Shown: in pieces, positions 1 through 36,896 of the stretch
Position numbering within the stretch: position 1 is the first letter of the stretch
Layout: the number at the start of each line of letters is the position of its first letter
NCBI GenBank assembly: GCA_021781475.1
Contig: JAJXWT010000009.1
Location: 1-36,896 of the forward strand
Direction of reading: 5' to 3'
Length of the DNA stretch: 36,896 nucleotides
Source of the DNA: a bacterium
GTDB lineage: Bacteria > Patescibacteriota > Saccharimonadia > Saccharimonadales > Saccharimonadaceae
Translations under genes and position numbers: made by a program
Notes under the pieces: model-generated
Told to the model about the DNA's origin: nothing
Databases searched by the model: none
What the model saw: only the letters and a program-made list of their open reading frames with translations

Positions 1-69
1 GACCTACGCGACAAACTGATGCACACAAAAAGCACGGACGAAGTCCGCGCTTTGTTGCATACGCTGTAA
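1..69 (+). CDS. C-terminal end of an unidentified protein (partial)
   Basis: The first 22 codons of the window are open in frame 1 and end in TAA at 67-69, seven bases before the convergent atpC stop. The tail reads as a charged helix ending EVRALLHTL. Too little is present to name a family. It is called a gene because the frame is open from the window edge and stops exactly at the operon boundary. A chance open frame of this length cannot be excluded. Confidence 0.45.
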   Translation, partial: DLRDKLMHTKSTDEVRALLHTL

Positions 70-75
70 CCAAAT

Positions 76-498
76 TTAACGGTGGCGGTGGCGGTGAAGA
101 TCGGCAACCTTAAGGCGCACCATATGCCTGTCTATCAATTGGTGAGCCTTGTCGAGCTCAACATCGTTGGTAGCATTGTCGCGCATCGCAATTGCGCGCT
201 CAAGGGCCGCCTGCGTTTCCGCTTCAATAATATCGGCGCCATGGTCGGCCTCGTCTACTAAAATTTTTACCGTTTTGCCAGTTATCTCAACAATACCACC
301 ACTAATTGCAAAGAATTCGTGGCGTTCGGCAGTGTGGTGCTTTTCAAGCTTAACAGTTACCACACCCGGCTTTGCAACCGTAACAAGCGGTTCGTGGTCG
401 GGGAACACCCCAATTTCACCCTCGATTGTCGGGATCAAAACCTCGTAAACCTCTTCGTTGATTTTTTCGCCCGCAAGGGTAACAAGCTTAAACCGCAT
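76..498 (-). CDS. atpC: F1F0 ATP synthase epsilon subunit
   Basis: Epsilon subunit (140 aa) of the F1 central stalk. It couples rotation to catalysis and can inhibit ATP hydrolysis. The N-terminal beta-sandwich is clear: an opening MRFKLVTLAGEKI strand, then EGEIGVFPDHEPLVT, the family GxxGVLPxHxP signature. A C-terminal helical hairpin rich in Ala, Glu and Arg follows, ending in a His/Arg repeat. It is the last gene of the atp operon and starts 4 nt after the atpD stop, with a weak GGA ribosome site inside the atpD tail. Length is normal for the family (about 130-140 aa). Confidence 0.96.
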   Translation of the reverse strand: MRFKLVTLAGEKINEEVYEVLIPTIEGEIGVFPDHEPLVTVAKPGVVTVKLEKHHTAERHEFFAISGGIVEITGKTVKILVDEADHGADIIEAETQAALERAIAMRDNATNDVELDKAHQLIDRHMVRLKVADLHRHRHR

Positions 499-502
499 CA
501 GG

Positions 503-2768
<2,266 letters not shown>

Positions 2769-2769
<1 letters not shown>

Positions 2770-4304
2770 TAGCCCTCAAACCCTTTCGCAACGCTTTTCG
2801 CGGTTTTTTCAACAAGCGCCACCAGCTCTTCGTTGTCGCCGAACTTTTTGTCGCCCTTACTTAACGTGCGCATGTCATCTTTATGGTCGGTCCATAGTTT
2901 CGCCAAAAGGGCAGCCTGGGCATCCTTAATTTTATCGGCCGCAACGCTGTCAAATAACCCGCTCGTAACGGCATGCATGCTGACAACCTGTTCCCAAATA
3001 CTCATTGGCTGATATTGGGGCTGCTTTAGGAGTTCGGTAAGGCGCTGGCCGCGGTTAATCTGTTGCTTGGTGGCGTCGTCGAGGTCGCTCCCAAACTGTG
3101 CAAAGCTTGCCATTTCACGGAACTGGCTCAGGCCAAGCTTAAGGTTACCGCTCACACTCTTAACGGCCTTGGTTTGGGCATCGCCGCCCACGCGGCTCAC
3201 ACTAAGGCCAGCGCTAATAGCCGGGCGAATACCCTGGTAAAACAGGTCTGTTTCCATAAAAATCTGGCCGTCGGTGATACTGATTACGTTGGTTGGAATA
3301 TAGGCGCTAATGTCACCCGCTTGGGTTTCGATAATCGGCAGGGCAGTCAAGCTACCGCCGCCGAGCGCATCGCTCAACTTAGCTGAACGCTCCAGCAGGC
3401 GCGAGTGTAGGTAAAACACGTCACCCGGGAACGCTTCGCGGCCTGGCGGGCGGCGGAGCAGCAGGCTCATTTGGCGGTAGGCTACGGCGTGTTTAGTTAA
3501 ATCGTCGTAAATCATAAGGGCGTGCTTGCCATTGTCGCGGAAATATTCGCCCATGGCGGTGCCCGCATAGGGCGCAAGGTACAAAAGTGAGGCAGGGTCG
3601 CTTGGACCAGCCACCACCACGATAGTTTGGTCCATCACGCCCTCGGACTTGAGGCGGTCGACCAAGCGCGCAACCTTACTGAGTTTTTGGCCAACTGCCA
3701 CATATACGTTAATAACGCCGGTTTTTTGGCGCGCCTGGTTAATCATGGTATCAAGCACAATTGCCGTTTTACCAGTTTGGCGGTCACCAATAATAAGTTC
3801 GCGCTGACCGCGGCCAATAGGGAACATGGCATCAATCGCCATAATGCCGGTCATAAGGGGTTCACTCACGTGCTTGCGGCCCATCACGCCAACCGCTTCG
3901 CGCTCAACGAGGCCGCGTTGTTTGGTCTTAATTGGCGCGCCACCGTCAAGGGGCTCGCCCAGGGGGCTGACCACGCGACCCAACAGCTCTTCGCCAATTG
4001 GCACGCTCAGCACTTCGCCCTTAAGCCGTACCGTATTGCCGGCCGAAACAGCTTGGTCGGCACCAAGCAAAATCGCACCAATTTCATCTTCCATCAAGTT
4101 AAGGGCAAATGCCTCTACAACGCCACTCGCCGTCGAAATTTCGAGCACTTCGTTGTAACCGGCGCTCCTTAGGCCATGCACCCAGGCAACACCGTCGCCA
4201 ATGCGGGTCACAATGCCAGATTCTTCGAGCCCCTCTGTCAAATCAAGCCTGGTGATCGCGTCACGCAGCTCTTTACTCAAGTCTTGTACTGTAATTTCGG
4301 CCAT
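2769..4304 (-). CDS. atpA: F1F0 ATP synthase alpha subunit
   Basis: Non-catalytic nucleotide-binding subunit of F1 (511 aa). Walker [11 protein letters not shown] lies at about residues 170-180, preceded by [14 protein letters not shown]. The family signature [14 protein letters not shown] is present, with its Ser and Arg near the catalytic interface. AAAGGAGAAAACA precedes the ATG, an ideal Shine-Dalgarno, so the start is firm. It sits between atpH (11-nt gap) and atpG (1-nt overlap) in the classical order. Length is typical. Confidence 0.98.
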
Positions 4305-4315
4305 TGTTTTCTCCT

Positions 4316-4699
4316 TTAGCTCAGCGTCATTTCGGTTAGTAATTGCAATTTATGGCGCACTGTTGCGTCGTAGCGGGAGCCTGGTATATCAATACAGATA
4401 CCGCCAATCACCTGTGGGTCTACAACTTCAGTCAGCTGCACGGTAGGGGCGGCCAATTGTGTGCGTATTCGGCGACGGACCGCTTCGGTGAGCGTACGGG
4501 CCGACGTAACTGTTGCAAGCACTACGCCACGGCGCATCAGCTCGGCTTCAATGTCGCGGACCACCAAATCTGTTTCGCGCATGCGATTAGACAAAACCAA
4601 AAATGCCGCCAGCTGTTTGACCGCCAGCGTGGCCTTGCCGTCAATAACCATACCGGCCGTGTAAATGGCCAGCTTGCGCCGTGAAATTGCCGCCGCCAT
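4316..4699 (-). CDS. atpH: F1F0 ATP synthase delta subunit, short form
   Basis: Peripheral-stalk delta/OSCP subunit, recognised by its C-terminal signature [15 protein letters not shown] followed by a [11 protein letters not shown] helix, and by its place between atpF and atpA. It is only 127 aa, against about 175-180 aa in most bacteria; roughly 50 residues of the N-terminal helical bundle that binds alpha are missing or strongly reduced. The start overlaps the atpF stop by one base (TAATG) and has a GGAG box, so this is not a mis-called start. No upstream in-frame extension is possible without entering atpF. Confidence 0.9.
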
Positions 4700-5241
4700 T
4701 ACTCAATCTCCTTGAGCGCCGTATGAATCAGCGCCTCATCGGCCTTACCAGATAGTTTTTCGCCTGCAACCTTTTCGGTCGCCTGGGCCACTAGCATAAC
4801 CATTTCATTATGGAGCGACTTTTTCGCCGCTGCAATCTCGTTTTCGACATCGGCTTTAGCGGCCTTTGCAATCGCTTCGGCGTGCGCCCGCGACTTATGT
4901 TCGGCACGTGTCAGCAAATCGCTCGCTTCGTCTTTTGCCGTGCGGACAATATCACCGGCTTCGTCTTTTGCCTCTTTAAGCATTTTTGCCACGCTATCTT
5001 GCATTTCTTGTACCCGTTTTGTTGCTTCGACAACCGCTTTGTTGCTTTCGTCGATTTCTGCCTGACGTTTTTCAAGCGTCTTGGTAAATACAGGGAACAC
5101 AAATTTGCCCAAAAGAAACACGACAAGCAAAAATGCGACGCCCTGAAATAGCAATTGAATTGGCTCAATGCCAAGCGTGCTTAAAAGATTCCCGCTTTGT
5201 TGGGCCGCTGCTGCAAATTGTGTAAACGCCTGTAGGTCCAT
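4699..5241 (-). CDS. atpF: F1F0 ATP synthase subunit b
   Basis: Peripheral stalk b subunit (180 aa). There is a short N-terminal segment, one membrane helix (about residues 32-50, FQGVAFLLVVFLLGKFVFPV), then a long Ala/Glu/Lys-rich coiled coil expected to dimerise and bind delta. A GGAG box lies 5 nt before the ATG. It lies 6 nt downstream of atpE, the standard order. Length is slightly above the usual 156-170 aa, which may partly compensate for the short delta subunit (inference). Confidence 0.95.
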   Translation of the reverse strand: MDLQAFTQFAAAAQQSGNLLSTLGIEPIQLLFQGVAFLLVVFLLGKFVFPVFTKTLEKRQAEIDESNKAVVEATKRVQEMQDSVAKMLKEAKDEAGDIVRTAKDEASDLLTRAEHKSRAHAEAIAKAAKADVENEIAAAKKSLHNEMVMLVAQATEKVAGEKLSGKADEALIHTALKEIE

Positions 5242-5247
5242 TCGCTC

Positions 5248-5463
5248 CTACGCCTTTGCCATGTAAGCCACAATAATACCAATAATGGCGAGTGAGTCCG
5301 AAAACACAATCGCGGTAATCATCATGGTGCGAATTTCGGCTGCCTTTTCGGGGTTGCGACCAAGCGCGTTCAAGGCGCCGTACCCAATCAAGCCCACGCC
5401 AATAGCGGCGCCAAGCGCAGGGAGCGCGTAGGTCAGGCCGAATGCGAGTGATGTAATGTTCAT
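5248..5463 (-). CDS. atpE: F1F0 ATP synthase subunit c
   Basis: Proteolipid rotor subunit (71 aa), a hairpin of two membrane helices joined by the polar loop GRNPEKA. The ion-binding carboxylate is Asp56 in VFSDSLAIIGI, where many bacteria have Glu. Helix 1 shows no Gln/Glu typical of Na+-binding rings, so proton coupling is more likely (inference). An AAAAGGAGATAACA ribosome site precedes the ATG, the best in the operon, as expected for a subunit needed in several copies per complex. Confidence 0.96.
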   Translation of the reverse strand: MNITSLAFGLTYALPALGAAIGVGLIGYGALNALGRNPEKAAEIRTMMITAIVFSDSLAIIGIIVAYMAKA

Positions 5464-5478
5464 TGTTATCTCCTTTTG

Positions 5479-6294
5479 TTAATTACCTAAATGTTGCGTC
5501 TCATTCTCGACTGTATTAGCGGGTGAATGAGCAGGTTCGGGGGCGCCATGACTTGCTACGCCCAGGGCAGTGAATATGCAGGTAAGCACCATAAATACAT
5601 ACGCCTGAATAAAGCCAATAAACAGTTCAAAGGCAATAAACAGCGGCAACGAAAAGCTTGCAAAATACCCGCTCAATAGCAGCACGACCGCCAGCAGCAC
5701 TTCGCCGGCGAATGCGTTGCCGAACAAACGTAAGCTCAGGGCAGTAAAACGGCTGAACTCGCCAATAAATTCGAGTAAGCCTTCGAACGCGCCAATCGGG
5801 TTTTTAAACGGATTTACCGCATAGCGGCGAATATTGCCAAATACGCCATGGCTTTTAATGGCATAGCCCTGGGCAACAACCAGCGCAATAATGGCGAGTG
5901 CAAACGTAAAGTTTAAATCGGTTGCAAGGCTCCGGAACAAAGGGTGCCCGTTCACGGTTATGACCTCCCCAATCCCTGGCAGCACACTTGCCCAATAGGT
6001 AAATAGTACCGTAAAGAACATGGTAAGCGCTAACGGGGCAATGCTTTTGGCAATTTTTTTGTCAGGGATAATGTCTAAAATTTGGCCGTACATGCCCTCG
6101 ATAGTCCACTGGATCATGCCCGTTACAAAATTGCGTTTACCGCGCAGCACGTTCGCGCGCGCATACAGCAATAGCGCAAACATGACCGCCACCGAAATAA
6201 CGCCTGAAATCATGCTGTTTGTAATAGGGAACGGGCCAATATAAAAGATGGGGGCGGGGGGTAATATGATTTGAATTTGCGCAAAATGGTTCAT
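5479..6294 (-). CDS. atpB: F1F0 ATP synthase subunit a
   Basis: Membrane stator subunit (271 aa from the chosen start) forming the ion half-channels. Five to six hydrophobic helices are visible. The essential arginine lies in ALSLRLFGNAFAGEV, facing the c-ring carboxylate. The ORF track starts 27 codons upstream inside the neighbouring gene in another frame. The ATG of MNHFAQIQ overlaps that gene's stop as ATGA and has GGGGGA upstream, so the start is set at 6294. A late helix is followed by a C-terminal tail rich in Ala, Pro and His. Confidence 0.95.
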   Translation of the reverse strand: MNHFAQIQIILPPAPIFYIGPFPITNSMISGVISVAVMFALLLYARANVLRGKRNFVTGMIQWTIEGMYGQILDIIPDKKIAKSIAPLALTMFFTVLFTYWASVLPGIGEVITVNGHPLFRSLATDLNFTFALAIIALVVAQGYAIKSHGVFGNIRRYAVNPFKNPIGAFEGLLEFIGEFSRFTALSLRLFGNAFAGEVLLAVVLLLSGYFASFSLPLFIAFELFIGFIQAYVFMVLTCIFTALGVASHGAPEPAHSPANTVENETQHLGN

Positions 6295-6545
6295 GAGCGA
6301 TCCCCCCGTAGCTGCCGGCGCACAAGCAATGCAGCGGCTGCGCCACCAATGAGTGCGCCCAATAACATAAACCATGGCCGAGTATTCAGCGAACTATCAA
6401 CCCAGTTACCCGCAACAATCAGTGGCACAGTCGGCACGAACATGCGCCAGGTAGTATCAGCCATACTTGCGAGTAGCCCTAAGGTAGACAGCTCAGTCTG
6501 AGCCGCCGGCACAGTTACGGTGTCGCTGCTTGGCTTTTTCCCCAT
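6291..6545 (-). CDS. AtpI/AtpZ-like small membrane protein
   Basis: First gene of the ATP synthase operon (84 aa). A polar N-terminus is followed by two hydrophobic segments (about residues 33-48 and 57-76; the second reads WFMLLGALIGGAAAALL) and an Arg-rich cytoplasmic end. Size, topology and position match the AtpI/AtpZ 'putative F0F1-ATPase subunit' families, linked to c-ring assembly or to Mg2+/Ca2+ transport. Sequence similarity is too weak to choose between them. Its stop overlaps the atpB start. A TATAGT box lies 8 nt before the ATG, with no Shine-Dalgarno. Confidence 0.75.
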   Translation of the reverse strand: MGKKPSSDTVTVPAAQTELSTLGLLASMADTTWRMFVPTVPLIVAGNWVDSSLNTRPWFMLLGALIGGAAAALLVRRQLRGDRS

Positions 6546-6553
6546 ATACCACT

Positions 6554-6559
6554 ACTATA
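6554..6559 (-). promoter_or_regulatory. -10 element of the atp operon
   Basis: On the minus strand the sequence reads TTGC-TATAGT followed by 8 nt and the ATG of the AtpI/Z-like gene. It is an extended -10 (TGC directly before TATAGT). No clear -35 lies at the usual distance. Transcription would begin at or within 1-2 nt of the start codon, giving a leaderless or nearly leaderless operon mRNA. Confidence 0.55.
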
Positions 6560-6583
6560 GCAACAGAGGAGCAATATTCCAAG

Positions 6584-6796
6584 ATGCCACGCCATAATAA
6601 ATCACAAAAATATACCCGTGCCACGCCACCAACAGGGGCGTGCGAACAAAAACGACGCTACGCCAATCGGGTTGATGCAGAGCGGCAAGCTGAGCTTGGC
6701 ATGCTACAGACGCCCGGGCTCGAGCTCACAGTATACCAGTGCCAGTATTGCCGGGGCTGGCACCTTACTAGTAGACAAACTGGCGAGTCGGAATAA
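6584..6796 (+). CDS. Small Cys-containing protein, possible zinc ribbon
   Basis: A 70-aa protein divergent from the atp operon. Features are ACEQKRRY near the middle and a C-terminal YQCQYCRGWHLTS. The CxxC plus an isolated Cys and the following GWHLT resemble small phage-like and CPR proteins ending in YxCxxCxxWHLT, which often bind zinc; the function is unknown. The start is set at MPRHNK because GAGGAG lies about 12 nt upstream, and the longer ORF would run into the atp promoter. Its 3' end overlaps the end of the convergent pilin-like gene by 29 bp. Confidence 0.6.
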   Translation: MPRHNKSQKYTRATPPTGACEQKRRYANRVDAERQAELGMLQTPGLELTVYQCQYCRGWHLTSRQTGESE

Positions 6797-9212
6797 GTAC
6801 TTGCGAAGGGTTTGGATGTGTCAGCGAATCAACCGTACCGTTACCAAGCTGGCCAACATTATTAGCCCCCGCCGCGTATACGTTACCGTCGCTCCCCAGT
6901 ACATAGGTCGTGTATTCGTCGCGCGTTGATAAGTCGACAGCCGTCACCCCAGCTGGTAGCGTGAATTCCGCCGTATAGCAAATCGCGTAGTTATTCGAAG
7001 AAGTACCGACACCGCCATTACCAAGCTTACCGTACACATTACGCCCTGCACCGTACACCTGCCCGTCAGTCCCAATAATGAGCAGGGAATTGTATTGGTA
7101 TTCCCAGTTACTATCAAGCTTGTTGTAGTCTACTTTTACCGTGCCGTTTTGGTATATGTTCATGTTAATCGGGCTTGTGCTCGACGTACATAGGCCGCCG
7201 TTTGAGCCGGCGTTTGGCATCGTAGAATAGTTAGCAAATTCACCATAGGTATTGTCGCCCGAGCACCACACGCCGGACGTGCCGGGGTCGTACCGCAACC
7301 CGCAGAACGTGTATGGCATCGATATCATCCCTTTCCATGGGTAGACACGCGTGTTAACGTTCCATGTCTGGCTTGATGTCCCGTTACAGGTATACAGCTG
7401 GGGCTGGGTGCCGTTGGCGGTCGCGCCGCCTGGCCTGTCGATACAGTAGCCTGTATTTTCTTTGAGGCGGATTGTGCTATCCGACTCTACTACCCACTGT
7501 TGGGCTGCGCTCCCATTACACGTATATATTCGCAATTTCGTGCCATTTGCGATTGTATTACCCGGTAGGTCGACACAGGTGCTGCTGCCTGTGGTGCCCG
7601 CCGTGCTGCTAGCCGAAAAGGGCAGCCACAGCGCACCCGTATCGGCAGTCCAAAACCAGCGCTGCGCATCGGTGCCGTTACAGCCATATATATCCAGGTT
7701 AGTCCCACTTGAAAAGTTCGAGCCTATAACGTCTAGGCACTGGCCCGTAGCAGTACTCGCATTGATCGTGCCGCCAGTAGCAGTGTACGAGCTTGGCGAG
7801 TTACCCCATACCCACGCAGGGTTCGTGCCGGTTGAGCCCGTATTTATACCAGTCCCTGACTCACTTTGGCAAGTCGTCGAAGTGCACGACGAGGCACCAG
7901 GCGGTATAATGCCTAAATCTCCAGAAAACCAAATCACGCCATCGGTCGTAAGCACAAAAATATTGCCGCCTTGGCTGCTGTGATACTGCATGAGCACCTT
8001 CTGTACCTTGCGCGCCACGCTACCAGCCGCCGGAATTACGTACTTTACTGGCGTGTACACATTACCGTTTACCGTTCCCGCTATTTGGCCTGTGCCGCTT
8101 AAGCCTGCACAGTACAAATTATTATCGCTCGCAATGACACATGCGTCCCTATCTTGTATCTCAACGCTCACCGCACTAAGGCCTGCCGGCAAAATAAACG
8201 GCGGAACAGTCGCGCCACCCGAAGGTACAAGGGGAACATTGGGCATAGATGAGTTACCATTGCCCAACCGGCCCCAGCCGTCGTCGCCTGCACAGTACGC
8301 TTGGGCAGGGGTTGTTGAACTGCCTGCGATTGCACACACATTGTCACCCCCGTAGCCACTGACCGAAATACTGGTTGCGGTAAGGCCAGCCGGCAAACTC
8401 ATTTTTATCCAATAGCCCGTTTCGACCCCTAGGGCGTCATTACTCGTTGTGTAGCCACCCCGGCACCACACATTATTATCATTGCCAATGATGCATAAAA
8501 ACGTTGCGCCAAACCCCGATGTCTTGACCTTTATCACCTTAGTAACACCCGTTGGCAGGGCCATCTTAACGGGCGTTGCGGCATCAGCAGGTGTGCGCGA
8601 ATCGGTCAGCTGGCCACCGCTATTTATACCAAACCCATACAATTGGTTATCGGCTGTCCAGAACAAGCCCATATCATTCGTCGCGTTGCCGCTAGTACCG
8701 TCATACCCCGCGCCACCAGAAAGCATTGGGGCCGCTGTATTTGAGCTACTGTAGTTAAAAGTTGCGGTCGTAGTGCGCCACACCGTATTAGGGCTTGACG
8801 TTTGGGTTAATTGCAACGTCGCCAGCACCGAATACAAGACAGCGGAGTATTGGCCAGTTGTCGCGGCGCCAACACTAAAGGTAGTGCGTACGTTACCGTT
8901 CAAGAGCACGTAACACTGTGAGGGGGTCGTGCTACAGTTAACGCTTGTGTAACCGGTGCAATCCGACTGTGGCGTCAGCGGGCTGCTGCTGCTCCAGGTT
9001 GCGACACCATTGTTGGCCTCGATACATGTTTTTGCCTTAGCCCAACCCGCTTCGGCCGCCTCGCGCGCAAGTTGCGCATAGTATTGTTCGTCAAGCGCCG
9101 AGCGCGTGCCGCTAATAACCGAAAGCGCCACCGAAAGCGCCATTAACACCAAAACCGATGCTAATACCATTGTTGGGAGCGCAAATCCGCGCTGGCGCCG
9201 TGCCATGCTCAT
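6768..9212 (-). CDS. Pilin-like giant surface protein with RCC1-type repeats and a ricin-type lectin domain
   Basis: An 814-aa protein with a class III (type IV pilin) signal, RRQRGFALPTMVLASVLVLM, and a long hydrophobic helix. The usual Glu5 is absent, as in PilX-like minor pilins. The body contains GxG-type RCC1 beta-propeller repeats, for example YGAGRNVYGKLGNGG and YAAGANNVGQLGNG. At about residues 480-625 lies a ricin-type beta-trefoil with three QxW motifs (QRWFW, QQWVV, QTWNV), each preceded by CLD/CVD/CID and YTCNG or YGCNG. The lectin is flanked by propeller repeats on both sides. The likely role is glycan binding on a pilus or the cell surface (inference). There is no Shine-Dalgarno; TATATA lies 5 nt before the chosen ATG. 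Confidence 0.82.
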   Translation of the reverse strand: MSMARRQRGFALPTMVLASVLVLMALSVALSVISGTRSALDEQYYAQLAREAAEAGWAKAKTCIEANNGVATWSSSSPLTPQSDCTGYTSVNCSTTPSQCYVLLNGNVRTTFSVGAATTGQYSAVLYSVLATLQLTQTSSPNTVWRTTTATFNYSSSNTAAPMLSGGAGYDGTSGNATNDMGLFWTADNQLYGFGINSGGQLTDSRTPADAATPVKMALPTGVTKVIKVKTSGFGATFLCIIGNDNNVWCRGGYTTSNDALGVETGYWIKMSLPAGLTATSISVSGYGGDNVCAIAGSSTTPAQAYCAGDDGWGRLGNGNSSMPNVPLVPSGGATVPPFILPAGLSAVSVEIQDRDACVIASDNNLYCAGLSGTGQIAGTVNGNVYTPVKYVIPAAGSVARKVQKVLMQYHSSQGGNIFVLTTDGVIWFSGDLGIIPPGASSCTSTTCQSESGTGINTGSTGTNPAWVWGNSPSSYTATGGTINASTATGQCLDVIGSNFSSGTNLDIYGCNGTDAQRWFWTADTGALWLPFSASSTAGTTGSSTCVDLPGNTIANGTKLRIYTCNGSAAQQWVVESDSTIRLKENTGYCIDRPGGATANGTQPQLYTCNGTSSQTWNVNTRVYPWKGMISMPYTFCGLRYDPGTSGVWCSGDNTYGEFANYSTMPNAGSNGGLCTSSTSPINMNIYQNGTVKVDYNKLDSNWEYQYNSLLIIGTDGQVYGAGRNVYGKLGNGGVGTSSNNYAICYTAEFTLPAGVTAVDLSTRDEYTTYVLGSDGNVYAAGANNVGQLGNGTVDSLTHPNPSQVLIPTRQFVY

Positions 9213-9237
9213 ATACTTATATAGTAGCACAAGCAGT

Positions 9238-9267
9238 TTGACTTTCCATAGTGCTTTTGGTTATACT
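9238..9267 (+). promoter_or_regulatory. Promoter of the glutaredoxin gene
   Basis: TTGACT (9238-9243), an 18-bp spacer and TATACT (9262-9267). The expected transcript start near 9274 leaves a leader of about 20 nt carrying GGAGG before the ATG. Confidence 0.7.
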
Positions 9268-9294
9268 TGTTACACTATATATGGAGGTCACAGG

Positions 9295-9570
9295 ATGAAA
9301 CAAGCAGCAACTACAACCAATGTTACCGTGTACAGCACCCCTTGGTGCGCGTTTTGCAAAACCGAAAAACAATATTTAGAACACCTTGGCGTCACGTTTA
9401 TTAACCGCGACATCGAAACAGAGCCAGCCGCAAAAGCCGAACTCGACGGTAAACTTGGTGGCAGCTTTACGGGTGTACCCGTCACTGATATTTGCGGCAC
9501 CCTTGTGACCGGTTTTGATCGCAAAAAAATTGACGATTTACTGCGTGCAAACGGCCTGGTTGCCGCTTAA
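9295..9570 (+). CDS. Glutaredoxin-like thiol-disulfide protein
   Basis: A 91-aa thioredoxin-fold protein of the glutaredoxin/NrdH type. Strand 1 VTVYSTPWCAFCK carries the CxxC redox pair (Cys-Ala-Phe-Cys). A TGVPV segment supplies the conserved cis-proline, and the C-terminal helix reads KKIDDLLRANG. It is probably a cytoplasmic electron donor or protein-disulfide reductase. The start is fixed by GGAGG 7 nt upstream of the ATG; the ORF track starts 63 codons earlier, antisense to the pilin-like gene. It overlaps the convergent ABC-F stop by 4 nt. Confidence 0.9.
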   Translation: MKQAATTTNVTVYSTPWCAFCKTEKQYLEHLGVTFINRDIETEPAAKAELDGKLGGSFTGVPVTDICGTLVTGFDRKKIDDLLRANGLVAA

Positions 9571-11339
9571 GCGCCAACCTGCACCACATCGCCGCCGATT
9601 TTTTGCCTAAAATACGTATCGTGGCTAACGTACAAAATGGCGCCGGCGTATTTTTGCAGCGCCGCTTCCAACTCTTCGATACTTGGCAGGTCAAGGTGAT
9701 TAGTCGGCTCGTCCAAAATTAACAGCTGTGGCTCGTTGGCCAGCATGCTCATTAATTGGAACCGCGCCTTTTGGCCACCGCTTAAGTGGGAGAGGGGCGT
9801 GCGCTCGTCGCTTTCGGTGAACAAATAGTCCGCCAGCAGCTGGCGCATTTTTGTTTGGTTACAATTCAAGTTTTTGTCGGCGTACATGTGCTCTATGGCG
9901 GCGCCCAGCGGCAGTTCCAGGTAGCGCGCGCCAATTTCTTGCTCGTACACGCCCACGCGCACATGCGGATCAAGCGTTAATTCGCCACTATACATAATAA
10001 TGTCCGGCCGCCGCTCGCTCGTTGCTATCGCCGACTTTCTCGAACCCGAGTCGAGCGAGGCTCCGGGGACCTCTGCGACGCCCGGCGTGAGAGCAGGAGG
10101 CGACAGTAATGGGCGAGAAGGCGCAGTCGACGGGAGCGGGGATGAGCTTAATAATGCCTTAATCAGCGTCGTTTTACCGGCACCGTTACGCCCACGCAGC
10201 TCCACGGCCTCGCCCTCGCGCAAATCAATATTTACGTCCCTAAATAGCACCATATCGCCATAACCCAGTGCCACATCGCTGGCGCGCACCAACACATGCT
10301 TACTGCGCGATTCATCGTTTTTTACGTTCAGCCGGATATTTTTGGCCTTAAACTTTTGGTATTGGTTCGCCACCTTGTAATTTAGGTTTTCTACGCTGTC
10401 TTTATCAATCCAAAATGTGGGCTTTTCAATCTTTTCAAGTTCGGCTAGCTGTTCGCGCGCCATGTTTTCCAGCCGTTTAAAACGCTGGATAGTACCAGGG
10501 TTACGCGATTTTTCTTTAAGCCGCTGGTAATCGAGCACTTTTTGTTTTAAGTTTATAATCCGCTTTTCAATCATTTCAAAATCGTTCATGGCCGTACCTG
10601 TGGTGCTGGCATTTTGCTTTAGGTAGGCATCGTAATTGCCCTTGTAGCTTACGGTGCTGCCGTCTTTTAGCTCCACAATCCTATCAACTTCGTGCAGCAC
10701 ATCGCGGTCGTGGGTAATAATCAGCGCCGCCTGCTGGTAGCTTTTTAGCCAATCAATAAACTGCCGCTTGGCCACGTAATCCATGTGGTTGGTCGGCTCG
10801 TCCAGTAGCGCCAAATCGGCGTTGGCATGCATGATTTTGATTACCTCGACCAGCCGCTTTTGGCCGCCCGAAAGGGTGCTGAGTGCACGGTCGCCAAAAC
10901 CTTCCATTTGAAAGTTTTTTAGCTCTTCGGCCACTAGCTCTTCAACTTGGTAAAAATTCTTTTGGCCAAACCGCTCCAGCGCCTCGGTATATTCGTTGAT
11001 TTTTTTAAGGTCATCGCCCATATGATCGGGGTAGGTGTGCAAAATATGGTGCAGGCCGGCATATTCTGGCAACCCCTGTAAAATGTATTCCATAACCATT
11101 TGTTCGCCCGCGCCAAGGTGTTCTTGGGCCGTCGCCACCACGGTGGTGCCTTTTTTATACACTACATCGCCAGTGAAATCCGTGTCGGCCCCCGTTAAAA
11201 TACCAAACAGGGTACTTTTGCCAATGCCATTACGGCCGATTACGCCAACCTTTTCGTGGTCGTCCACGCTAAATTTAACCCCGGTCATTAACACTTTAGG
11301 GCCAAACGATTTTTCGGTAACGGTAATATCGGCAATCAT
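9567..11339 (-). CDS. ABC-F family ATPase with a low-complexity insert in the second ATPase domain
   Basis: A cytoplasmic ABC-F protein (590 aa) with two ATPase domains and no membrane segments. Domain 1: GRNGIGKST, LSGGQKR, LLDEPTNHMD. Domain 2: GRNGAGKTT, LSGGQKARF, LILDEPTNHLD. The linker between them is charged and helical, as in ribosome-associated Uup/EttA-type factors; the subfamily is uncertain. About 45 residues rich in Ser, Pro and Ala (plus-strand 10008-10146) are inserted just after the second Walker A helix, where relatives have a short loop. The start is MIADITV at 11339, with the upstream extension being unlike protein. Confidence 0.93.
   Translation of the reverse strand: MIADITVTEKSFGPKVLMTGVKFSVDDHEKVGVIGRNGIGKSTLFGILTGADTDFTGDVVYKKGTTVVATAQEHLGAGEQMVMEYILQGLPEYAGLHHILHTYPDHMGDDLKKINEYTEALERFGQKNFYQVEELVAEELKNFQMEGFGDRALSTLSGGQKRLVEVIKIMHANADLALLDEPTNHMDYVAKRQFIDWLKSYQQAALIITHDRDVLHEVDRIVELKDGSTVSYKGNYDAYLKQNASTTGTAMNDFEMIEKRIINLKQKVLDYQRLKEKSRNPGTIQRFKRLENMAREQLAELEKIEKPTFWIDKDSVENLNYKVANQYQKFKAKNIRLNVKNDESRSKHVLVRASDVALGYGDMVLFRDVNIDLREGEAVELRGRNGAGKTTLIKALLSSSPLPSTAPSRPLLSPPALTPGVAEVPGASLDSGSRKSAIATSERRPDIIMYSGELTLDPHVRVGVYEQEIGARYLELPLGAAIEHMYADKNLNCNQTKMRQLLADYLFTESDERTPLSHLSGGQKARFQLMSMLANEPQLLILDEPTNHLDLPSIEELEAALQKYAGAILYVSHDTYFRQKIGGDVVQVGA
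10008..10146 (-). repeat. In-frame inserted segment with an inverted repeat inside the ABC-F gene
   Basis: This stretch encodes SSSPLPSTAPSRPLL through SERRPD, which has no counterpart in ABC-F proteins. On the plus strand it holds CTCGCTCG (10014-10021) facing CGAGCGAG (10052-10059), a perfect 8-bp arm pair, with CTCGaacCCGAG nested inside. Codons such as TCG, CTC and CCG are denser than in the flanks. It looks like a small palindromic element tolerated in frame. Confidence 0.5.
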
Positions 11340-11370
11340 CTGTTTTAGTATAGCACGGCCCCTGTTGGTA

Positions 11371-11399
11371 TTGACTGTTTTAGCCAAAAGTGCTATAAT
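11371..11399 (+). promoter_or_regulatory. Near-consensus promoter of the 81-aa gene
   Basis: TTGACT (11371-11376), exactly 17 bp, then TGC-TATAAT (11394-11399), so both a good -35 and an extended -10 are present. This is among the strongest promoter matches in the window. It drives a small gene, and the transcript start should be near 11406. Confidence 0.8.
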
Positions 11400-11446
11400 A
11401 AAGGGATAGACTATCAAACAGATAGCTCGCACACCAAGGAGGCACC

Positions 11447-11692
11447 ATGCCACGTGAAGATGCACCGCAAACACGTGAGGAGCTCATCGCAACGCTACAG
11501 AAGGCGAGGCGGACGCTCGGCGATGCGATCGACGCCTGCGTAGCATGTACGAAATCGCCTGCGTTCGTGGCGCAGGAGGGGCTTGCTGGGCCCAAAGACC
11601 TCGGCACGCTCCGGGCGATCACTGACGGCCTCTGGTCACATGAGGTCCGGCTGCTCTCGCTGCTGGGAAAAATCAAGGGGGGAGGGGTGTAA
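11447..11692 (+). CDS. Small hypothetical protein (81 aa)
   Basis: Expressed from a near-consensus promoter with an AAGGAGG Shine-Dalgarno 6 nt before the ATG. The protein is mostly helical, with the segment GDAIDACVACTKS and several Leu/Arg repeats; no family is recognised. Codon use (CGG, AGG, CTC, GAG, ACG) differs from housekeeping neighbours, which favour GAA, CGC and AAA, hinting at transfer. It is followed directly by structured terminator repeat copy A and converges with the reverse transcriptase. A small regulator or toxin/antitoxin-like protein is possible but unsupported. Confidence 0.7.
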   Translation: MPREDAPQTREELIATLQKARRTLGDAIDACVACTKSPAFVAQEGLAGPKDLGTLRAITDGLWSHEVRLLSLLGKIKGGGV

Positions 11693-11697
11693 GGTGA

Positions 11698-11782
11698 GCC
11701 CCGCGGCACACGCCGCACAATTAGGCCGCACGGTCGAGCGTAAGCTCCCGCGCACCCGCCTGACTGTGCGGCCTTTTTGTTT
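11698..11782 (+). terminator. Structured terminator repeat, copy A
   Basis: Two hairpins. The first is GCGGC-acac-GCCGC. The second has 12-bp arms, GGCCGCACGGTC (11724-11735) and GACTGTGCGGCC (11762-11773), with one G-T pair, an inner GAGC-gtaa-GCTC hairpin, then TTTTTGTTT. The U-tract makes it a terminator for the plus-strand 81-aa gene. It abuts the reverse transcriptase stop on the other strand. It is nearly identical to copy B at 13651-13735. Confidence 0.85.
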
Positions 11783-12755
11783 AGTATGGATGCTGTTTCA
11801 GCACGTGGATAAGTTTTTCCGCCCGCGCACCCATTTGGCGCACATGCCTGCTACGGCTATGAGACGATTCGCCACTAAGGTTCAGCACGCCATTGTAGCC
11901 TGCCATGACCGCCAAATCATGTAGGTCCGTGGGCGCGCCACTTTGTATTTTGGCTTCAGCTTGATTCATTGCAAGGCTTGCAGCCTCTAACAAGGCCGGA
12001 GAGGGTGAAATGCGCCCCTGATATAATGATAGCCCAGTAATCGTAAGTGCTGGATGCTCATTGTCTAAGTGCCGAATGCTGGATTTGTGGTGCGCAAATT
12101 CCATACCTGGCGCCTGTGTAGTATATATTTCGCGAATTACCCGGCGGAACGGTTTGTCAAGGGCGTCAGGGTCAGCGCTAGAAACAGTCAAGTCGTCTAA
12201 GTACCGGGTTGCGCGTTCACCGATATTTCGCATTGCCATGGCGTGCACCAATAAATCATCAGCATCTTTCATATACCAGTTAAATAACAACGGGCTCGTT
12301 ACATTACCTTGTGGCAAGCCATCAACTCCTGGCAAAAAAGCGCCCTCCCGCACATAGCTCTCAATGCGGCGGGCATCATCCCGCTGATCACGCCGGCGGG
12401 CGTGGCGACCTAGGATTTTTTCTACTTTTTCTCCCATGGCGCTTTCCTGAACATGCCCATAGGCATCAGAAAAATCTGTCAAATAAAATATGGTTGAATG
12501 GCGGTGGGGAAGAACGTTGTCACGTAAGCTTTTGCCAAGCACACCACCTGTCGCAATTGGCAACGGAACGCGCAGCGACTGCATGGCGCGTAATGCCAGC
12601 ATCTGCTCATGTCGGACTTCTTCGTCATATTTCCATACCAGGCGCGTGTGCGGGTGATCGTTTTTATCAAACAAAAAAAGCACCGGTTGTAAATCGGCCG
12701 CGTCATTTGCGTTTAAAACTACAGTTTCTTTCTTTCGTTGCATATATGGCGCCAT
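11781..12755 (-). CDS. Retron-like single-domain reverse transcriptase
   Basis: A 324-aa RNA-directed DNA polymerase with no endonuclease, maturase or other added domain. Fingers/palm motifs in order: ATGGVLGKSLRDNVLPH (about 68-84), resembling the retron NAxxH region as NVLPH; motif A YLTDFSDAYG (91-100); motif B GLPQGNVTSP (146-155), with SP rather than the SQ of diversity-generating RTs; motif C YLDD (185-188); a GMEFAHHKSS motif D region; and TITGL (238-242) after the palm, where retron RTs have VTG. No Shine-Dalgarno precedes the ATG. It is transcribed from its own promoter behind a ~565-nt untranslated leader. The precise class (retron or unclassified RT group) needs a phylogeny. Confidence 0.88.
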   Translation of the reverse strand: MAPYMQRKKETVVLNANDAADLQPVLFLFDKNDHPHTRLVWKYDEEVRHEQMLALRAMQSLRVPLPIATGGVLGKSLRDNVLPHRHSTIFYLTDFSDAYGHVQESAMGEKVEKILGRHARRRDQRDDARRIESYVREGAFLPGVDGLPQGNVTSPLLFNWYMKDADDLLVHAMAMRNIGERATRYLDDLTVSSADPDALDKPFRRVIREIYTTQAPGMEFAHHKSSIRHLDNEHPALTITGLSLYQGRISPSPALLEAASLAMNQAEAKIQSGAPTDLHDLAVMAGYNGVLNLSGESSHSRSRHVRQMGARAEKLIHVLKQHPY

Positions 12756-12767
12756 GTTTATGGAAAG

Positions 12768-12792
12768 GGGTGCCGCTTGCGCTGCGGCACCC
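12768..12792 (-). promoter_or_regulatory. Perfect 9-bp hairpin just upstream of the reverse transcriptase start
   Basis: GGGTGCCGC and GCGGCACCC enclose a 7-nt loop. The 3' foot is 12 nt before the RT ATG and is followed by CTTTCC. It could be the end of the noncoding RNA, an attenuator, or a block to translation. There is no ribosome site between it and the ATG. Confidence 0.6.
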
Positions 12793-12808
12793 TAGGTTTC
12801 CTCTGGTC

Positions 12809-12900
12809 ATGCGAAGGACGGATAGATTGTTCACGGAGGTTATAGCGCGCATTTCTCCTGCTCGCAGCACACGCCGCAAGTGAACATATAATTTACGCAT
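12809..12900 (-). other. Compound stem-loop in the RT leader
   Basis: ATGCGAA (12809-12815) pairs with TTACGCAT (12893-12900) with one bulge. Inside, TGTTCAC (12828-12834) pairs perfectly with GTGAACA (12880-12886). The 45-nt tip contains GGAG/CTCC and GCGCGC. The two nested stems make a roughly 92-nt arm, the largest local structure found in the leader and a candidate for the reverse-transcribed part. Confidence 0.45.
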
Positions 12901-13326
12901 GACAGCCGGAGGCATCGAAGGCTTGCGACCCGCCACGCCTGGTGTGCACCACCGGTCATGGGAAATCACACTCCTACGCCGACTACGCCCACGAGGGGCC
13001 AGCCGGATGATGCAGAATCGCAACGTCGCCACCAGTCATGGTACGCTTGGTCATGATCCCGCACCCGTACGGCGCCAACCACACCACACGGGGTCTGGCA
13101 ATCCGGGGAACGAGTCCGCCGGCACCCGGTCGCCCACTTGCGTGGTCCAGCCGCACTATTGCGCTGCCCATGCCTATTCAGGCTGGTACAACGCGGTAAG
13201 CGGAGGGGGGCTTGGTGACCTGTGCGCACTGTGGCTCACATCCGAATATCGGTCCCTCAGGATATTGCATTGTATTGCTGCCTATCCGCCCTATCCCGCC
13301 AGTATGACCTAAACGGGATGCGGACC

Positions 13327-13356
13327 ATTATATATGCGCTAACTACATAAGGGCAA
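13327..13356 (-). promoter_or_regulatory. Promoter of the reverse transcriptase leader
   Basis: On the minus strand TTGCCC (13356-13351), an 18-bp spacer and a perfect TATAAT (13332-13327). Transcription is predicted to begin near 13320, about 565 nt before the RT start codon. Confidence 0.72.
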
Positions 13357-13399
13357 CTATAAGCTATTTGCTATTGTATTTTTAAATAAATCTGCTGTA

Positions 13400-13651
13400 A
13401 TGGATAATCTGAATATCAACAAGGGTATTCACTTGGAAAAGGGAAGGATAAGGGTCAACGTGCCCGAAACGGCATACGCGCGCACCAAGGCGATGCACGA
13501 AGACCGGAAGGTTGTTCGTGCCAAGCGTGACAATGCAACGAAGCATGCGCGCCAACAGCTCACCATTCTAGCCACCTTGCTGTGGATCGAATGGAAACTC
13601 GCCGAGCGAGCGTTCGAGCGGCGGTATGGCACCAAGATGACCTACCGCTAG
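13400..13651 (+). CDS. Small basic hypothetical protein (83 aa)
   Basis: Lys/Arg-rich and predicted helical, with repeated charged segments such as HEDRKVVRAKRDNATKHAR and an aromatic tail WIEWKLAERAFERRYG. No family is recognised; nucleic-acid binding is possible from charge alone. It diverges from the RT leader and ends at structured terminator copy B, mirroring the arrangement of the 81-aa gene with copy A. The ATG at 13400 lacks a ribosome site. An internal GTG near 13460 has AAGGATAAGGG upstream and may be the real start, giving about 63 aa. Confidence 0.55.
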   Translation: MDNLNINKGIHLEKGRIRVNVPETAYARTKAMHEDRKVVRAKRDNATKHARQQLTILATLLWIEWKLAERAFERRYGTKMTYR

Positions 13652-13735
13652 CCCTGCGGCAAAGCCGCACAATTAGGCCGCACAGTCGAGCACTACGCTC
13701 CTGTGTACCCGCCTGACTGTGCGGCCTTTTTGTTA
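13651..13735 (+). terminator. Structured terminator repeat, copy B
   Basis: Same plan as copy A. Hairpin GCGGC-aaa-GCCGC; 12-bp perfect arms GGCCGCACAGTC (13676-13687) and GACTGTGCGGCC (13715-13726); inner GAGC-actac-GCTC; then TTTTTGTT. Differences from copy A lie in the loops and at one stem position (A here, G in copy A) that still pairs. It terminates the 83-aa gene and lies at the 3' end of the convergent ParB-like gene. Confidence 0.85.
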
Positions 13736-13749
13736 GGCAAAAAATAGCG

Positions 13750-15231
13750 CTAGCTTGCCGCCATAAGCTCCATATCATGCACTGAAATGTCAGGGATATT
13801 CTCGTCGACCGGTGTTTCCTGCACAAGCGCATACACGCCCAACCGCGCTCGCATTGTGTCAGATAGGTCATTACGAGACTCCAAAAGCCATAACGCCTTT
13901 ATGGCCGCCTCAAACAATGCATTGCTCGCAATCCTGCGCCGCTGCATATAGGTCTCTGCCAACGTGGGTTCATGCCCGCCATCATTACTGTTTTGTGAGC
14001 CATCAATAATTTCACGGCGGTATCGGTCCTGGTCGCTAAGGCCCGCATTGGAGTCCTGCTCGTCTAACGCTGGCTGACCAGCATGATTAGCCTCATCCCA
14101 AATCAACTGCTTAACTGCCGCGAGTTGTGCCGAAAGGCGCATGTCCCTGGGACCACGGAACTCTTTTTTGCGCTGCGCTGAACGCCGGGCGAGCTGCTCC
14201 GCCTTAATATTTATAAAGCACAGCTCAACCTCGTGGGTGGCAGCATCCTCCGCACTTTCAAAATATGTTTCGCCGTCGCTCGTTGTCCACATGCCAAGCC
14301 CATCAGTCGTAGCGCCTAACCCGCTCGCTTTGCTATCCGAGGCAAACAAGCCAAGCTCCGCTGGGTTTATCTTACCTGAAGCGTTTTCTCGATAATACTC
14401 CAGCCACGTTTTATATATCTCTGCGGCGTCAATTAGCCAGCTAAACGGATACTGCTTTTCGAACGACTGCAGGCTTGGCGGATAGTCTGTAAATACTAGC
14501 GCATCGTGAACGCGGTCGGGGGGGACAGCAAACTTTTCGGCACACTTTTTTTGTGTATAATCGGGGTCAATCGACCGCATTAGGTCAATATAGCTACGCA
14601 TTGAGCGCGCCTCGTCTGCCTTGGGCGGGTTCACGCGCGCGTTGTTTTCAATAAATTGCATTGGCAGAGCGTCTACGTACGAGATGTTTTCGTGTACGCT
14701 ACTTAAAATGAGTGATTCAACGCTATACCCATGCTGTTCAATAAGTATATCCGCTGCTCGTATTCGCCGCTCGCCAGCAATATGAATGACATACCGCAAG
14801 CCCTTTGGCGTCTGCCACGGGGTCAAATCGGCAAGGGTATACACCCTGCCGCTATCTTGGTTCGCCCGGTTGTATTGTTCAAGGTAGCGAACAGCGCTTT
14901 TTTCGGCATGCAAGCCCTCTATAACGGGCTCCATCAGTTCGTGTACAAGCCCGTCAACGTCTTCGGCAAGCGGCATCGCGTCCGCCAGTTCTTGCAACTT
15001 TACTGGGTCGAACTCCCGGCGAATTTGCGGTAATACGTTAATAACATTACGGGGGATCTCCATAATGTGCCGGTTGCCGAACTCCGCAATTGGCTTACCA
15101 TCCGCACCAAGTTTATAGTGCCGCTCTGTGTCAGTGTTTATGGGTGCGGGCACATTCTCTGGCGCAGCCGGAACTACTGGTGCCGTATTTAGCCCATGCT
15201 CCGTATGTAGTGCCCCGACTCTCTCGCTCAT
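13750..15231 (-). CDS. ParB/Spo0J-like nuclease-fold DNA-binding protein
   Basis: A 493-aa protein with a ParB N-terminal domain: REFDPVKLQELADAM, then HIAGERRIRAADIL (the GERRxRA motif, about 153-164), then FIENNARVNPPKADEARSM, equivalent to ENxxRxxLxPxEEA. TQKKCAEKFAVPPDRVHDAL follows as a helix-turn-helix-like segment. The C-terminal 250 residues are unlike chromosomal ParB and contain a long insert with charged helices. No ParA lies nearby, so a plasmid/phage-type or regulatory ParB is more likely than the chromosomal one. TATAAA lies 5 nt before the ATG at 15231; the track's GTG is one codon earlier. Confidence 0.8.
   Translation of the reverse strand: MSERVGALHTEHGLNTAPVVPAAPENVPAPINTDTERHYKLGADGKPIAEFGNRHIMEIPRNVINVLPQIRREFDPVKLQELADAMPLAEDVDGLVHELMEPVIEGLHAEKSAVRYLEQYNRANQDSGRVYTLADLTPWQTPKGLRYVIHIAGERRIRAADILIEQHGYSVESLILSSVHENISYVDALPMQFIENNARVNPPKADEARSMRSYIDLMRSIDPDYTQKKCAEKFAVPPDRVHDALVFTDYPPSLQSFEKQYPFSWLIDAAEIYKTWLEYYRENASGKINPAELGLFASDSKASGLGATTDGLGMWTTSDGETYFESAEDAATHEVELCFINIKAEQLARRSAQRKKEFRGPRDMRLSAQLAAVKQLIWDEANHAGQPALDEQDSNAGLSDQDRYRREIIDGSQNSNDGGHEPTLAETYMQRRRIASNALFEAAIKALWLLESRNDLSDTMRARLGVYALVQETPVDENIPDISVHDMELMAAS
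14541..14558. repeat. Palindrome CACAC-T7-GTGTAT inside the ParB-like gene
   Basis: ACAC and GTGT arms enclose a T-tract. This copy lies within the coding sequence (codons for TQKKCA on the minus strand) and matches the copy in the ParB/HNH intergenic region except for one extra T. Confidence 0.45.
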
Positions 15232-15246
15232 CACTATTTATATTGC

Positions 15247-15263
15247 CACACTTTTTTGTGTAT
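15247..15263. promoter_or_regulatory. Palindrome CACAC-T6-GTGTAT in the ParB/HNH intergenic region
   Basis: It lies 4 bp upstream of the ParB TATAAA box and between the two divergent start codons. Its position suits an operator, possibly for the ParB-like protein itself. The second copy is at 14541-14558. Confidence 0.45.
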
Positions 15264-15336
15264 TGCCAGTAAACCATGGCATAAATGTATCCGCTTTTGC
15301 TTGCATAGCCACCTGCGCCTTTGCTTTACTCAACAC

Positions 15337-15864
15337 ATGCGTTCCATGCCAGAGTATATCAATGCTGTTAAGCCCTACCTCGAGAAAGCGCCGGAACAAG
15401 CGTTTGAAAATATTCGCACCGTCCGGTCTATCTCACTTGCTGTCAATCAGGCAATTGCGGTCTACGGAGGCTACGAAATCCCATCACCAGACGTATCATG
15501 GAACTTATTGGAATATTGTGCCGATACAAATAGCGCAATCGGCTGGCTTGCCACCATGATAACTATCGATGAAGAATTTGGCTGCTGGTGCTTGCCGCTC
15601 GCAGCAGAATACGATGAAAAAACCCGGGCACGATATCCTCAAGTGTCGCGAAAAGAATATGGCGCACACAGCACGCTTGCACACCGCTTCGTGCTCAGTT
15701 CATTGTTCAATCCAACACTCACACGCGATTTGCACTGGGACCATATTTGCCGCTCACACGCCTGCTGTAACCCGACCCACGGAGAACTCGTGACTGCAAA
15801 AACGAATAATGCGCGCAAAGACCTCAGTCTTCGACACACGACAGGGATGGAGACGTTATTCTAA
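15337..15864 (+). CDS. HNH endonuclease-like protein
   Basis: A 175-aa protein whose C-terminal third carries an HNH zinc-finger nuclease signature: LHWDHICRSHACCNPTHGEL, then TAKTNNARKD. This fits the DHxCxxxxCxNPxHL...N pattern of homing-type HNH nucleases found in phages and mobile elements. The N-terminal 100 residues are helical and unassigned. The long ORF start is unlikely; at 15337 an extended -10-like TGC-TTTACT sits 6 nt before the ATG. It diverges from the ParB-like gene and ends 23 bp before smpB. Whether it cuts DNA cannot be told from sequence. Confidence 0.75.
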   Translation: MRSMPEYINAVKPYLEKAPEQAFENIRTVRSISLAVNQAIAVYGGYEIPSPDVSWNLLEYCADTNSAIGWLATMITIDEEFGCWCLPLAAEYDEKTRARYPQVSRKEYGAHSTLAHRFVLSSLFNPTLTRDLHWDHICRSHACCNPTHGELVTAKTNNARKDLSLRHTTGMETLF

Positions 15865-15887
15865 CTTGCATCTGTTATTATTGATAT

Positions 15888-16376
15888 ATGCCAAAAAAGA
15901 AACCTGCCGTAAAAAAACACGTAGGCACGCCAATTGTAAATAAGCGCGCCCGGTTTGATTATGACCTTGGCGATGAAATCGTAGCTGGGCTAAGCTTAAA
16001 CGGGCAAGAGGCCCGCGCGGCGCGAGATGGGCATATTCAGCTCAAGGGCGCGTTTGTGACCATTAAAGATAACGAATTATGGCTTAATAACGCCAGCTTT
16101 AGTTTAAAACTGAATCAAAAAGGCGATACCAACGCGCGCACCATTGACACGACGCCGCGTAAGCTGCTTGCCAAACGGAAAGAGATTACCCAGCTTGCCG
16201 AACACAAAAAGAAAGGTATGACCATTGTGCCAACCAAACTGCTCACGCAGGGGCGCTACATTAAATTAGTTATTGCCCTTGGTAAGGGTAAAAAGTTATA
16301 CGACAAACGTGAAAGTCTTAAGCGCCGCCAGCAAGACCGCGAATCGCGGCGCGCCATTGCGGGCCACCACGGCTAG
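15888..16376 (+). CDS. smpB: SsrA-binding protein SmpB
   Basis: RNA-binding partner of tmRNA in rescue of stalled ribosomes (162 aa). Family blocks are present: IVNKRARFDYDL, AGLSLNGQEARAARDG (normally GxEVKSxRxG), PRKLLAKRKEI, MTIVPTKLLTQGRYIKLVI, and the C-terminal ALGKGKKLYDKRESLKRR tail that enters the decoding centre. The EARAAR replacement of the EVKS block is divergent but the fold elements are intact. TATTAT lies 6 nt before the ATG with no Shine-Dalgarno. The stop overlaps the convergent glycosyltransferase stop. Confidence 0.95.
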   Translation: MPKKKPAVKKHVGTPIVNKRARFDYDLGDEIVAGLSLNGQEARAARDGHIQLKGAFVTIKDNELWLNNASFSLKLNQKGDTNARTIDTTPRKLLAKRKEITQLAEHKKKGMTIVPTKLLTQGRYIKLVIALGKGKKLYDKRESLKRRQQDRESRRAIAGHHG

Positions 16377-17731
16377 CTTTGTAATAACCGGGCATAAAAT
16401 TCTTTTGCCCGTGCCACAGCAGTGCGCGCCACTGGCTGCGGTTTGGTGCCATAGCGTGCCACGACAAGTTCGTATAAATCAATCAGCTTTCGGGTTTGCT
16501 TTGCTTGGCACAGGTTACCGGCAAGCGCCTTACCATATTCGCCAAAGGCGGCTTGTTTTTTAGGATCTTTTAATAAATCTGTCACTTTACGCGCAATATC
16601 GCTGGCGTTATTTTTAGCAAAATACCCACTTTTACCGTCGTGGATCACCTCACTGAGCTCGCGGTCAATCATGACAATTGGCGTGCCGGCAAGTGCTGCT
16701 TCGTGCAACACCCAACCCTGGGTATCTTTAAGCGAAGGGAACACAAACACATTAAGGGCCGCGTACACAACCCCCAAATCTTCACGGTTCATAAAACCGG
16801 TAAATATAATCCGGTCGGCGTAGGGCGACTCGGCCGCCATTTTTTCAAGTACCTTGCGGTATTCAAAATCACCCACAAACAGCAGCTTTGCGTGTGGCCG
16901 GTCACGACCAATTTGCTTAAAGGCTTCAATCAGCACCGGTAAGTTCTTTTCTTCGGCAAGGCGGCCCACAAAACCAAATACTTCGTCGATCAGCTCAAGG
17001 CCCCATTGTTTGCGGAACGCGGCAAGCTGGCTCGCGCTAGGGGAAGGCAGGGCATCAACACCATTTGGCATAAGGGTAACTTTGTAACGGTACGCCTTGT
17101 CTTGCCAACTTTCGAGCTGTTTTTTGCTTTTGCGGCTTAGGGCAATCACGGCGTCAGCCTTGCTATACAAAATGGTGATTGCTTTTGAAATAATATCTTG
17201 GTTCCACTGGGTAATTTTGCGGCGCGGCCGGTGCAGCTTAATAATCTCTCGTATATCTTGCCCCTGCAGTTTCATGCTCATGGGGAACAAAACACCCACG
17301 AGCGCCAGGCTACCGGGCAGCACATTGGGGTAATTTTCGGCAAACTGATACAAATCGGTAGAATGCTGCACGACAAATGGCGTTTTTTGCTTTAACGCCG
17401 CGTTAATTCCTAACAACCCCACTTGCGACGGTGTAAAAATGTGAATTACATCAAATTCCATTTCTTTGATTTGCCGCAAAATCCGCGGTGGCAAAAACAG
17501 CGTAATATCAAAATCATCAAAAAAACCACTTGGGATACTTGGGATTCGAACAATGTGATCGTCCTCGAGCTTTGCGGACTCATTTTTTTTGCTCAGCCGC
17601 AAACCACGGGCGGGGCAAAACACGTATACGTCGTGCCCGGCGGCCTCGAGTTCTTTTTTAACCGTTTCGACAACATACGTAATGCCGTTAATTGTAGGGC
17701 GGTACGTGTCGGTAAAAAGTCCAATGCGCAT
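16373..17731 (-). CDS. GT4 family glycosyltransferase
   Basis: A cytoplasmic/peripheral-membrane GT-B glycosyltransferase (452 aa). The N-terminus MRIGLFTDTYRPTINGITYV is typical of the acceptor-side domain. The C-terminal nucleotide-sugar domain shows GFVGRLAEEKNLPVLIEAF and LHEAALAGTPIVMIDRELSE, the ExxxxGxPV-type motif of GT4. Its closest general resemblance is to glycolipid synthases (mannosyl/glucosyl-diacylglycerol type), but the substrate is not readable from sequence. It is divergent from a second GT4 gene across 60 bp. TATAAT lies 9 nt before the ATG. Confidence 0.9.
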   Translation of the reverse strand: MRIGLFTDTYRPTINGITYVVETVKKELEAAGHDVYVFCPARGLRLSKKNESAKLEDDHIVRIPSIPSGFFDDFDITLFLPPRILRQIKEMEFDVIHIFTPSQVGLLGINAALKQKTPFVVQHSTDLYQFAENYPNVLPGSLALVGVLFPMSMKLQGQDIREIIKLHRPRRKITQWNQDIISKAITILYSKADAVIALSRKSKKQLESWQDKAYRYKVTLMPNGVDALPSPSASQLAAFRKQWGLELIDEVFGFVGRLAEEKNLPVLIEAFKQIGRDRPHAKLLFVGDFEYRKVLEKMAAESPYADRIIFTGFMNREDLGVVYAALNVFVFPSLKDTQGWVLHEAALAGTPIVMIDRELSEVIHDGKSGYFAKNNASDIARKVTDLLKDPKKQAAFGEYGKALAGNLCQAKQTRKLIDLYELVVARYGTKPQPVARTAVARAKEFYARLLQS

Positions 17732-17791
17732 ATTGGCACCATTATATCATTTTTGGTGGCAGCGCTTACATTTGCTACAATAAACAACACA

Positions 17792-19039
17792 ATGAATACG
17801 CACCGAGCGTTGACAATAGGGTTATTTACTGATGATTTCTTTGGCGGGGTGCTCCGCGCCGTTGAAGTACAGGCCGCCGAGCTTGCCAAACAGGGGCACC
17901 GGGTCATTATTATTGGCCCAAAGCGGCCAGTCGAACCGCTGCCGCACGGTTGCGAATACAGGCCAGTCCGTTTTTTGTGGCACAAGCGACTCGCCGACTA
18001 CATGGGCTTTATTAGCTGGAGCGACAAAACCGTTCAGCAGCTTACGACCGAATACCAGTTTGACATCGTTCATTCGCACAACGAACGGGGCAGTATGTTT
18101 TTGTGCGCAAAAATTGCCAAAAAAACAGGGGTACCACATGTACACACCTTTCATTCTAACTACGCCGGCACCCACGCCGAAAATCCATTTTTTGCGGCTA
18201 TCAGCTCTATGGTGTATTTACCGCTCGCGCTCATGCTGCTGGGCCGCTATAGCCGCATAAAGCCCTTGCGGCATATTCACAAGCCCCAAAAGGTACAAGT
18301 GCTCGAACACAGCACGTTCGCGCGGCACGACTGGTTAATGGTCGCAAAAATGGCCCAATATGTCGATGTCTACACCTCGCCGGCACCATTTTTGATTGAT
18401 ATCGTTAACGAATGTACCTGCGGGGCTTTGAACAAAAAAGGGTTCTTTATTGCCAACGGCATTAGCCCAGAATTCGCTGCCGCCACCCGTACCCGCGCGC
18501 TCACTGGGCCAATCCAGTTTATGAGCTGCGGCCGGCTCGATCCCGAAAAACGTATCGATATCATCATTCGTGCCATGGCAAAAATTAAGGGCCCAGCTAT
18601 TACGCTGTCGATTATTGGCAACGGGTCGCAACAAGCCGCGCTCCAGGCGCTCGTTAAAAAACTTGGCCTTAAAAAGCGCGTTAAGTTTTTGGGCCGCATT
18701 AACAACCGCGAACAGCTGGCAAAAGAATACGCCAATGCCGATATATTTTTGTTCCCGTCGTACCATTTTGAAACCCAAGGGCTGGTGCTGGGCGAAGCGG
18801 CCTGCGCCGGCGAAGCAATTATTTACTGCGACGAACGCCTAAAAGTTGGCGTAAACCCGCACAATAGCTTGTTTGTCGCGCCTACCACACTAGCCTTTGC
18901 CGACGCCATGCAGGCCCTTATTGCCGATAAAAAACAGGTGCGCGCCATGCAAGCAGCCAGCAAAAAACTCTGTGCACCGCTCAGCCCCACCGCCATGGCA
19001 CAAAAAATGCTCGCACTGTACTACGGCCTATTGCAATAA
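17792..19039 (+). CDS. GT4 family glycosyltransferase (second)
   Basis: A GT-B enzyme of 415 aa. N-terminal ALTIGLFTDDFFGGVLRAVE, an acceptor-domain HSHNERGSMFLCAK, a nucleotide-sugar-side SCGRLDPEKRIDIIIRAM, and FETQGLVLGEAACAGEAIIY with the GT4 ExxACG-type motif. It probably acts in the same surface glycolipid pathway as its divergent neighbour (inference from pairing). The ORF track begins 123 codons earlier over the neighbouring gene; TGC-TACAAT lies 10 nt before the ATG at 17792, which fixes the start. Its stop is 17 bp before xth, with the xth promoter in between. Confidence 0.9.
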   Translation: MNTHRALTIGLFTDDFFGGVLRAVEVQAAELAKQGHRVIIIGPKRPVEPLPHGCEYRPVRFLWHKRLADYMGFISWSDKTVQQLTTEYQFDIVHSHNERGSMFLCAKIAKKTGVPHVHTFHSNYAGTHAENPFFAAISSMVYLPLALMLLGRYSRIKPLRHIHKPQKVQVLEHSTFARHDWLMVAKMAQYVDVYTSPAPFLIDIVNECTCGALNKKGFFIANGISPEFAAATRTRALTGPIQFMSCGRLDPEKRIDIIIRAMAKIKGPAITLSIIGNGSQQAALQALVKKLGLKKRVKFLGRINNREQLAKEYANADIFLFPSYHFETQGLVLGEAACAGEAIIYCDERLKVGVNPHNSLFVAPTTLAFADAMQALIADKKQVRAMQAASKKLCAPLSPTAMAQKMLALYYGLLQ

Positions 19040-19056
19040 AACGCTATAATAAACCT

Positions 19057-19869
19057 ATGAAACTATTTAGCTGGAACGTAAACGGCATCCGCGCGGTCTT
19101 AAGTAAAGGGGCGCTGCAAGATTTTATTGCGACGTACGACCCGGATATTTTATGCCTGCAAGAAACCAAGGCTGAACGCGGGCAGGTAGAGCTTGATTTG
19201 CCGCAATATACCGAGCATTTTTTTAGCGCCGTCAAAAAGGGCTACAGCGGCACGGCAATTTTTAGCAAAACCCCAGCTCTGCGCTACATTGACGGGTTCC
19301 CACAAGATATTATCGATACGTTTAACGTAACAGGCGACACCTACGGCGACCCCAATGCCGAAGGCCGTATTATTGCGGCGGAGTTTACCGATTTTTGGGT
19401 GGTAACTGCCTACACGCCCAACAGCAAGGGCGATTTAAGCCGCCTAAAACTGCGCTACGACAGCTGGGATAGAGCCTGCCTGGCGTACCTAAAACAGTTG
19501 GAGCAAAGCAAGCCAGTACTATATTGCGGCGACATGAATGTAGCGCACGCCGAAATTGACCTAGCCAATCCCAAAGCCAATGTAGGCAAGCACGGTTTTA
19601 CCAACGAAGAACGCAAGCGGTTCCAAGATTATTTGGACGCTGGGTTTGTTGATACATTCCGCGCCGCTAATCCAAACGCAACCGAAAAATACACCTGGTG
19701 GACCCATTGGGCCAACGCCCGCACCCGCAATGTGGGTTGGCGCATAGATTATTGGCTCGCCAGCAAAGCCATTGCCAGTAAAGTCAAAAACCCGCAAATT
19801 CACCCGAGCGTCATGGGGAGTGACCACTGCCCAGTGAGTATTGAACTATATAAAGGAGCTGATTCATGA
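19057..19869 (+). CDS. xth: Exodeoxyribonuclease III / AP endonuclease
   Basis: Base-excision repair nuclease of the EEP superfamily (270 aa). Motifs: FSWNVNGIRA with the metal-binding Asn, CLQETKA with catalytic Glu36, YTPNSKGDLSRLKLRYD, CGDMNVAHAEIDL with Asp/Asn, WRIDYWLAS, and SDHCPV with the catalytic His. All catalytic residues are present and the length is standard. CGC-TATAAT ends 6 nt before the ATG, a clear leaderless arrangement. Its stop overlaps the next gene as ATGA, so the two are probably co-translated. Confidence 0.96.
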   Translation: MKLFSWNVNGIRAVLSKGALQDFIATYDPDILCLQETKAERGQVELDLPQYTEHFFSAVKKGYSGTAIFSKTPALRYIDGFPQDIIDTFNVTGDTYGDPNAEGRIIAAEFTDFWVVTAYTPNSKGDLSRLKLRYDSWDRACLAYLKQLEQSKPVLYCGDMNVAHAEIDLANPKANVGKHGFTNEERKRFQDYLDAGFVDTFRAANPNATEKYTWWTHWANARTRNVGWRIDYWLASKAIASKVKNPQIHPSVMGSDHCPVSIELYKGADS

Positions 19870-20249
19870 ACACACCCTCACGCACATTTGATGATGCCTC
19901 AAAAGCAGTTATGCGGCACGTTAAGGAGCGCCACTGGGATAAAAATACTCCACGAGGCCTTGCAATTTCCATTTCACTGGAAGCTAACGAGCTACTCGAG
20001 CACTACCAATGGCAAGACTCTCCCGTAGGTGATACGAATGAGCTAGCGAGCGAGCTTGCTGACATTTTTATTTATGCAATCCAGTTTGCTCACCACTACA
20101 AAATTAATATTCCCACCGCAATTACCCAAAAACTTGAAAAGTCAGCCGAAAAATATCCTGTAGAAAAATTTGCAACTACAGACCCAGCGGCACGGAAAAA
20201 GGCCTGGATTGAATCAAAGGCTAACTTTAAAAAAGATACGATTTTATAA
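19866..20249 (+). CDS. MazG-like nucleotide pyrophosphohydrolase
   Basis: A 127-aa all-helical MazG-superfamily protein. The metal-binding pattern is visible as LEANELLEHYQW and then ELASELADIFIY, the ExxE...ExxD arrangement of dCTPase (RS21-C6)-type enzymes that hydrolyse non-canonical or excess dNTPs to monophosphates. It is coupled to xth by a 4-bp overlap and has AAAGGAGC upstream of the ATG. The pairing with a repair nuclease supports a role in nucleotide-pool cleaning and DNA repair (inference). Confidence 0.88.
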   Translation: MNTPSRTFDDASKAVMRHVKERHWDKNTPRGLAISISLEANELLEHYQWQDSPVGDTNELASELADIFIYAIQFAHHYKINIPTAITQKLEKSAEKYPVEKFATTDPAARKKAWIESKANFKKDTIL

Positions 20250-20301
20250 GCAAACCTCACAAGACCCTACAAACTCATGTATTGCAGGCTATACTATAGC
20301 T

Positions 20302-21093
20302 ATGGATTTAAGTTACTGGCTGCGGCAGGACCAAAAAACGCCGCTATACCCCGACATTGAATGGAGCAAACCCGAGCAAAAAGCCCACGCGGGCCGGCTT
20401 GGTGTTATTGGTGGCAACAAACTAGGGTTCGCCGGCGTGGCCGAAGCCTACCGTGTGGCATATGCCGCTGGGGTAGGGGACGTAAAAGTATTGCTGCCAG
20501 ACTGCCTTAAAAAGGCAATCCCCACCAACTGGGTAGATGTTGCCATGGCGCCATGCACCATTAGTGGTGGGCTTGCCAACGATGCCTTGCCCGACACTAT
20601 GGCGCTCGCCAATTGGAGCAATATGCTGCTATTTATTGGTGACGCCGGGCGCAACAGTGAAACCGCCATGCTGTACGAACGCGTGCTACGCGAAAGCGAC
20701 CGGCCAGTCGTGCTCACGCGCGATGCCATTGATTTAGTCAAAAATGCGCCCGAAATGCTCGCAAACCGGCCCAATACCCTGTTGGTGCTCAGCTTTGCCC
20801 AGCTACAAAAGCTATTCCAAGCGGTATATTACCCCAAAATCTTAACCTTTAGCATGCAGTTGTTGCAGCTGGTCGAGGCCGTGCATAAATTTACCATTAC
20901 GTACCCGATTACCCTTGCAGTGCTCCATAAAGACACGTTAGTGGTGGCGCATGGCGGGCAAGTCACCAGCACGCCTTGGCAAAGCCCGCTGTTAATCTGG
21001 CGTGGCGAAACCGCCGCAAGGGCCGCTTGCTATTGGGCATGGGACCAAAACCAACCGCTCGAAAGCATTACCGCAAGTTTAGTTGCCGCCTAA
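20302..21093 (+). CDS. NAD(P)HX dehydratase-like protein, ribokinase fold
   Basis: A 263-aa protein with GRLGVIGGNKLGFAGVAEAY followed by AAGVGDVKVLLPDCLKK. This resembles the opening of ADP-dependent NAD(P)H-hydrate dehydratases (YjeF C-terminal/NnrD family: GxxxxxGGS...GAAxLAAxAALRxGAGLV). Later family motifs, in particular the NxGD/ATP-binding region, are weak or absent, so catalytic activity is uncertain. The start at MDLSYWL is set by TATACT 6 nt upstream; the ORF track begins 44 codons earlier inside the preceding gene. Confidence 0.6.
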   Translation: MDLSYWLRQDQKTPLYPDIEWSKPEQKAHAGRLGVIGGNKLGFAGVAEAYRVAYAAGVGDVKVLLPDCLKKAIPTNWVDVAMAPCTISGGLANDALPDTMALANWSNMLLFIGDAGRNSETAMLYERVLRESDRPVVLTRDAIDLVKNAPEMLANRPNTLLVLSFAQLQKLFQAVYYPKILTFSMQLLQLVEAVHKFTITYPITLAVLHKDTLVVAHGGQVTSTPWQSPLLIWRGETAARAACYWAWDQNQPLESITASLVAA

Positions 21094-21095
21094 GC

Positions 21096-21123
21096 TTGCA
21101 CCGCAAACCGAAAGTGCTATAGT
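21096..21123 (+). promoter_or_regulatory. Promoter of the 66-aa gene
   Basis: TTGCAC (21096-21101), 16 bp, TGC-TATAGT (21118-21123). It shares the AAAGTGCTATA core with the promoter of the 81-aa gene at 11371-11399. Confidence 0.7.
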
Positions 21124-21162
21124 GTTGGTACGGTTCAACAGAGACAGGGAGGACGGCGAGCT

Positions 21163-21363
21163 ATGCCTACCACAACTGCTGCGGATGAGGTCGAGTGGTG
21201 CTGGATGATGCACAAGATCATGGTTGAGTTCGAGCAACTCTGGGCCTATGTACGCGCAGCGCGACAGACCAGGCAGTACCTTATGGATCGCAGCATCCGC
21301 CAAATGATGGAGTCCGCCAATCAGGCCACAAGCGACACCGCGCAAGGCAAGCTGGCCGCATGA
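21163..21363 (+). CDS. Small hypothetical protein (66 aa)
   Basis: A helical protein with an aromatic, Met-rich first half (EWCWMMHKIMVEFEQLW) and an Arg-rich middle. No family is recognised. It has its own promoter, a GGGAGG ribosome site about 11 nt before the ATG, and a GC-rich hairpin after the stop. This is the same self-contained promoter/SD/gene/terminator layout as the 81-aa gene at 11447, again with CTC/GAG/AAG-biased codons unlike the flanking genes. Confidence 0.65.
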   Translation: MPTTTAADEVEWCWMMHKIMVEFEQLWAYVRAARQTRQYLMDRSIRQMMESANQATSDTAQGKLAA

Positions 21364-21370
21364 GCCGCGA

Positions 21371-21404
21371 CCCCGCCCCGGGCCCCAAAAAGCCCAGGGC
21401 GGGG
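21371..21404 (+). terminator. GC-rich hairpin after the 66-aa gene
   Basis: CCCCGCCC and GGGCGGGG (8 bp), then one mismatch and GGGC/GCCC, with an A-rich loop. There is no immediate U-tract (AACCGCTATTTT follows), so termination efficiency is uncertain. Confidence 0.6.
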
Positions 21405-21413
21405 AACCGCTAT

Positions 21414-21443
21414 TTTACAAACACCCCTGGCGTCCTGTATAAT
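21414..21443 (+). promoter_or_regulatory. Promoter of tRNA-Leu
   Basis: TTTACA (21414-21419), 18 bp, TATAAT (21438-21443). The predicted start near 21450 gives an ~85-nt 5' leader, which contains the tRNA fragment at 21470-21495. GGCGT and ACGCC flank the -10 as an inverted repeat. Confidence 0.6.
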
Positions 21444-21469
21444 ACGCCTGGTAAAAAATACACATTTAC

Positions 21470-21495
21470 AGATAAGCAAGTGGCGGAATTGGTAG
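21470..21495 (+). repeat. Partial copy of the tRNA-Leu 5' end
   Basis: GCAAGTGGCGGAATTGGTAG (21476-21495) is identical to bases 3-22 of the tRNA-Leu gene 61 bp downstream, and the four bases before the tRNA gene (AGAT) are also shared. It ends inside the D-arm and has no anticodon or T-arm, so it is a fragment and not a tRNA. Confidence 0.9.
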
Positions 21496-21534
21496 GCCAG
21501 TTGCTGCCGCAATTTAAAAATGTATGGTTAAGAT

Positions 21535-21621
21535 GGGCAAGTGGCGGAATTGGTAGACGCGCTAGACTCAAAATCTTGTAAGAGCAATCTTGTGAGGGTT
21601 CAAGTCCCTCCTTGCCCACCA
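21535..21621 (+). tRNA. tRNA-Leu (anticodon CAA)
   Basis: A class II tRNA. Acceptor GGGCAAG pairs with CTTGCCC, discriminator A, encoded CCA. The anticodon loop CTCAAAA gives CAA. A long variable arm (TAAGA/TCTT) and T-arm GAGGG-TTCAAGT-CCCTC follow. The anticodon stem carries one T-T mismatch. Confidence 0.95.
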
Positions 21622-21633
21622 TAACCACACATT

Positions 21634-21672
21634 TTCGCTAGGGCGCGGTTGCCCACAACCACCGCAAGCGAA
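21634..21672 (+). terminator. Two-part hairpin after tRNA-Leu
   Basis: TTCGCT pairs with AGCGAA; inside, GCGGTTG pairs with CAACC-a-CCGC around CCCA. It lies 13 nt after the tRNA CCA. No U-tract follows, so it may be a processing signal or a weak terminator. Confidence 0.5.
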
Positions 21673-21742
21673 CAAACAGGCGCGCATTTAGGCCGCTTAT
21701 CCGCTAAAATGATATACTTATACGTAAGTGGGTAACTGACAC

Positions 21743-22936
21743 ATGCAGCCAAACGATGATACACAACTTGCCCTTGCAAACGACACCCCCCAAGGTGTCG
21801 CCGTACTTGGTGGCGCCGCGCCGCAACCAGGGCAGCAGCAAACCGCTCAGCAAATAGTGCGTGGGCAAATAGACAATATCTACCAAAACGACCCCCACGC
21901 CACCGAACCAGCCCAACCGGAACGCCATGGCGCGGTCGACTACACGCCAAACGAAGCGCCCAACCCCTACGCACGCACGCACGACGAATCACAGCACCAG
22001 GTAAGCGCAAATGCATGGGAACGCTACCACAGTGCTTGGCAAAGCTACTACCAACAATATTACGAACGATATTATATAAGCCAAGTCCACCAGGCAAAGC
22101 AACAGCTTGCCGCAGAGGTTAAAAGTACAAAAAATGCGCCAATTAGCGAACAAGAGGCGTTGTACGAGCTCCGTACCGACCTAATTGGTAAGGTAAAATC
22201 ACGCGCAACCAAAGTGCGCAAAAGCCGCCATTTTTGGCCGATTATTTCTGCGCTAACCGTTATGAGCGCTTTTTTGCTATTGCAATACAACCAAATCATT
22301 GGCGCCTACATTTACACCTACATGCGCCCTGGTGGTTCCGGCGAAATCAACCGCTTAGCCGACCCAACCGACATGAGCACTATTACCCAGGACAACCGCC
22401 TAATTATTGCCAGTATTGGGGTAGATGCACCCATTATTCTGAACGCCGATGCCAGCAGCCAATCGTCACTCGACGCGGCCATGGCAAAGGGCGTGGCATG
22501 GTTTAACACACAACAAGCGCACAGTTTACCAGGCCAAGACGGCAATTTTGTCATTAGCGGCCACTCCAGCAACGACTGGGCCGAAACCGGTTCGTATAAA
22601 TTTGTATTCGGCCCACTCACCGAATTAAAGCCGGGCGATACTTTTTACGTTAACTACCAGCAAAAACGCTATATTTACAAAGTCACCGGCTCAAAGGTAG
22701 TTGCGCCCACCGATGTCAGCGCCCTTGCGACCGACAACTCCAAGCCAATGATTACGCTTGTCACGTGCACGCCACTTGGTACCGACTGGAACCGTTTGCT
22801 CGTATTTGCCGACCAAATTAGCCCCGACCCAAGCACCGCAACAGCCCCAGGTGCAAGCACTGCGCCATCAGCCGCCGAAATGCCGCAAAACTCGCCAACA
22901 CTACTCGAAAAAATGCTTGGCGCGCCAGGTAACTAG
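21743..22936 (+). CDS. Sortase family transpeptidase with long cytoplasmic N-terminus
   Basis: A 397-aa membrane-anchored cysteine transpeptidase. Residues 1-160 are polar and Gln/Tyr-rich, presumably cytoplasmic; a membrane helix follows at about 164-184 (FWPIISALTVMSAFLLL). The sortase beta-barrel has catalytic His274 (FVISGHSSN), Cys342 (LVTCTPLG) and Arg351 (WNRLLVF). The SrtB/D/E-like TLVTC form suggests a housekeeping or class E-type enzyme, but class is uncertain. It would link surface proteins to the envelope. A short Ala/Pro/Ser tail ends 1 bp before the convergent PEGA gene. TATACT lies 24 nt upstream of the ATG. Confidence 0.92.
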   Translation: MQPNDDTQLALANDTPQGVAVLGGAAPQPGQQQTAQQIVRGQIDNIYQNDPHATEPAQPERHGAVDYTPNEAPNPYARTHDESQHQVSANAWERYHSAWQSYYQQYYERYYISQVHQAKQQLAAEVKSTKNAPISEQEALYELRTDLIGKVKSRATKVRKSRHFWPIISALTVMSAFLLLQYNQIIGAYIYTYMRPGGSGEINRLADPTDMSTITQDNRLIIASIGVDAPIILNADASSQSSLDAAMAKGVAWFNTQQAHSLPGQDGNFVISGHSSNDWAETGSYKFVFGPLTELKPGDTFYVNYQQKRYIYKVTGSKVVAPTDVSALATDNSKPMITLVTCTPLGTDWNRLLVFADQISPDPSTATAPGASTAPSAAEMPQNSPTLLEKMLGAPGN

Positions 22937-22937
22937 G

Positions 22938-24407
22938 TTACTGGCCGACAATCATTGTGTCGCGGGTGATTGCAACCGTGCTGCCTGTTTTGGTAATCGC
23001 ATTTAGGTATTTACCATCTTGCAACAATGATACGTCAAGCGGCAACGCATTTTGCATCATGTCGTGGCCGTTTGTGCCGTCGTAATCGTACATTCTGAGT
23101 GTTGTACCTTCGACTGTGACAAAATGAAAATCGTCAATCCAATCAAGCTGAGTAAGGGGCGGGGACTGTAGCGTAAACGGGCTGGCTTGCTGGCTGTCAA
23201 GATCGTACGTCACTACGCTGCTGCTGCCGCCAGCGTACACAAAGCGGTGCTGGTCGGGCGAAAACCCTAAGTATTCAACAGGGGCGTTTAGGGCAAGCGT
23301 GGTTACCAACGAAAACGGCGCCGGATTTTGGGTGTCGCTCGTGGTTAAGCTGCCTGTATATATCTGCACGGCGGTACCATGAGCAATCACCTCGTAATAA
23401 CTGCCGTAGTATTTATTAATACTTGCAAACAGCGGGGCAGTATCGTTAGGCGCGGTACGGTAAAATACACGCGGTGCGCTGGCGCCAGGGGTCAAGTAGC
23501 CGGCGGTACGAACATGTGTCGTAGGGTCGGCGTTTGTGGTATACACTAACGTGTCGGTGTTATATATGCTAAAGTCGTGCACATTTGTAAGCAACGGGCC
23601 GCTCATGGTCTTTGCATCGATATCGACCTTGCGGACAATGCCGTCGGTTGACAGCAGGTAAAGTGCATTGGCATCGTTAGGCGTATACTGCACATCTGTC
23701 GCGTTAACCCCTAGGGTTGTTGTGATGTTTTTTGCGACACTGGTGTTATTGGTGTCGAGTGAAATCCACTCAACATTCGTGCCATACGTGTGTTTAATAA
23801 GGATATAGCGGTTGTCGTACGACCACGACACAATTTTGAACGTTTGTGATTCGCCCGCGCTTGGTGCCGTATACGAACCGGTGGGCAGGGTCACCTGCTT
23901 GCTTTGCGGGGTGTCGGTGTTAAGCCCAACAAGCGTAACGGTCGGCTGCGCCGCGTTTTCAATCACCGCAAACGTGTTTGTGTCGTACGAAACCTTGCCG
24001 CTTGCGGCCCCGGCAAGCTTAATAGGGGTAGTAGCCACGAGTTTTTGCGGCACTAAACGGGCATAATCGAGCCACAATACAGCCCCAGCCCGCACTGTAA
24101 CCGCTTTTTGCCAGGTGTCATAGCCGGCTTCGCTCATTGTCACCGTGTGATTACCAGCGCCCACAGTCAGGCTGCTTGGCGTTTTGTTCGCAAGGTGGAC
24201 TTGGTCAAGCCGAACATCAGCGCCACTAGGGAACGTGCCAAACTGCACAAGACCACCTTGTTCGAACTTGCCATCGTACTGGTTATAACGGTAACCCTGG
24301 ATAATAAAGTACAGGCCGGTTACCAGCAGTACTACAACCAATACCATGGCTGTGTAGACGATAGCCAGACGGATACGAAGCAAGCGTTTTTGTGCTTTTC
24401 GATTCAT
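22938..24407 (-). CDS. Membrane-anchored PEGA domain protein with beta-propeller-like C-terminus
   Basis: A 489-aa protein. An N-terminal Arg/Lys cluster and membrane helix (about 15-35) are followed by a PEGA domain at about 50-120: GTFPSGADVRLDQVHLANKT, then LTVGAGNHTVTMSEAGYD. The remaining ~350 residues are repeated beta-strand segments (for example SYDNRYILIKHTYG, FSPDQHRFVYAGG) that look like a WD/TolB-type propeller. It is an extracytoplasmic scaffold or binding protein; the ligand is unknown. TATAAT lies 11 nt before the ATG. Confidence 0.82.
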   Translation of the reverse strand: MNRKAQKRLLRIRLAIVYTAMVLVVVLLVTGLYFIIQGYRYNQYDGKFEQGGLVQFGTFPSGADVRLDQVHLANKTPSSLTVGAGNHTVTMSEAGYDTWQKAVTVRAGAVLWLDYARLVPQKLVATTPIKLAGAASGKVSYDTNTFAVIENAAQPTVTLVGLNTDTPQSKQVTLPTGSYTAPSAGESQTFKIVSWSYDNRYILIKHTYGTNVEWISLDTNNTSVAKNITTTLGVNATDVQYTPNDANALYLLSTDGIVRKVDIDAKTMSGPLLTNVHDFSIYNTDTLVYTTNADPTTHVRTAGYLTPGASAPRVFYRTAPNDTAPLFASINKYYGSYYEVIAHGTAVQIYTGSLTTSDTQNPAPFSLVTTLALNAPVEYLGFSPDQHRFVYAGGSSSVVTYDLDSQQASPFTLQSPPLTQLDWIDDFHFVTVEGTTLRMYDYDGTNGHDMMQNALPLDVSLLQDGKYLNAITKTGSTVAITRDTMIVGQ

Positions 24408-24491
24408 TGTATACCCCCATTATACATGCTTGCACAGATAAGGTGAATGGGATATGATATAGGCATAAGCAAATAGGGACACTGTAGGGGT

Positions 24492-25277
24492 ATGCAAAAA
24501 AAGACAGTTACCATTCATGGTATTGTGTACGATGTTGCGTCGGGCAAGCCGGTTGCAAAAAGCACCGAAGGTGTTATATCGCGGCACGCTATTACTAAAT
24601 TTGCCCCTGAATCCCCCCAAAAACCAGCGTTAAAACCCGATACTCCGCCTGTGCGCCACCCAATTGTCACAAAGGTTAACGCTACTCAGTTACAGGCAAA
24701 GCAAGCGCAAAATCGCGTGCCAAAAAGCGCGCAAACAATCAAGCAACAGGCAATTCGTGAAGCTATGGAGCAACCCATGCATTCCCGTAAGCAAATTACC
24801 CTTAAACAGCAGCCAACCAAACTGCAGCGCATACTCCGCACGGGTATGATTGCCCTCGGTGCGTTATTGGTTGGTGGCTACATCGCCTACCTCAACATGC
24901 CCGCCATTACAACCGCAATCGCCGCAAACCAATCTGGCATCCACGCCACATTCCCAAGTTATACGCCAACTGGTTACGCAATCGCCGGGCCTGTTACCGC
25001 TAAAAATGGCATTGTCACTATCCGTTTTAATGCAACCGCAGCACCGGTTAATTACACCATTCAGCAACAAGCTTCAGACTGGGATAGCAGTGCGGTGCTC
25101 GAAAACTATATCACCCCCAACGCGGGCAACAACTATATTGCGACGCAGGCAAACGGCCTTACTATTTACACCTATACGCAAAGTGCCGCGTGGGTGAATG
25201 GTGGCGTGCTGTACACAATCCACGGCAACGCGCCCTTAAGTGCCAACCAAATCGAACACATTGCCATTAGTATGTAG
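24492..25277 (+). CDS. DUF4367-like membrane protein
   Basis: A 261-aa protein. The cytoplasmic first ~115 residues are basic and Gln-rich, one membrane helix follows (about 118-138, GMIALGALLVGGYIAYLNM), then an extracytoplasmic domain with TFPSYTPTGYAIAGP, YTIQQQASDWDSSA and AAWVNGGVLYTIHG. These match the DUF4367/anti-sigma-associated fold, in which an outer domain may sense the envelope. Divergent from the PEGA gene. TAGGGG lies just before the ATG as a possible ribosome site. Confidence 0.72.
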   Translation: MQKKTVTIHGIVYDVASGKPVAKSTEGVISRHAITKFAPESPQKPALKPDTPPVRHPIVTKVNATQLQAKQAQNRVPKSAQTIKQQAIREAMEQPMHSRKQITLKQQPTKLQRILRTGMIALGALLVGGYIAYLNMPAITTAIAANQSGIHATFPSYTPTGYAIAGPVTAKNGIVTIRFNATAAPVNYTIQQQASDWDSSAVLENYITPNAGNNYIATQANGLTIYTYTQSAAWVNGGVLYTIHGNAPLSANQIEHIAISM

Positions 25278-25297
25278 CCACGCGCTATACTAAGGGT

Positions 25298-26260
25298 GTG
25301 GAATTATACCATATTAAATCGGTAGCGCAGGCAGGCGCCGTAGCCGCAGCCGAACGCGGGCGACACACAGCCAGTACCAACACATTGCTGCTCGTTAACC
25401 TCACCACGCAACAGGCAATGCAGCAACTTAGCCACGTTGCACACATTTTTAGCGATGCCGATGGCACATTGGTAAGCGACGGCGCCGAACATATCTCCCA
25501 AGCCACCCTGTTGCTGCTCGCGACATTGTCGCGCCACGGTATTACTACAACGGTCGTGACCGGCAAGCCACTCGCCGAAGTTACGCCCATGCTGAGCTCG
25601 GCCCCGGGCCTTGAATTTATTTGCGAAAAAGGCGCCTACCGCGCCCATATCCAAAACGGCACGGTGCGTAAACAGTTTATGTTAAGCGATGCTGCAATTG
25701 AAACAGAAGTCGCCTTATTCCGCATCGGCCTGGCTCGGTACCTGCAGGGGCTTGCGCGCCGCCACCACATTGGGTTTGGCTGGGCGGGCAGCGGTGCCCA
25801 CACTAGTATTATTAGCGTTGATTTATACGCCGCCACGCCGCCCGCACACTATACCGCACTGCGTGGCGCCGCGCGAAACGCCCTTAAGCTGCGTGACCCC
25901 GCACTACAACGCCGGCTTGAATCATTAATAGCGCGCTGGGTGCACCAACATAAACCAACCTGGCAGGTCGTGCACCTTGGCAATGGCAACACCGAAATTA
26001 CACCGCCAATACTCGAAAAAAGCGCGGCCGTGCGTGCGCACCCAGCCTTTGCCAAAAGCGGCAAGGTGCTCATTTTAGGCGATTCAAAAAACGACGAACC
26101 CATGTTCGCACTCCAGGCCACGCATACACACAAAGTATTAAATGGCCTTGTGTTGCACCAACACGCCAGCCTGCCGCTCGTAAATACTGCCCATTTTGTT
26201 ACATTTGGCATGGCTAACGTGCAGCCCATTTTACAGGCGCTGCTAAGTACAAAAAAGTAA
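25298..26260 (+). CDS. HAD superfamily phosphatase, sugar-phosphatase-like
   Basis: A 320-aa soluble HAD hydrolase. Motif I SDADGTLVS gives nucleophile Asp53 and acid/base Asp55; motif II is TVVTGK; motif IV is LGDSKNDEPMF. The cap region and layout resemble Cof-type, trehalose- or mannosyl-phosphoglycerate phosphatases. The first 45 residues precede the HAD domain and are unassigned. The start is GTG: TATACT ends 6 nt before it and no ATG or Shine-Dalgarno is available. A link with the nearby glycosyltransferases in sugar metabolism is only a guess. Confidence 0.82.
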   Translation: MELYHIKSVAQAGAVAAAERGRHTASTNTLLLVNLTTQQAMQQLSHVAHIFSDADGTLVSDGAEHISQATLLLLATLSRHGITTTVVTGKPLAEVTPMLSSAPGLEFICEKGAYRAHIQNGTVRKQFMLSDAAIETEVALFRIGLARYLQGLARRHHIGFGWAGSGAHTSIISVDLYAATPPAHYTALRGAARNALKLRDPALQRRLESLIARWVHQHKPTWQVVHLGNGNTEITPPILEKSAAVRAHPAFAKSGKVLILGDSKNDEPMFALQATHTHKVLNGLVLHQHASLPLVNTAHFVTFGMANVQPILQALLSTKK

Positions 26261-26287
26261 AACTGCGCATATGCTACAATAACAGAT

Positions 26288-27811
26288 ATGATTCGTACTC
26301 GTTTTGCCCCAAGCCCCACCGGTTACATTCACGTTGGCAACGTGCGTGCTGCGCTGTTTCCGTACCTCTTAGCCCGCCAGCAGGGCGGTCACTTTATTTT
26401 GCGTATCGAAGACACCGACCAGGCGCGCTTTGTCGAAGGCGCGACTGACTTAATTTTGGACACGCTGCAGTGGCTCGGTATCGATTGGGATGAAGGCCCG
26501 CGTAAAGGCGGCAACTACGGCCCCTACATACAAACCGAACGCCGCGAGCACTACCTAACATGGGCAAAAAAGCTGGTCGAGCATGGGCTGGCCTACGCTG
26601 ACCCCTACACCCCCGAACAGGTGCAAGGCTTTCGCGAAGAGGCGATGGCGGCAAAAAAGCCGTTTTTGTACCGCAATTATCGCCCCGAAACCCCGCCAAC
26701 GTGGGACGGCAGCCAGCCACTCCGCCTTAAAGTCATTAACCCACAGCGCTACACATGGCACGACCCAATTATGGGCGAACTTAGTGCCGGCCCCGAAGTG
26801 TTGGATGATTTTATTTTGCTAAAAGCCGATGGCCTGCCAACCTACAACTTTGCCCACATTATTGACGACGCCGAAATGGGCGTTACGCACGTTATCCGCG
26901 GGCTCGAATACATTTCTAGCATTCCACGCTACCTCAGTTTGTACGATGCGCTCGGCATTTACGAACAATCTACACAAACGCAGCGCGCAGCAGATTCAGT
27001 TCAAGATAGTGACAGTAGCGGTACATCCATCGCCACAGAGCTCCTTGGCCGCCCATACACCCGCCCGGTGCTCGCCTGCATGCCGCACATTATGGCCCCC
27101 GACGGCAAAAAAAAGCTAGGCAAACGCGACGGCGCCCGCAGTGTCACCGACTACCGCACCGACGGTATCTTGCCCGAAGCCATGCTCAACTTTTTGGCCA
27201 GCATGGGCTGGAACGACGGCACTGAACAAGAACTGTTTAGCAAAGATGAACTAATTGAAAAGTTTAGCCTCGAGCGCGTCCAGCGCAGTGGCGCCCGCTT
27301 TGACGAACAACGCCTACTATGGATGAACGGGCAGTGGATCCGCCGCTTAAGCCTAGGTGACTTATATAATCGGGTTACGCCATATTGGCCAACTAGCGCC
27401 AGGCAGGCGAGTGATGAGTACAAAAAGCAGGTCCTTGGCCTGGTGCAAGATCGCCTAAAGACCCTGGCCGAGCTGCCAGTCATGACCAACTACTTTTTTG
27501 AAGAACCAACGCCCGACACCAGCCTAATTACCGGCAACAAGCAACTAAGCAAATTAAGTAGCGACGAGCAAAAACAATTGCTTACCACCGCAAAAACCGC
27601 ACTCGAGCAAAGCGAATGGACCGCCGAAGCTATCCAAAACACCCTTAACGCACTGCTTAACCAAACCGGCCAAAAACCCGGCATTATGTTCAGCCTTATC
27701 CGCATTGCTACTACCTGGGCACCCTTTAGCCCGCAGTTAAACGACACCCTGGCGCTGCTTGGCAAAAACACCACCCTCGCGCGCCTGCAAACTGCAATTG
27801 ACACAATTTAA
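26288..27811 (+). CDS. gltX: Glutamyl-tRNA synthetase
   Basis: Class I aminoacyl-tRNA synthetase (507 aa) charging tRNA-Glu. The HIGH-type motif is SPTGYIHVGN near the start and the KMSKS-type motif is KKLGKRDGA. LRIEDTDQARFVEGA and the anticodon-binding helical end are present. An extra Ser/Gln-rich segment (STQTQRAADSVQDSDSSGTS) sits before the KMSKS loop where relatives have a short connection. It may be Glu-specific or non-discriminating; that cannot be read here. TGC-TACAAT ends 7 nt before the ATG and no Shine-Dalgarno is present. Confidence 0.96.
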   Translation: MIRTRFAPSPTGYIHVGNVRAALFPYLLARQQGGHFILRIEDTDQARFVEGATDLILDTLQWLGIDWDEGPRKGGNYGPYIQTERREHYLTWAKKLVEHGLAYADPYTPEQVQGFREEAMAAKKPFLYRNYRPETPPTWDGSQPLRLKVINPQRYTWHDPIMGELSAGPEVLDDFILLKADGLPTYNFAHIIDDAEMGVTHVIRGLEYISSIPRYLSLYDALGIYEQSTQTQRAADSVQDSDSSGTSIATELLGRPYTRPVLACMPHIMAPDGKKKLGKRDGARSVTDYRTDGILPEAMLNFLASMGWNDGTEQELFSKDELIEKFSLERVQRSGARFDEQRLLWMNGQWIRRLSLGDLYNRVTPYWPTSARQASDEYKKQVLGLVQDRLKTLAELPVMTNYFFEEPTPDTSLITGNKQLSKLSSDEQKQLLTTAKTALEQSEWTAEAIQNTLNALLNQTGQKPGIMFSLIRIATTWAPFSPQLNDTLALLGKNTTLARLQTAIDTI

Positions 27812-27815
27812 AACA

Positions 27816-27850
27816 GGGCCGGCACATGTAGGCTATACATGTGCCGGCCC
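27816..27850. terminator. Perfect 15-bp hairpin between convergent genes
   Basis: GGGCCGGCACATGTA and TACATGTGCCGGCCC around GGCTA, 4 nt after the gltX stop. On the minus strand it is followed by TGTTTT, a fair U-tract, so it best terminates the minus-strand gene and probably serves gltX too. Confidence 0.8.
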
Positions 27851-27874
27851 ATAGGGTGGACAGGAGAACAAAGT

Positions 27875-28729
27875 TTAAGGCTCCAGCCGTTGTCGCATTT
27901 GCGCCCTCAACCTCTTTGCAGCTTTGGTAGGCGAACACCCACCATTTTTGGCGCGCCACTCTCCAGCTTTATGGTGTTGTTGCGTTGCCCTTACGGCATA
28001 GTGTCCAACACCGGCACCGAAACCAACGCCCATAAGCACGTGTAGTGCAAACATCAGAATACTTTGCCCACCAAGCGCAATCAAGAGTATATTGTAAACT
28101 GCAGCGAGTGCGTATACACCCGTCGTTGCCACGAGCAACGACTCATGCCTCGTCGCCAATTTTGCGCTAAGAGCATCCTCGTAGCTTTTGCGCGTTGCGC
28201 ACTCCAGCGCACCGAGATCGCTCTTGAGCTCAAGGTCTTGGAGGCTTAGGACCGACCCAAATGGGCCTGCCCAGTACGCCAACAGGTACCTGTAAGAGCC
28301 GCCGCCTGGTGACACGAGCGTGCCAAGCAATGCGCAACACTCTTCTCGCAACTCACTGTCACTGTCTTGCGTGTAGCGAACTATCCCAAGGTGATCCTCG
28401 TCAAAATCTCCGCTGTCGAGAACCTCCTTGATACGGTCAGCAACCGCAGCGGGAACATACCCACCCACTTGATTGAAGCTAGCAAGCCGAGTCTGCGAAT
28501 AACCGTAGCCTAACAGCGGTGGAGTTCCAAGCCACGCACGCACCTTATTGTCGTAGGCGCAGTATTTCGCGTCGTACATCAAAATTGTTGCGTTGAATCC
28601 TCGCTGGCTTGCCACATCCACCATACCAATCTGCGCTAACAGGTCAGGGGTAGCGCCATAATCGTCCGACATGACGCCGTGCATACCACCCATAGATATG
28701 CGTGAATCGGGAATATGGTAATTCTGCAT
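27875..28729 (-). CDS. Hypothetical protein with two C-terminal membrane segments
   Basis: A 284-aa protein with no recognised family. The first ~190 residues are soluble-looking and acidic. Two hydrophobic segments follow at about 200-245 (VATTGVYALAAVYNILLIAL and LMFALHVLMGVGFGAGVGH), then a Lys/Arg-rich tail. The track starts at a TTG; the ATG seven codons later has TTTGGAG at proper spacing and is preferred. It has its own promoter (28789-28817) with an ~50-nt leader, so it is not leaderless. Function unknown. Confidence 0.7.
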   Translation of the reverse strand: MQNYHIPDSRISMGGMHGVMSDDYGATPDLLAQIGMVDVASQRGFNATILMYDAKYCAYDNKVRAWLGTPPLLGYGYSQTRLASFNQVGGYVPAAVADRIKEVLDSGDFDEDHLGIVRYTQDSDSELREECCALLGTLVSPGGGSYRYLLAYWAGPFGSVLSLQDLELKSDLGALECATRKSYEDALSAKLATRHESLLVATTGVYALAAVYNILLIALGGQSILMFALHVLMGVGFGAGVGHYAVRATQQHHKAGEWRAKNGGCSPTKAAKRLRAQMRQRLEP

Positions 28730-28788
28730 TATTGTCTCCAAATCCAAAAGGTTTTTGCTCGCACGGGTTGTACAAGCATCATATTTAT

Positions 28789-28817
28789 GTTATAGCACAG
28801 TTTGCATATTTTCGCAA
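28789..28817 (-). promoter_or_regulatory. Promoter of the two-helix hypothetical gene
   Basis: Minus strand TTGCGA (28817-28812), 17 bp, TGC-TATAAC (28794-28789). The transcript would carry a leader of about 50 nt with a GGAG box. Confidence 0.65.
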
Positions 28818-28880
28818 TAATACCCCCTAGACCGTTGTTTGTGTACACCGCCGGTACTATGCGCTATACTAAACATAACC

Positions 28881-29975
28881 ATGAGTGTATTCACTAGGGT
28901 AGGGGAACCATTTCGACGTACTGGGCAGTGGGTAAAAAACCACCGCCTACATACGATTGTCACCGTTGGCGTTGTGCTAATTGCGGGCGCCGGTGCCTCC
29001 ACCTACTTTTTACTCAGCGCACCATTGCCACTGCCAAAGGTGCAGCCTATTGCCGTTGCGCCAAAACCCAAACCGCCAGCACCAAAGTATTACAGCTTGC
29101 TCGATGGCACCCAGGTAGCAAGCCAAAGCGACCTTACCGCGCCCGTGACCGCCATTATGATTGAAAACACCCCCCAGGCGCGCCCGCAAAGCGGCCTCAA
29201 ACAGGCGCAGGTGGTCTACGAAGCCATCGCCGAAGGTGGCATCACCCGCTTTATGGCGCTGTACCAGCAAAACAAGCCGCAAATGATTGGCCCTGTGCGT
29301 AGCCTGCGTATGTACTACCTTGATTGGGCAGCGCCATACCACCCCAGTATCGTGCACGTGGGCGGCAGTTTATATTCGTTGCAAGATGTCAGCAACGGCA
29401 ACTACCGCAATATTGATATTGAACACTACGCTGGTGCCAGCTGGCGCGCCACCGACCGCTACGCCCCGCACAACGTGTACACCACCTTTGCTCGGCTCGA
29501 TGCCCTTAACAGCAAACTCGGCTACACCAGCAGTACCTTTACGAGTTTTCCGCGCGTCGATGGCCAACCGGCCGCCACGCCCAACGCCAGCACCATTAAC
29601 GTACACATGAGCGGCCCGCTGTACGATTCGCAGTACCTGTACAACCCCGCCACCAATAACTACAACCGCTACCAAGACGGCGCGCCCCACCTGGACCGCG
29701 AAGATGGCCAAATAAGCCCCAGCGTTGTGGTCGTGCTAAAAGTAAATATGACCCTGGTAATGCAAGATGGCTACCGCGAAGATATCACCACCACAGGCAG
29801 CGGCGAAGCCGACATATTCCAAAATGGCACCGTGCAAACCGCCACCTGGAGCAAGGCCGGCCGCATGGACCCATTGCAGCTACTCGACAAAAATGGCCAA
29901 CCGATCAGCCTGGTGCGTGGCCAAACCTGGATTGTCGCGCTGCCAAACAGCGTAGGGACAGTGTCGTGGCAGTAA
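28881..29975 (+). CDS. DUF3048 (YerB-like) exported protein
   Basis: A 364-aa protein with an N-terminal membrane anchor (about 28-48, TIVTVGVVLIAGAGASTYF), a Pro-rich linker, then DUF3048: IMIENTPQARPQSGLKQAQV, YEAIAEGGITRFMALYQ and GPVRSLRMYYLDWAAPY. The second half (VVVLKVNMTLVMQDGYRED) matches the C-terminal DUF3048 part. It is an extracytoplasmic protein of unknown function, often found near cell-wall genes. CGC-TATACT lies 10 nt before the ATG. The histidine kinase start overlaps its stop. Confidence 0.88.
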   Translation: MSVFTRVGEPFRRTGQWVKNHRLHTIVTVGVVLIAGAGASTYFLLSAPLPLPKVQPIAVAPKPKPPAPKYYSLLDGTQVASQSDLTAPVTAIMIENTPQARPQSGLKQAQVVYEAIAEGGITRFMALYQQNKPQMIGPVRSLRMYYLDWAAPYHPSIVHVGGSLYSLQDVSNGNYRNIDIEHYAGASWRATDRYAPHNVYTTFARLDALNSKLGYTSSTFTSFPRVDGQPAATPNASTINVHMSGPLYDSQYLYNPATNNYNRYQDGAPHLDREDGQISPSVVVVLKVNMTLVMQDGYREDITTTGSGEADIFQNGTVQTATWSKAGRMDPLQLLDKNGQPISLVRGQTWIVALPNSVGTVSWQ

Positions 29976-31501
29976 CGCGTAGCCAGCCCATGGTCAAGGA
30001 TTTTTGGCCGCACTACAGGCGCCGCATGTTGCTAGGGGCCATAGGTATGGGCGTACTACTGGCGGTTGTTGTACTGCTGGCAGTTGTCGTGACCACTGGC
30101 ATACCCGAAGAATCACTCAGTTTTGCCGCCCTTGTTGTGGCACTTTTTGCTGGAGCAATCAGCATGAATATTATTTTGGTGCATTTAGTTACCGTGCCCC
30201 TCAAAACTATCAGCGACGCCCTTACGCATATATCGGGCGAACCAAGCACTGTTGTGCCGCCCAACCCTAACGCCGAGCACTTTGCGCGCAGCGGCCTAAA
30301 ACCCCTTTTGCAATTAATGTACAAATCAGCGGCAGCTGACAAAACCACAAAAAAGCCCAACAGTAGCGCCGGTAGCCTTATTAACCGCGCCCTTAGCAAT
30401 ACCAAGGCCGGGATCGCTGTGCTAACTGCCACCGGCGCATTGCAGTATGCCAACGAAAGCACGCCAATCAGTGTAACCACCGACGGCGCAAAAAACCTTG
30501 AACTCGTGTTCGACGAACACGATACGCTTGAGCAGTGGCTACAAAACGTGCGTGACACCCAGGTGCATGCCGAAAAAGTCTGGCAACGCGTGCCCAATAA
30601 AATTGTTGGCGAAGAAAACCGGCGGATTTTTGACATTGCCGCCACGTTTGAAAAGGGCAGCGAAGCCGAGGTGGTGCTAGTGCTATTTGACCACACAGAT
30701 ATTTACCAGCCCGAAGATGATGCCCTGGACTTTATTTCGTTTGCCGCCCACGAACTGCGCGGCCCCATTACTGTTATCCGCGGCTACCTCGATGTTTTAA
30801 CACTCGAAACCGAAAACCTGCTGCAGCCCGACCAGCAAGAACTACTAAAACGCCTGGTGGTAAGCGCCAGCCGGCTAAGCGGCTACATTAACAATATTTT
30901 GAACGCCAGCCGCTACGACAGGCGCCACCTGCAGCTCCACCTAACCGAAGATACCATGGCCGCCGTGTACGAAGGCATTAACGATGACATGCAGCTGCGC
31001 GCCACAAGCCAAAACCGGCTCCTTAGCGTCGATATCCCTAATAATTTACCTACGATTGCTGCTGACCGCTCCAGCTTATCCGAAGTTTTGGGTAACCTAA
31101 TCGACAACGCTATAAAATATTCCAACGAAGGCGGCTTAGTAAACGTACAAGCCCTGCAAGATGGCGATTTTGTTAAAGTCACCGTCACCGACCACGGCAT
31201 TGGTATGCCCGGCAGTGTTATGGGCAGCCTGTTCCACAAGTTTTACCGCAGCCACCGCAGCCGCGAAACCGTGGCCGGCACCGGCATTGGCCTGTATATT
31301 AGCAAAGCAATTATTGAAAGCCACGGCGGACAAATTGGCGTCACCAGCACCGAAGGCCAGGGGAGCACCTTTTGGTTCAGCGTGCCCACCTATGCCAGTG
31401 TTAAAGACAAGCTGCTAGCTGGCGGCAACACCAACACCGGCGCTAACATGATCACCACCGGCGGCAGCTGGATTAAAAACCACTCCATGTACAGTGGCTA
31501 G
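29966..31501 (+). CDS. Membrane sensor histidine kinase
   Basis: A 511-aa two-component kinase. Two membrane helices (about 22-42 and 51-75) with almost no outer loop suggest sensing inside or at the membrane. A PAS-like region lies at about 140-245. The HisKA dimer box FAAHELRGPITVIRGYL has phospho-acceptor His262. The ATPase domain has NLIDNAIKYSNEGG (N box), DHGIGMPGSV (G1) and GTGIGLYISKAIIESHGG (G2). The start is a GTG overlapping the DUF3048 stop by 10 nt; an ATG 8 codons later is possible. It probably partners the receiver gene just downstream. Confidence 0.94.
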   Translation: MAVTRSQPMVKDFWPHYRRRMLLGAIGMGVLLAVVVLLAVVVTTGIPEESLSFAALVVALFAGAISMNIILVHLVTVPLKTISDALTHISGEPSTVVPPNPNAEHFARSGLKPLLQLMYKSAAADKTTKKPNSSAGSLINRALSNTKAGIAVLTATGALQYANESTPISVTTDGAKNLELVFDEHDTLEQWLQNVRDTQVHAEKVWQRVPNKIVGEENRRIFDIAATFEKGSEAEVVLVLFDHTDIYQPEDDALDFISFAAHELRGPITVIRGYLDVLTLETENLLQPDQQELLKRLVVSASRLSGYINNILNASRYDRRHLQLHLTEDTMAAVYEGINDDMQLRATSQNRLLSVDIPNNLPTIAADRSSLSEVLGNLIDNAIKYSNEGGLVNVQALQDGDFVKVTVTDHGIGMPGSVMGSLFHKFYRSHRSRETVAGTGIGLYISKAIIESHGGQIGVTSTEGQGSTFWFSVPTYASVKDKLLAGGNTNTGANMITTGGSWIKNHSMYSG

Positions 31502-31522
31502 TGGCTGGGTTATACTAAGCTT

Positions 31523-31894
31523 ATGGCAATCAAAAACATCTTAGTCATCGAAGACGACCGCTTTATTGGTGAAATGTACGTGCGCAGCCTGCTGCACCAA
31601 GGTTATACCGTTGACTGGATGATAGACGGCTCCGACGGCTTAGTTGCCGCCCAAAACAAGCCCTACGACCTTATTTTGCTCGATATTATGTTGCCCGAAG
31701 TCCGTGGCACCGACATTTTAAAAGCCCTTAAAAAGTCGCAAAACAATGCCTCGGCCCAGGCAAAAATTATCATTATGACCAACTTTGACCAAGATGCCGA
31801 CAGCCGCGCCGCCATGGAACACGACGCCGACGGCTACCTGATTAAAGCCGAAATTACCCCGCGCAAGCTCCTCGAGCTCATCGGGCAGCTGTAA
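31523..31894 (+). CDS. Single-domain response regulator
   Basis: A 123-aa CheY-type receiver with no output domain. Acidic pocket Asp11/Asp12 (VIEDDR), phospho-acceptor Asp54 (ILLDIMLPE), a Thr in IIMTNF and a Lys in GYLIKAEIT. It is likely phosphorylated by the adjacent kinase and acts by protein-protein contact. TATACT ends 6 nt before the ATG, so it has its own leaderless promoter in the 21-bp gap after the kinase and can be expressed independently. Confidence 0.94.
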   Translation: MAIKNILVIEDDRFIGEMYVRSLLHQGYTVDWMIDGSDGLVAAQNKPYDLILLDIMLPEVRGTDILKALKKSQNNASAQAKIIIMTNFDQDADSRAAMEHDADGYLIKAEITPRKLLELIGQL

Positions 31895-31937
31895 TCTGGA
31901 CACGTGGCCGCTTTTTTGGTAGTATAAGCAAGACTTT

Positions 31938-32014
31938 GGCCCCTTCGTCTAGTGGTCCAGGACGTCTGGTTCTCATCCAGAAAATCGCGGGTTCGACTCC
32001 CGCAGGGGTCACCA
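31938..32014 (+). tRNA. tRNA-Glu (anticodon CTC)
   Basis: Acceptor GGCCCCT/AGGGGTC with one G-T pair, discriminator A, encoded CCA. Anticodon stem TCTGG/CCAGA with loop TTCTCAT gives CTC. T-arm GCGGG-TTCGACT-CCCGC. Confidence 0.96.
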
Positions 32015-32049
32015 TATAAAGAGCGTCACCTCGTGTGGCGCTTTTTATA
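32015..32049 (+). terminator. Terminator of tRNA-Glu
   Basis: AGCGTCAC and GTGGCGCT (one G-T pair) around CTCGT, followed by TTTTT. The stem can extend outward through AT-rich arms (TATAAAG/TTTTATA) to the last base of the tRNA. Confidence 0.85.
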
Positions 32050-32160
32050 TGGTGCGCTTCTCGCCAGAGAGCCCAAACTAGGGACTACTACAGCAAGAAA
32101 CAAGACAGGGAAGCCTACTCGCCCGAACGCAACACAGCTATAACCCAGTTATACCCCGAC

Positions 32161-32194
32161 TATTAAAGCGCCACCGCAAGGTGGCGCTTTAATA
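32161..32194. terminator. Perfect 15-bp hairpin with GCAA tetraloop
   Basis: TATTAAAGCGCCACC and GGTGGCGCTTTAATA around GCAA. It is symmetric enough to act on both strands and lies 14 bp beyond the stop of the 59-aa membrane protein gene. It shares GTGGCGCTTT with the tRNA-Glu terminator. Confidence 0.75.
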
Positions 32195-32208
32195 GTGCAC
32201 TGAGCCGA

Positions 32209-32388
32209 TTACTTATGGTTCATTAACCAAATAAACGCACCGGTAGACAGCACTATGATGGCGTAGAACAGGGCCAGCCCTACTGGCGAGCCCCAGCTAA
32301 ACCACGAGCCCCATGCACGCCAGTTCTTCATATGCTGATGCTGGTGCTGCTGCCAATCAAATTCCGGCATGTTGTCGTGTTTTTCCAT
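32209..32388 (-). CDS. Small membrane protein (59 aa), absent from the ORF track
   Basis: Open from ATG at 32388 to TAA at 32209, one residue under the track's apparent 60-aa cutoff. The N-terminal half is rich in His, Gln and Trp (FDWQQHQHQHMKNWRAW). One membrane helix follows (GLALFYAIIVLSTGAFIWL) and the end is short and polar. AAAGGGTG lies 5 nt before the ATG and a perfect TATAAT 20 nt upstream. The His-rich face could bind metal; function unknown. Confidence 0.75.
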   Translation of the reverse strand: MEKHDNMPEFDWQQHQHQHMKNWRAWGSWFSWGSPVGLALFYAIIVLSTGAFIWLMNHK

Positions 32389-32408
32389 GTAACACCCTTT
32401 GTTTACTA

Positions 32409-32414
32409 ATTATA
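32409..32414 (-). promoter_or_regulatory. -10 element of the 59-aa membrane protein gene
   Basis: A TATAAT on the minus strand, with the predicted start about 7 nt downstream (near 32402), giving a ~14-nt leader that holds the AAAGGGTG box. No strong -35 is evident. Confidence 0.55.
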
Positions 32415-32606
32415 TAAGCCAGCATTTCGACCATTACGCCGACTGCTCGTTAGCGAATACCACGTTCCCTGGTGTTATGAGCGATAACGGGGCTGTCGTA
32501 GGGTGGATTTATATCAATGTTATAGTAGCACACCTTGCAAAGTTGCGCATGACGCATAGTGGTTACGGTTTACATGCCCAGCGACTGGGTTTAAAATGGT
32601 GGAATT

Positions 32607-33059
32607 ATGGCAAACCTAGAACACGGTGGCTTATGCAACCAGGCAGAATATCAGCGCACATTTAACGAGCGCCTAAAAGAAGGGGATATTACCGACGCCC
32701 AAATTTTAATGTTCTTTTTACGCCTAAAACAGCACGCAGAGGCATTAAAAATTCCTGTTATTGCTCGGTCGATACCCCATCATATCGGACAATTTACAGT
32801 TGAAGTAACTGCTATAGACGAAGACCTTCAACCGTTAAGAGACTGGACACCCGCAGAGGGTGAGTTGGCGAATGGCATTTGGAATGTCAACGATCCTGCA
32901 AATCGCATTTATTATGCAGAAGATACCCACAAGATTCCCTGCTACGATGGTATCTTTGCGGCATACGACGACGGCATCGGCATGAGCGATTTTGAGCGCG
33001 AGCTTGTTGGCGCCGGCGCCCTAGGTGGCATGAGCGACCTTAGCTCATTCAAGTTGTAG
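32607..33059 (+). CDS. Hypothetical protein (150 aa)
   Basis: A soluble acidic protein with no recognised family. Its N-terminal half is helical (NERLKEGDITDAQILMFFLR) and the C-terminal end glycine-rich (VGAGALGGMSDL). TAAAAT lies 9 nt before the ATG. It converges with the next hypothetical gene across 7 bp, with no terminator between them. Composition resembles the housekeeping genes, so it is probably resident. Confidence 0.65.
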   Translation: MANLEHGGLCNQAEYQRTFNERLKEGDITDAQILMFFLRLKQHAEALKIPVIARSIPHHIGQFTVEVTAIDEDLQPLRDWTPAEGELANGIWNVNDPANRIYYAEDTHKIPCYDGIFAAYDDGIGMSDFERELVGAGALGGMSDLSSFKL

Positions 33060-33066
33060 GTTGTTA

Positions 33067-33882
33067 CTATATCGCGTTTTCAAATGCCCTTGCAGCGCTG
33101 GGTGAGTATTGGTTCGCGTAGGTAACAACATCGTCAATATCTGCCTCAATATCCCATTTAAGCCTCGCGGCCTGTTTAAATGCAAACGCGCCAACAAGGG
33201 CGCCAACTTGCATGCGCGTGCGCTCTTGGGCGCGCAGTTCACCGGGTGTAAAGGATTTGATCGTATCATCAAAATTGTCTATGCGTTCTGCCAATTTATC
33301 TTGCAGCTGCCCAAGGGCGTCAATTTTGCTAGCCCGCGAATCGGTTATTTGCGCAAGGCTCGGCTGCAAGTCAATTGGGAACCTCAGCCAATCGCTCGCA
33401 ACTTGTAAAAGGGTGGGCTTACGGAGCAATAGCCACGCACCACCATCTTTTTTGCCGCTTGTTCTGCGAACCTCTGGTTTAAACCCGGCAGCCATGACCT
33501 CGGCCCAGTATTCATGAAAACCTGGTTGTATTTCATGGTCATTTTCAATCACGCCGCCGTTCGCATGGCCGTATTCCGTAAAAACATCCATACTTGGCTC
33601 GTCTGCTTGTTTTGTATTCCCAAGGCGAACCGTAAAAATACTGGGCCGCACAACTTCCGCACCAGGGTTATTGGCGAGCGTGTGTTCATAAAAATCCTCA
33701 ATACCATCCAAAATAGCAAACCGGCCAAGCTGTAAAATCCGACCAAGCTCATGGGCGTTTACCCGTAGTTCGCTCTTGCTCGCGCCAGGCAATACGTCCG
33801 CGCGCAGCGTGCAGCCTTGCACCGTTAAGAAATTGCTCCGCAGGGCAACGCCATCAGGCGTGAACTCTCTATTCTTTACCAC
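33067..33882 (-). CDS. Hypothetical protein (271 aa, GTG start)
   Basis: No family recognised. It is a soluble alpha/beta protein with helical segments near the end (KIDALGQLQDKLAERIDNFD). The ORF track starts 16 codons earlier, but TATAAT (33894-33889) ends exactly 6 nt before an in-frame GTG at 33882, the spacing seen at other genes here, and the longer version would be partly upstream of the transcript. It lies 77 bp downstream of the glycoamylase-like gene. Confidence 0.65.
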   Translation of the reverse strand: MVKNREFTPDGVALRSNFLTVQGCTLRADVLPGASKSELRVNAHELGRILQLGRFAILDGIEDFYEHTLANNPGAEVVRPSIFTVRLGNTKQADEPSMDVFTEYGHANGGVIENDHEIQPGFHEYWAEVMAAGFKPEVRRTSGKKDGGAWLLLRKPTLLQVASDWLRFPIDLQPSLAQITDSRASKIDALGQLQDKLAERIDNFDDTIKSFTPGELRAQERTRMQVGALVGAFAFKQAARLKWDIEADIDDVVTYANQYSPSAARAFENAI

Positions 33883-33959
33883 AACATAATTATATAATAT
33901 TTGCCAACTTATTGGTATGGGGGCGCTCACTAGCTGGCCGGGGGCCTTTGCGGGCCCGT

Positions 33960-35222
33960 TTATGCCGCGAGTGCCAGGCTTAGCTCGGACACATAGCGGC
34001 CCATGCCGCCTGCGTCTTTATACCAATCGTTATATAGCGCCAATAAAATCATGGCTTGGTCTAACACAAGGTAGGCGTCTGACATTTTGCCGTTGGCGGT
34101 ATCCACGGCATCACAAATTCCAAACCCCGGTTTGTTATACCCTGGGTAGCGTTCGCAATCTTGCATGGTGCTTGCAATGACCTGCTCGCGCGCAAAGGGC
34201 AGCGCAAGCAACTTTGCGTGCGCAGTAATAACAGTACCCGCAGGGTAGCCACCCTCTGCTGCATTCGCCGGTACGCCTAGCTCTTTGTAGCCATCTGGCG
34301 TACGGCACACCGACACACCCCAGCTGCCATTAAGGTACCGTTGGCCATACTCTATTTGGTTTTGAATATGCTCGCGCTGGGCATATTCTATTTCGCCAGG
34401 CTCGCCTTGGGTTAAAAATAAGCGGGGCATTAAATCTTCGAACATACTGCCACCCCAGCTTTTTATTGCGCCAGTTTTAGCCTGTGCAGACTGCGGCTTG
34501 CCAGCTGGCGCAAAACGGCCAAGCTGGTTAAAGTGGCTGGGCTCAATTTTTCCCTTGCTCATGGCAATATAGCTGGCTATGCGTGTTTCCGAAAGCAACA
34601 TATCGTTATGGTAGTTCGAAAACTGGCCCAGGCTGCTATTGTAATGGCCGTAAAATAAGTTCTTTTTTCTGTCAAAAAGCCGGGTTATATCCATTGCATC
34701 TAGCAGGGCTGCCGCCCGGGTGCTTTGTTCGCCACAGCCGGCATTTTTTAATATCAGCAGCCCAGTATACGCCCACCCGCCCTCAATCGTAGATATAATT
34801 TTGCCTTCTGGTGGGGTAATGGCCGCCCCGGTGTTGGTGTCGTACCAGTTATAAAAAAGTCCGTTGTCGTTTTCTAGCCGCTCAAGCGTCATTAACATAG
34901 CGCCGGTGGTCGCGTTTGTGTGTTCGGCAGTATGCAGCCCCATGTCGCGCATGGCAACTAAACTCGCAAAAGTCAGCCCGATATTAGTTGGCGAGGTTAT
35001 TGTTTTTGCAACGAGGTTGCCGTTACTAAGCACCAGCGTGTCATTAGGCAGGTGAGTGGGTGTGTCAATAAGCTTATCAATGCACTCGGCTGTGTCGGCG
35101 GTTAGCTGGGCACAAAATTCATATTCTTTTAGGCGCTCGTTATCCTCGGCTACAATCGTTTGGTAATCGCCAGCAGGGTAGCTGCTAAACGTTCGGGTTT
35201 CTGGGTTTTTTGTCTGCCTCAT
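33960..35222 (-). CDS. Glycoamylase-like (DUF3131-type) carbohydrate-active protein
   Basis: About 420 aa matching the glycoamylase-like domain found in cyclic beta-glucan synthases and GH144-type enzymes. Motifs: TSPTNIGLTFASLVAMRDMG, LFYNWYDTNTG, STIEGGWAYTGLLIL, SWGGSMFEDLMPRLFL, and GSWGVSVCRTPDGY. It would act on beta-glucans. No signal peptide is seen, so it may be cytoplasmic. The ORF opens with TTG at 35327 overlapping the previous gene; the ATG at 35222 has TGC-TATAAC about 30 nt upstream and is preferred, though the longer form cannot be excluded. Confidence 0.78.
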   Translation of the reverse strand: MRQTKNPETRTFSSYPAGDYQTIVAEDNERLKEYEFCAQLTADTAECIDKLIDTPTHLPNDTLVLSNGNLVAKTITSPTNIGLTFASLVAMRDMGLHTAEHTNATTGAMLMTLERLENDNGLFYNWYDTNTGAAITPPEGKIISTIEGGWAYTGLLILKNAGCGEQSTRAAALLDAMDITRLFDRKKNLFYGHYNSSLGQFSNYHNDMLLSETRIASYIAMSKGKIEPSHFNQLGRFAPAGKPQSAQAKTGAIKSWGGSMFEDLMPRLFLTQGEPGEIEYAQREHIQNQIEYGQRYLNGSWGVSVCRTPDGYKELGVPANAAEGGYPAGTVITAHAKLLALPFAREQVIASTMQDCERYPGYNKPGFGICDAVDTANGKMSDAYLVLDQAMILLALYNDWYKDAGGMGRYVSELSLALAA

Positions 35223-35319
35223 TACGCGCCACCGGCTTTCTGTTAGCCTGTTATAGCACACAAAGGTGCGAGTGGCCACTTTAATATTAAATAGCTCACG
35301 CTTTTTAATGCGCGGCCGG

Positions 35320-35739
35320 CTAGGCAAGTGGTATGGGAAAGCTCGCTACGAACTTTGCCAGCTGGTTTGGGTCTTTTTTCAAATCCACTTTAATCCAGTT
35401 ATCTAGTACGCCATGCGCAAGCAAATCAGCCTTTTCGGCATAAAACAAACCATCGTCAAACCACAAAAATGGCTTGGTAAAATCAATTCCGCGCGTTTTT
35501 GCCGTTTGCCATGTTGTCGGCTTGATCTTTTTCATCAGCTCTACCGTTTCGGCGTCAAACAGGTGACCGATGTGCTTTAGCGGCACGCTCGCATCGCCGT
35601 TACAATGTGTCGTCAGCCAATACGTACTATCTGGATATTTTTTTAGCACGGTTGCTAAAAATTCTTTGGCGTAATTGGCAGGCGTCAGGTCATTCGCCAA
35701 CAGCACGCCGTCGATATCTAAGTAAACATCACGTTCCAT
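35320..35739 (-). CDS. Small HAD-like hydrolase
   Basis: A 139-aa HAD-fold protein. Motif I is YLDIDGVLL with Asp8/Asp10; WLTTHCNGD follows as motif II (Thr); LWFDDGLFY is a candidate motif IV. There is no large cap domain, so phosphate esters or nucleic-acid ends are possible substrates (unproven). TATAAT ends 7 nt before the ATG at 35739, which is why the 13-codon-longer ORF start was rejected. Transcribed toward the glycoamylase-like gene. Confidence 0.78.
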   Translation of the reverse strand: MERDVYLDIDGVLLANDLTPANYAKEFLATVLKKYPDSTYWLTTHCNGDASVPLKHIGHLFDAETVELMKKIKPTTWQTAKTRGIDFTKPFLWFDDGLFYAEKADLLAHGVLDNWIKVDLKKDPNQLAKFVASFPIPLA

Positions 35740-35958
35740 ATTTGCTATTATACGGCCTTCCCAAAATGAATATAGCAAGTGTATACTTTTACTATCTCAA
35801 ACGGGTACATAGTCGCAGATATTAACAACCGCGCGCCTGCATACTTAATTCAATAATGTTTACTAAGTGCCTCGCAGAAGAGCTGGGCGCTGCAATACCC
35901 CACTAATTCATAAGTATGCGCTATTTGAAGCTCAGCAATAGAAACGTTTGCTAAGGAA

Positions 35959-35981
35959 AAGGGCGCCGTTACAGCGCCCTT
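35959..35981 (-). terminator. Terminator of the multi-pass membrane protein gene
   Basis: AAGGGCGC and GCGCCCTT (8 bp) with a 7-nt loop. On the minus strand it is followed by TTCC in a T-rich stretch. The rest of 35740-36006 shows no credible gene. Confidence 0.7.
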
Positions 35982-36006
35982 GGCTTCTCCTTTCATGAAT
36001 TGGGGG

Positions 36007-36585
36007 TTACAAATCCTTTGGGTTGCCGTATAGCAACAGGTTGTCGACCCACTTTGGCGGATCCTTTTCGCGCTTGACAGCCCAGCGTGCGTGCAGCAGC
36101 AGGCGGAAGGCAATAAAGGCGCCAAAAAGGTACGCAACTGCTATCTGCTGGTTATTCTGCTGCAGTTCAAAATCGCCGGCACCATGGGCCGCACCATACA
36201 GCAGAGTGATAATGGGGTTACTGTAGCAGCAAACTAGTGTAGTGGCTACTAGCACGAACTGCCATAAAGCCAAAAACAAGGTAATTTTTTGCCGCTCGCT
36301 TTTTGCCGCAAAAAACGGCACGTCGAACGTGAGCCCCATTAAGCCCACCGAAAACGCATACGACACCGCCACCGGAAAGCACACAAGTGCCAGCCAGCCC
36401 AGCACGTGCGTGTGATCGTGGCCACTCAGGATCAGCCCCATCAACGGAACAAACCCTAATGCCAAGGACTGGACCTGCAAAAAGGCGCCCCGCACGGGGT
36501 ATAAACTGCCTACGAGCAGGTACACAACAATCATGATTCCACCGCCAGCAGCCAAGGCGTAATCAAAGATATGCCAAATGGTCAT
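36007..36585 (-). CDS. Multi-pass membrane protein of unknown function
   Basis: A 192-aa protein with about five hydrophobic helices, starting with YALAAGGGIMIVVYLLVGSL and including TLFLALWQFVLVATTLVCCY and a late VAYLFGAFIAFRLLLHA. It ends with a basic, polar tail. No family is recognised. ACGAGGTG precedes the ATG at 36585. It has a good promoter (36635-36663) with an ~45-nt leader, and its own terminator, so it is monocistronic. Confidence 0.7.
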   Translation of the reverse strand: MTIWHIFDYALAAGGGIMIVVYLLVGSLYPVRGAFLQVQSLALGFVPLMGLILSGHDHTHVLGWLALVCFPVAVSYAFSVGLMGLTFDVPFFAAKSERQKITLFLALWQFVLVATTLVCCYSNPIITLLYGAAHGAGDFELQQNNQQIAVAYLFGAFIAFRLLLHARWAVKREKDPPKWVDNLLLYGNPKDL

Positions 36586-36634
36586 ACACACCTCGTGGGG
36601 GTAGGTTTTCAATGTTAAGGTGAGAAGCAGCCAT

Positions 36635-36663
36635 ATGTTAGTATTTTTATTTGTTTTTGTCAA
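36635..36663 (-). promoter_or_regulatory. Promoter of the multi-pass membrane protein gene
   Basis: Minus strand TTGACA (36663-36658), 17 bp, TAACAT (36640-36635). Confidence 0.7.
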
Positions 36664-36734
36664 CTTTAATGGGCCCCAGGTGCGCCACGTGCCAGTGTAG
36701 GTGGGTTATTTTTTATTTTGTTACAAAAAACCTG

Positions 36735-36763
36735 TTGACAAGCCGCTTATGTTTTGCTATGGT
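36735..36763 (+). promoter_or_regulatory. Strong outward promoter near the right edge
   Basis: A perfect TTGACA (36735-36740), exactly 17 bp, TGC-TATGGT (36758-36763). Transcription would start near 36770 and run off the window. Confidence 0.72.
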
Positions 36764-36769
36764 GGCAGT

Positions 36770-36896
36770 AGGTAAGATATATCGACAAAAAGAAATACCT
36801 TACAAAAATAGGCAACGTAAACCAAAAGAATACGAAGCCACGAGATATTTCCACCTTGCAAGGGGAATAAAATAACCGGCCTGATCAGCTGGTTAT
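36770..36896 (+). ncRNA. Candidate small RNA ending in a terminator-like hairpin (partial)
   Basis: Downstream of the promoter at 36735-36763 there is no start codon with a ribosome site; the 74-aa ORF there begins upstream of the promoter. At the very end ATAACCGGC (36872-36880) pairs with GCTGGTTAT (36888-36896), nine base pairs with one G-T, around a 7-nt loop. If a U-tract follows beyond the window, this would be a ~130-nt RNA. It could instead be a leader for the next gene. Confidence 0.35.

Follow-up and report, generated by a model that had tools for sequence, protein, structure and literature searches.

In described retrons, the two termini of the msr-msd RNA base-pair along about 8-30 nt. 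The resulting a1/a2 stem contains, or ends beside, the priming guanosine, which usually lies in a TAGC motif (PMC6868368). The priming motif of retrons Mxa1 (Mx162) and Sau1 (Sa163) is CAGC, and the same review lists 'standard' retron cassettes that consist of RNA and reverse transcriptase (RT) with no further protein (PMC6868368). Validated retrons also include YCDD-type variants of the catalytic core and, in RT-Vch2, a V-to-I change at the VTG position (PMC6868368). Among other defence-associated RTs, the ncRNA of DRT2 is described in PMC12039810 as pseudoknotted.

Here we describe a locus that is probably a divergent retron-like element of the Patescibacteria, with an oversized ncRNA and a location in a variable chromosomal hotspot. 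It lies in a stretch of 36,896 nt (hereafter, the window) that constitutes contig 9 of the 0.81 Mb, 97% complete genome of a Saccharibacteria bacterium. The locus shares with the Ec83/Ec78 (St85-family) retrons, its best PDB matches, the RT fold and profile and the order promoter, structured RNA with a1/a2 and RT, a layout that agrees with the 'standard' retron cassette (PMC6868368). It differs from them in that its RT falls in a separate clade and carries YLDD, NVxPH and ITG motifs, in that no ATPase/HNH or other effector is present, and in its RNA, which is about twice as long and has an outer stem around a2. The myxobacterial retrons Mxa1 and Sau1 share a CAGC following a1 and a long RNA, with the Mx162 precursor measuring 241 nt against about double that length here (478 nt from a1 start to a2 end); their RTs lie outside our RT tree, and close kinship to the RT described here is not claimed. 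DRT2 and other defence-associated RTs with ncRNA resemble the locus in that a structured ncRNA, possibly with a pseudoknot, adjoins the RT and no separate toxin gene is present, but the similarity of their RTs is far lower (2e-10 for DRT2 versus 1.9e-35 for Ec83), and the locus presents a retron-type a1/a2 stem and motifs.

A reverse transcriptase clade related to retron enzymes

The RT gene (11781-12755, minus strand) is an intact ORF encoding a 324-aa protein that matches Pfam RVT_1 (6e-12) and retains the catalytic residues. Searches against the PDB with a profile of its clade returned retron RTs first (Ec83, 1.9e-35; Ec78, 9e-33; Ec86, 1e-29), with group II (1.5e-18), DRT2 (2e-10) and DGR (1e-6) RTs at lower ranks, and the top six Foldseek matches to an AlphaFold2 model of the protein (pLDDT 87) were all retron RTs. 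The region X position of the NAXXH motif reads NVLPH in the window (residue 80) and N-x-x-x-H in most of the clade, with a strict NAxxH just in L020 and L021, while the region Y position carries ITG (residue 239), a VTG-type motif; at both positions the change from the retron motif is a conservative one. The core reads YLDD (residue 185) instead of YADD, with the catalytic DD retained.

Relatives of the RT-leader unit were gathered through genome searches and one contig scan, and their RTs share about 20-52% identity with that of the window. They belong to the Saccharibacteria, the Parcubacteria and other Patescibacteria, the nearest falling in Candidatus Saccharibacteria and one of the more distant in Candidatus Parcubacteria. 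The clade encompasses loci from the same genus as the window (L016), the same family (L017-L022), the same class (L097-L099) and other Patescibacteria (L061, L100). A tree of 27 rows, which included DGR RTs and three PDB retron RTs and left out group II and DRT RTs, placed 11 of the 12 clade members together (87/90); the remaining member, L020, formed a long branch of unsure placement. The clade's neighbour is a 98/94 branch that contains the three PDB retron RTs together with further RTs from Patescibacteria; the clade is not nested within that branch and stands apart from DGR RTs. By profile and predicted fold, the RT is hence closest to retron RTs, yet in a clade of its own.

Two other RT classes were considered and set aside. 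DGR RTs are separated from the RT by the tree and by motifs, as they lack those at the NAXXH and VTG positions, and a group II intron was discarded on the grounds that no Rfam intron match was obtained and that group_II_RT_mat scored 36 bits against a cut-off of 300. The NCBIfam model retron_St85_RT scored 64 bits, far under its cut-off of 235. Searches with the window RT protein returned no relatives among viral contigs and plasmids, and one weak partial match among phages. In the related locus L018 (5219-7138), the reading frame of the RT continues into a YaaA (peroxide stress) domain (PF03883, 1e-63) with a GGAG preceding an internal ATG, and this arrangement may represent a fusion or two coupled proteins, with YaaA as a possible effector.

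The putative leader RNA and its recurring a1/a2 stem

An earlier note on this DNA had proposed that the 565 nt preceding the RT gene (12756-13320, minus strand) form a leader that is structured, does not code for protein and belongs with the RT, and had named folding against shuffled controls as the check. The leader folds at -243.8 kcal/mol, compared to -225.7 +/- 7.1 for dinucleotide shuffles (z -2.54), with only two of 400 shuffles folding as well. The effect is specific to this strand (z -0.33 for the reverse complement), and length-matched coding stretches yielded z values of +0.6 (RT), -0.6 (ParB-like) and -0.4 (ABC-F). The ORFs of the leader overlap one another on both strands and show no similarity to ORFs in the leaders of relatives; the conserved protein that would have contradicted the non-coding reading was thus not found. 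Rfam searches of the leader, retron msr models included, gave no match at gathering threshold or E<=10, bar an unrelated sub-threshold one. Within the genus, leader DNA returned just a 25-bp low-complexity match to the Pro/Thr repeat of an unrelated surface protein, which was dismissed as chance. The leader is a candidate msr-msd precursor, and its reading as a structured non-coding partner of the RT is supported by the folding statistics and by similarly positioned leaders before the RT in diverged relatives.

The 5' end of the leader, as delimited in the earlier note, fits the best sigma70-like promoter match in the region (TTGCCC-18-TATAAT, 13327-13356, minus strand), identified by consensus with 10 of 12 positions matching. 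Since this match ends at 13327, a transcript start near 13320 is a reasonable prediction.

A long-range stem that was absent from the earlier description of the leader spans 478 nt of it. Among long-range stems in the 720 nt upstream of the RT, the best pairs the a1 arm (AGGGCGGATAGG, 13281-13292, minus strand) with the a2 arm (TCTATCCGTCCT, 12815-12826, minus strand), and all 12 bases of a1 are paired to a2 in the minimum free energy (MFE) structure. Directly 3' of a1 lies a CAGC (13277-13280, minus strand) that contains the candidate priming guanosine, G13278. Taken alone, the stem of the window is weak: it includes two G-U pairs and does not differ significantly from shuffles (p=0.12; 0.116).

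The main evidence that this stem is real comes from the relatives, in which the sequence varies while pairing at a fixed place is predicted to be kept. All relatives with upstream DNA examined, except L100, have approximately 0.3-0.5 kb immediately upstream of the RT in which no convincing gene is seen; the apparent a1 of L100 falls inside a coding gene and was not counted. Stem scores were compared with 1000 shuffles per locus. An a1/a2-type stem recurs at the same place in nine relatives, six of them at p<=0.005 and with 13-16 bp (L016, 0.003; L022, 0.003; L061, 0.002; L097, 0.001; L098, 0.005; L099, 0.004). L019 gave p=0.059, and significance was not reached in L018, L020 and L021. In nearly all relatives, a stem whose end lies 27-80 nt before the RT ranks first or close to first among long-range stems, with enclosed spans of 213 to 511 nt across loci. 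The stem sequences are unrelated, as illustrated by L016 (GGGCGGGCAGC/GCTGCCCGCCC), L022 (CAGGCGGGAG/CTCCCGCCTG) and L061 (GAATTTGGGAGTTG/CAACTCCCAAATTC), and have little in common other than purine-rich a1 arms; the stems of L097 and L099 measure 16 bp and 15 bp. Each of the 11 leaders folded was more stable than its shuffles (z -2.1 to -6.2), with a1/a2 at least partly formed in the MFE structure of nine. The clade does not share one priming motif: a1 is followed by, or ends in, CAGC in the window and L016 and is followed by TAGC in L097, L021 has a CAGC 6 nt beyond a1, and no such motif is evident in the rest.

Among other RT lineages included for comparison only (L102-L104, L106-L109), a1/a2 was absent in L102, L103, L106 and L107 and present in L104 and L109. 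Two Patescibacteria RTs outside the clade, L101 (3050-4437) and L109 (3508-4630), present strong a1/a2 stems of 15 bp (p=0.001) and 13 bp (p=0.005), respectively, and are further retron candidates on this pairing.

These observations bear on the notion that the element has decayed, the leader being a pseudogene remnant or degenerate spacer whose structure is a residue of GC-richness. The raised GC content of the leader (0.60 versus 0.46-0.49) and a window stem that is weaker than in several relatives are in line with this notion, but dinucleotide shuffles control for GC, the reverse complement is unstructured and the RT ORF is intact, making it extremely unlikely.

Hairpins around the a2 arm and the presumed copied region

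All the inverted repeats named in the earlier note are present on the minus strand. The 5' hairpin ATCCCG...CGGGAT (13293-13319, minus strand; p=0.093 alone) precedes a1, and hairpins are also found directly upstream of a1 in L016, L022, L061, L097 and L099. The CCAGCC and GGCTGG arms exist as described (13147-13152 and 13181-13186), but in the MFE fold the two do not pair to one another. The two-tier stem, which had been located at 12809-12900, was recovered with an 8-bp outer tier, formed by GTCATGCG (12896-12903, minus strand) and CGCATGAC (12806-12813, minus strand), and a 7-bp inner hairpin (TGTTCAC/GTGAACA; 12828-12886, minus strand, with arms at 12880-12886 and 12828-12834) that also forms in the MFE structure. 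The outer tier encloses a2, and the inner hairpin sits directly 5' of it. Comparable hairpins before a2 were judged by eye to be present in L016, L018, L021 and L022.

The outer stem around a2 is significant in the window (p=0.038), L018 (p=0.007), L019 (p=0.023) and L021 (p=0.001). L016 and L022, in which a comparable arrangement is seen by eye, do not reach significance, nor do most loci beyond the Saccharibacteria, which mostly lack the stem, and we therefore report it as a trend. Such a stem, together with a1/a2, could define a pseudoknot or a two-state switch, a supported though unproven trend. Following retron logic, copying would begin immediately 5' of a2 and the inner hairpin would be the first part to be copied, in partial agreement with the suggestion that the 92-nt arm is the reverse-transcribed region. 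This arm is not a plain msd stem, given that its outer tier wraps a2, and with 478 nt between a1 start and a2 end the part that is copied might be longer than this arm or be situated at another place.

A perfect 9-bp hairpin (12768-12792, minus strand) precedes the RT ATG by 12 nt; a perfect 9-bp hairpin of any kind with a loop of 3-10 nt arose in nine of 300 shuffles. Its position, and the U-tracts that follow it in L016, L018 and L019, where it is terminator-like, would suit a cis-regulatory attenuator in which the terminal hairpin sets the expression of the RT gene and the leader has no other function. However, no formal terminator was found in the window, and a structured RNA of 0.2-0.5 kb with a long-range a1/a2 stem, recurring beside retron-type RTs across the Patescibacteria, far exceeds the needs of attenuation. 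We regard this explanation as very unlikely.

A non-retron RT/ncRNA system of the DRT/UG-like kind would use the leader as template with another priming mode or product, such as repetitive or protein-primed DNA, and a1/a2 would be an architectural clamp that does not position a primer. Its appeal stems from a clade that falls outside the canonical retron RTs sampled, from long leaders, from an outer stem around a2 that would make a pseudoknot, a feature also described for the DRT2 ncRNA (PMC12039810), and from a missing effector, as in those DRT systems in which the DNA made by the RT itself serves as effector. Against this, retron RTs rank far above DRT RTs by both sequence and fold, the ITG/VTG motif is present, and the location of a1/a2 and the CAGC/TAGC motifs match retron rules; we consider such a system distinctly unlikely.

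The retron-like reading thus remains the preferred one, and the element likely works as retrons do. A promoter on the minus strand near 13330 would drive an RNA of approximately 500 nt, ending before the RT gene or reading into it. In the most likely scenario, the RNA starts around 13320 and a1 pairs with a2, as sequence and comparison suggest, which would place G13278 beside the region just 5' of a2. By analogy with known retrons, the RT may bind its own RNA and prime on the 2'-OH of G13278, and the RNA 5' of a2 would then be copied into single-stranded DNA joined to RNA. A bolder version, which we hold as tentative and rather unlikely, sees the clade as a Patescibacteria RT/ncRNA system of its own. 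Here a hairpin beside the RT start would enclose a2, in a pseudoknot or switch coupling DNA synthesis to RT expression, and the oversized RNA would give rise to long or multibranched DNA able to function with no protein effector.

A variable chromosomal site without a linked effector

The RT gene is flanked by genes encoding an ABC-F protein (9567-11339) and SmpB (smpB, 15888-16376). Of 13 genomes of the genus compared, two contain the RT; six others have an almost empty ABC-F to smpB interval, and in the remaining ones it holds differing gene sets, including ParB-like and HNH-like genes. The interval is therefore a variable hotspot, and the RT-leader unit is accessory.

Inspection of the neighbourhoods, including the region 3' of the RT, revealed no effector gene in the same orientation as the RT, either in the window or in most relatives. 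The neighbouring HNH-like and ParB-like genes were rejected as effectors, as they belong to the variable hotspot and the HNH-like gene occurs without an RT in another genome (G071). A missing effector does not exclude a retron, since RT-only 'standard' cassettes are on record (PMC6868368). The locus presents a1/a2 ends upstream of the RT (12 bp in the window), RT affinity to retrons and a VTG-type motif, agrees in part in its priming motif and at the NAXXH position, and departs from retrons in its YLDD core and in lacking the linked effector that characterizes the tripartite defence types I-XIII. We classify it as a new retron-like variant that represents a clade of the Patescibacteria and has an oversized RNA. 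As in retrons, its role may lie in phage defence or stress, sensing one or the other, but no partner protein is linked to it.

The locus extends the retron-like RTs by a distinct clade whose RNAs are very long, which has no attached effector and whose hosts have genomes of roughly 1 Mb at most. It makes it testable whether effector-less retron-like elements have a function for the host, and whether retron RTs with long templates could be useful for obtaining long single-stranded DNA in cells. Within an incomplete coverage of the literature, no paper dealing with retrons of Saccharibacteria or of any other Patescibacteria came up.

Several additional features of these loci were observed. ParB-like and HNH-endonuclease-like genes co-recur in the hotspot whether or not the RT is present (window, 13750-15864; L016, 5273-7169; L017, 707-4066; L128, 556-3450), and the pair may be a mobile or defence unit of its own. 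A divergent 83-aa ORF (13400-13651) lies opposite the leader. It matches no Pfam family, the other hotspot loci that were compared yielded no relative of it, and it could encode a small partner protein. An 83-nt unit composed of a hairpin and a T-run occurs twice in the same orientation (11699-11781 and 13652-13740; 88% identical), each copy directly after a small plus-strand ORF, and the two, which are the only good copies in the genome, bracket the segment containing the RT, the leader and the 83-aa ORF. They may mark the insertion or duplication route of this segment; an interpretation as integron attC sites was rejected by eye, as the core sites do not match and just two good copies exist. 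In two other Patescibacteria, ribosomal protein genes surround or adjoin the RT unit: based on reading of ORFs, it lies between rplA-like and rplJ-like genes in L098 (2207-7204) and beside rplL/rplJ in L061 (3863-5803). Elsewhere in the window, adjoining ATP synthase genes, an 820-aa protein (6768-9230) with a ricin-type lectin domain and RCC1-like repeats is a probable surface or adhesion protein.
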